Of a DNA stretch of 64,000 bases, positions 1-64,000 are shown one piece after another (position 1 is the stretch's first letter; each line of letters begins with the position of its first letter). The DNA lies in contig NZ_APNH01000002.1 in the NCBI RefSeq assembly GCF_040361275.1, positions 620,001 through 684,000 on the forward strand, given 5' to 3'. The translations under genes were made by a program, and so were the position numbers. A model generated the notes under the pieces. That model made no database searches, was not told the origin of the DNA, and saw only the letters and a program-made list of their open reading frames with translations. The stretch comes from Salinisphaera sp. T31B1 (GTDB lineage: Bacteria > Pseudomonadota > Gammaproteobacteria > Nevskiales > Salinisphaeraceae).

Positions 1-1919
1 CGCCCGAGGAACACGCCGAAAGCAGCGAAAAGGAAGAGCGCCGCGTAGGCCCGGGCCGGCTGGCCGCCCTCGCCCTGGGGGCGCTCGGGGTCTCCTACGG
101 GGATATCGGCACCAGCCCGCTGTATGCGCTGCGCGAATGCTTCCGGGGATCGAGCCACCTCATGCCGACCAGTGCCAACGTGCTCGGCATCCTCTCACTG
201 ATCTTCTGGGCGCTGGTCCTGGTGGTCTCGACCAAATACATGCTGGTCGTCACCCGCGCCAACAACAATGGCGAAGGCGGCATGCTGGCGCTGGTGGCGC
301 TGCTCAACCCCTGGCGGCGGGATGCCGGGCGTCACTCACGGCTGCTGCTCAAGCTCGGCGTGTTCGGCAGCGCCCTGCTCTACGGCAGCTTCATGCTCAC
401 GCCCGCTATATCGGTATCCAGCGCGGTCGAAGGCCTGAACGTGGCCACCTCGATCTTCCGGCCCTATGTGATCCCGATCACGATCGTGATCCTGATCGGG
501 CTGTTCGCGATCCAGAGCCGCGGCACCGAGGCCGTGGGGCGCTTCTTCGGCCCGGTGATGATCGTCTGGTTCGTCACGCTCGGCGGCCTGGGACTGTATG
601 GCATCGTGCAGGAGCCCAGCGTGCTCGGCGCGATCAACCCCTGGCACGGGGTGGACTTCTTCGTGCGTAACCGCGGTACCGGTTTCGTGGTGCTTGGTGC
701 GGTGTTCCTGGTGGTGACCGGCGGCGAGGCGATGTATGCCGATATGGGGCATTTCGGGCGCCGGCCGATCCAGCTCGCCTGGTTCGTGCTGGTGTTGCCC
801 GCGCTGCTGCTCAATTACTACGGCCAGGGCGCGATGCTGCTGCATTCGCCCGGTGAATCGGCCAGCCAGCCGTTCTATCATCTGGCGCCGGACTGGGCGC
901 TCTATCCGCTCGTGGTGCTGGCGACCTGTGCGACCGTGATCGCCTCGCAGGCGGTGATCTCCGGGGCCTTCTCGCTCACCCGTCAGGCCGTCCAGCTCGG
1001 CCAGCTGCCGCCCATGCGGCTGTTCCAGACCTCGTCCGAGGAGTACGGCCAGATCTACGTGCCCACACTGAACTGGCTGTTGATGCTGGCCACCATCGGT
1101 CTGGTGCTCGGCTTTCGCAGTTCGGACAACCTCGCCTGGGCCTACGGGGTGGGCATCTCGTTCGCGATGACGATCACTACCTGCCTCGCCTTCTTCATCA
1201 TGCGCGAGCGCTGGAGATGGCCGCTCTGGGCCGCCCTGCCGCTGACGCTGGGTTTTCTTGCCATCGATCTGCCGTTTTTCGGCGCCAATCTGCTCAAGAT
1301 TCCCCACGGCGGCTGGTTCCCCGTGGTTACCGCGATAGTAGTGTTCACGCTCATGGCGACGTGGCGCCGCGGCCGCGAACTGCTGGCCAAGCGCCTGACC
1401 GAGGACGACCCGGTGCCATTGGAGGAATTCATCCATAACCTGGCGACCGAAGACACGGTCCGTGTGTCCGGCACTGCCATTTTCCTGGCCAGCAGCGATG
1501 CCGGCACCCCACCAATGCTGCTGCATCATCTGGAGCACAACCAGGTGCTGCACAAGCGCGTACTGTTGCTGACCGTACGCACCGAGGACGTGCCCCGAAT
1601 CCCGGCCGCCGACCGGCTGGAGATCAAGGAGCTCGGTGAAGGGGTGTATCGCGTATTCGCCCGCTACGGCTTCATGCAGAACCCGAACGTGCCGGTCGCG
1701 GTACGGCTGTGCGAGCGCTTCGGCATCGAGATCGATACCGACAGGGTCACCTATTATGTCGGTCGCGCCACCATCATCCCCACCGACGACGTGCCCGGCA
1801 TGATGCTCTGGCGAGAGAAGCTGTTCGCCTACATGTCGCGCAACGCGATCCAGCCGGTCTCGTATTACAAGATCCCGCCGGAGCGCGTTATCGAGCTCGG
1901 GCTGCGGGTCGAGATCTAG
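1..1919 (+). CDS. kup: Kup-family low-affinity potassium:proton symporter, 5' end outside window
   Basis: Inner-membrane K+ uptake protein of the KUP/HAK/KT family. The frame is open from base 3, so the start codon lies before the window; 638 residues are visible, about the full size of E. coli Kup (622), so only a few N-terminal residues are missing. The family signature GVSYGDIGTSPLYALRE is read near the visible N-terminus, followed by about a dozen hydrophobic segments and, from about base 1380, a soluble C-terminal domain ending at TAG 1919. The ATG at 162 opens the same frame but lies inside the first conserved helix region, so it is not the start. No terminator was seen downstream. Confidence 0.95.
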   Translation, partial: PEEHAESSEKEERRVGPGRLAALALGALGVSYGDIGTSPLYALRECFRGSSHLMPTSANVLGILSLIFWALVLVVSTKYMLVVTRANNNGEGGMLALVALLNPWRRDAGRHSRLLLKLGVFGSALLYGSFMLTPAISVSSAVEGLNVATSIFRPYVIPITIVILIGLFAIQSRGTEAVGRFFGPVMIVWFVTLGGLGLYGIVQEPSVLGAINPWHGVDFFVRNRGTGFVVLGAVFLVVTGGEAMYADMGHFGRRPIQLAWFVLVLPALLLNYYGQGAMLLHSPGESASQPFYHLAPDWALYPLVVLATCATVIASQAVISGAFSLTRQAVQLGQLPPMRLFQTSSEEYGQIYVPTLNWLLMLATIGLVLGFRSSDNLAWAYGVGISFAMTITTCLAFFIMRERWRWPLWAALPLTLGFLAIDLPFFGANLLKIPHGGWFPVVTAIVVFTLMATWRRGRELLAKRLTEDDPVPLEEFIHNLATEDTVRVSGTAIFLASSDAGTPPMLLHHLEHNQVLHKRVLLLTVRTEDVPRIPAADRLEIKELGEGVYRVFARYGFMQNPNVPVAVRLCERFGIEIDTDRVTYYVGRATIIPTDDVPGMMLWREKLFAYMSRNAIQPVSYYKIPPERVIELGLRVEI

Positions 1920-2153
1920 CGCCGCGGCTCGGTCGTCACGCAGCGGCCGTGGCCCTGCCCGACGGAACAGTCGATCGCCTTTACGGTCAGGTCTGACGTT
2001 TGCAACCGGCTGGCCGGCGCGCGGTGCACGGGCGATACCGCGCGCCTTAGACACCTGTAGCGGGTCGGCCGGTCGCGGGCTCACGATGTGCACGACGACA
2101 ACCAATCGTGCTATCAAGCCTGCTGCACTCATCTGCTTCGATAAGGATTCCTC

Positions 2154-3104
2154 ATGCCGCTCACCCCTGAAGTCGCCGGTGTTGTCGAGCGAATGCGCGA
2201 AGCCGGAATTTCGTTCGCCGACTTCGAGTTGGCCGAGGCACGCCAGTTCTATATCGATACGCTGGCGGCCAGCGGTGGCGAACCGGTGCCGATGGGCGAG
2301 GTCGTCGAGCACGAGCTTGCGCTCGACGGCCGCAGCCTGCGCGCGCGGCGTTATCGGCCGGAAGGCCTGGCCGAGGGCGCGGCCCCCACGCTGGTCTACT
2401 TTCATGGCGGTGGTTGGGTGCTGGGCGATCTGGAATCGCACGACCGCGTGTGCCGTCAGCTGGCCCAGCGCGCGGGCTGCCAGCTTGTCGCCGTGGATTA
2501 TCGTCTGGCGCCGGAGCATTGCCTGCCCGCGTCGTCCGACGACGCGATCGCCGCTTATGGCTATCTGGTGGCACAGGCGAGCACGTTCGATATCGATGTC
2601 CAGCGGCTTGCCGTGGGCGGCGACAGCGCGGGCGGGCATCTGTCGGCGGTGGTCGCCCTGGCCGCGCGCGATGCCGGCTGGCCGCTGGCCTTGCAGGTGT
2701 TGATCTACCCGGCCACCGACCTGCGCGAAGCGGCCAGAAAATATCCGTCCAAGGGGCGCAACGCGAACGTGCCGCCGCTCACGGCCGAGCTCATGGCCTG
2801 GTTCGGGGCACGCAGCGTGGATGCCAATACCGACCCGCTCGACTGGCGGGTATCGCCGATGCTGGCCGACACGCTGGCGGGCACGGCGCCGGCACTCGTC
2901 CTCACCGCCGGCGCCGACGTGCTCATGGACGAGGGCGTGCTCTATGCCGCGCGCCTGGCTGATGACGGCGTCGAGGTCGACCACGCCCACTACCCGGGCG
3001 TCATTCACGGCTTTATTGAAATGCAGGCCTGGCTGGCGGCCACGAGCGACGCCATGGACCGCATCGCAACGGCGGTGCGTGCGCAGCTGAAAATTACCGG
3101 CTAG
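2154..3104 (+). CDS. alpha/beta hydrolase, hormone-sensitive-lipase type esterase
   Basis: A 316-residue carboxylesterase/lipase of the HSL (family IV) group, probably cytoplasmic as no signal peptide is seen. The oxyanion-hole motif HGGG is at residues 84-87, the nucleophile elbow GDSAG puts the catalytic serine at 148, the acid is probably D255 and the histidine H285 (in VIHGF). Length and motif order are normal for the family. An AAGGA about 8 bases before the ATG supports the start. It stands alone between kup and a leftward gene, so its substrate cannot be inferred from context; acyl esters of short-chain acids are typical for the family. Confidence 0.92.
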   Translation: MPLTPEVAGVVERMREAGISFADFELAEARQFYIDTLAASGGEPVPMGEVVEHELALDGRSLRARRYRPEGLAEGAAPTLVYFHGGGWVLGDLESHDRVCRQLAQRAGCQLVAVDYRLAPEHCLPASSDDAIAAYGYLVAQASTFDIDVQRLAVGGDSAGGHLSAVVALAARDAGWPLALQVLIYPATDLREAARKYPSKGRNANVPPLTAELMAWFGARSVDANTDPLDWRVSPMLADTLAGTAPALVLTAGADVLMDEGVLYAARLADDGVEVDHAHYPGVIHGFIEMQAWLAATSDAMDRIATAVRAQLKITG

Positions 3105-3226
3105 GCCTTTGCTTCGTACGCGCTGTGTAACCAGGCGTCGCGGGCAGACCGCGCCAGCCGTGGATGCACGCGTCCGCGATTGATCCGCGCCAAGCACACG
3201 CCCAGGCGTGAGGGCCGGCGTCGTGT

Positions 3227-3925
3227 CTAGGGTTGGGCGCCGTTTGCGGCCATACGGGCCATGATCTCGGGTCCGTCGTTCGACGGGCTGCCCACACGCG
3301 TATCGATCGGCCAGCTCTCGTATCGGTTATGGCGTTCGTGGTCGAGCACCTGCCGGGCCTGCTCGATATCCAGATCCGGATCAAGCCAGTGGCGTGCGCC
3401 TGCGGGCGTAAGCGCCTGCGGCTGACGACTGTGGATGTGTTCGATATCGGCGGTCGGCACGCCGGTGAGAATGGCGAACGTGACCTGGCCCGCGGCGGCG
3501 TGATCGCTTGGCAGACGCGCGGCCTTGGACCATATCCCTGCGAAGAAAAACGGCTGGGCGTCGGCGGGGCGGATTGCATAGGGCTGTTTCGCCTGGCCGG
3601 TTCGCTGCCATTCAATCCAGTAGTCGGCGGCTACAAGGCACCGCTGCTGCGCGAACGCCCGGGCGAACAGTCTCTTGTCGGCAGCGGTCTCGGATCTGGC
3701 GTTGATCGGTGCGAGCCGGGTATCGCTCGCCCAGTTCGGCACGAACCCCCACCAGGCCGGGCCAAGCGTCGTCGCGCCGTCATCGGGGTTGATCAGCCCG
3801 ACCAACTGAAACGTGCCCGGCGGACGGTTATAGCTTGCGCTGTCTTCAAAGCGCGGCGACACGGTCGCACCGATGACTCGGGCACTGTCCTCGACGGCGG
3901 TATAACGTCCATAGCGACCACACAT
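3227..3925 (-). CDS. yedK: SOS response-associated peptidase (SRAP/HMCES family, abasic-site crosslinker)
   Basis: A 232-residue SRAP-domain protein. Known members bind abasic sites in single-stranded DNA and form a covalent thiazolidine crosslink through Cys2, protecting the lesion. The start is fixed by the invariant MCGRY N-terminus, because the Met must be removed to expose Cys2; the frame is open further upstream (to 4081) but that extension is rejected. The active-site set of E. coli YedK is kept at the same numbers where I can count: C2, N75 and E105, with the histidine at H165 in an HSRQP motif (HxRMP in most relatives). No LexA-type box was recognised upstream, despite the family name. 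Confidence 0.93.
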   Translation of the reverse strand: MCGRYGRYTAVEDSARVIGATVSPRFEDSASYNRPPGTFQLVGLINPDDGATTLGPAWWGFVPNWASDTRLAPINARSETAADKRLFARAFAQQRCLVAADYWIEWQRTGQAKQPYAIRPADAQPFFFAGIWSKAARLPSDHAAAGQVTFAILTGVPTADIEHIHSRQPQALTPAGARHWLDPDLDIEQARQVLDHERHNRYESWPIDTRVGSPSNDGPEIMARMAANGAQP

Positions 3926-4164
3926 GCGACGAGTGTGCACGCCGGCCAAGGCCGGGAAAAGCCGGAGCCCCCCACAGACAGACTTGCGCGCGATGCGATG
4001 TCTCCGGTCGCGACATGGGGCACAGCCCAACCGGGAGGTTAAAACCGCAGAGAATTCCAGCGATCGTCCGCCGAATCGCACGTGGCCACTGCTCGACCTA
4101 TGGCTCGCGAACGATTCGGCGGAGTGTCGTATCGATCTTGTGAATCGTTGCGATGGCTTGACAC

Positions 4165-4191
4165 AAAAAAGCCCTCGTTCGAGGGCTTTTT
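4165..4191 (-). terminator. rho-independent terminator (usable on both strands)
   Basis: A 7-bp perfect stem, GCCCTCG / CGAGGGC, with a 2-base gap (4171-4186) is flanked by six A on the left and five T on the right. Read on the minus strand it lies about 50 bases after the stop codon of the aldehyde dehydrogenase gene and ends in a U-run, so it most likely terminates that gene before the SRAP gene. On the plus strand it would also work. Confidence 0.9.
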
Positions 4192-4239
4192 CATACCGCT
4201 GAATCGGCGGTTATCTGTCGCCGCGTAGGGGCCGGCGCC

Positions 4240-5616
4240 CTACTGCGCGATCATCAGCGACTTGCTGTTGACGAACTCACGCATGCCGAAGCCGCCGTGC
4301 TCGCGTCCGTAGCCGCTGTCCTTGACGCCGCCAAAGGGCAGGTTCGGCTGGGCGATGTAGTAGCCGTTGATGCTGACCATGCCGGTATCGAAATGGTCCC
4401 GCGCGAGACCCACGGCGCGCTCCTCGTCTTCGGAGAAGATGCCGCCGCCCAGGCCGTAAACCGAATCGTTGGCGATACGGATGGCATCGGCTTCGTCCTT
4501 GGCCCGGATCAGCGAGGCCACCGGGCCGAACAGCTCGCCGTCATAGGCGGGCATGCCGGGCGTGACGTTTTCCAGAACGGTCGTGGGATAGAAGAAACCC
4601 TGTGCATCGGGTACTTCGCCACCGATCGTGGCGGTCGCGCCCTTCTCGACCGATTCCTTGACCTGCTCGTGCAATTTGTCACGCAGGTCTTCGCGGGCCA
4701 GCGGCCCGAGTGCGGTGTTCTGATCCGACGGGTCGCCGAACTCGACCTGTTTCATCTTCTCGACATAGGCGTCGCGAAACTTGTCGTAGACCGAATCCAC
4801 GATCACGAAGCGCTTGGCGGCGACGCAGGTCTGGCCGTTGTTGTTGATCCGGCCGGTGACACAGGCATTGACCGCCTTGTCGATATCGGCGTCTTCGAGT
4901 ACCAGGAACGCGTCGTTGCTGCCGAGTTCCAGCACCGTTTTCTTGAGATGCTGGCCGGCGTCCGCGGCAATCTTGCGACCGGTCGCTGCGCTGCCGGTGA
5001 AGGTCACCCCGCGTACGAGCCGATGTTCGGTGACCTGGCTGGCCTGCTCGTCGTGAATATAGAGCACGTTGAAGACGTTCTCGGGCACGCCGGCTTCGCG
5101 GAAGATGTCTTCCAGCGCTTCGGCACAGCCCCAGACGTTGGGCGCATGCTTGAGCAGCACCGTATTGCCGGCCATCAGGTTGGCGATGGTATAGCGGATC
5201 ACCTGGTAGAACGGGAAGTTCCAAGGCTGGATGCCGAAGATGACGCCGATCGGCTGGTGCGTGACGAGCGCGCGACCGCCCGGCAGATCGCGGGTTTCGT
5301 CGCCCAGGAATTCGGCCGCGTGGTCGGCGCTGTAATCGCAGATACCCTTGCACAGGTCGATTTCGCCCGGCGCCTGCGCGATGGGCTTGCCCATCTCGTC
5401 GGTGGCCAGACGAGTCAGCCGGTCCTTGTGCGAGACCAGCAACTCGCCGACCTTGCGGATGAGCGCGCCGCGATCGTCGAACGACCGCTGCCGCCAGTCG
5501 AGGAACGCCTCGTGGGTCTGCTCGATTTTCCGGCGAAGTTGCTCATCCGAAATGGTATCGAATTCGCGGATGGTCTGGCCCGTGGCCGGGTTGATGCTCT
5601 TGACGGTGTTCGTCAT
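4240..5616 (-). CDS. NAD(P)-dependent succinate-semialdehyde dehydrogenase-type aldehyde dehydrogenase (Sad/YneI-like)
   Basis: A 458-residue soluble aldehyde dehydrogenase. The length and the N-terminus (SINPATGQ) match the short Sad/YneI group, which oxidises succinate semialdehyde to succinate. Catalytic features: PWNFP with N133, cofactor lysine region at K156, FTGSAATG (207-213), general base E230 in LELG and nucleophile C264 in NGQTC. The ATG at 5616 is preceded by CTGGAG on the minus strand. The gene is a single unit: a terminator follows at 4165-4191 and a 430-base gap precedes it. No GABA transaminase is near, so the exact substrate is unproven. Confidence 0.9.
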   Translation of the reverse strand: MTNTVKSINPATGQTIREFDTISDEQLRRKIEQTHEAFLDWRQRSFDDRGALIRKVGELLVSHKDRLTRLATDEMGKPIAQAPGEIDLCKGICDYSADHAAEFLGDETRDLPGGRALVTHQPIGVIFGIQPWNFPFYQVIRYTIANLMAGNTVLLKHAPNVWGCAEALEDIFREAGVPENVFNVLYIHDEQASQVTEHRLVRGVTFTGSAATGRKIAADAGQHLKKTVLELGSNDAFLVLEDADIDKAVNACVTGRINNNGQTCVAAKRFVIVDSVYDKFRDAYVEKMKQVEFGDPSDQNTALGPLAREDLRDKLHEQVKESVEKGATATIGGEVPDAQGFFYPTTVLENVTPGMPAYDGELFGPVASLIRAKDEADAIRIANDSVYGLGGGIFSEDEERAVGLARDHFDTGMVSINGYYIAQPNLPFGGVKDSGYGREHGGFGMREFVNSKSLMIAQ

Positions 5617-6048
5617 ACAGGACTCCAGAGATCGTAGAAAGACGCCTGGCGCGATGATGGCGATCGACCGCGTGGCGCCGTGTCACGTGATGGACCTGCC
5701 GGTAACCGGGGGTTTTTTCAAGCCGTGATCTACAATCCATCGTTCGCATAGCTACTGCATCGGCGCGAGCGGCCAGACTCCGATGTGCCCCACACGCCGC
5801 GGTTCGACGGACGCAACGCCGCCCGGGCGGCCCGCGACCAGCCGGTATGGAAAAATGAACGATCGGCGGGGGCTTGGTCGCTCGCTTCGAGTATCGCCAA
5901 CGACCGGCCCGAGGCGGGTTCGAACCGGCCAGGTTCGCATGGGTGGCCCGGCATGCGATTGCGTCGTGTTACTCGGGTGACAGCGCGCGGGTTGTCGATA
6001 CCGGTGGCCGACGGCTGCCCGTTCCGATCGGTCTCGCCGCCGGCGGGT
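5617..6048. other. 432-base gap with small palindromes, no gene recognised
   Basis: This is the region upstream of the leftward aldehyde dehydrogenase gene. It holds an 8-base palindrome TCACGTGA (5683-5690) and CCGGT-A-ACCGG (5699-5709), followed by a run of six T (5713-5718). These could be operator sequence for the dehydrogenase, but there is no supporting promoter pair I trust. No credible coding frame is seen. Confidence 0.4.
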
Positions 6049-6636
6049 CTATTCGTCTCGGCTCGTCTGGTGGAAATGCTGCTTGACGAGCGCCCGTGCA
6101 CGCTGCCATAACGCCGGCGAACCGCGTTCGATCGTCGGGCCGTAGCGTTCGTGGACCTGCTGCTCCAGGACGCCGTTTTCGGTCCACGTGCCGCCGCCAG
6201 TGAGAGTGTTCAGCAACAGCGGCTGCAGGCGATCCAGGGCTTTGGCGAACCGCGCCTCCGGGGTTTCGGCGGCTTCGAACTCGTGCCAGAGCGCCTTGAG
6301 CCGCAATGCCTGGTCGTCGGGGAGCAGGCCGAACAGCCGCTCGGCGGCTGCGTGCTCGCGGGCCGCGACGCCCCCGCTGTCATGGTTGCCGTGGATCGGC
6401 GCATCGCCCGCGTCGATCTCGACGATGTCGTGGACCAGCAGCAGCTTGATGACCCGGGCCGTATCGACGGCTTCGTCGTCTGCCAGGACCAGCGCGAACA
6501 TCGCCAGATGCCACGAGTGTTCGGCAGAATTCTCCCGGCGACTGCGGTCGGCGAGCGGCGATTGACGCACGACGGTTTTCAGGCCGTCGATTTCCGCGAG
6601 GAATGCGAGCTGTTCGGTAAGACGGTCTTTGCTCAT
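6049..6636 (-). CDS. HD-domain phosphohydrolase, YfbR/HDDC2-like 5'-deoxynucleotidase family
   Basis: A 195-residue metal-dependent HD phosphohydrolase. Metal ligands are visible in order: the histidine in NSAEHSWHLA, the HD pair in LLVHDIVEIDAGD, and a later conserved aspartate region. This is the pattern of the COG1896 group, whose E. coli member YfbR dephosphorylates deoxynucleoside 5'-monophosphates. I place the start at the ATG 6636 (MSKDRL), because the upstream extension to 6738 is low-complexity and unlike the family. No good Shine-Dalgarno is seen. It is flanked by gaps on both sides, so it is probably monocistronic. Nucleotidase activity is inferred from family only. Confidence 0.85.
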   Translation of the reverse strand: MSKDRLTEQLAFLAEIDGLKTVVRQSPLADRSRRENSAEHSWHLAMFALVLADDEAVDTARVIKLLLVHDIVEIDAGDAPIHGNHDSGGVAAREHAAAERLFGLLPDDQALRLKALWHEFEAAETPEARFAKALDRLQPLLLNTLTGGGTWTENGVLEQQVHERYGPTIERGSPALWQRARALVKQHFHQTSRDE

Positions 6637-7187
6637 AGGCCGATCGGTTGTGGGTGAATGGGCAGCGTGGCGCGCCGACTGTGTTCGGTTGATTTGGCCA
6701 CCGTGATACACCCTTGGGTTGGCGGACCGAGATCGCAACCGGGCACAGAACGTGGCGCGCTCCGGTCACGCAAGCGTCCGCCACCGCAGGTGATCGCGTC
6801 GCCGGCGGTGATGAGGCGGATCGGCCGTGCCGCCCTGGGATACGGAACGTTTCACAGGCCGTGCCCGGGCGATTATGCAGGGTGGGTTTGCCGCCTGGCG
6901 TGGTGCGCCCCGGCCCGGCGAGGACATGACGCCGATCCGTTTGCACGCGTTTGTCGAAACGTGGTCTTGGGCAGTCGTCCGATAGACAACGACCGATAGC
7001 CCCGGCCCACATCCGGCCGAGCGAACGGGACAGCGACACGACGGCGGCCGGCTCAGGAAACAGAAATCACCTTGAATGTCTCGACGACTTACCGCGTCAT
7101 CGTAAGCACGGATGACCTCGGCGAATGGATACCTGTGCCCCGTCTGGCCTGACTGCCGGGATGCGGCCCCGAGCACCGGCTCCCTGC
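6637..7187. other. 551-base gap, nothing recognised
   Basis: The region lies between two leftward genes, the AraC regulator and the HD hydrolase. Open frames are present on both strands, as expected at this GC, but none has family-like sequence, a ribosome-binding site or sensible composition. No terminator hairpin with a U-run was seen after the AraC gene. Confidence 0.4.
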
Positions 7188-7955
7188 TCATCCCACGGCG
7201 CGATAGGCCGTGGGCGCCACACCGAGCTGGCGCCGGAACATGGTCGAAAACGCGCCGGCACTGTCGTAGCCCAGATCGAGGGCGATACGGGTTACCGAGT
7301 CGCCGGCGGCCAGACGCGGCAGCGACAGCAGTACACAGGCCTTTTGACGCCAGGCGATGAAGCCCAGCCCGGTCTGCGCATGAAAACGACGCCGGAATGT
7401 TCGTGTGCTCCAGCGCAGGCTCTGGGCCCAGGTCGCGGCCGACTGATGAATATCGGGCTGGCGGAGAAAATCCTGACAGCGTGCCCGCAGGGCGGGCGTA
7501 CTGGGCAACGGCAGGTACAACGGCAACACGGCGGCCCGACGGATCTCGTGCAGCGTCAACGCCATCAGTGCGCCGTCGCGACCCTGTGGGTCGTAGCCTG
7601 CCTCGATATCGACCGCTGCCATGAGCAACTGGCGCAGTAACGGGGATATCGCGATCACCTCGCATCGCGTCGCCGCCCGGCCACGAACCGCCGGCTCGAT
7701 ATACAGGCTGCAGGTGGTGACACCGAGCATGCGCACACGATGCGGCATGTCCGGGGGTATCCAGACTGCACGTTGTGGCGGCACCATCCAGTCGCCGTCA
7801 GCGGTCGTGACCTGCATGGTCCCGGTGGCCCCGAACAGCAGCTGCGCCCGGCGGTGGGAATGCCAATCCAGTAGCCGGCCATAGGGGTAATCGTTGCCGA
7901 TCGGGACGACGGCCTGTGGCAGATGATCCAGTCGATCGATCGAAACATTGCGCAT
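7188..7955 (-). CDS. AraC-family transcriptional regulator with N-terminal cupin sensor
   Basis: A 255-residue regulator. The N-terminal half (HSHRRAQLLFGATG, then VPPQRAVWIPPDMPH) is the cupin ligand-binding fold common in AraC regulators of efflux genes. The C-terminal half holds two helix-turn-helix motifs (residues about 170-250) ending in the usual GYDSAGAFSTMFRR and GVAPTAYR signature. It is transcribed away from the TauE/SafE permease gene at 8063, with about 107 bases between the starts, and probably controls that gene and itself. The inducer is not predictable. Confidence 0.9.
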   Translation of the reverse strand: MRNVSIDRLDHLPQAVVPIGNDYPYGRLLDWHSHRRAQLLFGATGTMQVTTADGDWMVPPQRAVWIPPDMPHRVRMLGVTTCSLYIEPAVRGRAATRCEVIAISPLLRQLLMAAVDIEAGYDPQGRDGALMALTLHEIRRAAVLPLYLPLPSTPALRARCQDFLRQPDIHQSAATWAQSLRWSTRTFRRRFHAQTGLGFIAWRQKACVLLSLPRLAAGDSVTRIALDLGYDSAGAFSTMFRRQLGVAPTAYRAVG

Positions 7956-8062
7956 GAGTAACAGCCGTTGGCCGAATCACAAATATGACTGGACGTTACG
8001 CGAAAGACGGCCAGATTCGCGAAGGCTATCGTAAGCGCGACTCATCTGCCTGCGAACATTAA

Positions 8063-8866
8063 ATGCTCTTTATCCTGCTGCTGGCTGGCTGCGGCGTGAT
8101 CGCCGGCATTACGACCATTCTGTTCGGGTTCGGCGGCGGTTTTCTGGTGGTGCCCCTGCTCTATCACAGCCTGCTTTTACAACAGGTGCCCAGCCAGGCC
8201 GCCATGCCGGTCGCGGTGGCGACATCGACCTGTGTCATGGTGGTCACCGCGAGTTGGGCGACCTGGCGTCAGGCGCGTCAGGGCGCGGTCCACTGGCCGG
8301 CGATACGGCGGCTCATCGGCCCGCTGTCCCTCGGCGCCGTGCTCGGCGCGATCCTGGCCACGAAAGCCGACGGCGACTGGCTGCGCTGGGGTTTCGTGAG
8401 CTACCTGCTGGTAACCGTCGCCGACAGTCTGACTCGACGCGGGTTCGTACGACTCGCCGCCTCTCCGCCGGCGCCGGCATGCTCACGCCCGTTGTCGCTC
8501 GGGGTATTCGGCATTCTGATCGGCGGCATCGCCGCCGCGCTCGGCGTGGGCGGCAGCGTCATGACCGTACCCATGATGCGCCGACGCGGACTGCCCATGA
8601 ACGAGGCTGCCGCCACGGCCAACCCGCTGACGCTGCCGATCGCCCTGGCCGCGACCGTCACCTATGCCCTGACCGAGGCCCCCTCGGACGTATCCGGCCC
8701 GCTCGGGCTCGGGTATATCGATATCGCCGCGTTCATCGCCATCGCCGCGGGTTCGTGGATCGGTATTCAGCTCGCCATGCCGTGGACACAGCGGATTCCG
8801 GACACGCTCCATGCGCGTGTGTATATCGGTCTGCTGATCGTGTTCACGATCGTCATGGCCTGGTAG
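8063..8866 (+). CDS. TauE/SafE-family permease (sulfite/organosulfonate exporter type)
   Basis: A 267-residue integral membrane protein with about eight hydrophobic segments in two halves. The first half starts with the glycine-rich FGFGGGFLVVPLL and the second has the matching GGIAAALGVGGSVMTVPMM repeat, which is the internal duplication of TauE/SafE (DUF81). Family members move sulfite, sulfoacetate or related anions, but many are uncharacterised. No strong Shine-Dalgarno is seen before the ATG. The divergent AraC gene at 7188-7955 is the likely regulator. A second TauE/SafE protein is encoded at 40539-41315, with no close resemblance beyond the family. Confidence 0.88.
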   Translation: MLFILLLAGCGVIAGITTILFGFGGGFLVVPLLYHSLLLQQVPSQAAMPVAVATSTCVMVVTASWATWRQARQGAVHWPAIRRLIGPLSLGAVLGAILATKADGDWLRWGFVSYLLVTVADSLTRRGFVRLAASPPAPACSRPLSLGVFGILIGGIAAALGVGGSVMTVPMMRRRGLPMNEAAATANPLTLPIALAATVTYALTEAPSDVSGPLGLGYIDIAAFIAIAAGSWIGIQLAMPWTQRIPDTLHARVYIGLLIVFTIVMAW

Positions 8867-9097
8867 TCGTGCGCGGCGGCAACGGCGTATTTGTGCCGGC
8901 CGCCGCCGCTCTGGCGTGCCGAGACAGACGAGACCGCCGGCGTGGGCATGACCACAGCACGGTTCAAGCGGCGGTGGCCGCAGTGATCTCCCGTTCTGGC
9001 CGGCGACGCTGCTAGAGTGCCGCGTGATCCACCCACCACCGGTATCGATGATCTTCTGCCCTTTGTTCGACACGCTGCAGCGCGGTCCGGCTGACCG

Positions 9098-10084
9098 ATG
9101 CTGATACCGCTGGTGGCCATTGCGCTCGGGCTGGGTGTACTGATCTGGAGCTCGGAGCGTTTCGTCGACGGCGCGGTCGGCACGGCGCATCATCTGAAGC
9201 TGCCGCCGTTCGTCATCGGCACGGTGATCGTGGGGGTCGGCACGTCGGCACCGGAGTTTCTGGTGTCCGGGCTGGCCGCCTGGCAAGGCCAGCCGGGCCT
9301 GGCCATCGGCAACGCCTACGGCTCGAATATCGCCAATATCGGCTTGATCCTGGGCACCGCGCTGCTGCTGTCGTCGATGCGGGTGGGCGCAGGCATCGTA
9401 CGCCGCGAGATGATGCTGCTCGTCGCGGCTACCGTGGCCTCGCGCGTGTTGATCGGCGACGGTCTGATCGGCCGCTTCGACGCCCTGCTGCTGGTCGTGC
9501 CGCTGATCGTCTACCTAGCCGTCATCGTTCGACAGGCACATCGCACGCCGTCGACGGACGCCGCTGCATCGCCGGCCGACACCGATGCCAGCCACGCCGG
9601 CGCGCGCGGTCTGGGCCGATCGCTGTTCTGGTTGACGCTCGGGCTGGTACTGCTGCTGGCCAGCTCCCGCCTGCTGGTATGGGGCGCCAGCACTATCGCG
9701 ACCGCGCTCGGTGTCAGCGATCTGATCATCGGCCTGACCATCGTGTCGATCGGTACCTCACTGCCCGAGCTGGCTGCCTCGATCAGCGCGATACGTCGCA
9801 AGGCCTACGATCTGGTGCTGGGCAACGTGGTCGGATCGAACCTGTTCAACACATTGGGCGTGGTGGGTTTCGCCGGCTTGATCACGCCGATCGGCATCGA
9901 GCCGAGCGTGGCGAGCCGGGATTGGCCGGTCATGCTGGCGATGACGCTGTTGCTGGTTGTCTTTGCCATGCGATTCGGCCGCGGCCCGGCCCGCCTGACG
10001 CGCCTGGAGGGCGCCATCCTGCTGAGCGTGTTCGTGGCCTATACCGGCGCCCTGATCGCAAGCGCGCTCGCCACGGCCGGCTGA
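9098..10084 (+). CDS. calcium/sodium antiporter of the CaCA family (YrbG-like)
   Basis: A 328-residue, about ten-helix cation/Ca2+ exchanger. The two alpha-repeats that form the ion path are clear: GVGTSAPEFLVS followed by GNAYGSNIANIGL in the first half, and SIGTSLPELAAS followed by GNVVGSNLFNTLG in the second. A hydrophilic central loop (about residues 145-170) separates the halves. Length matches E. coli YrbG (325). It is followed after 78 bases by an MFS gene in the same direction, but no functional link is evident. Confidence 0.92.
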   Translation: MLIPLVAIALGLGVLIWSSERFVDGAVGTAHHLKLPPFVIGTVIVGVGTSAPEFLVSGLAAWQGQPGLAIGNAYGSNIANIGLILGTALLLSSMRVGAGIVRREMMLLVAATVASRVLIGDGLIGRFDALLLVVPLIVYLAVIVRQAHRTPSTDAAASPADTDASHAGARGLGRSLFWLTLGLVLLLASSRLLVWGASTIATALGVSDLIIGLTIVSIGTSLPELAASISAIRRKAYDLVLGNVVGSNLFNTLGVVGFAGLITPIGIEPSVASRDWPVMLAMTLLLVVFAMRFGRGPARLTRLEGAILLSVFVAYTGALIASALATAG

Positions 10085-10162
10085 GACGCGCACGGCAGAG
10101 CATCTCGCCGCGATCCGGGCTTCGTGGCACAGTAGCCGACGTTCCCGCGTTCGACCTTCTCG

Positions 10163-11614
10163 ATGAATCGGTTCTCCGACACGGCCTCCGCCTCCCCGTG
10201 GGCCAATCCGTTGTTGCTGGTGATGGTGCTTGCCGCGTTCACGAGCGTGCTCAACAACAGCATGGTGAACGTGGCGATTCCGACCATCAGCCGGCATCTG
10301 AACGTATCGCCCAGCCTGTCGGGCTGGGTGATCACGGCGTTCTCGATCGTGTTCGCAACCGGCGTGGCCCTGTACGGCCGCGTGTCCGACAGCTACAACT
10401 TCCGTACGACGTTTCTGGCCGCACTGGTGATCTTCGGAGCCGGTTCGCTGACCTGCGCGCTGGCGCCGACGTTCGGTTTCCTCGTGGGCGGACGCGCACT
10501 CCAGGCCGCCGGCGCGGCCGCGATCCCGTCGCTGGCGTTCGGCTCGGTGGCGCGCCTGTTCGCGCCCGGCCGACGAGGCGTAGTGTTCGGCACGTTGTCC
10601 TCGGCGGTCGGACTCGGTGCGGCAACCGGCCCATTGATCGGCGGTCTGGGTGTAAGCGCTTTCGGCTGGCGTGTCCTGTTTTACGGCACGCTGGTGGTGA
10701 TCTGCCTGCTGTTTTTCGCAGCCTGGCGTTTTCTGCCCGACCTGAATGCCGAGCGCGAACCCCAGCCGCATCGTTTCGTACGGCTGGATCTGCCCGGCGG
10801 ACTGCTGCTGGCATTGGGCGCGGCCGCGCTGCTCTACGGCGTGACCGCAGCCAACCACGTGGGTCTGGCCGCGCCGCGAGCCTGGGGAACGCTGGCGGCG
10901 GCGATCCTCATGCTGACGGGTTTTGCCGTACGTATCCGCAGCGCGGCCTATCCGTTCGTGCCGCCGAGGCTGTTCGCCAACCGGCAATTCCTGTCGGCCT
11001 CGGTCATTGCACTGCTGTCTCAAGGCGCGTTCATCGGCGGGGGACTTTTCCTCACCCCCTTGTTGTTGATCAACGAGCTGGGCATGTCGGCATTTCAGAC
11101 CGGCCTGGTGATCGCGCCCGGCGCTTTTGCGGTCGCCCTGCTGGCGCCTACGATCGGCCGGCTGTCTGACCTGTTCGGCCCCCGAGCGGTGCTGGGTATC
11201 AGCCTGTCCTGCCTGCTCGCCGGCCTGTTGTTCATGTCATCGTTCGCGGTCGGCGGCGCACCGTGGAAGGTGGCCGTGGCCCTGGTAATCGCCAGTACGG
11301 GCTATGCAGGCGTGACCTCGCCGGCGGCCAACGCCGCGTCCAAGGCGCTGTCCAGCGAAATCGCCGGCGTTGGGTTCGGCATCTATCAATTGTTCTTCTT
11401 CATGGGCGCGGGCACGGGCGCGGCCGTGTTCGGTTCCGTGCTGTCTGCGCGCCAGCGCATCGGCGACGCGGCCTTCAACCCCTTGTACGCCGGCGGCGAT
11501 GCGACCGCGGCCTATTCGGACGCCTATCTCGTGGCCTGTGTGGCAGTGCTATTCGCCCTCGGGTTGCTCATCGGTCTGGGTCGGGCCGACGCCCGACCGG
11601 TCGCCGACGACTGA
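10163..11614 (+). CDS. MFS drug:H+ antiporter, DHA2 (14-helix) type
   Basis: A 483-residue inner-membrane transporter. About 14 hydrophobic segments, the motif FATGVALYGRVSDSYN (motif A region) after helix 2 and the GATGPLIGG motif C at about residues 155-162 place it with DHA2 exporters such as EmrB-like multidrug pumps. No EmrA-type membrane fusion protein is adjacent, so it probably exports to the periplasm by itself. No regulator of a recognised type is next to it. The substrate is unknown. Confidence 0.9.
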   Translation: MNRFSDTASASPWANPLLLVMVLAAFTSVLNNSMVNVAIPTISRHLNVSPSLSGWVITAFSIVFATGVALYGRVSDSYNFRTTFLAALVIFGAGSLTCALAPTFGFLVGGRALQAAGAAAIPSLAFGSVARLFAPGRRGVVFGTLSSAVGLGAATGPLIGGLGVSAFGWRVLFYGTLVVICLLFFAAWRFLPDLNAEREPQPHRFVRLDLPGGLLLALGAAALLYGVTAANHVGLAAPRAWGTLAAAILMLTGFAVRIRSAAYPFVPPRLFANRQFLSASVIALLSQGAFIGGGLFLTPLLLINELGMSAFQTGLVIAPGAFAVALLAPTIGRLSDLFGPRAVLGISLSCLLAGLLFMSSFAVGGAPWKVAVALVIASTGYAGVTSPAANAASKALSSEIAGVGFGIYQLFFFMGAGTGAAVFGSVLSARQRIGDAAFNPLYAGGDATAAYSDAYLVACVAVLFALGLLIGLGRADARPVADD

Positions 11615-11761
11615 TCCGCAGCACGGCCACCGCAGCGGCCTCTGTCGGTGGCCTGCCCACCGCCGGTGTTGCGCACAGCGATATACTCTCCGTACGAAAC
11701 CGGCCCCATCCGATTGTGCAGCGCAAGGGGCCGGCGTGGCACGACAACCGCAGACCTACGA

Positions 11762-12805
11762 TTGATCTTCGCGCCTATTCCTTCCCCGTCATGGCTGATC
11801 GTCGCAACGATCTCGGCTGCTGCACTGTGTCTGTGCGCATCGGCGGGCGTCGCGCTGTGGCTGAATCCGCGCCTGCGTCGAGCCAGCCGCCGGCACCCAA
11901 CCGCAAGGGCAATCTTCTTCGCACTCGCCGGTCTTTTATCGCTGCCGTTCATCCTGAGCCAGGGACTGACCGCCTGGGCGTTGGGTCGCGCGGCGCTGGA
12001 CGAGCAGGCCCGCCGGCAGACGCTGGATACGCCGACCATCATCCAGCAGGTCAACATGCCGCGCAGCACGCGTCTGGTGCTCCGCGAGCCCGGGCAGCTC
12101 GAAACGTTCGAGCGCGCGGCGTTTCCCGAACCGATCACGGTGTATGGTTTCCGTGCGCTGGCGATGCGACGCATTCTGGGCATCGACGACACGGGCCGAC
12201 GCGACCGACTGCACAGCGCGATGATCGAACTCGCCGAGGATCAGCCGTGGTCGGGCTGGCACTGCACGCGCGATACGCCGGTTGCGGTGGAACTGGGCCC
12301 CGACGGTCGGCTCGACTCGATTCGTTCCTGCCGCCTGGCCACCGAGTATGATCGCGGCGCAATCACGTTGCCGGCAGACAGCGAGATACGGGCGTCTGCG
12401 GGTACACGCTACGTCTCGGGCCGACGCGGACGCGATCGCTGGATCGTCTCTCCACCGCGGGGCACTGCGCTGGCCGTCGGTTCTCTGCGATTGAATGCCA
12501 CGCTGTTTCTCGATCGCGAACGCCGACCGCTGCGGGCGCGCGGCGTGCTGGCGGACCCGCTCGCTCTGGGCGGCATCCACTACCCGCGCGGCACCGCCAC
12601 ACGGATTCGTTTCGATGCGGACACAGCGCGTGTGTCGTCCTGGTTCATGAGCCCGACACGGGACGGGATCGCGGCGCGCGACAACGGCGGCGATATCGTG
12701 TTCGGGCAGGCGGTTGCCCACGGCCCGGGCGGTGATGTGGTCGAGATAACCGACAATACGACAGCGGGCTTTCATCATCTGCGACCGCTGCGCACACCGC
12801 CCTGA
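11762..12805 (+). CDS. unknown membrane-anchored protein with beta-rich extracytoplasmic domain
   Basis: I do not recognise this protein. The frame is open from a GTG at 11648 (385 residues); I prefer the TTG at 11762, which starts just before the first hydrophobic segment and gives 347 residues, though no clear Shine-Dalgarno supports either. It has two predicted transmembrane helices, about bases 11790-11850 and 11920-11985, then about 270 hydrophilic, beta-rich residues that would lie outside the membrane. A cysteine pair (WHCT and RSCR, about bases 12263 and 12330) might form a disulfide. The gene follows the MFS exporter by a short gap, but a shared role is only a guess. Confidence 0.6.
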   Translation: MIFAPIPSPSWLIVATISAAALCLCASAGVALWLNPRLRRASRRHPTARAIFFALAGLLSLPFILSQGLTAWALGRAALDEQARRQTLDTPTIIQQVNMPRSTRLVLREPGQLETFERAAFPEPITVYGFRALAMRRILGIDDTGRRDRLHSAMIELAEDQPWSGWHCTRDTPVAVELGPDGRLDSIRSCRLATEYDRGAITLPADSEIRASAGTRYVSGRRGRDRWIVSPPRGTALAVGSLRLNATLFLDRERRPLRARGVLADPLALGGIHYPRGTATRIRFDADTARVSSWFMSPTRDGIAARDNGGDIVFGQAVAHGPGGDVVEITDNTTAGFHHLRPLRTPP

Positions 12806-13019
12806 TCGCACCGGATCACTCGGACCCACCGACCGACACAAGCCCGCGGCGGGCTACCGCAACCAGTGGCGCAGGGCGCTTGCCGACACCTCTTTCGAGC
12901 GTTTGGCAGGCCCTGTCCTGAACCTGCGCGGTGGGCGCGACCGTCGCGGCGGCCGACGACAACCGCCTCACCGAGCTGTTGCGTGCGCTATACATTGAAT
13001 GGTCTGATCGTGCGTGCTA
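12806..13019. other. leader region upstream of the riboswitch
   Basis: With the riboswitch that follows, the gap between genes is 370 bases. It holds a GC-rich palindrome AGCCCGC-G-GCGGGCT (12841-12855), possibly the end of the previous transcript although it has no T-run. A TATACA (12990-12995) could be the -10 box of the riboswitch transcript, without a convincing -35. Confidence 0.35.
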
Positions 13020-13029
13020 GCTTGCCTGG

Positions 13030-13130
13030 CGATTGCACCTAGGGTTCCGCGCCCCGTCCGGCGGACTGGACCGAGCGGTGTCACGGTGCCCAGGTACCGA
13101 CAACTGAAGGGATAAAAGCCTGGAGGTCTC
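13030..13130 (+). ncRNA. ykkC-class riboswitch, best fit guanidine-I
   Basis: The core motifs of the ykkC-yxkD RNA family appear in order: CTAGGGTTCCG (13039-13049), a short GC hairpin, ACTGGACCGAGCGG (13065-13078), ACGG opening a hairpin CGGTGCC/GGTACCG (13084-13099), and GGGATAAAAGCC (13109-13120). The intact GGGTTCCG and CTGG-CCGAG segments fit the guanidine-I subtype. In the ppGpp/PRPP subtypes, from memory, the first is GGGATCC-like and the 3' end differs. The outer P1 stem is not obvious, so the ends are approximate. It lies directly before an EamA transporter gene. Class is secure; ligand is inferred from the consensus. Confidence 0.85.
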
Positions 13131-13172
13131 ATACATGGCCGACGCCATACGCGTCGGTCCCAGGGACCTTTT
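13125..13172 (+). promoter_or_regulatory. expression platform of the riboswitch: competing hairpins over the ribosome-binding site
   Basis: Three pairings compete. Hairpin 1 is CCGACGC-CATAC-GCGTCGG (13139-13157). Hairpin 2 is GGTCC-CAG-GGACC (13156-13168), followed by TTTT, so it looks like a terminator; it also covers the AGGGA (13162-13166) that would be the Shine-Dalgarno for the ATG at 13176. The two hairpins share bases 13156-13157. The end of the aptamer, GGTCTC (13125-13130), can pair with GGGACC (13163-13168) and so open hairpin 2 while enclosing hairpin 1. Confidence 0.65.
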
Positions 13173-13175
13173 CGC

Positions 13176-14036
13176 ATGACGCTTGCCGCCCTTGCCCTCA
13201 TCCTCATCGCCGCGTTCCTGCATGCGGGATGGAATCTTCTCGCCAAACGCAGCAACGGGGGTGCCATCTTCGTATGGTTGTTCGCCGCATGCGCCTGTCT
13301 GATCTATGGCCCGTTCGTAGCCCTGCTCGCGCTGGCCTACCCGCCCCATCTCGATGGTTTGGCCTGGGCGTGCGTCTTGGCGACGTCGCTGCTGCATCTT
13401 GGCTATTTCCTGTCGCTTCAGCGCGGCTACCGGAGCGGGGATCTGTCGGTGGTCTACCCGCTGGCGCGGGGCACCGGGCCACTGCTGACGATGCTGCTGG
13501 CGGTTCTGCTGCTCAACGAGCAGCCGAGCGGCCTGGCCGTGTTCGGCGCGGGTCTGATCGTAGCGAGCGTATTCATCCTGTCCGGCGGGCCGGGCAATGT
13601 CGCCCGGCGGCCGCAGCCGGCCGCAATCGGCTACGGGCTGCTCACCGGCACGCTCATCGCCAGCTATACGCTGCTCGACAAATACGCGGTCAGCGCGGTG
13701 CTGGTGCCGCCGTTGCTCTATGACTGGCTCGGAAACCTGGGCCGCACGCTGCTACTCACCCCGTATGCGCTGCGGTGTCGCAGCCAGATCGCGGCCGAGT
13801 GGCGAGCCAACCGGAACGCGATTATGGGCGTCGCGATCATGAGTCCGCTGGCCTACATCCTCGTGCTGACAGCAATGACGTTCACCCCGGTCAGCTATGT
13901 CGCGCCGGCCCGGGAAGTCAGTATTCTGATCGCCGTCGTGCTCGGGGCGCGGCTGCTCGATGAAGGCGCCTTGCGCAGTCGCCTGATCGCGGCCGTGGGC
14001 ATGGTCTGCGGCATCGCGGCCCTGGTGCTCGGCTGA
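13176..14036 (+). CDS. EamA/DMT-family transporter under ykkC-class riboswitch control
   Basis: A 286-residue, ten-helix transporter of the drug/metabolite superfamily. Two EamA halves are visible, the first starting LALILIAAFLHAGWNLLAKR and the second after about residue 150; the VVYPLARGTGPLL and VAPAREVSILIAVVLG segments are typical of each half. The ATG lies four bases after a terminator-like hairpin that also hides the AGGGA ribosome-binding site, so expression should respond to the upstream riboswitch. Known guanidine-I-linked exporters are mostly small SMR proteins (Gdx). Guanidine export by this larger EamA protein is an inference from the leader RNA. Confidence 0.88.
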   Translation: MTLAALALILIAAFLHAGWNLLAKRSNGGAIFVWLFAACACLIYGPFVALLALAYPPHLDGLAWACVLATSLLHLGYFLSLQRGYRSGDLSVVYPLARGTGPLLTMLLAVLLLNEQPSGLAVFGAGLIVASVFILSGGPGNVARRPQPAAIGYGLLTGTLIASYTLLDKYAVSAVLVPPLLYDWLGNLGRTLLLTPYALRCRSQIAAEWRANRNAIMGVAIMSPLAYILVLTAMTFTPVSYVAPAREVSILIAVVLGARLLDEGALRSRLIAAVGMVCGIAALVLG

Positions 14037-14166
14037 GCCCCGCCCGGCGGCGTCGGTGGTCGTAACCGACCGTCGGTCGTGAACCGACAGCTGTGGCGTA
14101 TTGAGTCGCTGGCGGCCGCCCGGCATGCTCGTCTCGTCGCTTTCACGGAAATCCCGCCTGCCCGAC

Positions 14167-14613
14167 ATGTCCGCCGCCTGCCCCTGCCGATCCGGCCTGC
14201 CGTACGCCAAGTGTTGCGGGCCGTACCACGCCGGTGCGCCCGCTCCGGCGCCGGAAGCACTGATGCGCGCACGCTACAGTGCCTATGCGCGCGGGAATGC
14301 GGCCTTCGTCGAGGCGAGCTGGCACGAATCTTCACGCCCCGAGCCGCTGGTGCTGCCCGAGGGCGACCACTGGCTGGGCCTGGCGGTCCTCGACAGCGGC
14401 GAACATGGCGACGACGGCTGGGTGCATTTTCGCGCAACCTGCCGTGACCGGGCCGGCTTTGCCGTGCTCGACGAGCGTTCGCGCTTCGTCCGCGAGAACG
14501 GACACTGGTTCTACCTCGACGGCTGCCCCGGTGTGACCGCGCTCAAGCCTGGGCGCAACGACCGCTGTCCGTGCGGCAGCGGGCGCAAATTCAAGAAATG
14601 CTGTGGGCACTAG
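14167..14613 (+). CDS. YchJ-like protein with two SEC-C zinc motifs (UPF0225)
   Basis: A 148-residue protein with SEC-C type cysteine clusters at both ends: [14 protein letters not shown] at residues 5-18 and [14 protein letters not shown] at the C-terminus. Between them lies the YchJ domain ([13 protein letters not shown]). E. coli YchJ is 152 residues with the same layout. The ATG 14167 (MSAACPC) is chosen because the first cluster then sits at the N-terminus as in the family; the frame is open to 14101. SEC-C motifs bind zinc and often contact ribosomes or SecB-type partners, but YchJ function is not established. Confidence 0.88.
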
Positions 14614-15087
14614 CCGCGCACTGAGACGACACGGGCGAACAACCGATCGCTGACGGCTGGCGCTGTGAGGGCCTGCATGTTCGCCGCCCGGCCATTGAAA
14701 ACTCCGCCACCAGGCCGTGCGGCCGGCCGCCCCGCCGGTAATCATGCTGGACGGGCGCGGTCGCCGCGTGTCGGTCCACAACCCGTGCGCACGATCGCGT
14801 GGGCGGCTCTCGTCCGAAGCAGGCCGAGACCTGCCGCTGCGCGGTCGGTGTCGACCCGCCTTTCGCGCGACCATCGGCCGACGATGATCGCGGTGGTCGT
14901 TCTTGACGGACGGCGACACCGCGCCTACGGTATTCGGTGCATCATGCAAATAGATCGCAGCCGCTCGTCGCGCGCGTCACGAGGCCGCTTCCGCGCGTTT
15001 GTCCGGACACCGCCGATGTCCTGCCCGGCCGCGACCTATCCGCTGCGGCCCACCGATCCACCCATCTTCCAACCGGAATAGCTCGAC
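14614..15087. other. 474-base region upstream of iorA, weak promoter only
   Basis: No credible gene. A TTGACG (14903-14908) is followed after 17 bases by TACGGT (14926-14931); the -35 is good and the -10 poor, so this is only a candidate promoter for iorAB. A GGAA lies about 10 bases before the iorA ATG. Confidence 0.35.
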
Positions 15088-15561
15088 ATGACCCAATCGA
15101 CCACGCTGACGGTCAACGGCGAGAAGCACACCGTCGATATCGCCCCCGACACGATGCTGCTGTATGTGCTGCGCGACAACCTCGGCCTGAAGGGACCGAA
15201 ATTCGGCTGCGGGCTGTCGCAATGCGGCGCATGCACGGTGCTGGTCGGTGGATCGGCGGTGCGCTCCTGCGTGACACCCGCGAGTTCCATGCAGGAGCAG
15301 GACATCACGACCCTCGAAGGGCTCGGAACGCCCGACGATCCGGACCCGCTGCAGCAGGCGTTCATAGACGAGCAGGCCGCCCAGTGTGGCTACTGCATCA
15401 ACGGCATGATCATGCAGGCGAAGTCGTTCCTGAACGAAAAGCCCGATCCCGGTCGCGATGAAATCAAGCAGGCGCTGAACAACAACCTGTGCCGCTGCGG
15501 CACGCATATGCGAATCGTGCGCGCGGTCGAACGGGCAGCCAAGAACGGAGCCAAGGCATGA
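15088..15561 (+). CDS. iorA: isoquinoline 1-oxidoreductase-type small subunit, [2Fe-2S] protein
   Basis: A 157-residue iron-sulfur subunit of a molybdenum hydroxylase. The N-terminal plant-type ferredoxin cluster has C41, C46, C49 and C61; the C-terminal helical domain carries C100, C103, C135 and C137 (CGYC and CRC). This is the standard set of the xanthine dehydrogenase/aldehyde oxidase small subunits. The stop overlaps the next start in ATGA, so the two are translationally coupled. The complex hydroxylates N-heterocycles or oxidises aldehydes in this family; the actual substrate here is unknown. Confidence 0.93.
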   Translation: MTQSTTLTVNGEKHTVDIAPDTMLLYVLRDNLGLKGPKFGCGLSQCGACTVLVGGSAVRSCVTPASSMQEQDITTLEGLGTPDDPDPLQQAFIDEQAAQCGYCINGMIMQAKSFLNEKPDPGRDEIKQALNNNLCRCGTHMRIVRAVERAAKNGAKA

Positions 15562-17888
15562 AGAACGGCGACAACACTCTGACAGGTGCAGGCGGCGGCA
15601 GCCAGCCGTCCGGCCTGAGCGATCTCGGCGCGAGCCGGCGGCAGTTCCTGAAGGCTTCGGGTGGCCTCGTGCTCGGCTTTTCCCTGTTCGGCTCGGGCCT
15701 GGCCACGGCCGCAGAGAGCATCGCCACCGGTCAAACCGATGTCCATGAGGCGAGCCAGCTCGATTCATGGCTGGCCGTGCATCCGGACAACACCGTGACG
15801 CTGTTCACCGGCAAGGTCGAGGTCGGCAACGGCAACGAGACCTCGCTCGCCCAGATCGCCGCCGAGGAGCTCTATTTCCCGGTCGACCAGGTGGTCGTCG
15901 TCATGGGCAGCACGGACCGCACTATCGACCAGGGCCCGACCTACGGCAGCCGTACTATTCCCTATGCCGGCCCCCAGATTCGGCATGCGGCCGCGGCCGG
16001 GCGACAGGCGCTGCTGTCGCTGGGCGCCAAGCATTTCGACCTGCCGGCCAATCAACTGTCTACCCAGAACGGCCGGGTGGTCGTGATCGGAGACCCCTCG
16101 CGCTCGGTGGACTACGGCACGCTCGTTGGCGGCGAACGCTTCAATGTCGACATCGGCGCGACCGGCAACAGTTTCGGCATGGACGTGGCGCCGGACGTGA
16201 AGGTCAAGGACGAAACGGCCTATTCGACTGTCGGCCAGTCGGTGCCACGCAAGGACATCCCCGAGAAGATGTTCGCGCAGTACAGCTATATCCAGGACAT
16301 CAAGGTCGACGGCATGTTGCACGGTCGTGTGGTGCGCCCGTACGGCGTGCAGGCGACGCTCGAGCACGTCGACGACAGCGGCCTGAAGGATATCCCGGGC
16401 TTCGTGCAGATCGTGCAGGAAAAGAACTTCCTCGGTGTCGTCGCCGAGACTGAGTGGGGCGCTATCCAGGCGGCCAGCAAGCTCGGCTCGGTACTGCACC
16501 CGGAAGGCCGCAAGGCCGGCCAGGCGACCTGGTCGGACTGGAATGGCCTGCCGGACCAGGACTCGGTCTGGAAGACCGTGCGCGAAACGGCCGGCACGGA
16601 CAACTCGGTGGCCTCCAATGGCTCGGTCGGGCTGGCCCGTCATTCCGCGGCCAAGACGGTGAAGGCGACGTATCTCACACCTTTCCAGATGCATGCCTCG
16701 ATCGGCCCGTCCTGTGCCATCGCGGACGTGAAGAAGGACAAGGCGACGTTCTGGGCAGGCACCCAGATGCCGCACCAGGCCAAACGCGACATGGCCAAGA
16801 TACTCGGCATCGACCCGTCGAACATCACGCTCTACTGGCACGGCGCCTCGGGCGCCTACGGCCGCAACGGCCTCGAACACGTGATCGCCGACGCAGCGTT
16901 CATGTCGCGTGCCGTCGGACGACCGGTGCGGGTGCAGTGGATGCGCTGGGACGAGCACGGCTGGGAGCCCAAGGGCCCGCCCATCGCTCAGGACCTGGAA
17001 GGCCTGATCAACGAAAACGGCAAGGTCATCGGCTGGCAGCATCACATCTGGGAGCCGACCACCGGTGACACGCGCCTGATCGCGGCCGATCTCGTGGGCC
17101 ATCCGCACGGTTCGGAGGGCTCGGGCAACGGTGCCATCACCTATGCCTACACCTTCGACAACGCCGATGTGGCCTACCACGGCGAAGGACGCGTAGGCCT
17201 GCTGACTGCCTGGCTGCGCTCGCCGGGCCAGTTCGAGACGACCTACGCCATGGAGGCGTTCATCGACGAGCTGGCCGTAGCGACCGATACCGATCCGCTG
17301 AGCTTCCGGCTGGCAAATCTCAAGGACCCGCGTGCGCTTGACGTGCTGCAGGCGGCCGCCCGGAAGTACGGCTGGACTTCGCGCAAGCCGAGCGAGAACA
17401 CGCATGATGGCAGTGACACGGGCAAGGCCAAGGGTCGCGGTATCGCCTGGGTCAACCGCGACGACAGCTACGTGGCTACGATTGCCGACGTGGAGGTCGA
17501 CCGCAGTTCCGGCGAGATCCAGGTCAAGCGGGTCGTGGTTGCTCACGACTGCGGGCTGGTGATCAATCCGGATGCGCTGCGCAACCAGATCGAGGGCAAC
17601 GTCGTCCAGTCGCTGAGCCGCACGCTGCACGAGGAAGTGACGTTCGACAATGCGCACGTGACCAGCCGTGACTGGATGGGCTATCCGATCCTGCGGTTCA
17701 ACGAATTGCCGGACGATATCGAAATGGTCTTCGTGAACAATGCACCCGGACGCAAGAGCACTGGCGGCGGCGAGCCTTCGACCTGCCCGACCGCCGCAGT
17801 GGTCAGCAATGCCGTATACGATGCCATCGGCGTGCGGCTGCGTCAGACGCCGTTCCGCCCCGAACGCGTCAAGGCGGCCATGAGCTGA
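15558..17888 (+). CDS. iorB: isoquinoline 1-oxidoreductase-type large subunit, molybdenum-binding, Tat-exported
   Basis: A 776-residue catalytic subunit of the IorB group. The start at ATG 15558 overlaps the iorA stop (ATGA); the frame is open further upstream inside iorA, which is rejected. A Tat signal (SRRQFLKASGG followed by a hydrophobic run to about residue 50) indicates folded export with the cofactor, and IorA would be carried along. The molybdopterin cytosine dinucleotide binding regions and the C-terminal GGGEPSTCPTAAVVSNA segment are as in the family. No cytochrome subunit or cofactor chaperone gene lies next to it, so the electron acceptor must be encoded elsewhere. Confidence 0.92.
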   Translation: MKNGDNTLTGAGGGSQPSGLSDLGASRRQFLKASGGLVLGFSLFGSGLATAAESIATGQTDVHEASQLDSWLAVHPDNTVTLFTGKVEVGNGNETSLAQIAAEELYFPVDQVVVVMGSTDRTIDQGPTYGSRTIPYAGPQIRHAAAAGRQALLSLGAKHFDLPANQLSTQNGRVVVIGDPSRSVDYGTLVGGERFNVDIGATGNSFGMDVAPDVKVKDETAYSTVGQSVPRKDIPEKMFAQYSYIQDIKVDGMLHGRVVRPYGVQATLEHVDDSGLKDIPGFVQIVQEKNFLGVVAETEWGAIQAASKLGSVLHPEGRKAGQATWSDWNGLPDQDSVWKTVRETAGTDNSVASNGSVGLARHSAAKTVKATYLTPFQMHASIGPSCAIADVKKDKATFWAGTQMPHQAKRDMAKILGIDPSNITLYWHGASGAYGRNGLEHVIADAAFMSRAVGRPVRVQWMRWDEHGWEPKGPPIAQDLEGLINENGKVIGWQHHIWEPTTGDTRLIAADLVGHPHGSEGSGNGAITYAYTFDNADVAYHGEGRVGLLTAWLRSPGQFETTYAMEAFIDELAVATDTDPLSFRLANLKDPRALDVLQAAARKYGWTSRKPSENTHDGSDTGKAKGRGIAWVNRDDSYVATIADVEVDRSSGEIQVKRVVVAHDCGLVINPDALRNQIEGNVVQSLSRTLHEEVTFDNAHVTSRDWMGYPILRFNELPDDIEMVFVNNAPGRKSTGGGEPSTCPTAAVVSNAVYDAIGVRLRQTPFRPERVKAAMS

Positions 17889-18168
17889 ACCGACCCCGCC
17901 GGCACCCGCCGGGGCCTCATACCCAAACCGGGGCCTCGGCTATCGTGCCGAGCCCCGCGTGGCGTCGCTTCGTTCGGCTTCCCGGGCACGTAGCCGGACG
18001 TAGCGGCGCGGTCGGCCGTGCCGTTGCTGGCCCGGAAAGGCAACGGTATCATTCACTTATCAGACTTACGGCTAACTCGTATACGCCGCAACCCTGCGCT
18101 GTTCCGGCGCGCGGTTGACTTGCAGTCATGACAGCCCGACCTGGGTTTGTCTCGGCAAAGGATGACTG

Positions 18169-19029
18169 ATGATCCATGGGCCGGCCCATACTCTGCGCCT
18201 GCTCCTGCTTGCCGGGCTGACCGGCATCGCCGGCTGTAGTGACCCGGGCGGTACCGCCATCCTGCATTTCGGCAAGAGCAACCCGATTCCTCTGGGTGGC
18301 GGGCCATTGCCAGCCTCACTACGCGAATCCATCCAGCAGCGCCTGGGCGAGTTCGGCGCGCTACGTATCGAGGCGATGGATCCCATCAAGATCCGCCACG
18401 ACCAGGGCGTGATCACGCATCGGTATCGCCTGCGTGTGACGTTCGTCGATGCGCTCGACGACACCCAGCGACAAGCGATCCGTGATCTGTTCGATACGCT
18501 GGTGACCGCACGTGATCAATGGCCGCGCGGACTCACGCTGCACGGCGAGACCACGACGATCGATCTCGGCGACCGGGCCCGCCTGATCTACGTGCGCCGC
18601 AACGGCCTGTATCCCGACGCCGATGCCATCGGTGCCCCACCGACCCACTGTACGGTCAGCGTGGAACTGAATCCGCCCGTCTCCGGCGGCGATGTGGCGC
18701 TGGTGAAAGCCATGGACGATAGCGAGGTGACGTTCGATTTCGTGCCGCTACAACGTGCCTACGACGACGGGCAGTTCACCTTTTTCGACAAGACCGAGTT
18801 GTCCGGGCCATTCGGGGCGAGCGACGACACCCTCTATCATGCCGCCTTCGACTTTGGGGTGATCGGCACGGCGACAGATCTGGGCCCCATGGGCGGCATG
18901 GCCTCGCCGGGCAGCACCGACGAATGCATCACGCGTATCAGCCATGCCGGCCGTCCGTTCACCTTCAATATCGGATGGACACTGGACCGCACGAGGCGGG
19001 TCGAACTTGATTTCCCTGAAGCCGGCTAA
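18169..19029 (+). CDS. lipoprotein of unknown function
   Basis: A 286-residue predicted lipoprotein. The N-terminus has a short hydrophobic run and an IAGC lipobox with the lipidated cysteine at 23; the next residue is S, not D, so outer-membrane sorting is expected. The mature part is mixed alpha/beta with two cysteines (HCTV and DECI) and an acidic pI by eye. AAAGGA about 8 bases before the ATG supports the start. I do not recognise the family. The neighbours (iorAB upstream on the same strand and a leftward GGDEF-EAL gene downstream) suggest no role. Confidence 0.7.
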   Translation: MIHGPAHTLRLLLLAGLTGIAGCSDPGGTAILHFGKSNPIPLGGGPLPASLRESIQQRLGEFGALRIEAMDPIKIRHDQGVITHRYRLRVTFVDALDDTQRQAIRDLFDTLVTARDQWPRGLTLHGETTTIDLGDRARLIYVRRNGLYPDADAIGAPPTHCTVSVELNPPVSGGDVALVKAMDDSEVTFDFVPLQRAYDDGQFTFFDKTELSGPFGASDDTLYHAAFDFGVIGTATDLGPMGGMASPGSTDECITRISHAGRPFTFNIGWTLDRTRRVELDFPEAG

Positions 19030-19258
19030 GCGGGGACACCGCCGTTATCCGACGACACCCGCCCCTGCGCAAACAGTCGCCGGGCCGGTTCCTGCGGCTA
19101 TGCCTGTCTGGCGTTGCCGCCCGGCGTGCCCGCCGGCCAACGGTGGTCAGACGCCCGTCGCGGCAGCCCACCGGGCGCTGCAAACGACCCCGCGACCGCG
19201 CGGCCGGGGGGAGTGCTCACGGCGATCTGGAGTGCGGCAGGCACACCGCACGGTCACC

Positions 19259-22200
19259 TTATCGGGCGCGTGAGTTCAATGGCAGCACGTTTCGCTTGAC
19301 CTGGACTCGATCCTCGCAGAAAACCGTCTTTTCCTCGCCCCGCTCGACGATAGCCGGCACATTTCGGATCAGCCGTTGCAGATCGTCGATCGCCATCGGC
19401 CGCGCCAGCAGAAAGCCTTGCACCTCGCTACATTCATCGTAGGTCAGCATTGCCAGCTGCTCGTTGGTCTCCACGCCTTCGGCGGTGACCGTCAAATCCA
19501 GGGCCTGACCAAGACTCAGAATGGCTCGTACGATCGCCCGGTTGCCGTCATCGGTGTCTAGATCCCGGATAAACCGACGGTCGATCTTGATCACATCGAA
19601 CGGAAACGAGCGCAGATAACTCAACGACGAATAGCCGGTGCCGAAGTCGTCGATGGCCAGGCGCACACCGAGTGTCTTGAGACGCTCCAGCACTGAGCGT
19701 GCGTGCTCCGCGTGATCGATCAGCACGCCTTCGGTGATCTCGAGTTCCAGGCGCTCGGGTGACAGGCCTGACCGCTCAAGCGCCAGGCCCACCGTTTCTA
19801 CCAGGCTGTCGTCGCGAAACTGGATCGGCGATATATTGACGGATACCCCGAGCGTGTCGCTACGCTGGGCAATCGTGTCGCAGGCGGTATACAGCACCCA
19901 CTCGCCGATGGGAATGATCAAGCCGTTGCGCTCGGCCAGTGCAATGAAATCGGCCGGTGGGATCACGCCTTTCTCGGGATGAGCCCAGCGGATGAGCGCC
20001 TCGACGCTGCGTATCTGCCGTTCGCGGGTATCGAAACGCGGCTGGTATTCGAGTATGAATTCATCGTTGCGAAGCCCACGACGCATGTCCTGGGTCAACG
20101 CGCGGTAGTCCACAACCCGGGCGTTCATTTCTTCAGTGAAATAGCTGTAGGTCGCGCGGCCGTCGTTTTTCGACCGGTACAGCGCGAGATCGGCGTTCTT
20201 GAGCAGCTCGTCCGGCGAGGTGCCATCCTGCGGCGAGATCGCGACGCCGATCGAGGCCGTGACGCCCAGCTCGCCTTCGGCATGACGCACGGGCATGGCA
20301 ACGGTCTCGAGAATGCGCCGGCACATCGTTTCGATCTCGTCATCGTCGAGCGCAGGGGCCGCCACCACGAACTCGTCGCCACCGACCCGGGCGGCGATCT
20401 GATCGTCGCGCAGACAATGGCGCAGCCGATCGGCCACTTCGCCGAGTACGCGATCGCCGACATCGTGACCGAAGGTGTCGTTGACCGGCTTGAAACCGTC
20501 CAGATCGATATAGAACACCGCCAGACGTGCGCTCGGATGCGGCAGCGCGCTGGTCATGTAACTGGCCAGCTTGAGCCGATTGGGCAAGGCGGTGGTCGCG
20601 TCGTGCTGGGCCATGCGCGCGGCCTCGTCATAGGCTTGCGCCATGGCTACGTTCGCCGACACATCGGTCGCGAACTTGATCACCTTGTAAGGCTTGCCGT
20701 TGAGATCGAGCACGGGATTGTAGCTGGCCTGCAGCCAGATCTCGGTGCCTTGTTTCCCCACACGCCGGTACAGGCCGGTATGGAACGTACCCGTACGCAG
20801 CGTCTGCCACAACCGTACATATTCGTCTGAATCGGCGACACCAGGCATGACCAGAATGCTGTGATGCTTGCCCTTGAGCTCACTCAAGCGATAGCCGAAG
20901 GTCTCCAGGAAGTTGCTGTTGACGTCGAGAATCGTGCCGTCGAGGCCGAGTTCGACCACGCCCTGCGACTTGTTGATGGCATCGATCTGGCTCTTGTAAT
21001 CGGCCTGCTGGATCTTCTCGCGGGTGATGTCGGTCGCGTACTTGACGACCTTGAAGACCTTGCCGTTCATGTCGAAGATCGGGTTGTAGCTGGCCTGCAG
21101 CCAGACTTCACGTCCTTCGTTGCCAAGCCGCTTGAACTCCGCGACCTTGTGCCGGCCGGCGGCCAGCTGGCGCCAGAACGTCTTGTAGGCATCGCTTTCG
21201 GCGTCGCGATCCTCGACGAACATACGGTGATGCCGGCCGCGCACATCGCGGTAGCGATACCCCATCAGACGCAGAAAATTGTCGTTGGCATCGAGTATGG
21301 TGCCCTCGACGTCGAACGAGACCACGCACTGGGCCTTGTGTATCGCCGCGATCTGGCCCTGATGATCGGCCTGCAGAAGCTTCTCGTCGGTTACGATCGT
21401 GGCGTACTTGATTACCTTCACCGGACGGCCGGCCATATCGAAGATGGGGTTATAGCTGGCCTGCAGCCAGACCGTGTCGCCGTTGCTGGCCACGCGCTGG
21501 TATTGCCCGGCGTGGTGGCGACCAAGCTCGAGATTACGCCAGAACTGGGCGTACTCGATGCTGTGTGCGTAGGCGGGCTCGACGAAGATCCGATGATGCT
21601 CGCCGATTACCTGGTCGGCGCTATAACCCATTGCCTCGAGAAACGCCTCGTTGGCGTCGAGCACGGTACCGTGCATATCGAACACGACCACGGCATTGGA
21701 TTTGTGGATGGCTGCAACCTGCCACTGATATTCGGCCTGTCGGAGTTTCTCGCTCGTCACGTCGGTGGCGTACTTGACGATCTTGATCACCCGCCCCGCA
21801 GGGTCGAAGACCGGGTTGTAGCTGGCCTGAAGCCAGGCATCGGAGCCGTCCTTGCGAATCCGCCGGAATTCCCCGGTCTGATGATGCCCGCTCGCCAGCT
21901 CGGACCAGAACGCCCGGTACGCCGCGCTGCGCGCCTCGTCGGCTGCAACCAGCATGCGGTGATGCCGGCCGACCAGCTCTTCGCGCATATAGCCGACCGC
22001 CGCACAGAAGCGTTCGTTGACTTCGACAATCGTGCCGTCGCAGCCAAAGTGCGCCACGGCCTGAGAGACATTGATCGCGCGGACCTGGCCACGGTCATCG
22101 GCGAGTCGCAGCTGCGCTTCGGTCACGTCCTCGAAGATCACGACCACTTCGACGAGCTCGCCCTCGGCGAGAATCGGGGTGTAGGAAGTGCGGATCCAGG

Positions 22201-22486
22201 CCTGCGAACCGCCAGCGACAACTCGCAGCGCGGTCTGATCGCAAATCTGCCCGGCCCTGAGCGCGGCCCAGCGCGCCTGCGCATTCCTGTCCGCCTGAAT
22301 CGCATAACTTGCCGATTCGTCGCTACCCAACGCGTGCTCGAGCGTCGTACCGAACAGTTTCAGATAGCGGTTGTTGGCACGGATCAGCTGGCCCGATCGA
22401 TCGAACACGGCCACTGCGTAGTTGATATTGAGCGCCCTGAGCTCGGACGGAACGCGTTCGCTATTTATTGAATTGTTATCGATCAT
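19259..22486 (-). CDS. PAS(x5)-GGDEF-EAL cyclic-di-GMP signalling protein
   Basis: A 1075-residue cytoplasmic protein. Five PAS domains come first; PAS 2 to 5 repeat every 122 residues with nearly identical ASYNP-IFD-NG-KVIKYATDVT ends. A GGDEF domain follows with an intact GGDEF motif (about residue 701), then an EAL domain with EAL (about 828) and DDFGTGYSSL. Both halves look catalytically complete, so it may make and break cyclic-di-GMP. The ATG 22486 (MIDNNS) is chosen because GTAAGG lies just upstream; the frame is open to 22669. No transmembrane helix is seen, so the repeated PAS domains probably sense a soluble ligand, redox state or oxygen. Confidence 0.93.
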   Translation of the reverse strand: MIDNNSINSERVPSELRALNINYAVAVFDRSGQLIRANNRYLKLFGTTLEHALGSDESASYAIQADRNAQARWAALRAGQICDQTALRVVAGGSQAWIRTSYTPILAEGELVEVVVIFEDVTEAQLRLADDRGQVRAINVSQAVAHFGCDGTIVEVNERFCAAVGYMREELVGRHHRMLVAADEARSAAYRAFWSELASGHHQTGEFRRIRKDGSDAWLQASYNPVFDPAGRVIKIVKYATDVTSEKLRQAEYQWQVAAIHKSNAVVVFDMHGTVLDANEAFLEAMGYSADQVIGEHHRIFVEPAYAHSIEYAQFWRNLELGRHHAGQYQRVASNGDTVWLQASYNPIFDMAGRPVKVIKYATIVTDEKLLQADHQGQIAAIHKAQCVVSFDVEGTILDANDNFLRLMGYRYRDVRGRHHRMFVEDRDAESDAYKTFWRQLAAGRHKVAEFKRLGNEGREVWLQASYNPIFDMNGKVFKVVKYATDITREKIQQADYKSQIDAINKSQGVVELGLDGTILDVNSNFLETFGYRLSELKGKHHSILVMPGVADSDEYVRLWQTLRTGTFHTGLYRRVGKQGTEIWLQASYNPVLDLNGKPYKVIKFATDVSANVAMAQAYDEAARMAQHDATTALPNRLKLASYMTSALPHPSARLAVFYIDLDGFKPVNDTFGHDVGDRVLGEVADRLRHCLRDDQIAARVGGDEFVVAAPALDDDEIETMCRRILETVAMPVRHAEGELGVTASIGVAISPQDGTSPDELLKNADLALYRSKNDGRATYSYFTEEMNARVVDYRALTQDMRRGLRNDEFILEYQPRFDTRERQIRSVEALIRWAHPEKGVIPPADFIALAERNGLIIPIGEWVLYTACDTIAQRSDTLGVSVNISPIQFRDDSLVETVGLALERSGLSPERLELEITEGVLIDHAEHARSVLERLKTLGVRLAIDDFGTGYSSLSYLRSFPFDVIKIDRRFIRDLDTDDGNRAIVRAILSLGQALDLTVTAEGVETNEQLAMLTYDECSEVQGFLLARPMAIDDLQRLIRNVPAIVERGEEKTVFCEDRVQVKRNVLPLNSRAR

Positions 22487-22826
22487 GGCCTTACGCGGTA
22501 CCGCGCATCTTATTCGATCGGCATACAGTGTATATCGCACTGTTAGGTCGCACACAATGCAAGGCCTGGACCCGCGGTCGGCGATACGCTGCGCCCCGGG
22601 CGGGCCCGGTACGGCACCGGGGTGGTCGGTCGGCGACTCGATCGTATCCGGCGCGGTCGCCGTTGCCACGGGCCGCGATACGGCTTGCCCGATGGATCAG
22701 TCGCCTGGACGACTGTCAGCAGGCGCTGTCATCCGGCGCCCGGTCCATGCACCGGTTCAGGAAACGAACGGATCACCCGGGCGCGCGCCGCCGGCTGCGA
22801 CCGTCAAGAGCCCCGCGGCCCGCCGA
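22487..22826. other. 340-base gap upstream of the PAS-GGDEF-EAL gene, with inverted repeat
   Basis: No gene is recognised. The only structure of note is the inverted repeat ACAGTG-N7-CACTGT at 22525-22543, about 40 bases before the start of the leftward GGDEF-EAL gene, reported separately. Confidence 0.4.
22525..22543 (-). promoter_or_regulatory. inverted repeat, candidate operator of the GGDEF-EAL gene
   Basis: ACAGTG and CACTGT form perfect 6-base arms around seven bases. The AT-rich centre (TATATCG) could overlap a promoter -10. The site is 39 bases before the ATG at 22486. A dimeric regulator is plausible but none is identified. Confidence 0.4.
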
Positions 22827-23261
22827 TCAGCGACGATCGCCGTTTTCGAACTCTGCGGCAGCGCTCATCAGCGCGTCGAAATCGTCTTCGCGTGCGGCGG
22901 CGGCATCGGCCATGGCGTCGAGCTCGGCCGCGCCTGCGACATCGGTCCGCAGCGGCGCCGCGGGTTCGTGTTCGTCAGCGACCGGCGGCCGCTCGCTCTT
23001 TGGCGCCGCGTCGGCGCTGTGCCCGGATGTCGACGCGGCCTTGGGCTTCGCGGCGCCGCGGCTATTCTCGCTGGCGGTCTCGCAGATCCAGGTTTCATCG
23101 TTGGTCCACACGATCTGGGTGATCTCTGCGCGCCACTGCTTGTTGGCACGGGTAACGATGCGCACGGTGTCTCCAACCTGCACCGCGGCGGTGGTCCTGC
23201 AGCCCCAGTCCCCATTGCGCAGTTTGCAGGGGCTGGCTTCGACGAGTTCTTGTTCGCTCAT
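22827..23261 (-). CDS. small protein with SH3-like N-terminal fold, function unknown
   Basis: A 144-residue cytoplasmic protein. The first half has a compact beta-rich stretch (VGDTVRIVTRANKQWRAEI, then QIVWTNDETWICET) that looks SH3/KOW-like, with three cysteines. The second half is low-complexity, rich in Ala, Glu and Asp, ending in a short acidic helix. The ATG at 23261 has GCGGAG eight bases upstream on the minus strand; the frame stays open to 23768 but that extension is not protein-like. It lies upstream of the GGDEF-EAL gene on the same strand with a 340-base gap, so it is probably separate. Confidence 0.6.
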   Translation of the reverse strand: MSEQELVEASPCKLRNGDWGCRTTAAVQVGDTVRIVTRANKQWRAEITQIVWTNDETWICETASENSRGAAKPKAASTSGHSADAAPKSERPPVADEHEPAAPLRTDVAGAAELDAMADAAAAREDDFDALMSAAAEFENGDRR

Positions 23262-23579
23262 GGGCTCCGCTGTTTGGCCGGGGATAAGATGACTATGTGC
23301 CTGGATGCTGGGGGCCGCGGCCAACAAATTCCAGTCTCGGGGGCCGTAGGCCGCCGGCTTCGATCGCCCGGTCAGCTTGCCTTCCGGTGCGTCGTGACCG
23401 GACGCGCGAGGCGAAAGCCTCCCCGCGAGCCATTCTGATGCCATCGGCTGCTCGATTCCCGCGGGTCGTAGTCCATGGGCGATGCTCGATCGGTCGATAG
23501 CGCGTACGCTGTCACCTTGTCGCGTAGCCCATGACTGCCATCGCAGACGTGAACCCCAGTCGGACGCATTGGAATCGCG
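23262..23579. other. 318-base divergent intergenic region, nothing recognised
   Basis: This is the space between the leftward SH3-like gene and the rightward DCC-family gene, so it should hold both promoters. I see no sigma-70 pair, operator or coding frame that I would defend. Confidence 0.35.
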
Positions 23580-24038
23580 ATGCCGGAGCCCGTATACGAC
23601 CCTTACCACCTGCCGCCCGGCCTGGCGCCGGGTGATCGCGTGATCCTGTTCGACGGCGTATGCCGCCTGTGCAACGGCTGGGCCCGGCTGATCATTCGCG
23701 GCGATACCTCGCGACGGTTTCGACTCGCCGCCGTACAGTCGCATACCGGCCAGGCGTTGTTGCGGCACTTCGACAAGCCGACCGATCGCTTCGATACCAT
23801 TCTATTGATCGAAGACGGCTGCGCCTTCGAAAAGACCGATGCCGCGCTGCGTATTATGAGGCGGCTCGGCTGGCCGTGGCGGGCGTTCGGCGTGCTGCGG
23901 ATCGTCCCGCGGCGGCTGCGGGATGCGTTATACGACGGCGTGGCGCGTCACCGGTATCGTCTGTTCGGCCGCTACGCCGCCTGTAGGCGGCTCGAAGCCG
24001 ACCACGACGATCGGTTCGTCGACAGCGAACCGCGATGA
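23580..24038 (+). CDS. DCC-family thiol-disulfide oxidoreductase-like protein (DUF393)
   Basis: A 152-residue protein. The defining motif is DGVCRLCN at residues 25-32, with the redox-type pair C28-x-x-C31 next to the family's aspartate. The rest (VQSHTGQALLRHF, then the RIVPRRLRDALYDGVARHRYRLFGR segment) fits DUF393 closely. These proteins are annotated as thiol-disulfide oxidoreductases on the basis of the CxxC, but activity has rarely been tested. It is monocistronic by spacing. An unpaired cysteine in YAACRR near the C-terminus may be a third redox residue. Confidence 0.88.
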   Translation: MPEPVYDPYHLPPGLAPGDRVILFDGVCRLCNGWARLIIRGDTSRRFRLAAVQSHTGQALLRHFDKPTDRFDTILLIEDGCAFEKTDAALRIMRRLGWPWRAFGVLRIVPRRLRDALYDGVARHRYRLFGRYAACRRLEADHDDRFVDSEPR

Positions 24039-24498
24039 CCGTCACCGGAGGCATCGATACATGCCCGGGCCGGGCCCATTCCCAGGCTGTGCTCCCACGC
24101 CAGCGCACAGGGAGCCCGGGCGCAGCAATCGGCGCGAGCACACCGGCCGGTGGTTGCGCGTCAGCAATGGCCGGAGGCCCGTCCGTTCCGTCCGCCTTCC
24201 TGCGATGGCCCGGGGACGCGATCTGCCCAGCGCGGCCGTTCGCTGGGCCGCGGGAGCGCCGACCGCCGAGGCGTCGACAGACAGCCGATCGTCGGGCGCT
24301 CCCAGTTTATTTTCGAGCCGGCCGCTGCGCCGGCCCGAATACGGCTAGACTGAAGATCAGGCGGCTCGGGTTGCCGGGCATGCCATCGCCGATCGATACG
24401 ATCGACCATGGCATCCGGCCCTCTTGCCGCCCACCGAGACACGCGCCCTCAGCGGCCGCAGGCCGCGACGCGTACGCCTCGATACGGGAGCATCGCTC
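24039..24498. other. 460-base gap before the 39-residue gene
   Basis: No gene seen. A hairpin GCCGGC-CGCTGC-GCCGGC (24317-24334) is followed by TAGACT (24346-24351), which might be a -10 box for the small gene at 24499. No -35 is convincing. Confidence 0.35.
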
Positions 24499-24618
24499 AT
24501 GAGCAAGGGTATGGATCGCAAGAAAGGCGAGAAGAAAAAGCCGGCTCGTACGTTGATGGAAAAACGCGCCGCCAAGGCAGCCGCACGCGGCAAGACGGGC
24601 AAGGGCTTGCTCGACTAG
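24499..24618 (+). CDS. conserved very basic 39-residue protein (MSKGMDRKK type)
   Basis: The ATG at 24499 is preceded by GGGAG at a good distance, and the product is 39 residues with 14 Lys/Arg. It begins MSKGMDRKKGEKKKPARTL and continues MEKRAAKAAARGKTGKG. I recall proteins of the same size and N-terminus annotated as hypothetical in many pseudomonads and other Proteobacteria, so this is likely a real gene, not noise. The charge suggests binding to nucleic acid or ribosomes, but function is unknown. It is convergent with the GAF-EAL gene. Confidence 0.7.
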   Translation: MSKGMDRKKGEKKKPARTLMEKRAAKAAARGKTGKGLLD

Positions 24619-24619
24619 G

Positions 24620-24666
24620 GCCTGCCCGGACGGCCGGCGCATCGCCGACGGTCCGGCGACGCAGGC
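24620..24666. terminator. large nested hairpin between convergent genes, possible terminator without U-run
   Basis: Three nested arms pair in order: GCCTGC with GCAGGC, CCGGAC with GTCCGG, and CGGCG with CGCCG around CAT. The structure spans nearly the whole space between the 39-residue gene and the end of the GAF-EAL gene. There is no T-run on either side, so termination is uncertain. Confidence 0.4.
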
Positions 24667-24677
24667 TATCGGCGCAC

Positions 24678-26486
24678 TCAGTCGTGCGCTGATGCCTCAC
24701 GCGCCCGGCACCAATCGAACAGTGCATCGGCACGGATGGGCCGGCTGAACAGGTAACCCTGGGCCTGGTCGCAGCCCCATTCGACGAGCAGCTCGAGCGT
24801 AGCGAGATTCTCGACGCCCTCGGCGACGACCGAATGCCCCAGATCGTGGGCCAGCCGGATGATCGCCCGGGTGAGCGTCTGGCCACGTTCATCCGTATCG
24901 AGCGTTTGCACGAATTGCCGGTCGATCTTGATCTTGCTGGCATCCAGCTTCTGGATATATGACAGATTGCAGTAACCGGTGCCGAAATCGTCGATCGCGG
25001 TCGCCACGCCCATGGCGTGCAACTGCTTGAGCTGGCGCGTAGCCGCATCCAGGTCGTGAATTAGCATGCTCTCGGTAAACTCGACCTCCAGGCTGTCGCC
25101 GGCCAATGAATGGAAGGCCAGACGCTGTGCGATGCGCTCGACCATGTTTTCGTCGGCGATGTCGTAAGCCGACAGATTCACTGCTACCGGCAGCGCCAGC
25201 CCACGCCGCCGCCAGGCCGCGCTCTGAGCCAACGCCGTATCCAGCACCCAGTCGGTCAGGGAACGCATCAGCGCGGTCTTTTCGGCGGCCTCGATCAGTT
25301 CGGCGGGCGGTATGAAGCCAAGCCTCGGATGCTGCCAGCGCAACAATGCCTCCACGCCGATACAGCGGTTGTCCACCGTTGCAATCTTCGGCTGATAGAC
25401 CAGATACAGTTGATCGGTCGCACGCAATGCCGTGGCCAGATCCGCCAGCAGCTGGATCTTGCGTTGGCGGCGCTCGTCGCGGCCGGGTTCATAGCAGGCC
25501 CAGCCCCATTCGCCCTCCCAGGCATCGTCGGCGGCGACCGACGCACGGCGCAGGATCTCCACGGCGTCGCCGGCCCGATCGGTGCCGGGATCGATACGCG
25601 CCATGCCCATCACCGTGTCGGGTGCGAGCAGCACGCCTACGTCGGATTCGAACGGCTTGCGAAGGGTCTTCACCAGATCGGACAGTCGCGCCGCTGTTCG
25701 CTCGCCCGGTTGCTCGTCGAGAATCACGGCAAACCGGAACAATCCCACCCGGTACAGCGGCTGATCGCGCCCCAGTGCGCCGGCGAGCCGTTCGATACAT
25801 TCGGCGATGAAGCTCTCGGCATGACCGTGCCCCAGCACCTGAATGAGCTCGTGCATCTGCCGGTGCAGCGCCACATCGACCACGCCCAGCAACCGCTCGG
25901 GACCTGTGCCTCGCGTGCGTCGCAGCAAGGTACCGAGCCGCTCAAGCAGCCGCTGACGGGTAAAGATACCGGTGGCCGGGTCCATTTTGCCGGCCGATTC
26001 GCGCATTCGGAGCCAGCCGCTGACCAGCGCTGCCAGATCGGCGAGCGTCCGGGCCTGCTCGTGGCCGAAATCGGGCCGTAGCTCATCGCTCATCACACAC
26101 AGGGTACCCACGATATGCCCGTCGATCGTACGGATCGGCGCGCCCGCATAGAAACGGATATGCGGCGGCTCGGATACAAGCGGGTTGTTGGCGAAACGCA
26201 TGTCGGCGGTAAGATCCGGCACCACCAGAAGCCGGTTGTCTTCGATGGCGTGAAGACAGAACGAATGGGCCCGAGGCGTGCCGTGGGCCGTCGTACCCAC
26301 CCGCGACTTGAACCATTGCCGGTCCCGGTCAACGAGCGTGATCAAGCTGATGGGCATATCGAACAGACGTGCGGCCAGGGTCGTGGCCCGATCGAGCGCA
26401 GGATCACTCGGCCCGTGGATCAGATCGAGCCGATATAGTGCGTCCAGCCGCTCGGCTTCGTCGGCAGCGGTGTATGGGATCGTCAT
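24678..26486 (-). CDS. GAF - degenerate GGDEF - EAL protein, probable cyclic-di-GMP phosphodiesterase
   Basis: A 602-residue cytoplasmic protein. An N-terminal GAF domain (residues about 25-160, LITLVDRDRQWFKSR and RFYAGAPI) is followed by a GGDEF-like domain in which the active motif is replaced by GLFRFA, so cyclase activity is not expected. The C-terminal EAL domain is intact: EALLRW, the FTES metal-site segment, DDFGTGYCNLSY and KIDRQFV. It should therefore degrade cyclic-di-GMP under GAF control. The ATG 26486 (MTIPYT) is preferred because it fits the GAF family start; a GTG at 26543 with a GGAAGA upstream is the alternative. Confidence 0.9.
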   Translation of the reverse strand: MTIPYTAADEAERLDALYRLDLIHGPSDPALDRATTLAARLFDMPISLITLVDRDRQWFKSRVGTTAHGTPRAHSFCLHAIEDNRLLVVPDLTADMRFANNPLVSEPPHIRFYAGAPIRTIDGHIVGTLCVMSDELRPDFGHEQARTLADLAALVSGWLRMRESAGKMDPATGIFTRQRLLERLGTLLRRTRGTGPERLLGVVDVALHRQMHELIQVLGHGHAESFIAECIERLAGALGRDQPLYRVGLFRFAVILDEQPGERTAARLSDLVKTLRKPFESDVGVLLAPDTVMGMARIDPGTDRAGDAVEILRRASVAADDAWEGEWGWACYEPGRDERRQRKIQLLADLATALRATDQLYLVYQPKIATVDNRCIGVEALLRWQHPRLGFIPPAELIEAAEKTALMRSLTDWVLDTALAQSAAWRRRGLALPVAVNLSAYDIADENMVERIAQRLAFHSLAGDSLEVEFTESMLIHDLDAATRQLKQLHAMGVATAIDDFGTGYCNLSYIQKLDASKIKIDRQFVQTLDTDERGQTLTRAIIRLAHDLGHSVVAEGVENLATLELLVEWGCDQAQGYLFSRPIRADALFDWCRAREASAHD

Positions 26487-27059
26487 ATTTTTAGAAGTCG
26501 GCAAAAAAGGGCCGTTATCGTCGCGACCCGGGTATTCTGACACTCTTCCACATCCCGGCGTTTTTCAGGAAGGGTCTCGTCACACGCCAAATAGCCGTCT
26601 GCAATCGGATGTTGGCTCGAATTTTCCACGCGCTACCGGCCCGGCCGTGGCGCGAAGGCTCGTATCACAGTTGGCGACGCCGGCCACACCGGCACCACAT
26701 CGAGCCGTCTATCGGCGGCCGCGTGCGCGCGAGCCAGGCCCGGCAGTCAAGCAAACACAAGGCCGCATATTTCTTTGTCGCGGCATGCCCGCTTGGCCCC
26801 GATGGGCAAAAACCAGCCACCCCACGCAGGCCGCGGCCGCAATACGCGCATGCGCTCGCGCGTCGCGGTATCCTTTCTACCGGGGAGCTGACCATGGCCG
26901 TCTCACCCGTCGTATCCGAAGCCTGGAGCGGCTTCGTTGCGCCGGTCGGGCATCGCATCCGCGCACGCGGTGTTGTCGCCCGGCGGCCGGAACGCTGTAC
27001 GGCAGAGAGCGCGCGACGACACCGCCGCGCCGGTCGCTGCCGCGGAGGGGCATAGCACG
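26487..27059. other. 573-base divergent region between two cyclic-di-GMP genes
   Basis: It separates the leftward GAF-EAL gene from the rightward GGEEF cyclase gene and must carry both promoters. I see a GGAGGGG (27044-27050) serving the cyclase. No coding frame with family-like sequence and no clear operator was found. Confidence 0.4.
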
Positions 27060-28226
27060 ATGAAGACATGTTTCGCGGCCATGGCTGGCTGGAGCCGATC
27101 GGTCGTCGTGGGCGAGGCCGAGACCCCGGCACACCGCATGCACCTGATGTTCCTGTTTGCGGTAGCGCTTGGTTGTTTCGCCGGCGCCGCGCTCAACCAT
27201 TTCGGCGCGATCACGCCGCATCTATACGTCCTGCTGCTCGCTCTGGTCGGGCTCATCGTTCTCGGCATGTGGTGGTACGCGCGCCGCCACGAACAGGCAC
27301 AACAGGTTGCGGTGCTGTTCTGTGCGGCGGCGGTGTTCGCGATCCTGCCGTTGAACTGGATTTTCAACCAGGGTGTGGACGGACCAAGCCTGATGATTCT
27401 GGTGGTCGTGGTCGGCTACGCTTTCGGTGCGCTGGTGATCCGGCCCTGGAAGCGCGTGGTGCTCATGGCCTGTTTCGTGATTGTGCCGAGTGCGTTGATT
27501 TATGCCGAACTGCGCTGGCCCGAGTGGATATCGCCCTACCCCACGCGTCAGCTGCAGGCCGTCGACACCGCCATGACGTACTACATCTGTGTGGCGTTGC
27601 AGTTCGCGCTGATCAGCGGTTTCTTTCGCCGGTTCCGCAGCGAGCAGCGGCTGATCCAGGAATATGCGGAGCAATTGCGTGAAGCCTCGCGGCTGGACAG
27701 CCTCACCGGTCTGCTCAACCACGGCGCGTTCTATTCGAACCTGGAAGCAGCGCTGTCGACCGCGGACCGACACCAAGCCGCCGCGCTGGTGCTCTACGAT
27801 CTCGATCATTTCAAGCGTATCAACGATACCTATGGGCATCTCTACGGCGACCATGCGCTGCGCGAATTCGCACGTCTTCTGGACCAGACGGTCGAGGCCT
27901 TTGGCGGCAGCGCCGGCCGCTGCGGCGGCGAAGAGTTCGCCGTGCTGCTGCACAGGGCCTCGTGGGCGACCGTGCAACGCATGGATCAGACTCTGCGCGA
28001 CCGATGCGCCGCGCGACCCATGACCCACGGCATCATCCGGGTGAGTGGCGGTGTGGCGTTTTCGGCCAGCGAAACGCCCACGCGCTGGATGGAGCGCGCG
28101 GACCGGACGCTTTACGCCGCCAAGACCGAGGGCCGGGATCGGACGCTGTTCGCCGCCGCCGAGACCGTCGGAGCGCGCGGCGATACGCGCATGGACAACA
28201 ACCGCAGGACCTCGGCGGCCGGCTGA
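27060..28226 (+). CDS. six-helix membrane diguanylate cyclase (GGEEF)
   Basis: A 388-residue protein with about six hydrophobic helices in the first 190 residues and a cytoplasmic GGDEF domain after a short linker. The domain has LDSLTGLLN, the YDLDHFKRIND metal site and an intact GGEEF at 289-293, so it should make cyclic-di-GMP. The usual inhibitory RxxD five residues before the motif is missing (FGGS instead), so product inhibition through the I-site is not expected. GGAGGGG lies about 9 bases before the ATG. The membrane part is of the general 6TM sensor type. Confidence 0.92.
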   Translation: MKTCFAAMAGWSRSVVVGEAETPAHRMHLMFLFAVALGCFAGAALNHFGAITPHLYVLLLALVGLIVLGMWWYARRHEQAQQVAVLFCAAAVFAILPLNWIFNQGVDGPSLMILVVVVGYAFGALVIRPWKRVVLMACFVIVPSALIYAELRWPEWISPYPTRQLQAVDTAMTYYICVALQFALISGFFRRFRSEQRLIQEYAEQLREASRLDSLTGLLNHGAFYSNLEAALSTADRHQAAALVLYDLDHFKRINDTYGHLYGDHALREFARLLDQTVEAFGGSAGRCGGEEFAVLLHRASWATVQRMDQTLRDRCAARPMTHGIIRVSGGVAFSASETPTRWMERADRTLYAAKTEGRDRTLFAAAETVGARGDTRMDNNRRTSAAG

Positions 28227-28277
28227 GCTTGAAATCCCGGCCCGGTCGCCGGATCGTATCGGAGACGCGCCCCGCGG

Positions 28278-29489
28278 CTACAAGGTCCTTGCGTTGTGCT
28301 CGGCGGCCTGGTTGCCGCGCTCCAGATCGGCAATCGCGGACTCGCCCTGGCGTGCCATGTCGGCCAGCCGGGCGATTTGCTGGTCCAGTCGGGGCAACGC
28401 CTCACGACGATAACGAGATACCTCGTCGATCGCCCCGAGAACCTCGGCGAACGCATTCTCCAGTTTCTGGGTATCGAGCATCGCCGCGGCGCTGCGGTTC
28501 TGTATATCCACGCCCTGGGAGCGCAACTGTTTTGCGGTACCCGCGATCAGATCCGAGGTGGTGGTATTCAACGCTTCGACCCGATCAAGCACCAACCGCT
28601 GGTTGGCGAGCGCCAGCGCCGTGGTTACGGCCACACTCAGCGCCGATACCGTCACGTTGAGCGCTCGATCGACCCCGCGCACCAGCTCGCGATTGTTTCG
28701 GATCACCACCTCCAGTGCGAGTACGCCCTGCTGGCTCACCGCGAGCTGCTGCTGGAGATCCACGATACGCTGGCGCAGCGGAAACAGCAGTTCCTCTTCG
28801 ATGAAGGCGCGCTTGGCGCTCTCGGCTTCGAGTCCGGCGCAGGCGTCTGTCAGCCGACGGTCGATCAACTGCCCGAGTTCGATCTGGCGTTGCAGCTGCT
28901 CGAGACTGTCACGCAGCGCCTGCTGGTCGTCGGCCAGGGTGAGGTTGTCGCGTCGCAACATATCCTTGCCCGCTTCGAGATCGGCAATGATCGCGTCGAT
29001 GGCTTGCTGTGCCGTTTCGTATTTCTTGAAGTAGCGCTGGAGCCGGTTGCCGACGCCCGGGATGAACGACAACGCCCGTGCCAGCGGCCCGTCGGAGAGG
29101 TTGTGCCGGTTGGGATCGAGATCGCGCATGCGCCCGCGCAGATTCACCAGCGCCTGGGCGACCGGTCCGCCATCCTCGCCGTGACGGGCCAGTTCGCGGA
29201 TGGGGGCTTCGAGCATGGCGCTGCGATGCGCGGCCTGGCGCTGCACCTCAACGCCCATGCTGTCGATCGCCTGGCGTCTTCGCTGTGCAGCCGCGGCCTC
29301 TTGTTCGTCGGCCGCCAGAACATCGGCAACGAACTCATCTGCGCGGGCGGCGAGCGCCGGGTCCTCCGCGGCCGAGCCCGATGCCGGCGTAGCGATCTCG
29401 CTGGCTATCTCGTCGACCGGCAGCGAGAGTCCGAGCGGTGCGCGCTCGTCCGGCTTCGAATCGTCGTGGTGGTCATGCCTTGTGTGCAT
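28278..29489 (-). CDS. telA: TelA-family protein (toxic anion resistance family)
   Basis: A 403-residue, mostly alpha-helical, coiled-coil-rich cytoplasmic protein of the TelA family. Recognisable segments are NLSDGPLARALSFIPGVGNRLQRYFKKYETAQ in the middle and the C-terminal helix bundle. Family members are linked to tellurite resistance and cell-envelope stress, but the mechanism is not known. Its start overlaps the end of the upstream membrane-protein gene by 17 bases, so both form one leftward operon. This pairing of TelA with an XpaC-like membrane protein is common. The N-terminus carries a His/Asp stretch (MHTRHDHHDD) that may bind metal. Confidence 0.88.
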   Translation of the reverse strand: MHTRHDHHDDSKPDERAPLGLSLPVDEIASEIATPASGSAAEDPALAARADEFVADVLAADEQEAAAAQRRRQAIDSMGVEVQRQAAHRSAMLEAPIRELARHGEDGGPVAQALVNLRGRMRDLDPNRHNLSDGPLARALSFIPGVGNRLQRYFKKYETAQQAIDAIIADLEAGKDMLRRDNLTLADDQQALRDSLEQLQRQIELGQLIDRRLTDACAGLEAESAKRAFIEEELLFPLRQRIVDLQQQLAVSQQGVLALEVVIRNNRELVRGVDRALNVTVSALSVAVTTALALANQRLVLDRVEALNTTTSDLIAGTAKQLRSQGVDIQNRSAAAMLDTQKLENAFAEVLGAIDEVSRYRREALPRLDQQIARLADMARQGESAIADLERGNQAAEHNARTL

Positions 29490-30414
29490 AGCGGTCGGCC
29501 TTGTCCATGAATCGTTTCAAATCCGCCACGGCCTCATCGGCGGCCACCGAGGCCTGCGGACGGCCAGTGGCGACCCGCGCCATCACGACTGCCGCGTTGT
29601 CGAGGGTGGTCATTGCCGTTTCATTGCGCGCGCCGAGTTCGCTCAAGCGCCGCTCGGTGTCGGCCGCCAGATCCAGGCGCTGCTGGAGCGCATCGCGTTC
29701 GTCTGCGTGCAGCCGCTCGGACGAGTTCTGCAACCGGTGTCGTACGAATGCGGTATCGATCCCCTGCACCCCGGCGGCCAGCGAGCTCATGACATTGAGA
29801 TTGTCCACCGCGGTCAGACAGACCTGAGCAGCCAGCGACCGAGACCGGTCGAAGGTAAGCTCGCGTTGATCGAACTTGGCACCGAGCACCTCCAGTACGC
29901 GGATATAGCGGGCATACAGTCGATCGGCCTGGGTGGCCAGCTCGGGCCGCTGAGCGTCGAGCAGGGCTTTTTTTGCCGCGCAGAGCGCACGTACCACGTC
30001 GTCGGCATCCGCCGGCGGCGCGGCCGGGTCGAGTACCGTCACGCCCTTCTCTCGCTGCGCATTCGCCGCGGCGTCGTGCGCACGCCGGGCCTCGCGCGCA
30101 TCCACGGCCGCGCGTCGACGTGCCAGCCGGCGCGCACGCCAGCCTCGCCATCGCCGCTCCACAGGAATTTCAACCGCGAGACCGGCCAGACCGGCGATCC
30201 AGCCCAGCAGACTGGGACCAAACCCGCCCCAAAGCGACGTCAGCCACAGCAGAAAAGCCACGAACGGCACCACGAACCAATAGCGCAGAATCGCCTGCCA
30301 GCGCGACGGAGGCTCGGTCGGCACCGCCAGCCGCGGTTCCACCATGCCCACCACAAACCACGGCAGACAGGACAGGAACAGCCCGTAGGCGAAACCCTGT
30401 AGAAATTCGAACAT
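29473..30414 (-). CDS. TelA-partner membrane protein, XpaC-like
   Basis: A 313-residue protein with about three hydrophobic segments in the first 90 residues, then a basic stretch and a long helical cytoplasmic part. The topology and the pairing with telA match the XpaC / 5-bromo-4-chloroindolyl phosphate hydrolysis family, although I see no strong motif that fixes the family. The ATG at 30414 (MFEFLQ) begins just before the first helix; the frame is open to 30477. It overlaps telA by 17 bases and so is probably coupled to it. The name XpaC does not imply a known enzymatic role. Confidence 0.7.
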   Translation of the reverse strand: MFEFLQGFAYGLFLSCLPWFVVGMVEPRLAVPTEPPSRWQAILRYWFVVPFVAFLLWLTSLWGGFGPSLLGWIAGLAGLAVEIPVERRWRGWRARRLARRRAAVDAREARRAHDAAANAQREKGVTVLDPAAPPADADDVVRALCAAKKALLDAQRPELATQADRLYARYIRVLEVLGAKFDQRELTFDRSRSLAAQVCLTAVDNLNVMSSLAAGVQGIDTAFVRHRLQNSSERLHADERDALQQRLDLAADTERRLSELGARNETAMTTLDNAAVVMARVATGRPQASVAADEAVADLKRFMDKADRYAHKA

Positions 30415-30585
30415 GATCGCCCGCGCCTGCGCCCTCTGAATCGATTGCCGACGCCCTGGAAATGGGGTTGCCGACAACGATTATCAAACCGAGGGCGATC
30501 GACGACGGCCGACGGCCCGACTGGCGTGGCGGACAGGAGCGCGCGCCGGGCCGGTCAGCCGCCCACCATGCAGGCAATCGGACGC

Positions 30586-32436
30586 TCAGCGCAGGAGCTG
30601 GGTGACGTCGCGCACCGCGCCTTTCGAGGCATTGGTGGTCAGTGCCGCATAGGCCTTGAGCGCGGGCGAGACCTTGCGCAGACGGTTCTGCGGCTTCCAG
30701 GCCGTGGCGCCCATCTCGTCCATCGCAGCACGACGTGCCGCCAGCACGGCATCGTCGACCACCAGCTCGATCGCCCGATTGGGGATGTCGATAGCGATGG
30801 TATCGCCGGTTTCGACCAGACCGATCAGCCCGCCTTCTGCAGCCTCCGGCGAGACGTGGCCGATGGACAGGCCCGAGGTGCCGCCGGAGAAACGACCATC
30901 GGTGATCAGCGCACAGGCCTTGCCGAGGCCCTTGGACTTGAGATAACTGGTCGGGTAGAGCATCTCCTGCATGCCCGGGCCGCCCTTCGGGCCTTCGTAG
31001 CGGATCACGACCACCTCGCCGGCGGCGACTTCGTTGCACAGAATGCCGGCCACGGCCGCATCCTGGCTTTCATAGACCCGGGCCGCGCCGGTGAATTCGA
31101 GGATCGAGTCGTCCACGCCCGCGGTCTTCACGATGCAGCCTTCGGGCGCGAGGTTGCCGAACAGAACGGCGAGGCCGCCGTCGGCCGAAAACGGATGATC
31201 CGCCGAGCGGATGACGCCACTCTTGCGATCCGTGTCCAGGGTTTCCCAGCGCGCCGACTGGCTGAACGCGGTCTGAGTCGGAACACCGCCGGGCCCGGCG
31301 CGATAGAGATCGAGCACCGCTTCATCCTCGGTGCGGGTGATATCCCAGCGCGCGAGCGCTTCGCCCAGGCTGGACGAATGGATGGTCGGCCGCGACGTAT
31401 CCAGCAGGCCGGCACGATCCAACTCGCCCAGGATCGCCATGATGCCGCCGGCGCGATGCACGTCTTCCATATGCACGTCGTTCTTGGCGGGCGCGACCTT
31501 GCACAGACACGGCACCCGACGCGACAGCGCATCGATTTCGGCAATGGAGAAATCCACCTCCCCTTCCTGGGCCGCGGCCAGCAGATGCAGCACGGTGTTG
31601 GTCGAGCCGCCCATGGCGATATCGAGGCTCATGGCGTTCTCGAACGCCGCACGCGTGGCGATGCCGCGCGGCAAGGCGCTTTCATCGTCGTTTTCGTAGT
31701 AGCGCCTGGCAAGATCGACGATGGTCCGGCCGGCGTTGCGGAACAGCGCCTCGCGGTCGCTGTGCGTCGCCAGAACCGAGCCGTTGCCGGGCAGCGCCAG
31801 GCCCAGCGCTTCGGTGAGACAGTTCATCGAGTTCGCGGTGAACATGCCCGAACAGGAGCCGCAGGTCGGGCAGGCCGAACGTTCGATCGTGGCCACGTCC
31901 TCGTCGGAATAGCGGTCGTCGGCGGCCACCACCATCGCGTCGACGAGATCGAACGAACGGCTATTCCCGTTGATGACGGCCTTGCCCGCTTCCATCGGCC
32001 CGCCGGAGACGAACACGGTGGGGATGTTCAGCCGCATGGCCGCCATCAGCATGCCGGGCGTGATCTTGTCGCAGTTGGAGATACAGACCAGCGCATCGGC
32101 ACAGTGGGCGTTGACCATGTATTCCACGCTGTCGGCGATCAGCTCGCGCGAGGGCAGCGAATACAGCATGCCGTTGTGGCCCATGGCGATGCCGTCATCG
32201 ACCGCGATGGTGTTGAACTCCTTGGCCACGCCGCCGGCCTCGGCGATCTCGCCGGCCACCAGCTGGCCCAGGTCCTTCAGATGCACATGGCCCGGCACGA
32301 ACTGGGTAAAGCTGTTGGCGATGGCAATGATCGGCTTGCCGAAATCGGCATCGCCCATGCCGGTGGCGCGCCACAGCGCACGCGCACCGGCCATGTTGCG
32401 GCCGTGGGTACTGGTTCGGGATCGATAGGCAGGCAT
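30586..32436 (-). CDS. ilvD: dihydroxy-acid dehydratase, branched-chain amino acid biosynthesis
   Basis: A 616-residue enzyme, exactly the length of E. coli IlvD and similar to it along the whole sequence from [20 protein letters not shown] onward. It converts 2,3-dihydroxy-isovalerate and -methylvalerate to the 2-oxo acids. The iron-sulfur ligands lie in SNCDKITPG and [18 protein letters not shown]; the C-terminal [15 protein letters not shown] signature is present. It stands alone here without other ilv genes, and the LysR gene at 32538 is transcribed away from it across 101 bases, so that regulator is the best candidate for its control. Confidence 0.97.
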
Positions 32437-32537
32437 GGCGGCATCTCTGGGTTATCGCACGCAGCGATGCTATGTGGCGCCGCATCGTTTTTGAAATATA
32501 TTATTCCGATCCGATTAAGTCGCCGGAGATATGAATA

Positions 32538-33452
32538 GTGGACGTACGACGGCTCAGACACTTCGTGGCCGTGGCCGAGACCCTGCACTTCGGCCGGGCC
32601 GCCGAACGACTGCACATGACCCAGCCGCCGCTGAGCCAGTCGATCATGGCGCTGGAACGCGAACTCTCCAGCCCGCTGTTTACCCGGACCAAGCGCAACG
32701 TGGCCCTGACCCCGTTCGGCCGGCAATGGCTCGAACCCGTACGTTCGGCACTGGCGAACCTGGACGCCCTGCCCGAAACGGCCCGCCGAATCCGGCACGG
32801 CCAAACCGGGCGCTTGAATCTGGCATTCGTCAGTACGGCCGATTACAGCCTGCTGCCTCGCCTCGTCCAGCGCTTTCGCGGACGTTACCCGGACGTGGAG
32901 CTGGCGCTGAGCGAGGCCACCAGCGATATCCAGATCGCGGCCCTGCTCGAGCGTGAAATTCATGCCGGCATTCTGATCCCACCGACACACGCGGCGCTGC
33001 CCGGCCAGCTGGCGTATCTACGATTGCTGTCCGAGCCTCTGGTCGCAGCCGTGCCCGAGCATTGGATCGAAGACGGACGGCTGACTTTGACCGCCGGGCG
33101 GCTCTCGCCTGCCGCCGTCGTCGGCTCGCCCCTGATCGTCTTCCCGCGCCACGTGGCGCCGTCGTTCCACGACCTGGTCACGAACTACTATCTGGACTGT
33201 GGCGGGCCGGCCACGATCGCCCAGCACGCAATCCAGATGCAGACCATCATCAGCCTCGTCTCGGCAGGCATGGGCATTGCGCTCGTCCCCGAATCGCTGC
33301 GCCACCTGGCACGAACGGGTACGCGCTACATACCGTTGGAAAGCCGCCCACCCCGGCTGGAGACCGGCATCGCATGGCGCCACGACGACGCCAGCCCGCT
33401 GCTGAACAATCTTCGCTCGATACTCGCCGAGTCCGCCCCGGCGGCGAAATGA
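32538..33452 (+). CDS. LysR-family regulator divergent from ilvD
   Basis: A 304-residue LysR regulator. The winged helix-turn-helix is at residues 1-60 (FGRAAERLHMTQPPLSQSI) and the effector domain follows from about 90. The start is a GTG at 32538, preceded by GGAG; the resulting MDVRRLRHFVAVAE is the normal LysR beginning. The 101-base region shared with ilvD is AT-rich in its centre (about 32490-32515), where the operators should lie. Effector domain residues do not tell the ligand. Control of ilvD by a divergent LysR would parallel IlvY-ilvC in E. coli, but this is not IlvY by context. Confidence 0.9.
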   Translation: MDVRRLRHFVAVAETLHFGRAAERLHMTQPPLSQSIMALERELSSPLFTRTKRNVALTPFGRQWLEPVRSALANLDALPETARRIRHGQTGRLNLAFVSTADYSLLPRLVQRFRGRYPDVELALSEATSDIQIAALLEREIHAGILIPPTHAALPGQLAYLRLLSEPLVAAVPEHWIEDGRLTLTAGRLSPAAVVGSPLIVFPRHVAPSFHDLVTNYYLDCGGPATIAQHAIQMQTIISLVSAGMGIALVPESLRHLARTGTRYIPLESRPPRLETGIAWRHDDASPLLNNLRSILAESAPAAK

Positions 33453-33866
33453 ACAAGCAGCCCGCACGTCTATCGCATGATCTGCCTCGTCTTGGTTTGT
33501 GTCCCGACAGCGTATCCCCGATCGCAGGGATCAAGAGCCAGCGATTGCAACTGTGTGCACACGGGCCTCGTATGCCTGTTGGAGCCAGCGTATAGCCGAC
33601 TCGACTCATGAGCGCCTGCTGGCCATGGCTCGAGGAAAACGTGTCGTACGGCCGCGCTGCGCCGGGCATATATCGATGATGGCCAGGCCATATGCCGCGG
33701 AACCGTTCGTACCGTGCACATCAGAATGAACACGGCAATCTGACCCACGTCACCGCCACGCGCCGGCCCGTTGTGCGTATGGCGCCGGGCCGGCACGTCC
33801 GACGGACGCTGTACAGCCGAGCCTGGCGTGATACTGTACATACATACACTCTGCAGGAGATCCACC
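33453..33866. other. 414-base gap before the DUF3072 gene
   Basis: Nothing coding is recognised. The last 40 bases before the small gene contain GATACT followed by a TACATACATACA stretch (33830-33848), possibly part of its promoter, and AGGAG at the right distance from the ATG. Confidence 0.35.
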
Positions 33867-34094
33867 ATGACCGAGAATACGAAGAACCATCCCGAAACCG
33901 ATCACAGCAATCTGGAAAAACAGCCCAGCGACTGGACGACGGGCGACGAGGCGATGACCGGCGCTCAGCAGTCGTATCTGCAGACCCTGTGTGAAGAAGC
34001 CGGCGTCGAATTCGACGACTCGCTGACCAAGGCCCAGGCCTCCGAGCGTATCGACGAGTTGCAGGCCACGACGGGTCGTGGAACCGACGGCTGA
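33867..34094 (+). CDS. DUF3072 small protein
   Basis: A 75-residue hydrophilic protein. Its second half, MTGAQQSYLQTLCEEAG followed by SLTKAQASERIDELQ, is the DUF3072 domain, which resembles a short SAP-like helix pair. The first half is a polar linker rich in Asn, Asp and Thr. The ATG at 33867 has AGGAG seven bases upstream; the frame stays open to 33771 but the extension is unlike the family. Function is unknown; small DUF3072 proteins are often stress-induced accessory proteins, but that is general knowledge, not shown here. Confidence 0.82.
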   Translation: MTENTKNHPETDHSNLEKQPSDWTTGDEAMTGAQQSYLQTLCEEAGVEFDDSLTKAQASERIDELQATTGRGTDG

Positions 34095-34390
34095 TTGGCG
34101 CGGCCAGTGTCATGGCGCCGGCCGATCGCGGCCCAGGCGTTGGCGAACGCCGAACCAGCGGTGTCGGGCCGCTCGGCGAATCGGCCGGTTTTGTGTGAAT
34201 TGGCGTAGGCGCACCGCCGGGCTTTCGCTCGGTCGATAGCCCCCGGTCGTGCCAACAGATCGCGGCCGATACGGCGTCAGTACAGTCCATACCGTGCGTC
34301 TGGCCGACGACCCGGTATCGGGCCAGCGACGGCAGGGCCAGCGCTGCACACGGGGCGGACGGGGCAGCAGCCCGCCGCGTACTGCCGGGT

Positions 34391-34924
34391 TCAGCGCGAC
34401 CGGCCACTCGAGCCGCTGTCGGCAGGCGTCTGCTTCCATAGCGCTTGTGCGGCCTCCTGGCGATTCAGTCCCTGGCGGCGCAGCGTGACGTAGTAGCTGC
34501 CGTACTGGCCGAAGTTGCCCAGTCTGCGTCGGCCGCTCGCGTGCTCGAAGACAGACAGCGTGTCGACGACCGGTTCACGAACGCCGGCCTCGCCGAGCAT
34601 GCGGTGGATCTGCAGGGTACGATTGGCCAGCATGCGGCGACTCTCTTCGAACAACGGCGCCAGCCGATCGAATCGAACGCCGATCGCCACGACCTGGGGA
34701 TCGTCGGTCGGCACCGCTCTGCCTGATAAACGGTTGACCAGCCAGCGCTCCGGTACGGCCTGACTGGCGTCGTCCAGCCAGTCGGAGACCGGTGTGGGTG
34801 CGGCGTCTCTGCTACCGGTTATCGGCTCGAAATGGCGATCGTCGCTGGCCGACGGCGAAGCATCGCAGCCGCCCATGAGCAGGCTCTGCCCGAGCAACAA
34901 CAGCCCTATCGATCGAGCACGCAT
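34391..34924 (-). CDS. lipoprotein of unknown function
   Basis: A 177-residue predicted lipoprotein with signal LLLLGQSLLMGGC; the lipidated cysteine is at residue 20 and D follows it, which in enteric bacteria can mean inner-membrane retention. Two ATG codons are in frame (34930 and 34924); GCGGAGA lies one base before the first and seven before the second, so the second is preferred. The mature part is a mixed helical domain with a conserved-looking GNFGQYGSYYVTLRRQGLNRQEA end. I do not know the family. Confidence 0.65.
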   Translation of the reverse strand: MRARSIGLLLLGQSLLMGGCDASPSASDDRHFEPITGSRDAAPTPVSDWLDDASQAVPERWLVNRLSGRAVPTDDPQVVAIGVRFDRLAPLFEESRRMLANRTLQIHRMLGEAGVREPVVDTLSVFEHASGRRRLGNFGQYGSYYVTLRRQGLNRQEAAQALWKQTPADSGSSGRSR

Positions 34925-35123
34925 GAACATTCTCCGCTGGCATGCCGACCGAGCTTAGCAACGCTTCATGCGGCAACCGACCGGCGAACGTCGAATCGTG
35001 AAAATCTCCCGACGCGGCGCCGCTCGACCCGACCCGGGGGCCTTCCAGGGCAGACCGCGATCGATTTACGTCCGCCACACGGCTTGACGTCCGCACTGAG
35101 CCCGAGCTCATGGAGACCGCGCC

Positions 35124-35834
35124 CTAGCGCTTCCGATGCTCGGCTTCGCGCAGCACGCGCCGGCTGGTACGGGCGATCGTCCAGCCGATCAATACCACCA
35201 CCAGCAACGTGGCCACCAGACCGCCGCCGTAGAGAAGCCATTCGTTGACGCCCCAGGCGGACGGCTCGGTCGCGCCCAGCAGCTTTTGACCGCTGGCCCC
35301 AATCCAGACCAGAAACAGCTTGATCGGGAGCATGCCCAGCAGCGAGGCCATCAGGAACGTCACCCACCGCAGAGTGCTGGCCCCCAGAACGTAGCTGGTC
35401 AGATTGAACGGGACCGCCGGCGACAAGCGGATCAGAACCGTGATCCAGAAGCCGCGCTGTTCGACCGCTGCTTCGATCTGTTCGGCAGTACGGTTACCGG
35501 CCATCTTGTTCGATACCCAGTCCCGGGCCAGCCAGCGCCCACAGGCAAAACCGATATTGGCCGCCATCAGCGCGCCTGCCAGCACGGCGGCCGCGGCAAT
35601 CGAAAACCCGAAGATCGCGCCGGCGATCAGCTCGATGAGACCGGTCGGCGCGGCCAGTGCGCCAAGCACGCCGTAGATCAGCGCAAAGATCACCGGGCCG
35701 GCCCAGCCGAGCGATTCGAACCAGGCACGGGTATCTCGGAACAACTGACCCAGATCGAATACCGTCGTGCCGAGCACGAATACCGCGAGCACGAGCAAAA
35801 GCAACCCGATACGCATCAGTTGTTTGGGCGACAC
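35124..35834 (-). CDS. TVP38/TMEM64-family (VTT-domain) membrane protein
   Basis: A 236-residue inner-membrane protein of the VTT/SNARE-associated group, related to DedA. The core signature is present: GVLGALAAPTGLIELIAGAIFG, followed by the arginine-containing RLSPAVPFNLTSYVLGAS re-entrant loop. About five to six helices. The start is set to a GTG at 35834, because AAGGA lies exactly seven bases upstream; the ATG at 35876 would add 14 polar residues and has no such site. Relatives affect envelope lipid recycling and membrane potential; recent work links DedA proteins to undecaprenyl phosphate or lipid scrambling, but the TVP38 branch is less clear. Confidence 0.85.
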   Translation of the reverse strand: MSPKQLMRIGLLLLVLAVFVLGTTVFDLGQLFRDTRAWFESLGWAGPVIFALIYGVLGALAAPTGLIELIAGAIFGFSIAAAAVLAGALMAANIGFACGRWLARDWVSNKMAGNRTAEQIEAAVEQRGFWITVLIRLSPAVPFNLTSYVLGASTLRWVTFLMASLLGMLPIKLFLVWIGASGQKLLGATEPSAWGVNEWLLYGGGLVATLLVVVLIGWTIARTSRRVLREAEHRKR

Positions 35835-36102
35835 AGTACGTTCCTTGACGAGTAAGCAGGCATCGGTTGGATGCATCGACCGGCGCTATGGCGCTGGACA
35901 ACGCCGTCGCAGGAACCGGAGTGGAGCGTGAGCATACGGGTCACGAGCCGCCACGTCTGTAGGCGTATCGCCCACTGGGCGCCAGCGCCGTTCGAGCCCG
36001 CGGCGACAGCCATCGAACAGGCAGGTAGTACACGACGCGCCCGGCCGCCGCATGCGGCGACGGCGGGATCTGGCGACAGGCGAAGACAAAGTCCCGCGCA
36101 TA

Positions 36103-36444
36103 TCAGGACTCGCCGGCCCGGCGCTGCGCCTCGGGCAGGTCCGCCCACCACTGTGCATAGCGAGTGTTGTCGGGTTTTCGACGGGATTCGTCCTCGGCGC
36201 CATCCGACCACCACACCGGCCCGCGTTCGCCCAGGCCGATCTTGGCCTGGTCGACCTGCCCGCGTGCCCTTCGTCGTTGTGCCTCGGTCTCGGCGTGCTT
36301 GACCGCGCGCCGAGCGTCCATCAGCTGTTTGACCAGCCGAGTGCGCTCGGTCTCGTCGAGCGAAGGATCGGTACAGCGCCATAGACGATTGCGGGCCACG
36401 AAATACCGCCCGTCGGGCGTTCGCGGGTAGCGCCGGCGAGTCAA
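36103..36444 (-). CDS. conserved small protein starting TRRRYPRTPDGRYFV
   Basis: A 113-residue protein. I recognise the family by sequence, not by a name: TRRRYPRTPDGRYFVARNRLWRC at the start, DPSLDETERTRLVKQLMDARRAV in the middle, and LGERGPVWWSDGAED near the end recur in many proteobacterial hypothetical proteins. The start must be a TTG at 36444, preceded by GAGGGG; an ATG only appears far upstream (36534) in unrelated sequence. The basic, tryptophan-rich surface and lack of signal point to a cytoplasmic protein, possibly DNA- or nucleotide-related. Function unknown. Confidence 0.72.
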   Translation of the reverse strand: MTRRRYPRTPDGRYFVARNRLWRCTDPSLDETERTRLVKQLMDARRAVKHAETEAQRRRARGQVDQAKIGLGERGPVWWSDGAEDESRRKPDNTRYAQWWADLPEAQRRAGES

Positions 36445-36608
36445 ACCGACCCCTCGGAAACACCACACCAGCACCAAATCGAACAATCCGTCGTACGCCG
36501 CCGCGCAGCACGGTGGTGTGCGCGGCGCCTGCACGATCGTTCAAGACGGCCTGCGGCCCCGGCGGCGATCATCGGGGCCTGTCTCCCGTACAGCGAGCGA
36601 ATCGATTC

Positions 36609-37217
36609 ATGGAGATCGTGATCTATACCTTCTGTGTAATGTATTCGCCGGGGCCGGTGAATCTCCTGGCCTTCAACGGCGGCGTACAGCGCCAGGGTCT
36701 CACGCTGGCAGGTTACGCGGCCGGTGTCGGGGCGGCGATGTTTACCGGTTTCGTCGTGCTCGGCACGCTCGGAAGCGCCGTCGTGAACGATGCGATCCTG
36801 CCCTATATCGCGCTGGCGGGCAGCGGATATATTCTTTATCTGGCATACCGGATGTTCCGGGCGCCGGTCTGCCCAGACACGCCGTGTAGCGCCCGGGTTC
36901 GCCTGCGTGTGCGCGATGGCTATCTGCTGCAATTGCTCAACCCAAAGGGGCTCGTGGTGATTCTGCCGGTAACCACTCTGATGCTTCCGGCGGCCGCTAT
37001 CCACGGGTCCGCGCTGGTCGTGGTCGTCGCTCTCATATCGATCGGGGCGGTCGGCGCGCCGGCGGCGTATGCGCTGTTCGGTACCGCCGTCGGTCGACGC
37101 TGGAGGGACAAACGGATGCTCGGCCGGCTCAACCGGATCATGGCGGTCCTGCTGGTGCTGGTGGCCTGTTCGATCGTCTATGATTTTTTCCTGACCGGCG
37201 CGGTGTATCCCGCATGA
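36609..37217 (+). CDS. LysE/RhtB-family exporter
   Basis: A 202-residue, six-helix amino-acid exporter of the LysE/RhtB family. The N-terminus after ATG 36609 reads MEIVIYTFCVMYSPGPVNL, with the PGP motif typical of the first helix, and LLNPKGLVVILPV marks helix 4. The frame is open to 36513 but the extension is not needed. The stop overlaps the start of the AraC-family gene (ATGA), so the two are coupled, and the regulator most likely controls this exporter. The substrate (an amino acid or a derivative) cannot be predicted. Confidence 0.88.
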   Translation: MEIVIYTFCVMYSPGPVNLLAFNGGVQRQGLTLAGYAAGVGAAMFTGFVVLGTLGSAVVNDAILPYIALAGSGYILYLAYRMFRAPVCPDTPCSARVRLRVRDGYLLQLLNPKGLVVILPVTTLMLPAAAIHGSALVVVVALISIGAVGAPAAYALFGTAVGRRWRDKRMLGRLNRIMAVLLVLVACSIVYDFFLTGAVYPA

Positions 37218-38044
37218 ACAGCAAGACCCGCGATAGCGACTGGTTCGTCCATACGCAAGGTACTCGGTTCGAGCGACTCGAAGCCTATTTCGGCGGCCAT
37301 GCGTTCAACCCGCACCGGCATGATACCTACGCGATCGGACTCACCTTGTCCGGCGTGCAGAGCTTTCACTATCGCGGCGCCCTGCGCAGCAGCACGCCCG
37401 GGCATACCATCGTCGTGCATCCGGACGAGCTTCACGACGGCCATGCCGGCTCGGCATCGGGTTTTCGCTATCGCATGCTCTATGTACCGCCGACACTGAT
37501 TCAGGACATTCTCGGCGGCCAGCCGCTACCGTTCGTCCCGGGCGGGATCGTGCGCGATGCGGCACTGGGCCGAGCGGTCGGCCGCCTGTTGCGCCATGTC
37601 CAGGCCCCGTTCGAGGGATTCGAGGAGGATGACGCACTGTTCGACCTGACCCGGGCCTTGTGTCGATACGGCCCGCACCCGCCGACGCCGCGGCATATCG
37701 ATTATCCGGCCGCCGAACGCGCCCGTGATTACCTGGACACCGCGGCCGACCGCGGTGTCACACTGGCCGAGCTGGAAGGCGTGAGCGGCCAGAACCGGTG
37801 GCGCCTGTCACGGGATTTCCGGCTTCTGTACGGCACCAGCCCGTATCGCTATCTGACCATGCGCCGGCTCGCCCACGCGCGCCGCCAGCTGGAACGCGGG
37901 GTGCGACCGGCCGCCGCCGCCTTCGAAGCCGGGTTTGCCGACCAGAGTCACATGACCCGGCAGTTTTCCGACGCCTTCGGTATCACGCCCGGGCGATGGG
38001 CTGCGCTGATCGCCGCGCGCCGGCGCGAAGCGCAACACAGCTGA
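37214..38044 (+). CDS. AraC-family regulator coupled to a LysE exporter
   Basis: A 276-residue regulator. The N-terminal cupin domain has FNPHRHDTYAIGLTLSG, a typical metal-like His-rich strand used for ligand binding in this group, and the C-terminal double helix-turn-helix ends with AAAFEAGFADQSHMTRQF and GITPGRWAAL. It overlaps the LysE gene by four bases (ATGA). AraC regulators encoded in the same operon as LysE-type exporters commonly sense the exported amino acid; that is inference here. Confidence 0.9.
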   Translation: MNSKTRDSDWFVHTQGTRFERLEAYFGGHAFNPHRHDTYAIGLTLSGVQSFHYRGALRSSTPGHTIVVHPDELHDGHAGSASGFRYRMLYVPPTLIQDILGGQPLPFVPGGIVRDAALGRAVGRLLRHVQAPFEGFEEDDALFDLTRALCRYGPHPPTPRHIDYPAAERARDYLDTAADRGVTLAELEGVSGQNRWRLSRDFRLLYGTSPYRYLTMRRLAHARRQLERGVRPAAAAFEAGFADQSHMTRQFSDAFGITPGRWAALIAARRREAQHS

Positions 38045-38157
38045 CCCGCGTGCCGCGACAGCGAGTGGCCGAATCCGCGCCGCCGACCGTCCCCGAGCCG
38101 CTGGTGGCGGGCCCAGCCAGCCCGATGGGTCGGCGACGGGGAATGTCCGATGCGACC

Positions 38158-40500
38158 TCAGGTCGCCGGTGACGGCTCGCTGCCCGTGTCCCGCTTGAGC
38201 GGCGCGCGGCCGATATAGTCAGGGAACGCGATCGGGGCCGACAGCAATTCGTCGGGAATGGCGAAGGCCTGAACATAGGCCAGGGCATCGGGTCGGATCT
38301 GTTCGAGCAGCCTGAGCCGGAGTTTGCGGATCGCCTTGCTCTTCGACGCACTGAAATAGCCGTTTTCCAGGTACCAGCCGGCATCGGCATGGAGCGTATC
38401 GAGTACCGCCAGCTCACGCATAGTCTCCAGCGCGTCGCGCGAGGCACCCGGCGGCTGGCGTTCGATTACCGCGGCGAAGCATGAGGCGATGTGGTGGTCC
38501 ATCTCCGCGCGCGCAAAGGCCATGACATGATCCTGGACATCGGTGAAGGCCAGGTAGGCATCCATGCCGTCGCTGATGCGCTTGCGCAGCCGCCGTGCAG
38601 CGGAGACCAGCAGGTTGTGGGCGCGCAGCTTGAGCACCTCGAGATGGAATTCGACATCGCGCAGATGATCTTCATCGGTCTTGCGAACGATGACCGGATT
38701 CGCCTCCAGCAGCTCGGTGCGTGCTCGCGCGGCCAGTTCGCGGGCGATGGTCATGACCAGGTCCTGTTCGAAGCTCTTGGCATACCGCGCCAGCCGGTTC
38801 TTGGCCACGAGGTTGAGCAACACGATGTTGTCGCCTTCGAAGGTGGCGAACACGTCGATATCGCGCCGAATGTTGGCGATCTGGTTCTCCGACAGAAAAC
38901 CCAGCCCACCGCAGCATTCACGCGCCTGCTGACTGGCATCGATCGCGTTCCAAGACGCCATGGCCTTGAGTCCGGCGGCGAGTGTCTCGACTTCGCGCGC
39001 CGTGTCCTCGGTACGGTGCTTGAACCGGTCAACGAGATCCTCGACTGCGAAATGCAGCGCGTAGGTATGGGCGATCTTGGGGAACAGGCGTACCTGGTGT
39101 GTTCGATAATCCAGGATACGAAGCTCGCCGCCGGCCTCGCCGCCGAACTGGCGACGCAGCGTGGCATAACGCGTAGCGATCGTGAGTGACTTCTTGGCGG
39201 CCGTGACACAGGCCGAGGCCACGCTGATCCGCCCGCCCACCAGCGTACCGAGGGTGACGAAAAAGCGTTTGTTGTCGTTGGCGATCGGACTGTCGTACGT
39301 GCCGTCGGGCGCAACCTGGCCATAGCGGTCGAGCAGGTTTTCGCGAGGGATACGCACGCCGTCGAAATACAGCCGGCCGTTGTCGACGCCGTTGAGCCCC
39401 ATCTTGTTGCCACAGTCCTCGATGCGCACGCCAGGCATGGGCGCGCCGTTCTCATCGCGGATCGGCACCACGAAAGCATGCACCCCGTAGCTTTCGCCGC
39501 CGGTCTTGAGCTGGGCGAATACGGTCGCGGCATGGCCGTCGCGGGCTGCATTGCCGATCCATTCCTTGCGGGCCGATACGCTCGGCGTATCGATCACGAA
39601 TTCCTGGCGCTCGGCGTCGTAGCTGGCGGTCGTCTCGAGCTCCTGGACGTTCGAACCGTGCCCCGACTCGGTCATGGCGAACCCACCGAGCAGGGCCAGC
39701 GACGCGACGTCGGGCAGATAGCGTTTGTGATGGGCTTCGTTGCCGAGAAAGATGATGCTGCCGCCGAACAGACCGAACTGAACACCGAATTTCACCACCA
39801 GCGACAGATCGAACATCGCCAGGGCCGTGAACACGTGAATGAAGCCGGCCATATCGCCCTGGCCACCGACACTGGGCGGCAGCGCGGCAGTCGCGATATC
39901 GCGGTGTTCGGCCAGATGTTCGAGCCAGCGTAGTACCCGGGCGCGTTTTGTTTCGTCGGTCTCGTTGTCGGCGTAGACGAAGATGTCGTGGGCGAGCACC
40001 TTGCGGACATCGTCCCATTGCCGGGCATAGTCACCTTCCAGCACCGCCTGGATTGCGCTCGGATTGAATGGCGCCGGTATCTCGTCGAAACCCATCTCCA
40101 CCGGTTCGCCGGCATCCTGAAATATCTCGGCCGACACCCCCACCCCGCTGACGCTGTGTTCGCGCGCGTAGGCATCGACAGCCTCGGCCAAGCCGGGGTC
40201 GCGGCCGGCGTGCAGCGCAGCGCTCATGGCGGCCAGACTCGGTTGCCGGTTCTTGACCCTTTCACGGATACGACGACGCAGATGCGCCATTTCGTCGACC
40301 CGTGGCGGTGAGTCGGGCGTCAGCCATTCTGTCAGGGTCTGGTGGTCGGCATCGTCCAGTGCCGGCAGGGCATCGGCGATCTCACGGATGCGTGTGCATT
40401 CGGCCTCGGCCAGGCCTCCATCGGCCCAGGCGATATAGAGCACCGGCATCAGCGGCGCCAGCGCGCTGCTGGAAACAAGCGATTCGAGACGGCGTGTCAT
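38158..40500 (-). CDS. acyl-CoA oxidase/dehydrogenase with N-terminal TerB-like segment
   Basis: A 780-residue flavoprotein. From about residue 120 on it follows the acyl-CoA oxidase layout: FAMTESGHGSN in the FAD-binding middle domain, FDGVRIPRENLLDRYG, and the FEGDN segment that carries the catalytic glutamate in ACOX proteins. The first 80 residues (ALAPLMPVLYIAWADGGLAEAE, then ADALPALDDADHQTL) look like a TerB-type helical domain, which normal ACOX enzymes lack. AGAGG before ATG 40500 supports that start; ATG 40518 is an alternative. The frame is open much further upstream inside the permease gene, which is rejected. It ends a four-gene leftward cluster. Confidence 0.88.
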   Translation of the reverse strand: MTRRLESLVSSSALAPLMPVLYIAWADGGLAEAECTRIREIADALPALDDADHQTLTEWLTPDSPPRVDEMAHLRRRIRERVKNRQPSLAAMSAALHAGRDPGLAEAVDAYAREHSVSGVGVSAEIFQDAGEPVEMGFDEIPAPFNPSAIQAVLEGDYARQWDDVRKVLAHDIFVYADNETDETKRARVLRWLEHLAEHRDIATAALPPSVGGQGDMAGFIHVFTALAMFDLSLVVKFGVQFGLFGGSIIFLGNEAHHKRYLPDVASLALLGGFAMTESGHGSNVQELETTASYDAERQEFVIDTPSVSARKEWIGNAARDGHAATVFAQLKTGGESYGVHAFVVPIRDENGAPMPGVRIEDCGNKMGLNGVDNGRLYFDGVRIPRENLLDRYGQVAPDGTYDSPIANDNKRFFVTLGTLVGGRISVASACVTAAKKSLTIATRYATLRRQFGGEAGGELRILDYRTHQVRLFPKIAHTYALHFAVEDLVDRFKHRTEDTAREVETLAAGLKAMASWNAIDASQQARECCGGLGFLSENQIANIRRDIDVFATFEGDNIVLLNLVAKNRLARYAKSFEQDLVMTIARELAARARTELLEANPVIVRKTDEDHLRDVEFHLEVLKLRAHNLLVSAARRLRKRISDGMDAYLAFTDVQDHVMAFARAEMDHHIASCFAAVIERQPPGASRDALETMRELAVLDTLHADAGWYLENGYFSASKSKAIRKLRLRLLEQIRPDALAYVQAFAIPDELLSAPIAFPDYIGRAPLKRDTGSEPSPAT

Positions 40501-40538
40501 ATCGGCCTCTTGTGTCATGAGTCGGACAGATCTTCTTT

Positions 40539-41315
40539 CTACCAGAGCGTAGCGCTGGCCGATGCATCGCGGATCGATTCGAACGCCATCCAGGCGCCTT
40601 TGGCCAGCAGCACGCACGACAGGATCAGCAGCATGATCTCGATCATCCGGCGATAGGTCGTCTCGGAGAGCACGCCGGCAATCCAGCGTCCGACCCCGGT
40701 GCCCAGAATGCCCGTGGCCGCGAGCGTCAGCGTGAGGTGCCAGCTCAGGTTGTCCAGCTTGCCGAGATGCCAGTAGGCGGGCAGCTTGGCCAGGTTGCCG
40801 ATGGCAAAAGCAATGGCGATGGTGCCGGCGAATTCGAGCTTGGGCAGCCGCTGCGGCAGAAGATAAGCCTGTACAGGCGGACCACCCGAGTGGGTGATGA
40901 AACTGGTTATACCGGTGATCGTGCCCCAGAACACGCCGGGCCCGGCCCGGGCCGGCACCGCCTCGACCGTGCCGGGACCGAGCCAAGTGCGCATGCAGTA
41001 CCACAGGCCGATCAGGCCGGTGGCGATCAGCAGCAGACTCTCCGGCGTATAGGGCGTAACCACCGTTGCCACGGCGATGCCGACCAGCATCGCCGGCACG
41101 AGGATCTTCAGGTTCGACGCAGAGAAGTCGCGCCGGTAGAGCCATACTGCAACCCAGTCGGTGACGATATAGACCGGCAACAGCAGCGCGGCCGCCTGGA
41201 TCGGATCCATGAAAAGCGCCAGCAGCGGCACCGCGATCGCCGCGGCCGAGGCCAGCCCGCCCTTCGACATGCCGACCACCAGCGCAGCAGCCAGTAGCAT
41301 CGTCGTCTCTATCAT
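40539..41315 (-). CDS. TauE/SafE-family permease
   Basis: A 258-residue membrane protein of about eight helices. The GMSKGGLASAAAIAVPLL segment after the first helix and GTITGITSFITHSGGPPVQAYLLP in the second half are the two TauE/SafE repeats; the THSGGPP motif is well kept. The ATG 41315 (MIETTML) is chosen as the frame upstream is not membrane-like. It lies 38 bases before the acyl-CoA oxidase gene and 52 after the hemerythrin gene, on the same strand, so it is probably in their operon. Substrate is unknown; the cluster's redox partners make a sulfur or carboxylate anion equally possible. Confidence 0.87.
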   Translation of the reverse strand: MIETTMLLAAALVVGMSKGGLASAAAIAVPLLALFMDPIQAAALLLPVYIVTDWVAVWLYRRDFSASNLKILVPAMLVGIAVATVVTPYTPESLLLIATGLIGLWYCMRTWLGPGTVEAVPARAGPGVFWGTITGITSFITHSGGPPVQAYLLPQRLPKLEFAGTIAIAFAIGNLAKLPAYWHLGKLDNLSWHLTLTLAATGILGTGVGRWIAGVLSETTYRRMIEIMLLILSCVLLAKGAWMAFESIRDASASATLW

Positions 41316-41367
41316 CCGGCGGCCCGGGTCGGACGCCCGCCGCCTGGGACGAATAACCAGAGCCGGC

Positions 41368-41958
41368 TCAAAGCACAGGCCGCTCGGTATGCTCGAGGAT
41401 CGCCGGAACGACGAGTTCCTCTTCGTCGGCCAGATGGCGCTCGAGCAGGCGCAGCAGGCGATCCGAGGCGTCGGCATAGGCATCGGCGGCGCGCTGCGCC
41501 ATGTCCGCCCCGCGGTTGAGCTCGACGACCAGCGCACGCGCCCGATCCACTGTCATGACGACCGACGCATGAATGATCTCGTGATCGTTTTCCAGCAGAT
41601 CGAAGCCTCGAATCATGCGTGTATCCAGCTGCCGGAACCGTGGGAAGTAGTGCTTGTCCTCGATTCGGTGGTGACCTTCCAGATGCGCCAGATAATCGTT
41701 CAGACGCGGGCCGAATTGCCGTGTGAACCCGGCAGTATCCAACCCGCCTTCGCGAAAGTCCGTGGTCAATTTGGCCAGGGCTCGCCCCTGGGCCCGCAGT
41801 CCGGCGTGGATATCGAGCCAGAACGCAGCGAGTTCGCCGAAGTCGCGGTGGGATCGCCAGCTCGAGGGCGGGTGGGTTGCACGCAAGAACGCCACTGTGG
41901 ATGGCAGGCCCTGCCGGTCCGGCAGACGCAGCCCGGGCGGGATATCCGCCGCGGTCAT
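41368..41958 (-). CDS. hemerythrin HHE-domain protein
   Basis: A 196-residue protein with a hemerythrin-like four-helix bundle. Likely di-iron ligands: H37 in WRSHRDF, H96-H97, E100 and H103 in GHHRIEDKHYFPRF, H126 and H130 in ENDHEIIH, and H-x3-E-E near residue 176 (ERHLADEEELVVP). Such proteins bind or sense oxygen or nitric oxide, or repair iron centres. The AAGGGG seven bases upstream of the ATG supports the start. The gene sits 64 bases after the flavin reductase gene and 52 before the permease gene. Confidence 0.88.
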   Translation of the reverse strand: MTAADIPPGLRLPDRQGLPSTVAFLRATHPPSSWRSHRDFGELAAFWLDIHAGLRAQGRALAKLTTDFREGGLDTAGFTRQFGPRLNDYLAHLEGHHRIEDKHYFPRFRQLDTRMIRGFDLLENDHEIIHASVVMTVDRARALVVELNRGADMAQRAADAYADASDRLLRLLERHLADEEELVVPAILEHTERPVL

Positions 41959-42022
41959 GCGCCGATCCCCTTGGGTTGGGCAAGCACCGGCGCGTCGCCC
42001 GGATTGCACAGCACGCCCACGT

Positions 42023-42613
42023 TCAAAACGGCGGCCGGCGTCGTTCGCGCTGGCAGCGCCCGGCCTCCACCCACCAGCCGAGATCCTCGGCAAACCGGGC
42101 AAAGGAGCGCTCGAGCGCTTGTCCGGCCTCGCCGACAGGCCGGCCGTCGGCATCCAGCGTCTGGCCAATGGCTCCGACGCTGACCGTGCTCGACACCACC
42201 ACCATGCCCATCTCGGACAACGTGCCATGCCAGGCCAGGCTCGCTCTTGCGCCGGCCAGACGCCCGGCCGAGTAGCTGATGATGCCGGCCGGGCGCCAGA
42301 ACCATTCTTCCAGGAAATGATCGGCCAGGTTCTTGAGCCCTGGTTGCATGCCCCAGTTGTATTCTCCCGCGACGAACACAAACCCGTCGGCAGAGCGAAT
42401 CTTCGCGGCGAGCTGTTCCATGGCGACCGGGGCCTGCCCGTTCTCATATTCCTTGTACATCCGATCGAGCATGGGCAGATCGACCTCGCGAGCATCGATC
42501 AGTTCGGCGTCGAACCCGACCGAAGACAGACACGCCACGGCATAGTCAGCCAGGCGGATACCGGCCCGGTCGTGCCGGTAGGAACCGTAGAACACCAGGA
42601 TACGATCAGCCAT
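42023..42613 (-). CDS. NAD(P)H-dependent FMN reductase (flavodoxin fold)
   Basis: A 196-residue flavoprotein of the FMN_red family. The phosphate-binding loop is GSYRHDRAG at residues 10-18 and the flavin-ring loop is GEYNWGMQPGLKN (about 83-95), close to the usual PEYN-S-P-LKN. GGAG lies six bases before the ATG. It is the first gene of a leftward set of four (hemerythrin, permease, acyl-CoA oxidase-like follow), so it may supply reduced flavin or reduce a metal or quinone for that set. Confidence 0.88.
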   Translation of the reverse strand: MADRILVFYGSYRHDRAGIRLADYAVACLSSVGFDAELIDAREVDLPMLDRMYKEYENGQAPVAMEQLAAKIRSADGFVFVAGEYNWGMQPGLKNLADHFLEEWFWRPAGIISYSAGRLAGARASLAWHGTLSEMGMVVVSSTVSVGAIGQTLDADGRPVGEAGQALERSFARFAEDLGWWVEAGRCQRERRRPPF

Positions 42614-42830
42614 GTATCACTCCGACGGCCTTCGATACGGCCTTGTAGCCAACTTGCCAGAGCGCTGTTTGTCGCACAGTTTTCGCTCGACGTCGACGCG
42701 GCCGAGACCCATCCGCGAATCCCACGGACTCGATACGAGCGCAGCGGCCGCGCGTCTGCCCAGCCTGTATGATCGAGGCGCGCGCAGGCGTCGGCCGCGG
42801 CGCCGCCATCCGTCCATCACAGGAGCCTGC

Positions 42831-43298
42831 ATGATCATCCGATCCCGAGCGACCACTGCCGGTCGCCGGCCCGTGTTTCGAACGATGCTCGGCGCCCTTT
42901 GCCTGGTCGCCGCGATACCGGGCCATGCGCAGGCGCCGCTCGGCCCGGAAGATACCAATAGCGACGGCCAGATCAGCCGCGCGGAGGCCCGTAGCGCGCA
43001 GGCGCGCAACTTCGAGCGAATGGACAACGACGGTGATGGCCGGATCGACTTTGCGACCTTTGCCGATCGCGCGCCCGGCGTGCCGCATGCGGACGCCGAC
43101 AGCAACCAAACCCAGCTCGAGGCGATGCTTCGCCCCTGGTTCGAGGATATGGACGCGGACGATGACGGCCAGCTGTCGGCGAGCGAATATCGTGACGCGG
43201 CCGATCCGCTGTTCGACGCGCTCGATACGAACGGGGACGGCCAGGTCACGCGCGACGAAATGCGCGCAGCGATGCCGCGTCCGCCTAAGCCGGAGTGA
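42831..43298 (+). CDS. secreted EF-hand protein
   Basis: A 155-residue exported protein. The signal peptide ends about residue 34 (VAAIPGHAQA). The mature part carries four EF-hand loops with the DxDxDG pattern: DTNSDGQISRAE, DNDGDGRIDFAT, DADDDGQLSASE and DTNGDGQVTRDE. Each has acidic residues at positions 1, 3, 5 and 12 or close, so calcium binding is expected. AGGAG six bases before ATG 42831 fixes the start. The frame is open to 42612 but that part overlaps the divergent reductase start. It is convergent with the Ivy gene. Confidence 0.88.
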   Translation: MIIRSRATTAGRRPVFRTMLGALCLVAAIPGHAQAPLGPEDTNSDGQISRAEARSAQARNFERMDNDGDGRIDFATFADRAPGVPHADADSNQTQLEAMLRPWFEDMDADDDGQLSASEYRDAADPLFDALDTNGDGQVTRDEMRAAMPRPPKPE

Positions 43299-43347
43299 TC
43301 ACGACCGGCCGGCGCGGCGTCGCCATTCGGCCGTCTCATGTGCGCGC

Positions 43348-43779
43348 TCAGCGGAAAAGAAAGGCCGCCATGAAGCGTCGTTCGCTGCGATCCGGCTCAC
43401 CCAGCCAGGTCACCGTCGATTCGGCAGGCCCGAGGCCCTTGTCGCCGCGGTTGACGGTGAACGCGCCCACGGCCTTGGTCTGACCGGGCCGCATCAGCGT
43501 CACGATCGTCTGGGCGTCGCACGCATGCGGCTTGCACGACGACAGCACCAGATAGTCGCTGCCGTCCAGGGTGATATCGCCCACGGGCACTTCGGTGCCG
43601 CCGGCGGCGATCCACGGATGGTCAGAGACGATCGGCTCAATGAGCGTCTTGTACTGATCGGCGAGTGCCGGACGGTCGGCCAGAAGCGCGCTCGGGTAGA
43701 CGGTATCGTCGGCCACCGCCGTGCCCACACCCTGGGCCAGCACACCGAAAAGCAGACAGGAAAAAAGCAGTACACGCAT
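43348..43779 (-). CDS. ivy: Ivy-family periplasmic C-type lysozyme inhibitor
   Basis: A 143-residue periplasmic protein with signal peptide (cleavage near VADD, residue 23). The diagnostic Ivy loop CKPHAC is at residues 82-87; in E. coli Ivy the same loop (CKPHDC) inserts in the lysozyme active site, held by a disulfide. So it should protect the cell wall from C-type lysozymes. GGA is not obvious upstream, but the start fits the signal peptide. In an environmental bacterium it may serve to control the cell's own lytic enzymes or resist grazers; that is inference. Confidence 0.88.
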   Translation of the reverse strand: MRVLLFSCLLFGVLAQGVGTAVADDTVYPSALLADRPALADQYKTLIEPIVSDHPWIAAGGTEVPVGDITLDGSDYLVLSSCKPHACDAQTIVTLMRPGQTKAVGAFTVNRGDKGLGPAESTVTWLGEPDRSERRFMAAFLFR

Positions 43780-44502
43780 GAACGATCCAGCGGTTGGTGA
43801 GCCGGCAGATCCGGCGAACGAGACACGATCGGCTGCAAGACGTTAACGCCGGCCATCTCTGCAGGCAAACCGGCCGCGCGGCGATCGGGTTCGGGCCGGT
43901 GCGCAGGCCGGCATACGCCGTCGGGCCAACTCCGAGCCCGCGCCAAGCATGGCGATACAGCCGTACGACGCGCCGGCCGATACCCTGCCCGGCTATGCGC
44001 GCTGCATGCTTCTCGACGGGCTAACGCGCGCCAGGGCCCTGCATTCCCGCATCGTCTTTATCCGAGCATGCACGGCCCAGGTGCTCGGGATGGCGTGTAC
44101 AACGGCCCGGCGACGGGTTTGTCGTATGTCCAGCCACAGGGCTTCACGACGGGGCGCAAACTCAAGCGAGGCGCTGGCCACCGACTGGATCGAACTCGAC
44201 CCCCGTCGGCAGCCGAGCGTCTGCCAACCCACCCGTACGTGGACCGTCCGAACGGCGCGAAATCCTTTCCCATCCACCCTAGGCTTCGACCATTTTCTAG
44301 AACGACTCCGACAGCGTTCACACGCGCCCGTATTCGGGCTGGCGGTGCGCCGCCACGTTACGTGTTCGCCTAGCACCCCGATATATAGCGGCTCAATCAA
44401 TAGGCCGATGTGGGAATCGCGATCTGCATGCTCGACGTTCAGCGACGCGACAGGTCGCGCGATATAATCAGGGTCCGGTGTATTTACCATCAAGAGAACA
44501 TC
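43780..44502. other. 723-base gap, only the downstream promoter recognised
   Basis: This is the longest gene-free stretch in the window. Open frames of 70 to 170 codons exist on both strands, but none has family-like sequence, a ribosome-binding site and normal composition together. The end holds a promoter with an inverted repeat for the small lipoprotein gene (see 44438-44468). Confidence 0.4.
44438..44468 (+). promoter_or_regulatory. promoter with inverted repeat between -35 and -10
   Basis: TATAAT (44463-44468) is a perfect -10 box. A weak -35 (TTCAGC, 44439-44444) lies 18 bases upstream. The palindrome CGCGAC-AG-GTCGCG (44446-44459) fills the spacer exactly, so a repressor or a MerR-type activator bound there would act directly on RNA polymerase. 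It drives the small lipoprotein gene starting at 44503. Confidence 0.6.
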
Positions 44503-44763
44503 ATGCGTGATCCGATTCGTGTTGCCGTGTTTGCCGCCGTGCTGGTCGGATGTGCCGCACTCCAGGGTTGTATTGCAGCTGCTGCCGGCGCCGGCGCGGC
44601 CGGCGGCTATGAGGCCCAGCGGCGCGGTTATGAGGTGCAGTCGCCGGTCAAGAAAGACGCTGCGGGTGGTTACAAGGGCCAGTCGCCGGTCATTTACGAT
44701 GAGAGTAAGGACGAGAGCCGCCACGAAACGCTGCGCGACGACGAAAACGATAACGACATGTAG
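44503..44763 (+). CDS. small Gly/Ala-rich lipoprotein
   Basis: An 86-residue predicted lipoprotein. The signal ends in an LQGC lipobox with cysteine at about residue 23, followed by an Ala/Gly-rich stretch (IAAAAGAGAAGGYEAQRRGYEVQ), a short duplication (KKDAAGGYKGQSPVIYDES after RRGYEVQSPV), and an acidic tail. AAGAGA lies before ATG 44503. It resembles small entericidin/Slp-like stress lipoproteins in layout only; I do not assign a family. The promoter with its own palindrome suggests tight control. Confidence 0.7.
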   Translation: MRDPIRVAVFAAVLVGCAALQGCIAAAAGAGAAGGYEAQRRGYEVQSPVKKDAAGGYKGQSPVIYDESKDESRHETLRDDENDNDM

Positions 44764-44835
44764 TACCGCCCCGCTCGTGGGATTGCAGCCGGTCGGCCGC
44801 ACGGCCGATCGGCGGTGTACATGCGATCATGTCGC

Positions 44836-46215
44836 ATGAACGCATTTTCCAGCTTCGCGCTGTCTGCCCCGCTCCTCGATGCGCTTGCTGCGCGCGGCTA
44901 CCAGACACCCACTCCTATCCAGGCCGCGGCATTGCCGTGCGTACTTGCGCGCCGGGACGTGATCGCACAAGCCGCTACCGGCAGCGGAAAGACGGTCGTG
45001 TTCGGGCTGGGTGTATTGCAGTCACTTGCGCCGGAACGGACCGGGCTGCAGGCACTCATCGTCTGTCCGACACGAGAACTGGCCGATCAGGTGGCCGGCG
45101 CTGTCCGCCAGCTGGCGATGCATCTGTCGAACGTCAAGGTGCTGACTCTGTGCGGCGGCACGCCCATTCGCCATCAGCGCAGCTCGCTCGAGCACCCACC
45201 GCATATCGTGGTGGCAACGCCCGGCCGGCTCCTGGCTCATCTTCGCAATGGCCATCTGGCAGTCGATACCCTGCGCACCCTCGTGCTCGACGAGGCCGAT
45301 CGCATGCTGGAGATGGGTTTTGACAAGGATATCGACGCGATCGTTGCGTATCTGCCGACGCAGCGACAGACATTGATGTTCTCGGCCACCTGGCCAGAGC
45401 CGATTCGTCGGGCCTCGGCACGCCTTCAGCACGACCCTGTCGATGCAATCGCCGATGCTCCCACCGACCGACCCGACATCCGCGAACAGCGCTGCGACGT
45501 CGGGGCGCACGACAAGCTCACCGCGCTGGTCGGACTGCTTGGCGCGGCCCGCGACGACGGGCGCGCACTGGTGTTCTGCAACACCCGCGCGGCCACCGAT
45601 CGCGTGACCGCCGACCTGTCCCGTCGCGGTTTTTCTGCGCTGGCATTGCATGGCGACCGCGACCAGCGTGAGCGCGACGAGGTTCTGATCCGCTTCGGCC
45701 ATGGCAGCTGTCGCGTGCTGGTCGCGACCGATGTCGCGGCCCGGGGCCTGGACATCACCGACCTGCCTTTGGTGATCAGCTTCGACGTGGCCCGCGACGC
45801 CGAGACGCATACGCATCGTATCGGTCGTACCGGACGGGCCGGTTCCTCGGGCCGGGCGATCATTCTGTGCGGCACGGACGAGCGCGAGCGCGCCGATCGC
45901 ATCGCCCAATCACTCAATCGTCAGCCCGAGCGCATCGGCGTCGAGCGGATGCCATCGACTCGACCCGCGCCGGCGCCCTGGGTGACACTTCGAATCGAAG
46001 GTGGGCGCCGTGACAAGCTGCGGCCCGGCGATCTGCTCGGCGCGCTGACCGGTGACGCCGGCCTGCCCGGCTCGGCCGTTGGCCGAATCGATATTCAGGC
46101 CAACCGCAGCTACGTGGCGATCGATCAAGAGCACGCACGCACGGCCCTGGCCCGCCTGCACAAGCACGGTATCAAACGTCGCCGACTGCGGATCAGTATC
46201 GTAGGCGAGCGCTGA
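44836..46215 (+). CDS. dbpA: ATP-dependent RNA helicase DbpA
   Basis: A 459-residue DEAD-box helicase (E. coli DbpA is 457). Motifs in order: Q-motif PTPIQ, Walker A AATGSGKT, PTREL, TPGR, DEAD as DEADRMLEMGF, SAT, then RGLD and HRIGRTGRAG. The C-terminal DbpA domain (from TLRIEGGRRDKLRPGDLLGAL to NRSYVAID) binds 23S rRNA hairpin 92, so it acts in 50S assembly. The ATG 44836 gives MNAFSSFAL, as in E. coli; upstream starts (GTG 44815, ATG 44821) add only a few residues. Monocistronic. Confidence 0.93.
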   Translation: MNAFSSFALSAPLLDALAARGYQTPTPIQAAALPCVLARRDVIAQAATGSGKTVVFGLGVLQSLAPERTGLQALIVCPTRELADQVAGAVRQLAMHLSNVKVLTLCGGTPIRHQRSSLEHPPHIVVATPGRLLAHLRNGHLAVDTLRTLVLDEADRMLEMGFDKDIDAIVAYLPTQRQTLMFSATWPEPIRRASARLQHDPVDAIADAPTDRPDIREQRCDVGAHDKLTALVGLLGAARDDGRALVFCNTRAATDRVTADLSRRGFSALALHGDRDQRERDEVLIRFGHGSCRVLVATDVAARGLDITDLPLVISFDVARDAETHTHRIGRTGRAGSSGRAIILCGTDERERADRIAQSLNRQPERIGVERMPSTRPAPAPWVTLRIEGGRRDKLRPGDLLGALTGDAGLPGSAVGRIDIQANRSYVAIDQEHARTALARLHKHGIKRRRLRISIVGER

Positions 46216-46319
46216 GGCCGGCCGCCACGCTGTCGCGAACGCATCGGGGCCGCGGCGAGTGCGGCGCTCTCGCGGCAACGGTTTTGCCCGGTTCACCGGA
46301 TCAAGGAATGCATCCGGCG

Positions 46320-47000
46320 CTAGCCGGCGGAAACAGGCCTCGCCGCACGGCGGGCCGGCATGGGCTCGGCGAGCGCGCCCCCACCCATACCGGTCTCCAG
46401 TACGGCACCGACATCCACTCGTCGGACGATGGCCAGTTTGTCCAGTACGTGCTCGGTATGGTGACGGGCGGTATGAACGCTGATACCCAACAGTGCAGCG
46501 ATCTCCCGATTGCTGCGCCGGCGGATGAGTAGGCGGGCCACTTCGGCTTCGCGCCCTGTCAGGCCGAAGCGCTCGCGCCACCAGATATCATCGGGCAAGG
46601 GTCCGCGCCGACGGTCGACGCACACGAGCACGGCAGATCGGTCCTGCTGTGTTGGGCGCGTTCTCGAGCGACCGATTGACGCCACGCGGATCCGGTAGAG
46701 GGCGACGCCGCGGCGCCTGTCTCCAGCGCCAGCGTCGATCGAACCGGTCAGACATTGTTCGGCTTGCCTAGCCGGGAACCCTTCGGTCAGAGCGCGGGCA
46801 GCCGCACTACACACGGCTTGCAGTACCCTCTGCGGCGACGGCTCGTCGGCGAGCAGCCGGTCCATCCCCGCACTGCGGTAGCGCTCGCGCGCTTGGCTGT
46901 CGTAGAGCAGCAGCGGCACGCCGAGCCGATCGAGTGCGGCCAGCCAGCTGCTGGCCGATCGCGGGTGGGCCACCTTGTCCTGGACGATCGGCCTGTTCAT
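46320..47000 (-). CDS. LuxR-type helix-turn-helix regulator
   Basis: A 226-residue protein. The C-terminal GerE-type helix-turn-helix reads LTGREAEVARLLIRRRSNREIAALLGISVHTARHHTEHVLDKL, a standard LuxR/FixJ output domain. The N-terminal part has a short PAS-like or unrecognised sensor (LDRLGVPLLLYDSQARERYRSAG), with no receiver aspartate, so it is probably not a two-component regulator. GGAGG is six bases upstream of the ATG. The C-terminus after the HTH is Ala/Arg-rich and longer than usual. No partner kinase or target is adjacent. Confidence 0.8.
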   Translation of the reverse strand: MNRPIVQDKVAHPRSASSWLAALDRLGVPLLLYDSQARERYRSAGMDRLLADEPSPQRVLQAVCSAAARALTEGFPARQAEQCLTGSIDAGAGDRRRGVALYRIRVASIGRSRTRPTQQDRSAVLVCVDRRRGPLPDDIWWRERFGLTGREAEVARLLIRRRSNREIAALLGISVHTARHHTEHVLDKLAIVRRVDVGAVLETGMGGGALAEPMPARRAARPVSAG

Positions 47001-47356
47001 CGCGTGCCTCCGCGGCCCGGATCAGGCCGCGTCGCTCCGATTACGCCACCAGACCCGATATTAGGCTGATACAGCCCGTTCCACAACGTGCGTCGTTCGC
47101 GGCCATGGGCCGTGTCTGCCCATGCGTCATGCTCTCGGGCGTCCTAGTCTTGGCACATGAGTTTCCACCGGGGGCCGCCCGTATGGATCACCGTTCGAAC
47201 CTCGGTAACCAGCTGCCGCGTGGCGCCAAGCGGCTGGCTACCAGAGCTGGCGTCGTCGCCGGTCGCCGGCCTCGGTTTCGAGGCGATCGATCGGTGCGAC
47301 CGTGCACAGCCAGCCCCGGCTCGTTCATCGGCTGAACTGCACCCGAGGTTGAATCC
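47001..47356. other. 356-base divergent gap between LuxR-type gene and aqpZ
   Basis: This holds the promoters of the leftward regulator and of aqpZ. Apart from a GAGG about nine bases before the aqpZ ATG and the GGAGG of the regulator, no promoter or operator is clear, and no gene is seen. Confidence 0.35.
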
Positions 47357-48088
47357 ATGGTCACGCTGCCCAAGCGCCTGTTCGCGGAATTCTTCGGCAC
47401 GTTCTGGCTGGTGTTCGGTGGCTGCGGCAGCGCCGTCATCGCCGCGGCGTTTCCCGGGGTCGGCATCGGGCTGCTGGGCGTCAGCCTGGCCTTTGGTCTG
47501 ACCGTATTGACCATGGCCTATTCGATCGGCCATATCTCGGGCTGCCATCTGAACCCGGCGGTGACGATCGGGTTGTGGTCGGGCGGGCGCTTTCCGATCC
47601 ATGATATCGGGCTGTATGCCCTGGCCCAGGTGCTCGGCGCACTGTTCGCCAGCCTGCTGCTGCTCAAGATCGCCGGCGGTCGACCGGATTTCCTGCTGGC
47701 CAACGACGGGCTGGCCGCCAATGGCTATGGGCCCGGTTCGCCCGGCGGCTACGATATGCTCTCCGGACTGATCACGGAGGTGGTTCTGACGTTCGGCTTC
47801 GTGATGGTCATCCTGGGCGCGACCGATACCCGCTCGCCGTCGGGATTCGCACCGCTGGCCATCGGCCTGGCTCTGACCCTGATTCATCTGATCAGCATTC
47901 CGATCACCAATACCTCGGTCAATCCGGCGCGTAGTACCGGCCCGGCCCTGCTGATGGGCGGACTGGCCTTGCAACAACTGTGGCTGTTCTGGATCGCGCC
48001 GATTGTCGGCGCGCTGCTGGCGGGCGTGGCGTACCGCGCCGTGGCCGGCGATCCACCGGCGCCACCGGTCACCGGCCTGCCAATCTGA
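47357..48088 (+). CDS. aqpZ: aquaporin Z
   Basis: A 243-residue, six-helix water channel. Both pore half-helices carry the NPA motif (HLNPAVTIG and [11 protein letters not shown]). The arginine after the second NPA and the histidine before it in helix 5 ([20 protein letters not shown]) are the water-selective filter, and the residue pattern matches AqpZ rather than the glycerol facilitator GlpF. Length is close to E. coli AqpZ (231). It is probably involved in osmotic adaptation. Confidence 0.94.
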
Positions 48089-48219
48089 GCGTTACGGGGC
48101 GAACGGGTACTGGACGCCGGTCGCCGCACGGCGGATAGTCGGGGGGCGCACCTGCCCGATTTGCCGGCGGGTCTGTGGCCGCTTGTTGGCGTTGTTCATC
48201 CCGGCGAAGGAAGTTGTCC

Positions 48220-49005
48220 ATGTGGCTGCGCACCCGCTGCGAGCTGACCTTCGATTTTGCCGTCGCCACGCCGCTGATTCTCATGCTGCGTCCGCATGGC
48301 GGCGCCGAGCAATGGGTCGGCCGTGAGGAATACCGGCTCGAGCCGTATGTGCACGCCTGCGAGTTCACCGACAGCTATGGCAACCTCTGTCAGCGGCTGA
48401 CCGCACCGGCGGACGATTTCACGATCGTCACCAGTGCCGATGTCCAGGTCGTCGAGCGCGTCGATACGGCGCCCGGCGCGCCCTTCGTGGACATCGAGTC
48501 GTTGCCCGACGACGTACTCATCTATCTGTTGCCCAGCCGCTACTGCGAGTCCGACCGGTTCGGGCAGATGGCAGCCGAAATCGCCGCGGGACATACACTC
48601 GGCTACGACCAGGTGGCTGCAATCGCTGCCTGGCTGCGCCATCGTATCCGCTACGTGCCGGGTAGCAGCGATGTGCCGATCTCGGCCGTGGACGTCAATC
48701 TCCGCCAGGCCGGTGTCTGTCGCGACCTATCGCACCTGGGCATTGCGCTATGCCGCGGGCTGAGTATTCCGGCGCGGCTGGTGGTCGGCTATCTGCACGC
48801 GCTGGCGCCCATGGATATGCATGCCTGGTTCGAGGCTTATGTCGGCGGGCGCTGGTACACCTTCGATGCGACCCAGCCCGGATCCGCGGGGGGGTATGTT
48901 GCAATCGGATACGGGCGGGATGCCGCGGATGTGGCGATCTTCAACCAGTTCGGCCCGCCCGCCAACCGGACGTCACAGCAGGTCACGGTCGAACGACTCG
49001 ACTAG
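48220..49005 (+). CDS. transglutaminase-like cysteine protease-fold protein
   Basis: A 261-residue cytoplasmic protein. The transglutaminase-like triad is complete: C167 in AGVCRDLSHLGIALCRG, H201 in DMHAWFEAYVGG and D216 in YTFDATQ. The N-terminal beta-sandwich (RCELTFDFAVATPLILMLRP) is the usual bacterial TGase N-domain. AAGGA precedes ATG 48220. Relatives are thought to act as peptidases or amidases; some are encoded with alpha-E proteins and circularly permuted ATP-grasp enzymes, but no such genes are adjacent here. Confidence 0.88.
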   Translation: MWLRTRCELTFDFAVATPLILMLRPHGGAEQWVGREEYRLEPYVHACEFTDSYGNLCQRLTAPADDFTIVTSADVQVVERVDTAPGAPFVDIESLPDDVLIYLLPSRYCESDRFGQMAAEIAAGHTLGYDQVAAIAAWLRHRIRYVPGSSDVPISAVDVNLRQAGVCRDLSHLGIALCRGLSIPARLVVGYLHALAPMDMHAWFEAYVGGRWYTFDATQPGSAGGYVAIGYGRDAADVAIFNQFGPPANRTSQQVTVERLD

Positions 49006-49038
49006 CGAACGGCGCGCGCAGCCGACGCCCGGTCCCGT

Positions 49039-49956
49039 TCAGAGCGGCGTCGGGCCGCTGGGCAGGGTCGCGGTCTCGACATGGGCGGCGAAGAAATCGA
49101 TGAACGCGCGTACCTTGGGCGGTACGAAATGCTGGTAGTGATAGACCGCGCTGATATCGGCCTGGGGCAGCGCGAACCGCGACAGAATTTCCACGAGTTC
49201 GCCGCTGCGCAGATAAGGCTCGACCTCCCAGGCGGCCCGCTGCACGATCCCGTGCCCGTCCAGGGCCCAGGCCACGACGCTTTCGCCGTCGTTGGCACTG
49301 AGGTTGCCGGCAACCTTGACCGCCAGCCGCTCGTCGTCGCGCTGGAATGTCCATATGCCGTGCGCCTCTTCGTTCTGGCGCAAGATCAGACAATTGTGAC
49401 GGGTCAGATCCTCCGGGCGCCGCGGCGTACCGGCGTGCTCGATATAGGCCGGGGCGGCACACAACAGACGCCGATGATTGGCGATCTTGCGGGCATGCAG
49501 CGTCGAATCGGGCAATTCGCCGAAGCGAATACCGATATCAAACGATAGCGCCACAAGATCGACCGGGTGATCCGACAGATGCATCTCGACGGTGATCGCC
49601 GGGTAGCGCCGTACGAACGCCGAGACCACGGCCGCAAGATATTTGCGCCCGAAACCCAGCGACGCGTTGATGCGCAGCGCACCGCGGATTTCGCCGCGAT
49701 GCGGGTCGAGCCGTTCGGCCAGATGCTCCAGGCGAGCGGCGATCAACTGGGCCTCCTGGAGATAGAGTTCGCCTTCCGCGGTCAGGCTCATTGCGCGGGT
49801 ATGCCGGTTGAGCAACTGCACACCGAGACGTTTCTCCATCGCTGCCAGCCGCTTGCTGGTCGCTGCCGGGCTGACGTCGAGCTTGCGCGCCGCAGCCGAC
49901 AGGCTGCCTTCACGACAAAGAAGAATGTAGAACTTCAGATCCTTGAGCGTATCCAT
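49039..49956 (-). CDS. LysR-family regulator divergent from malate/tartrate dehydrogenase
   Basis: A 305-residue LysR regulator. The N-terminal helix-turn-helix contains LSAAARKLDVSPAATSKRLAAME, and the effector domain has the DIGIRFGELPDSTLHARKI segment seen in DmlR-like regulators. The start is ATG 49956, because GGAGG lies six bases upstream on the minus strand. Its start is about 98 bases from that of the dehydrogenase gene on the other strand; in E. coli dmlR and dmlA have the same arrangement. It probably activates the dehydrogenase and transporter genes in response to D-malate or tartrate. Confidence 0.9.
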   Translation of the reverse strand: MDTLKDLKFYILLCREGSLSAAARKLDVSPAATSKRLAAMEKRLGVQLLNRHTRAMSLTAEGELYLQEAQLIAARLEHLAERLDPHRGEIRGALRINASLGFGRKYLAAVVSAFVRRYPAITVEMHLSDHPVDLVALSFDIGIRFGELPDSTLHARKIANHRRLLCAAPAYIEHAGTPRRPEDLTRHNCLILRQNEEAHGIWTFQRDDERLAVKVAGNLSANDGESVVAWALDGHGIVQRAAWEVEPYLRSGELVEILSRFALPQADISAVYHYQHFVPPKVRAFIDFFAAHVETATLPSGPTPL

Positions 49957-50054
49957 TTTCAACCTCCGAGTTGAAACTTAAATGAATCGCCGCTCGTTGT
50001 CGCCATGGGGCCGCGGGCCTAGCCTCGTCGGCCTGTTCCCTATCGGCAGCCAGC

Positions 50055-51125
50055 ATGAGAACGCACAAGATCGCCGTGATGCCTGGAGACGGTATCGGCC
50101 TGGAGGTCATCGAGGCCGGCAAGACGGTCCTCGCCCGACTGGCCGACAGCTCCGGCGCGCTCCGTTTCGACTTCACGGATTTCGACTGGAGTTCGAAGCG
50201 CTATCTCGAACAGGGCCGCTATATTCCCGAGGGCGGCCTGGACGAACTCAGAACCTTCGATGCGATCTATTTCGGTGCCGTGGGCAGTCAGGACGTCCCG
50301 GATCATGTCTCGCTCTGGGATCTTCGCCTGGCGATCTGCCAGGGGTTCGATCAGTACGCCAACCTGCGCCCGGCGCGCGTGCTGCCCGGCGTATCCAGCC
50401 GTTTGTCCGGCGCCGAGAAGATCGACTGGGCCATCGTGCGCGAAAACAGTGAAGGCGAGTACTCCGGCAACGGTGGCCGGGTTCATCGTGGACTGCCCAA
50501 CGAAATCGGCACCGAGGTCTCGGTATTTTCGCGCGAGGGTGTCGAACGGATCCATCGCTTTGCCTTTGAACTGGCCGCGTCCCGGCCACGCAAGAAGCTG
50601 CTGCTGGTGACCAAGTCGAACGCCCAGCGACACGGCATGGTTCTCTGGGACGAAGTCTTCTTCGAAGTCGCCACCGAGTTTCCGGACGTCCAGATCCAGC
50701 GCGAACTGGTGGATGCGGTCACCACACGCATGGTGCTCAAGCCCGAGACCATCGACACCGTGGTCGCGACCAACCTGCATGCCGACATCATCTCCGATCT
50801 GGCCGCCGCCCTGTCGGGCAGCCTCGGCATCGCACCCACCGCCAATCTGAATCCGTCCGGCGATTTCCCCTCGATGTTCGAGCCTATCCATGGCTCGGCG
50901 TTCGATATCGCCGGCCAGGGCATCGCCAACCCGGTCGGCGCCTTCTGGACCGCCGTGATGATGCTTGAGCATCTGGGAGAAACCACCGCCGCGCGCCGCT
51001 TGATGGATGCGATCGAGACGGTCACCGGCGCAGGGCTGCTGGCGCGCGATCTGGGCGGCGACGCGAGTACGGCCCAGATCACCGAAGCGGTCTGCGCCGA
51101 GATCGATAGAACGGCCGACGACTGA
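50055..51125 (+). CDS. D-malate / tartrate dehydrogenase (decarboxylating, DmlA/TtuC type)
   Basis: A 356-residue enzyme of the isocitrate/isopropylmalate dehydrogenase superfamily. MPGDGIGLEV at the N-terminus, the RENSEGEYSGNGG active-site loop, the K-x-N...D-x-x-x-E metal and substrate residues, and NLHADIISDLAAALSGSLGIAPTANL with the NAD-binding GSAFDIAGQGIANP end fit the tartrate dehydrogenase/D-malate dehydrogenase group rather than LeuB. E. coli DmlA is 361 residues. The upstream divergent LysR gene and the downstream dicarboxylate transporter support growth on D-malate or tartrate. The choice between the two substrates is open. Confidence 0.9.
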   Translation: MRTHKIAVMPGDGIGLEVIEAGKTVLARLADSSGALRFDFTDFDWSSKRYLEQGRYIPEGGLDELRTFDAIYFGAVGSQDVPDHVSLWDLRLAICQGFDQYANLRPARVLPGVSSRLSGAEKIDWAIVRENSEGEYSGNGGRVHRGLPNEIGTEVSVFSREGVERIHRFAFELAASRPRKKLLLVTKSNAQRHGMVLWDEVFFEVATEFPDVQIQRELVDAVTTRMVLKPETIDTVVATNLHADIISDLAAALSGSLGIAPTANLNPSGDFPSMFEPIHGSAFDIAGQGIANPVGAFWTAVMMLEHLGETTAARRLMDAIETVTGAGLLARDLGGDASTAQITEAVCAEIDRTADD

Positions 51126-51259
51126 GCCTGAGGCAACCTGCGCGCGGCCGAACCCGCGCTACCACGCCTGAGCCGCCGCACGATCGGCCAGGCGGCGCGT
51201 GAGTACACCGATAAGCGCCGGAACACGGTGCGCGACCGGCGAATAAAGAGGAGATAGCC

Positions 51260-52537
51260 ATGTCCGGCGCCCTGATTACGCTGGCGATCCTGTTGATCGC
51301 CGTGGTGCTGTTCGTCACCGAGCTGCTGCCGCTGGCAGTCACTGCGCTGGGCGTGCTCATCAGTCTGGTGGTGACCCGCATACTCACCCCGGAACAGGCG
51401 TTTCAGGGGTTCGTCAACCATAACGTCATCCTGTTCTGTGCGATGTTCGTGATCGGCGGCGCGCTGTTCGAAACGGGCATGGCCAATCGTATCGGTGGTC
51501 TGGTCACCCATTTCGCCAAGACCGAACGCCAACTGCTGGCCGGGGTGATGATCGTGGTCGCACTCATGTCGGGCTTTCTGTCCAACACCGGGACAGCGGC
51601 GGTCATGATCCCGGCCGTTCTGGGAATTGCCAGCCGTTCCGGGATGCGGCGTTCGCGCCTGCTCATGCCGCTGGCCTTCGCCTCGGCCATGGGCGGCAAC
51701 CTGTCGTTGATCGGCGCTCCGGGCAATCTCATCGTCGACAGCACACTCACGAAGATGACCGATGGCGCCGCCCATTTCGGCTTTTTCTCCTATGCGCTGA
51801 TCGGCCTGCCCATGATGGTGGTCGCGCTGGCATATTTCCTGTCCTTCGGCTACAAGCTGCTGCCGGACCATGAAGTCGCCGACGACGGCGCGTTTTCCGA
51901 CGATATTCAGCCGGCCGCACCCTGGAAACAGTATCTGGCGCTGGGCGTACTGGCCGCCACGGTGCTGGCGATGGTGTTCAAGTCCTATGTGGGCCTGGGC
52001 ATGCACGTCATCGGCGTGGTCGGCGCGCTGCTGCTGATCGTGGTCGGCGTGATGTCCGAATCCAAGGCGCTGCGTGCGATCGATGCTCGGGTGATCTTTC
52101 TGTTCGCCGGCATGCTGCCCATGGCCACCGCCATGCAGCAGACCGGGCTCGGGCGTCTGCTGGCCGAAAGCGTGGTCGACTGGCTCGGCGAAGCGCCGTC
52201 TCCCCGTGTGCTGCTGAGCGTACTGTTCGTGATCTCGGCGGGCTTGTCGCAGTTCATGTCCAACACGGCTACCACCGCCCTGCTCGCGCCAATCGGCGGC
52301 GCGATCGCGGTCGGCCTGGGCGCGGACCCGAGCGCCGTGCTCATGGCCGTATGTATCGGCGGTTCGTGCGCGTTCGCTACACCCCTGGGCATGCCGGCGA
52401 ACACCATGGTGCTCGGCCTGGGCGGCTATCGTTTCAACGACTATGTCAAAGCCGGCTGGCCGTTGATCCTCATGGGTTATCTGGTATGCGTGATCCTGCT
52501 GCCAATGATCTGGCCGTTCTTCCCGGCGGCCCCCTGA
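51260..52537 (+). CDS. SLC13/DASS-family permease, probable dicarboxylate uptake
   Basis: A 425-residue integral membrane protein with about eleven helices. Two SNT signature loops typical of DASS transporters are seen: SNTGTAAVMIP and SNTATTALLAP, each preceded by a re-entrant region; between them lies a hydrophilic loop (about residues 210-225). GAGGAG before ATG 51260 is a strong ribosome-binding site. It follows the D-malate/tartrate dehydrogenase gene after 134 bases, so uptake of the same acid is the best guess. The protein could be sodium-coupled, as many of this family are. Confidence 0.87.
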   Translation: MSGALITLAILLIAVVLFVTELLPLAVTALGVLISLVVTRILTPEQAFQGFVNHNVILFCAMFVIGGALFETGMANRIGGLVTHFAKTERQLLAGVMIVVALMSGFLSNTGTAAVMIPAVLGIASRSGMRRSRLLMPLAFASAMGGNLSLIGAPGNLIVDSTLTKMTDGAAHFGFFSYALIGLPMMVVALAYFLSFGYKLLPDHEVADDGAFSDDIQPAAPWKQYLALGVLAATVLAMVFKSYVGLGMHVIGVVGALLLIVVGVMSESKALRAIDARVIFLFAGMLPMATAMQQTGLGRLLAESVVDWLGEAPSPRVLLSVLFVISAGLSQFMSNTATTALLAPIGGAIAVGLGADPSAVLMAVCIGGSCAFATPLGMPANTMVLGLGGYRFNDYVKAGWPLILMGYLVCVILLPMIWPFFPAAP

Positions 52538-53138
52538 TCCGCCGATACGCGGGCCGGGCCTGCATGACGACAGCGGCGCCGAGCGGCGAATTACGGAATC
52601 GGCAATACGCCGGTGGTGGCTGGCGGGTTATCGATGGACGGTGCCGAGTGGCTCGAACCTCGTCGAGAATCAGCGCGAGACCGCCTTTGCGTGATGCAAG
52701 CGCCCCGGCCGGCTCTCTTCTGAATCGGCTGGCACGCAATCGGCCGACTCTCGCGAGGTGGGTCAGCGGCGGTATCCCGATGTAGGGCCGCCGCTACCGC
52801 GAGCCGCATCCTTCGGCCCATAAGCGGTCCCAGTGGGTCACGCGCGGACGGGCCTGCACGCCGGCCGGGCCGATCGTCGCGCTCCTCGGTGGCCAAAAAG
52901 ATCGCGAAGACATTCGCGAGCAAGGCTGTCTGAGACATCGCTAGCGAATGGCGGGGTGACCGAGGAACCGGCGATCGCCTGCTGTCAGCTCGTCCATGTC
53001 GGTTCGCCTGAGTACGATCCCGGCACGCCCTCTTGTTCGAGGCCGGACCAAGTCGCTGAGCCTGTCCGGCGAGTTGCCTGTACCGCTTGACCGCGGTAGA
53101 ACGGCTGAACTTGCCATTCGGGCTTTCCGGAGCGAACC
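52538..53138. other. 601-base gap, nothing recognised
   Basis: The region between the SLC13 gene and the dienelactone hydrolase gene contains only short random frames. The last bases carry GGAG (53125-53128), the ribosome-binding site of the hydrolase. No terminator with a T-run and no repeat was seen. Confidence 0.4.
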
Positions 53139-53882
53139 ATGAGCCGAGCGATCGATATCATCACGGATACGGGGCGTATCGATGCCCATATCTTCACACC
53201 CGCGGGCGGCGATACGCCGCGGCCGGCCGTCGTGCTGCTCACCGATATCGGCGGGCTGCGCCCTTGCTACCATGACAAGGCGCAGGCAGTGGCTGATGCC
53301 GGCTATGCGGTACTTATGCCCAACGTCTATCATCGCGATGTCACCGGCCCGGCGGTGCCCGACGGCCAGTCGTTCCGAGACGCCGACGTTCGTCCGAGGC
53401 TATTCGAATATGCCGGTCGTCTGACGCCCCAAGCCCAGGCCGAGGATTTCGAGGCACTGCTGGCGTGTATCGACGCCGAAACTGAATTCGCCGACGGCGG
53501 CGTCGGCGTGGTGGGCTACTGTATGACCGGTGCCTTCGCGCTGCGTATGGCCGCCTGGCATCCGGAACGCGTCGTTGCCGCGGCCGGATTTCATTCGGCG
53601 CGGCTGGCCGAACAGGACGCCGCCGACAGCCCGGTCCATATCGTCGACCGGATTCGCGGGCGCGTGTATTTCGGCCATGCAGACGGCGACGCACTGTTGC
53701 CACCAGACCAGATCGCGCGTATGGATGCGGCGCTCGCGGCCGCCGGCGTCCACTTCACGACCGAGTTGTACAAAGGCGCCGCCCACGGCTATACCGCCTC
53801 CGACGCGCCGGTCTACAACGCCGAGGCCGACACGCTTCACTACAAGCGGCTGTTCACCCTGTTTGAAGAAACGCTCGGCTGA
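53139..53882 (+). CDS. dienelactone hydrolase-family protein
   Basis: A 247-residue alpha/beta hydrolase. The nucleophile is a cysteine, C128 in GYCMTGAF, the usual choice for dienelactone hydrolase; the acid is in HADGDALLP (D182 or D184) and the histidine is H216 in AAHGYT. Classic members hydrolyse carboxymethylenebutenolide in chloro-aromatic breakdown, but no ring-cleavage genes are nearby, so another lactone or ester is possible. GGAG precedes the ATG. It is convergent with the aldolase gene. Confidence 0.87.
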   Translation: MSRAIDIITDTGRIDAHIFTPAGGDTPRPAVVLLTDIGGLRPCYHDKAQAVADAGYAVLMPNVYHRDVTGPAVPDGQSFRDADVRPRLFEYAGRLTPQAQAEDFEALLACIDAETEFADGGVGVVGYCMTGAFALRMAAWHPERVVAAAGFHSARLAEQDAADSPVHIVDRIRGRVYFGHADGDALLPPDQIARMDAALAAAGVHFTTELYKGAAHGYTASDAPVYNAEADTLHYKRLFTLFEETLG

Positions 53883-53921
53883 GCGGTGCGAACGGCAGCC
53901 GTACCCGCACGCAGACATTCA

Positions 53922-54578
53922 TCAATCGGCCTCGGGCCCACGCGTCGGCTCGCCATAGGTCTTGAACTTGTCCACCACGCGCGCGACCTCGGCTTCGTCC
54001 AGAAGCACCGGGCCGCCTGTCTGCAGCGTCAGCACGTACAGGCGCGCCAGTTCCTCGACTTCGACAGCAAGCGCAAACGCGGCCTCCAGGGTAACGCCGC
54101 AAGCGATCATGCCGTGATTGGCCAGCAGACAGGCATGGCGTTGTCTCAAGGCGTCCAGCACGGCTGACGAGAGCTCGCGCGTACCGAAGGTGGCATAGGC
54201 CGCACAGCGGATGGTCGGCCCACCGGCCTTGGCGATCATGTAGTGAAGTGGCGGGATCTCGACACGCCGGATCGCCAACGCCGTGGCATAGGGCGAATGC
54301 GTATGCACAACCGCGTTCACGTCGTCGCGGGCAGCGAGTATGTCGCGGTGGAAACGCCATTCGCTGGTCGGCGCCCGTCGCCCTTCAAAGCGACCATTGG
54401 CCTGCAGAAATACAATATCGGCAGGCTCCAGGGCCTCGAACGCCATACCGGTCGGCGTGACGAGCAGCCCGTCACGGTGACGCACGCCGATATTGCCGGT
54501 GGTGCCGTGATTGAGTCCGCGCGCGGTCAGCGCCTGTCCGTAATCGATGATCGCGCTGCGTAGCGCCTGTTCCGACAT
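53922..54578 (-). CDS. class II aldolase (FucA/AraD family)
   Basis: A 218-residue zinc-dependent aldolase or epimerase. The metal ligands of E. coli fuculose-1-phosphate aldolase are found at the same residue numbers when counted from ATG 54578: E73 in SEWRFH, H92 and H94 in VHTHSPYATAL, and H155 in LANHGM. The frame is open to 54608, but the shorter start gives this match and has AAGAGAG upstream. The substrate is a hydroxyaldehyde or sugar phosphate of unknown kind; no sugar kinase is adjacent. Confidence 0.9.
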   Translation of the reverse strand: MSEQALRSAIIDYGQALTARGLNHGTTGNIGVRHRDGLLVTPTGMAFEALEPADIVFLQANGRFEGRRAPTSEWRFHRDILAARDDVNAVVHTHSPYATALAIRRVEIPPLHYMIAKAGGPTIRCAAYATFGTRELSSAVLDALRQRHACLLANHGMIACGVTLEAAFALAVEVEELARLYVLTLQTGGPVLLDEAEVARVVDKFKTYGEPTRGPEAD

Positions 54579-54702
54579 GGTGGCTCTCTTTCGGATCGCT
54601 CGCGCCAAGTCTGGGCCGGACTGCCGACATTGGCCAGCATGATCGGCTGCGGGCAGCCCAACCGCTCGCCGGCGGACGAGCCCGCGTTCGGTCGCGCCGG
54701 CC

Positions 54703-57258
<2,556 letters not shown>

Positions 57259-57275
57259 TAAGGCCTCCCCGCCTT

Positions 57276-57578
57276 TCAGCGGTATTTGAGAACGTCCATG
57301 AGCTCGGCCACGATCGCGTCTTCGTCGCCGCGTTCGTGGGCCGTGGTCACATGGTGCTTGAGATGTCCGCGCAGTATCAGATCGCCCGTCTTGGCCAACG
57401 CGCCGTTGACCGCCTTGATCTGTTTGAGCGCGTCCACGCAGTACACATCGTCGCGATCGAGCATCCGCAGAATGCCGTCGACATGGCCGCGAATCGAGCG
57501 CAGTCGGGCGCGTGCGTCGTCACGGATCGCGCCGTCGATCGCCAGATGTTCGCAGGGCCGCGGTTCGTCTGCTGCCAT
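57276..57578 (-). CDS. csoR: CsoR/RcnR-family metal-responsive repressor with Cys-His-His site
   Basis: A 100-residue all-helical DUF156 repressor. The site residues are C47 (VYCVDA), H72 and H76 (GHLKHH), with the spacing of CsoR C36-H61-C65 but with the last cysteine replaced by histidine, which is the set of RcnR (C35-H60-H64). An extra Cys and His, C9 and H11, sit near the N-terminus. Context argues for copper: it lies between copZ and copA, and the copZ stop overlaps its start (TAATG). So it may be a copper sensor with an unusual site or a broader metal sensor. Confidence 0.88.
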
Positions 57579-57778
57579 TACGCGGCGCTCGCCTGATAAC
57601 CCTCGTCTTCGACGGCGGCGATCAGCTCAGCGGTTTCGGCACTGCCTTCGACCTGGGCCAGCCCCGCATCGAGATCGACCCGTACGACCCGCTCTACGCC
57701 GGCCACACTGGCGAGCGCCTGGTCCACCGCTTTCACGCAATGCTGACAGCTCATGCCCTGAATATGGATCGTAGTCAT
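57578..57778 (-). CDS. copZ: copper chaperone CopZ-like HMA-domain protein
   Basis: A 66-residue heavy-metal-associated domain. The metal site is GMSCQHC with C11 and C14, and the rest follows the ferredoxin-like fold of CopZ and Atx1. It would carry Cu+ to CopA, which is encoded two genes downstream. Its stop codon overlaps the csoR start by one base (TAATG). It is the first gene after the inverted repeat at 57798-57815, so the operator controls this whole operon. Confidence 0.9.
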   Translation of the reverse strand: MTTIHIQGMSCQHCVKAVDQALASVAGVERVVRVDLDAGLAQVEGSAETAELIAAVEDEGYQASAA

Positions 57779-57797
57779 CGTCGGCTCCCGGTTTGCA

Positions 57798-57815
57798 CCA
57801 CCCCCTGGGGGGTGG
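57798..57815. promoter_or_regulatory. CsoR-type operator, perfect 8-2-8 inverted repeat between divergent promoters
   Basis: The arms CCACCCCC and GGGGGTGG are perfect around TG. G-run/C-run palindromes of this kind are what CsoR-family repressors bind. On the minus strand a TATAAA (57825-57830) lies just upstream, so the site covers the early transcribed region of copZ. On the plus strand TATACA (57827-57832) could be the -10 of the DUF4396 gene, putting the repeat over its -35. One repressor could therefore control both directions. Confidence 0.72.
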
Positions 57816-57927
57816 GGTAGGCTGTTTATACATCGTAGAACCGGCCTCCGGTCCGGTCAAACCGAGGGATCGACAAGAAGGCCTGGCGGTCGGGCTCTCG
57901 CGCATTTTTCCTTACGGAGTATCGATT

Positions 57928-58632
57928 ATGTCTATCGCGCTCATCGCCTGGGTCTCGATCGGGCTCGGCGTGGCCACCGCAGCCGCGATCGCGCTCGACG
58001 TTCGTGCCCACCCGCAGCCCATGGGCATCATGAATATCACCTGGCCGATCACCGGCCTGTATTTTCCGGTCGTCGGCTGGTGGCTGTATGTCGCCATGGG
58101 ACGCCCGGACGCCATGGCCAGCCACGGCAGTCACGATTCGGGCACGAACGAGGGCGGCGGCAACCATGGTCATCACCATGCATCGAAGCCCAAATGGCAG
58201 AGCGTGTTCGTCGGTGTGACCCACTGCGGTGGCGGCTGTACGCTCGGGGACTCCGTCGCGGCACCGATCGTAGCCGCCATCGGCTTGACGGTCTTCGGAT
58301 CGGAGCTGATCGGACATTTCGTGGGCGCGTTCATCGGCGCCTATCTGTTCGGATTGCTGTTCCAGATCGTGCCGACGATGCAGATGGGCGAGTCCAGCCT
58401 GGGTCGGGCATTCGTCAACGCCGTCAAGGCCGATACGCTGTCCCTGATCGCTTTCGAGATCGGTATGTTCGGCTGGCTGGCCATCGCCTTCAAGCTGATT
58501 CTGCCGGAAATGCCCGCCGTCGCCACGCCGGTGTACTGGTTCATGATGCAGATCGCGATGATGATCGGATTCGCCACCGCTTACCCGGCCAACTGGTGGC
58601 TCATTGATCGCGGTATCAAGCACGGCATGTAG
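57928..58632 (+). CDS. DUF4396 membrane protein with His-rich loop
   Basis: A 234-residue protein with about six helices. A cytoplasmic or periplasmic loop at residues 65-84 is rich in His (ASHGSHDSG, then NHGHHHASKPK), and HCGGGC at 99-104 gives two cysteines and a histidine at the start of the next helix; together they look like a metal-binding path. GGAG lies eight bases before ATG 57928. It is divergent from the copZ-csoR-copA operon across the shared inverted repeat. DUF4396 proteins have no established function; a role in copper or other metal transport is inference. Confidence 0.85.
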   Translation: MSIALIAWVSIGLGVATAAAIALDVRAHPQPMGIMNITWPITGLYFPVVGWWLYVAMGRPDAMASHGSHDSGTNEGGGNHGHHHASKPKWQSVFVGVTHCGGGCTLGDSVAAPIVAAIGLTVFGSELIGHFVGAFIGAYLFGLLFQIVPTMQMGESSLGRAFVNAVKADTLSLIAFEIGMFGWLAIAFKLILPEMPAVATPVYWFMMQIAMMIGFATAYPANWWLIDRGIKHGM

Positions 58633-58649
58633 CCCGCCACCGACGCGGT

Positions 58650-59117
58650 TTACAGCGGCAGAGCCGTCTTGTACTTGACCTGTTTGAGCGCGAAACTCGA
58701 CTGAATGTTGGCGATACCGGCCAGCTGTGAGAGCTCATCGACGATGAAGCGTTCCAGCGCGTCAACGTCCTCGACCACGACGCGCAGCAGATAGTCCGAG
58801 GCGCCGGTCATCAGATAGCACTCCATGACTTCCGGATAGGCATTCATGGCCGCTTCGAAACGCTGCAGCGAGGTTTCCACCTGCTTCTCCAGGCGAACCT
58901 GGATGAACACGCTCACGCCCAGCCCCACCCGACGCGGATCGACCAGCGCCACATACCGGCGGATATGGCCGCTGGCCTCGAGCGCGCGGACGCGGGTCAG
59001 ACAAGGTGAAGGCGATAGATGCACGCGCGTGGCCAGCTCGACATTGGTGAGCTTGGCATCATCCTGCAACGCACGCAGGATCTTAAGATCAATGGAGTCA
59101 GGCGTTGGTTTCGGCAT
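58650..59117 (-). CDS. Lrp/AsnC-family regulator divergent from an E1 gene
   Basis: A 155-residue Lrp/AsnC regulator. The helix-turn-helix spans residues 20-55 ([30 protein letters not shown]), and the RAM ligand domain follows, with the [20 protein letters not shown] core. The ATG 59117 (MPKPTP) is chosen since GCGGAAC lies upstream; an ATG at 59129 is four codons earlier. It is transcribed away from the pyruvate dehydrogenase-type gene, with 125 bases between starts, so it most likely controls that gene in response to an amino acid. Confidence 0.92.
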
Positions 59118-59242
59118 ATCGTTCCGCATTTTTCGAACTACGCGGAATTATATGCCGCCCAGAACAATGTTATCGGCGTATATCGGCAGCCCATGCGGCA
59201 CGCGCTCGGCTAGGATGAGCGGCAACCCCGATGGAGCTCACC

Positions 59243-61939
59243 ATGGCCGACCGTTCGAACCCACAATCTTCCGCCGCCTCCGCCGACGAGGCGGCCGATA
59301 TCGACGCGCTCGAGACGGATGAATGGCTGGACGCGCTGGCCGGCGTACTTGCCAACGACGGTCCCGAGCGCGTGCGTTTTCTGTTACGCCGGTTGACCGC
59401 GGCCGCCCGTGATGAAGGTATTTCTCCGGATGCCGCGCCCTATTCGGCCTATCGGAATACCATTGGCGTCGAGCGCCAGGGACATTATCCGGGCGATCTC
59501 GCGATAGAGATGCGTCTGACCGCCATCCAACGCTGGAACGCGTTGGCCATGGTGGTACGCGCGAACAAGGCGTTCGGCGAACTCGGCGGACATATCGCCA
59601 GCTATGCCGCGGCCGCCGAGCTGTTCGAGGTGGGCTTCAACCATTTCTTCAAAGGCGTGGATGCCCCGGGCGGCGGGGATCTGGTCTATTTCCAGCCGCA
59701 CTCCGCGCCCGGCGTCTATGCCCGGGCCTATCTGGAGGGCCGACTGAGCGAGGACGAACTCGCCCATTTTCGTCAGGAGACCGGCGGGCACGGACTGAGT
59801 TCGTATCCGCACCCGTGGCTGATGCCTGAATTCTGGCAGTTCCCCACCGGCTCCATGGGCATCGGCCCGATCAATGCCGTCTACCAGGCGCGGTTCATGC
59901 GCTATCTCGCCGCGCGCGGGCTCGCCGAGCCAGGCGAGCGCCATGTATGGGGCATATTCGGCGATGGCGAAATGGACGAACCGGAGTCGATCGGTGGCCT
60001 GACGCTCGCTGCACGCGAAGGCCTCGACAACCTCACTTTCGTGGTCAACTGCAATCTACAACGCCTGGACGGGCCGGTACGCGGCAACGGTCAGATCATC
60101 CCTGAGCTCGAATCGCTGTTCCGTGGCGCAGGGTGGAACGTGATCAAGGTGCTATGGGGCTCGGACTGGGACGCGCTGTTCGCGCGCGATACCCACCACG
60201 CCCTGTTACGTGCGTTCGCGGCCACGGTCGACGGCAAGTACCAGACCCTCGGCGCGAACGACGGCTCGTACAATCTCGTCCATTTCTTCAACCAGGACCC
60301 TGAACTCGCTGCTCTGGTCGAACACATGACCGATGCCGAAATCGACGGCCTGACCCGCGGCGGCCATGATCTGCGCAAGCTCCATGCCGCATTCGCGACC
60401 GCGCGGACACACACCGGCGCGCCGACCGTGATTCTGGCCAAGACCAAGAAAGGCTTCGGCATGGGGGGCGCGGGCGAGTCGCGCATGACCGCCCATCAGA
60501 CCAAGAAGCTGGACCTGGAAGCGCTACGGGCCTTTCGCGAACGTTTCGAACTGCCGCTGTCCGACGACGATCTTGCTGAGTTGCGATTCTACAAGCCGGC
60601 CGAGGACAGCGCCGAGATGCGCTACCTGCGCACGCGTCGCGACGCACTCGGCGGTGCGCTGCCGGCGCGCCGCACGCAAGCCGAGACCGTGCCCGTACCT
60701 GAGCTGGCCGACTATGCCGGGTTTGCACTGGAGGCCGACGGCAAGCCGATGTCGACCACGATGGCCCTGGTGCGCCTGATCCGCGGCCTGTTGCGTGATC
60801 GAACGCTGGGACCGCGGCTGGTGCCGATCGTCGCCGACGAAGCCCGCACCTTCGGCCTGGATAGCCTGTTCGGCCAGATCGGAATCTATTCGCCCGTCGG
60901 CCAGCGCTACGAACCCGAGGACGCCGGTTCGGTGCTTTACTATAACGAGTCGCAGGACGGCCAGATTCTCGAGGAAGGCATCACCGAGGCTGGCGCGCTG
61001 TCGTCGTGGATCGCCGCCGGCACGTCCTATTCGGTGCACGGTCTGGCGATGCTGCCGTTTTATATCTACTACTCGATGTTCGGTTTTCAGCGCGTGGGCG
61101 ATCTGATCTGGGCCGCAGCCGATCAGCGCACGCGGGGTTTTCTGGTCGGTGGTACCGCCGGCCGTACGACCCTGTCCGGCGAGGGTCTGCAACATCAGGA
61201 CGGTTTCAGCCACGTCGTGGCTGCCGGCGTGCCCAACTGCCGTGCCTACGACCCGGGCTTCGCCTACGAGCTGGCGGTGATCGTCGATCATGGCATGCAG
61301 CGGATGCTCGTCGATCAGGCCGACGAGTTCTATTACCTGACCGTGATGAACGCCAAGGACGAACAGCCGTCCATGCCGCCCGGCGTCGAGGATGACATCA
61401 TTCGTGGGCTGTACCGTTTCGATACCGCGTTCGCCGAGAGCCCGCGTGCACGGGTGCGCCTGGTCGGCTCCGGTTCGATCCTGCATGAAGTGCGCGCCGC
61501 CGCCGCCCTGCTCGCCGCCGACTGGCAGATCACCACTGAAATCTGGAGCGCGACCAGTTTCGCCGAACTGGCTCGCCAGGCGCGCGAGATCGAGCGCTGG
61601 AACCGACATCACCCCGATCAGGCCCAACGGGTCAGCCATGTTGCCGGCTGTTTCGATGACGCGACGCCGGTGATTGCGGCGACCGACTATGTCCAGGCTT
61701 ACCCGCAGCTGATTGCCGCCTATATCGGCTCGCCGTATAGCACACTCGGAACAGATGGCTTCGGCCGCAGCGACACACGTGCCGCTGTCCGGCGGTTCTT
61801 CGAAGTCGACCGGTATCAGATCGTTCTGTCGGCGCTGTCCGCGCTTGCACGCGAGGGCACGATCGACCCTGTCCTGCCCGGCCAGGCAATCGCCGGCTAC
61901 CGGATCGATACCGATACACCCGCGCCCTGGATGAGCTGA
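59243..61939 (+). CDS. aceE: homodimeric pyruvate dehydrogenase E1-type enzyme, without E2/E3 nearby
   Basis: An 898-residue thiamine-diphosphate enzyme of the homodimeric 2-oxoacid dehydrogenase E1 family (E. coli AceE is 887). The cofactor motif is GDGEMDEPES to NCN (about bases 59960-60055), and PHSAPGVYARAYLEGRL and GMGGAGESRMTAHQ are typical of AceE. The start ATG 59243 has GGAG six bases upstream; ATG 59231 is less likely. No aceF or lpd follows; a terminator ends the unit at about 62000. The divergent Lrp-type gene recalls mdeR-mdeB of pseudomonads, so this may be a second E1 for 2-oxobutyrate rather than the main one. Confidence 0.9.
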   Translation: MADRSNPQSSAASADEAADIDALETDEWLDALAGVLANDGPERVRFLLRRLTAAARDEGISPDAAPYSAYRNTIGVERQGHYPGDLAIEMRLTAIQRWNALAMVVRANKAFGELGGHIASYAAAAELFEVGFNHFFKGVDAPGGGDLVYFQPHSAPGVYARAYLEGRLSEDELAHFRQETGGHGLSSYPHPWLMPEFWQFPTGSMGIGPINAVYQARFMRYLAARGLAEPGERHVWGIFGDGEMDEPESIGGLTLAAREGLDNLTFVVNCNLQRLDGPVRGNGQIIPELESLFRGAGWNVIKVLWGSDWDALFARDTHHALLRAFAATVDGKYQTLGANDGSYNLVHFFNQDPELAALVEHMTDAEIDGLTRGGHDLRKLHAAFATARTHTGAPTVILAKTKKGFGMGGAGESRMTAHQTKKLDLEALRAFRERFELPLSDDDLAELRFYKPAEDSAEMRYLRTRRDALGGALPARRTQAETVPVPELADYAGFALEADGKPMSTTMALVRLIRGLLRDRTLGPRLVPIVADEARTFGLDSLFGQIGIYSPVGQRYEPEDAGSVLYYNESQDGQILEEGITEAGALSSWIAAGTSYSVHGLAMLPFYIYYSMFGFQRVGDLIWAAADQRTRGFLVGGTAGRTTLSGEGLQHQDGFSHVVAAGVPNCRAYDPGFAYELAVIVDHGMQRMLVDQADEFYYLTVMNAKDEQPSMPPGVEDDIIRGLYRFDTAFAESPRARVRLVGSGSILHEVRAAAALLAADWQITTEIWSATSFAELARQAREIERWNRHHPDQAQRVSHVAGCFDDATPVIAATDYVQAYPQLIAAYIGSPYSTLGTDGFGRSDTRAAVRRFFEVDRYQIVLSALSALAREGTIDPVLPGQAIAGYRIDTDTPAPWMS

Positions 61940-61996
61940 CCCGCCACGGCAACCTCGTCAGCAGATCCACACATGGACCACTAGGCAACATCCACG

Positions 61997-62034
61997 AAAA
62001 AAAGGCGCGGATCCCATGATCCGCACCTTTTAAA
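61997..62034. terminator. bidirectional rho-independent terminator
   Basis: A stem AAAGG-C-GCGGAT / ATCCGC-A-CCTTT with loop CCCATG (one C/A mismatch) is flanked by A on the left and T on the right. It lies 58 bases after the aceE stop and about 55 after the stop of the leftward gene that ends at 62089, so it can serve both convergent genes. Confidence 0.88.
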
Positions 62035-62088
62035 TCGCGCTTGATAATCGGCCGCCGGTGCCCAGGCGCCGACGACCGCTGGGCCGCG

Positions 62089-64000
62089 CTAGCGCGGTAC
62101 GACCGCGAAGTTCGGGTAGTTGCGATAGTTCGGCTTGACCGAGCGCTGCTCGAAGACCTGCCACGCCGCCCGAGCTTTCGGATGGCTGCTGCCGGCGGCC
62201 ATCGCCAGGCCCGGCTGCATGTTGGCCACGAAACCGGTCGCCGAATGGGCATAGCCCACCATTTCACCGAGCTTGTAGGTCTGGTTCGAGACGATATTGC
62301 TCAGCCGGTTGACCATTTCACGTGTATTGCAGGCCAGCCCCGTCAGACGCGGAAAATTGTTCCGGTAGACATCGGTCATGGACTGATAATCACCGGCGCC
62401 GCGGGAATCGCGAATCTGCAGCGAGTAGGCCGAGGCCTCGAGCCAGCAGAAACCCTGCGCCGGGTCACCCTGCCAATCGGTCATCCGGGCGATCGGGAAA
62501 TCCGCCAGCCAATTCATAAACGCCCGAGCGCCGGGCTGGCCCTGCTCAGCCGCATGACCCACCGACCATGCGAAGAAATCGGCCTGCCAGGGCGCAACCC
62601 CGACGCGATCATTGCCGTTGGCCGGATAGATGACCGCGCCATAATCGTTGATTACATGCAGCGGCGACCGATCCGTGCCTACGTAGAGATCGTTGTAATC
62701 GTCGAAGATATTGCGTACGAGGCCGGTGAAGTAGGACTTCATCGGGTCGTCGTCTGGCGTGGCGAATGCGGCATCGCTGATGCTGCGCAGCGACCAGGCC
62801 TGGCCCCGCACCTGCGACTGCGCGGCGTGGAGCGTGCCTTTGTCGTAATCGCGGTATTCGGGATTACCCCAGAGTTCTACATACGAAGCCGTGAACTGCA
62901 TTTCCTCGAGATAGTAGTAATCGCCGGTGACCAGGTACGGCACATAGCCGATCGACGGGTGGTGGGAGATGTCGAACGAATACGGCGAGTTGCAGTCCCC
63001 GCGACAGGCGGGCAACAAGTCTTTCTGATATTCACGGGTCTGACTGGCATGGCTGTAGTCGGCCAGCGTGACATAGGCATGGCGGGTGATTTCCAGAGGT
63101 CGGCCTGTCTCCCGATCCCGATAATGGAACGCGTAGCTGCCCACGGCGTTGTCGTTGGCGAGCATCCATTGGAAAGCGCGCCGATCGCCGGACACGGCGT
63201 AAGTCGATGTCCAGCGCGGCAACGGGCCGATTGCCGGTTGTGCGCCGGTGTTGCCCATCGCACGCGTCTGGTTTCCGTTGCTCATGGGCGGGAACTGCTG
63301 GGGCCGGGAGTCGAGAAAACTCTGACTCGGGCTCACATCCTCATAGCGCGAGATCGCGCCCGTGGCCTGCAGATAATCCGTGTCCAGACGTGCATACAAG
63401 CCCGGGTCATCGTGCCACCAGAGCACGCGGTGCCACCGCGCCTGACGATAGTGCTTGAGGTTGGGCAGCCGATACGTCTGGTCGCCGACCTCCATCTCGA
63501 CCTGATACTTCACGTTTTGCGGCGCATCCACATACGCCCCGCTGTTTTCGATCACCGTGTCCACGCGTGCGCGTTCGACGTTGCCATTGCCGTCGGCATA
63601 TGCGCGTATATGGAAATACACGCTGATATTCGCCGCCGGCCCGTTGGCCCCCGGCAGCGGACCGCCCACGATCCATTCCGAAACCTGATCGCCAGCCAAC
63701 CAGTGCTTGCACTGCTTGCCCCATTCGCTGCATCCACCGGCCTGCGTGGCGTTCGCCAGCAGATCGCGCGCATCGATCGCGTAGGTCCTGCCGCGCGACT
63801 TGATCGACACGCGGCCACTGAAATCGCTGGCCAGGAGTGCGCCCGCAGTGACCGGAGTGCCGGCACGGGCGCGGTCGGTGAGTGCCAGCCGCGCATTGGT
63901 CATGCCCTTGCCTGCCGGCACCCGCGCGGTAATCACCGCGTGTCGTAGAGAACCGTCCGGCCAGCGCGCCTTGGCATCGACCTGCGTGGGCACACTTCGA
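62089..64000 (-). CDS. large RIFT-barrel-type protein (PcRGLX/YetA-like), 5' end outside window
   Basis: The C-terminal 637 or so residues of a protein whose start is beyond the window edge. The first visible part, RWPDGSLRHAVITARVPAG, is typical of the RIFT-barrel domain found in exo-rhamnogalacturonan lyase-like and YetA-like proteins; later there are several tryptophan- and tyrosine-rich segments and an all-helical C-terminal half (about from base 63000 leftwards). Paired cysteines (CSEWGKQC and CRGDC) point to an exported protein. The catalytic role is unproven; a polysaccharide-acting enzyme or its relative is the most likely class. A terminator follows at about 62000. Confidence 0.65.
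   Translation of the reverse strand, partial: RSVPTQVDAKARWPDGSLRHAVITARVPAGKGMTNARLALTDRARAGTPVTAGALLASDFSGRVSIKSRGRTYAIDARDLLANATQAGGCSEWGKQCKHWLAGDQVSEWIVGGPLPGANGPAANISVYFHIRAYADGNGNVERARVDTVIENSGAYVDAPQNVKYQVEMEVGDQTYRLPNLKHYRQARWHRVLWWHDDPGLYARLDTDYLQATGAISRYEDVSPSQSFLDSRPQQFPPMSNGNQTRAMGNTGAQPAIGPLPRWTSTYAVSGDRRAFQWMLANDNAVGSYAFHYRDRETGRPLEITRHAYVTLADYSHASQTREYQKDLLPACRGDCNSPYSFDISHHPSIGYVPYLVTGDYYYLEEMQFTASYVELWGNPEYRDYDKGTLHAAQSQVRGQAWSLRSISDAAFATPDDDPMKSYFTGLVRNIFDDYNDLYVGTDRSPLHVINDYGAVIYPANGNDRVGVAPWQADFFAWSVGHAAEQGQPGARAFMNWLADFPIARMTDWQGDPAQGFCWLEASAYSLQIRDSRGAGDYQSMTDVYRNNFPRLTGLACNTREMVNRLSNIVSNQTYKLGEMVGYAHSATGFVANMQPGLAMAAGSSHPKARAAWQVFEQRSVKPNYRNYPNFAVVPR

Follow-up and report, generated by a model that had tools for sequence, protein, structure and literature searches.

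Within the ykkC riboswitches, guanidine-I aptamers carry a conserved adenosine (A46) at a position that is occupied by a pyrimidine (C49) in the PRPP and ppGpp aptamers. According to the available text of PMC6031431, this position alone sorts the gene contexts of ykkC RNAs, and the split between guanidine and other contexts is strikingly complete. The same text reports that in the PRPP aptamer G48, C49, C77 and C78 contact the 5-phosphate or its metal, and that C75 pairs with G96. Subtype 2d is the branch of the class that controls EamA (originally phn_DUF6) and TauE transporters, and its ligand was still undetermined as of Sherlock and Breaker 2020 (available text of PMC7266159). No later ligand assignment for 2d was found by a text search of a literature collection outside which most subscription papers lie.

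The DNA analyzed here in full (64,000 nucleotides; hereafter the window) contains a ykkC aptamer at 13028-13127. When positions 12900-13300 were submitted to cmscan, this region matched the Guanidine-I family (RF00442) over model positions 1-107 of 107 with 49.4 bits and an E-value of 5.4e-8, and RF00442 was the sole Rfam family matched up to E 10. The curated gathering score of RF00442 is 63, and because 49.4 bits fall short of it, a gathering-threshold Rfam scan of the whole 64 kb window gave zero entries. The same region is the single RF00442 match at E <= 0.001 across the 4.36 Mb genome. No tRNA gene was found in the window.

The elements of the aptamer to which we refer below are:

13028-13127, + strand: ykkC aptamer, full length by the RF00442 model

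13035-13039, + strand: 5' strand of P1 (GCACC), partner 13077-13081 (GGUGU), from the RF00442 alignment and covariation with relatives

13039-13049, + strand: conserved core CTAGGGTTCCG, from the sequence

13084-13099, + strand: P3 hairpin CGGUGC-CCAG-GUACCG, read from the sequence and one of the helices in the covariation test

13109-13120, + strand: conserved core GGGATAAAAGCC, from the sequence

A preliminary description made from the letters of this DNA had proposed a ykkC-class aptamer with all core motifs in order. Both points are borne out: CTAGGGTTCCG, GGACCGAGC (13068-13076) and GGGATAAAAGCC lie where they were said to lie, the covariance-model search gave a significant full-length match, albeit below the cut-off, and a transporter gene follows downstream. 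The same description had found the P1 stem unusually unclear, and here we disagree, as P1 is formed by GCACC and GGUGU and covaries with the relatives described below. P1, P2, P3 and the conserved cores are all present in the aptamer according to the RF00442 alignment and the covariation analysis.

The subtype of the aptamer was read from the marker position, defined as the base that follows CCGAG and assigned to A46/C49 by the order of residues:

13076, + strand: subtype marker, C in the window versus A in guanidine-I (A46; C49 in the PRPP aptamer), from the sequence, the census and PMC6031431

Among 115 distinct aptamers of the fetched loci the marker base was A in 101, G in 6 and C in 8. 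A second pattern census of 120 distinct aptamers gave 103 with A, 6 with G and 11 with C, the latter being the window and 10 relatives; the pattern does not catch the Thioclava copies, and these were inspected by eye. The tail CACGGnGGGnnAAAAnCCCGGGAG was present in 102/103 A-marked and 6/6 G-marked aptamers and in none of the 11 C-marked ones. In total, this strict guanidine-I tail (CACGGnGGG...CCCGGGAG) occurred in 108 of the 109 A- or G-marked RNAs, and it is missing from the window. Position 13076 thus has the pyrimidine of subtype 2 in place of the guanidine-I adenosine and, together with the missing tail, this means that the window RNA lacks two hallmarks of guanidine-I. The aptamer is therefore probably not a guanidine riboswitch. 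That it is a divergent guanidine-I riboswitch driving a guanidine exporter would agree with Guanidine-I being its best Rfam family, and with the occurrence of guanidine-I RNAs above the cut-off (77.9 to 89.8 bits) in 8 of the 13 other genomes of the genus. However, the window RNA scores 28 to 40 bits under these RNAs of its own genus, the guanidine-I tail is missing and the marker is a C at the very position for which the published split between gene contexts is strikingly complete (PMC6031431, available text), so that we regard a guanidine-I identity as very improbable. In the window's own genome the only RF00442 match is the variant, versus guanidine-I RNAs in those 8 genus-mates.

Searches of further genomes placed this RNA among a small set of similar ones. 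In 61 related genomes, an RF00442 search whose filters can lose weak matches found the family in 21, above the cut-off in 20, the exception being the window's own genome. Similarly, when 369 genomes of the window's class, taken to be Gammaproteobacteria, were searched, 29 had a match, above the cut-off in 28, and the sole weak one was the window RNA. Matches were found in 43 of 398 genomes of the phylum, where the only further sub-cut-off ones were in the genomes G693 (58.4 bits), G506 (47.2) and G615 (42.6). All three of these RNAs are directly followed by an EamA gene, and in each the marker base is C. Using the G693 RNA as a blastn query, we obtained 16 plasmid records (Agrobacterium 9, Thioclava 5, Paracoccus 2), 9 of which were read. 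A covariance model, R1, was built from 12 sequences including the window and run over 337 genomes from the class to which G693 belongs, taken here to be Alphaproteobacteria. It matched 24 genomes and added two members (G943 and G874); among the other R1 matches listed, all but G693 itself had A or G at the marker. The resulting 14 relatives fall into two types, A with the 9 plasmids plus G693 and G506, and B with G615, G943 and G874. All 14 have a C at the marker and all 14 are followed by an EamA gene, which is intact in 12, in two pieces at locus L198 and represented by its first part only at L199. At L199, an Agrobacterium plasmid with the RNA at 6001-6113, the next annotated gene encodes a glycerophosphodiester phosphodiesterase.

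In the 369 genomes of the window's class, a further model, R2, gave two new hits, both weak (22.1 and 21 bits) and both rejected as chance by eye. Plasmid searches with either the window aptamer or a type B aptamer as query returned short pieces only. The genomes and plasmids searched yielded no close relative of the window RNA, and for this reason its expression platform is without comparative support. Such isolation among the searched genomes of genus and class, taken with a score under the Rfam cut-off, is what one would expect of a decayed, non-functional aptamer, but the core motifs are all intact and the helices remain paired despite deep divergence, which makes decay the least probable of the explanations that we weighed.

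The surroundings of the relatives were inspected as well. In G693 (locus L239) the RNA and EamA gene adjoin an apparent C-P lyase operon (about 1573-3438 and 4670-5720); PhnJ lies near the EamA gene at G693:C1:1821897-1822712, with ABC and amidohydrolase genes after it. This neighbourhood agrees with the name of the protein family TIGR03340 (phn_DUF6). Phosphonate breakdown was rejected as a general partner, as PhnJ occurs in only 2 of 6 RNA-bearing genomes and not in the window's own. On three Thioclava plasmids (L182, L201, L202) a DUF2322 gene follows the RNA-linked EamA gene, and a divergent gene for a GTP-binding protein lies opposite. Besides EamA, no constant partner gene was found in the neighbourhoods inspected.

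The structure of the aptamer is maintained across these relatives. In an alignment of 13 sequences (12 relatives and the window), which was fitted to a model of the same sequences and thus leans towards structure, 94.1% of cells were standard pairs and 13 of 27 pairs had changed on both sides, values that none of 500 shuffles reached. When the partner strand was slid, the paired cells dropped to 21-50%. Additionally, an end pairing resembling P0, of at least 5 bp, was present in the 13 relatives tested (of 14), as judged by complementarity that lacks a shuffle control; the strands are UCGAC/GUCGA in type A and CCAUCC/GGAUGG in L211. For the window, no P0 longer than 4 bp was found near the aptamer, and longer complements are out of place. 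The distance from a -10-like hexamer, picked by eye, to CTAGGG was 21-23 nt in all 14 relatives versus 15 nt in the window. With this 15 nt spacing, the predicted start of the window RNA falls after the place of the 5' strand of P0. A consensus scan found no promoter in the leader; comparison by eye suggests the following candidate:

12995-13023, + strand: putative promoter, TTGAAT (12995-13000), 17 nt, TAGCTT (13018-13023), with an RNA start near 13030, assigned by eye against the -10-like hexamers of the 14 relatives

The gene behind the aptamer encodes a transporter:

13176-14036, + strand: gene for an EamA/DMT-family transporter (Pfam EamA, E 3.1e-17), best NCBIfam match TIGR03340 phn_DUF6 at 143.1 bits, short of the curated cut-off of 288.15

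The proteins closest to its product are the EamA transporters of type B (49, 46 and 47% identity). We placed it in a protein tree of 50 rows together with 11 of the 14 RNA-linked relatives; the remaining 38 rows were unlinked homologues of our choice. The 12 RNA-linked rows and 5 unlinked ones form one 17-row region (support 90/87), within a tree in which the branch holding the window is not starred. The RNA label changes 5 times on this tree versus 11.1 times in shuffles, and none of 500 shuffles was as low. The tree does not demonstrate a single origin. Within the genus, a homologue at E <= 1e-20 was present in 1 of 14 genomes, namely the window's own, so that the gene and its RNA look acquired or retained alone. 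Upstream of the EamA gene lies a gene for a DHA2/EmrB-like efflux transporter (10163-11614), and downstream a pair encoding the 2Fe-2S and large subunits of a molybdenum hydroxylase (15088-17888).

EamA homologues outside the RNA-linked set were searched for similar leaders. A motif search upstream of the homologues at 80 loci (L022-L101) found no ykkC RNA, and looser motifs, applied to these and to L129-L152, recovered only the window's own RNA (L144), the rest being judged chance by eye. cmscan of 13 of the 80 loci found no ykkC RNA, and model R1 reached at best 10.4 bits in 33 of the 80 and nothing better in 27 further loci. The sampled EamA homologues are therefore mostly not under such an RNA. 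At four loci (L183, L185, L186, L188) an EamA homologue lacks the RNA and lies immediately downstream of a gene for a MurR/RpiR-type regulator, as if another sensor had replaced the RNA there. Regulators of this type often sense phosphosugars.

Taken together, we consider it likely that the window RNA is a ykkC riboswitch of the EamA-associated, orphan subtype 2d kind, held together with its transporter gene and absent from the searched genus-mates. As a candidate of a kind already on record, it is most likely a divergent member of subtype 2d, judging from the marker, the tail, the gene and the protein tree. In particular, the gene directly downstream belongs with those recorded behind 2d RNAs (EamA/phn_DUF6 or TauE), TIGR03340 being its best match even though below the cut-off. 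Overall RNA similarity does not place the window. A model (R3) made from 12 relatives with the window excluded, on an alignment produced with R1, which had included it, scored the window RNA at 36.2 bits over model positions 21-117 only. Among the 97 matches, which came from 92 sources, it ranked 48th; the other 96 lay in loci outside the 2d set that had been fetched with RF00442 or R1. R3 thus ranks the window no higher than guanidine-I RNAs, and overall similarity cannot separate 2d membership from a separate origin. The possible P0 of the relatives also counts against the 2d reading, as the subtypes for which the available part of the 2018 text (PMC5912903) mentions conserved end extensions do not include 2d.

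Given the outcome with R3 and a tree branch that is not starred, there is room for a different history, in which the window RNA is a separate ykkC variant derived from a guanidine-I RNA, and not specifically 2d, with the shared C and the EamA gene acquired by convergence. The missing P0 and CAAC in place of CACC in the pocket (see below) would fit such a history. However, the EamA proteins closest to that of the window are RNA-linked ones, and convergence would be needed for the marker, the loss of the tail and the gene together, which makes a separate derivation unlikely in our judgement.

The part of the pocket that distinguishes the window from its relatives is:

13101-13104, + strand: CAAC, aligned position by position with C75-A76-C77-C78 of the PRPP aptamer by our own mapping (residue roles from the available text of PMC6031431)

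This place reads CACC in type A and type B relatives, CACG in guanidine-I and CAAC in the window. In type A relatives, the C75 equivalent lies 21 nt before the G of CCCAG, just as 75 does before 96 (counted by eye). The window has a C at the equivalents of 49 and 78, an A at that of 77, and no P0; the C49 and C78 equivalents are kept as C in the relatives. From their sequence, these kept residues would favour a small anionic ligand, perhaps one bearing a phosphate or phosphonate, over a guanidine-like cation. This reading runs contrary to the published guess. A bolder and distinctly tentative version, which we think would more probably prove wrong, is that the ligand of the EamA-linked ykkC RNAs is a small metabolite with a phosphate or phosphonate group, sensed via the 5-phosphate corner of a PRPP-type pocket, the window copy being a P0-less form with the pocket cut down to that corner. 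If true, the ykkC scaffold would gain another class of ligand, with a charge opposite to that of guanidine.

Between the aptamer and the EamA start codon, the following elements were found:

13122-13130, + strand: aptamer 3' tail GGAGGUCUC, with G13123 as the likely equivalent of G96, partner of 13163-13171 in the predicted OFF fold (complementarity and folding)

13135-13179, + strand: 14-codon open reading frame MADAIRVGPRDLFA, preceded by GGAGG (13122-13126), its stop overlapping the EamA start (ATGA); read from the sequence, with translation presumed

13137-13159, + strand: inner hairpin GGCCGACGC/GCGUCGGUC, 9 bp, -15.5 kcal/mol by energy calculation

13156-13172, + strand: short hairpin GGTCC/GGACC followed by TTTT, -5.8 kcal/mol by energy calculation, outcompeted by the inner hairpin

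13162-13166, + strand: Shine-Dalgarno-like AGGGA, 9 nt ahead of the EamA start, from the sequence

The GGAGG that lies 8 nt ahead of the 14-codon frame is the aptamer's own 3' end. Neither this overlapping frame nor the C at the marker nor the 2d-like gene context had been pointed out in the preliminary description.

Three complementarities exist in this leader, namely 13139-13145/13151-13157, then 13156-13160/13164-13168 followed by TTTT at 13169-13172, and 13125-13130/13163-13168. The preliminary description had presented them as three mutually exclusive pairings; all three are real as complementarities, but the first and third nest and can form together. Its pairing of the aptamer 3' end (GGTCTC with GGGACC) holds up, since 13125-13130 and 13163-13168 are complementary and reach the Shine-Dalgarno region. 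The inner hairpin was calculated at -11.5 kcal/mol with 7 bp and -15.5 kcal/mol with 9 bp. Adding the tail pairing around it gave -18.4 or -22.8 kcal/mol, respectively, and extending the outer stem to 13122-13130/13163-13171 gave -26.2 kcal/mol. The short hairpin GGTCC/GGACC, to which both termination and Shine-Dalgarno masking had been ascribed, turned out to be the weakest option, with only four T and an empty terminator scan. As a switch it was rejected, given -5.8 versus -18.4 to -26.2 kcal/mol for the joint pairings and its competition with the inner hairpin (-11.5 to -15.5). One composite stem (13122-13171) would thus explain the leader better than three exclusive hairpins. In agreement with a local structure of this kind, the region 13118-13175 folds with a z-score of -4.07 and 1 of 200 shuffles was as good; the folds of the leader at 13028-13200 (z -0.92) and of 13128-13190 (z -0.70) are unremarkable. 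The outer stem uses the 3' end of the aptamer, so that the stem and the folded pocket are mutually exclusive, which is the usual riboswitch logic.

We further compared the predicted accessibility of the Shine-Dalgarno site and found that its mean unpaired probability rose from 0.18 to 0.23 when the aptamer was locked. The change is small because the freed site pairs into the coding region, and a translational mask is therefore plausible but unsettled by folding alone. Among type A relatives, a pairing of at least 6 bp between the tail and the ribosome-binding site was possible in the 10 tested (of 11). The three type B relatives offered weak pairing of this kind, at most 5, 7 and 4 bp, and both counts were made without a shuffle control. 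We infer translational rather than transcriptional control. The TTTT directly at the end of the composite stem would allow control by transcription termination at 13163-13172 instead of hiding of the ribosome-binding site, and the PRPP riboswitch studied in PMC5912903 works, by its available text, on termination. Yet there are four T only, three of them within the extended stem, no terminator was found in the leader by the terminator scan, and the 10 tested type A relatives can all pair their tail with the site of ribosome binding; termination is accordingly the less probable output, though the one alternative to which we still give appreciable weight.

The 14-codon reading frame offers another route, in which the aptamer tail serves as its ribosome-binding site and the ligand alters its translation and, via the ATGA overlap, that of EamA. 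The spacing of GGAGG to its ATG, the overlap of its stop with the EamA start and the covering of GGAGG by the OFF stem (predicted unpaired probability 0.04) are in line with this route. On the other hand, GGAGG would sit inside the pocket when ligand is bound and no comparable frame was noticed by eye in 13 relatives, and we think such coupling improbable.

For masking of the Shine-Dalgarno site by the composite stem, the following sequence of events can be envisaged. Without ligand, the tail (13122-13130) would pair with 13163-13171 around the strong inner hairpin, and this outer stem would bury the Shine-Dalgarno site and keep EamA off. With ligand bound, the nucleotides of the tail (the G96 equivalent and its neighbours) would be taken into the pocket, which would block the outer stem. 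The inner hairpin would persist and the Shine-Dalgarno site would be freed, so that the RNA would act as an ON switch through which the ligand turns on its exporter. ON polarity has been published for guanidine-I, 2a and 2b (PMC6031431, available text). ON polarity of the window RNA, the export role of EamA and the nature of the ligand are our suggestions by analogy and from the model.

The window RNA would represent a divergent third lineage and a new construct, outside the class in which the relatives were found. With a third lineage at hand, pocket nucleotides that appear constant (the marker and the equivalents of 75 and 78, all C) can be told from variable ones (77, P0), which would narrow the search for a ligand. 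The ligand of 2d, if found, would also indicate the substrate of this group of EamA transporters.

Compared with known systems, the window RNA shares with guanidine-I (subtype 1, RF00442) the overall fold with P1, P2 and P3 and the CTAGGGTTCCG and GGGATAAAAGCC cores, and differs from it by the C for A at the marker, the lack of the CACGGnGGG...CCCGGGAG tail and the EamA gene behind it. With the PRPP riboswitch (2b), by our mapping onto the available text of PMC6031431, it has in common the pyrimidine marker, a C at the equivalents of both 75 and 78, and a G available for the 75-96 pair, whereas it has an A at the 77 equivalent, no P0 and a transporter gene instead of purine genes. It is most like ykkC 2d, as compared by description, with the ykkC core, a non-guanidine marker and, directly downstream, an EamA gene nearest to phn_DUF6. 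From the relatives assigned here to 2d it is set apart by the absence of the P0 seen in the 13 tested, by CAAC for CACC and by an expression platform of its own.
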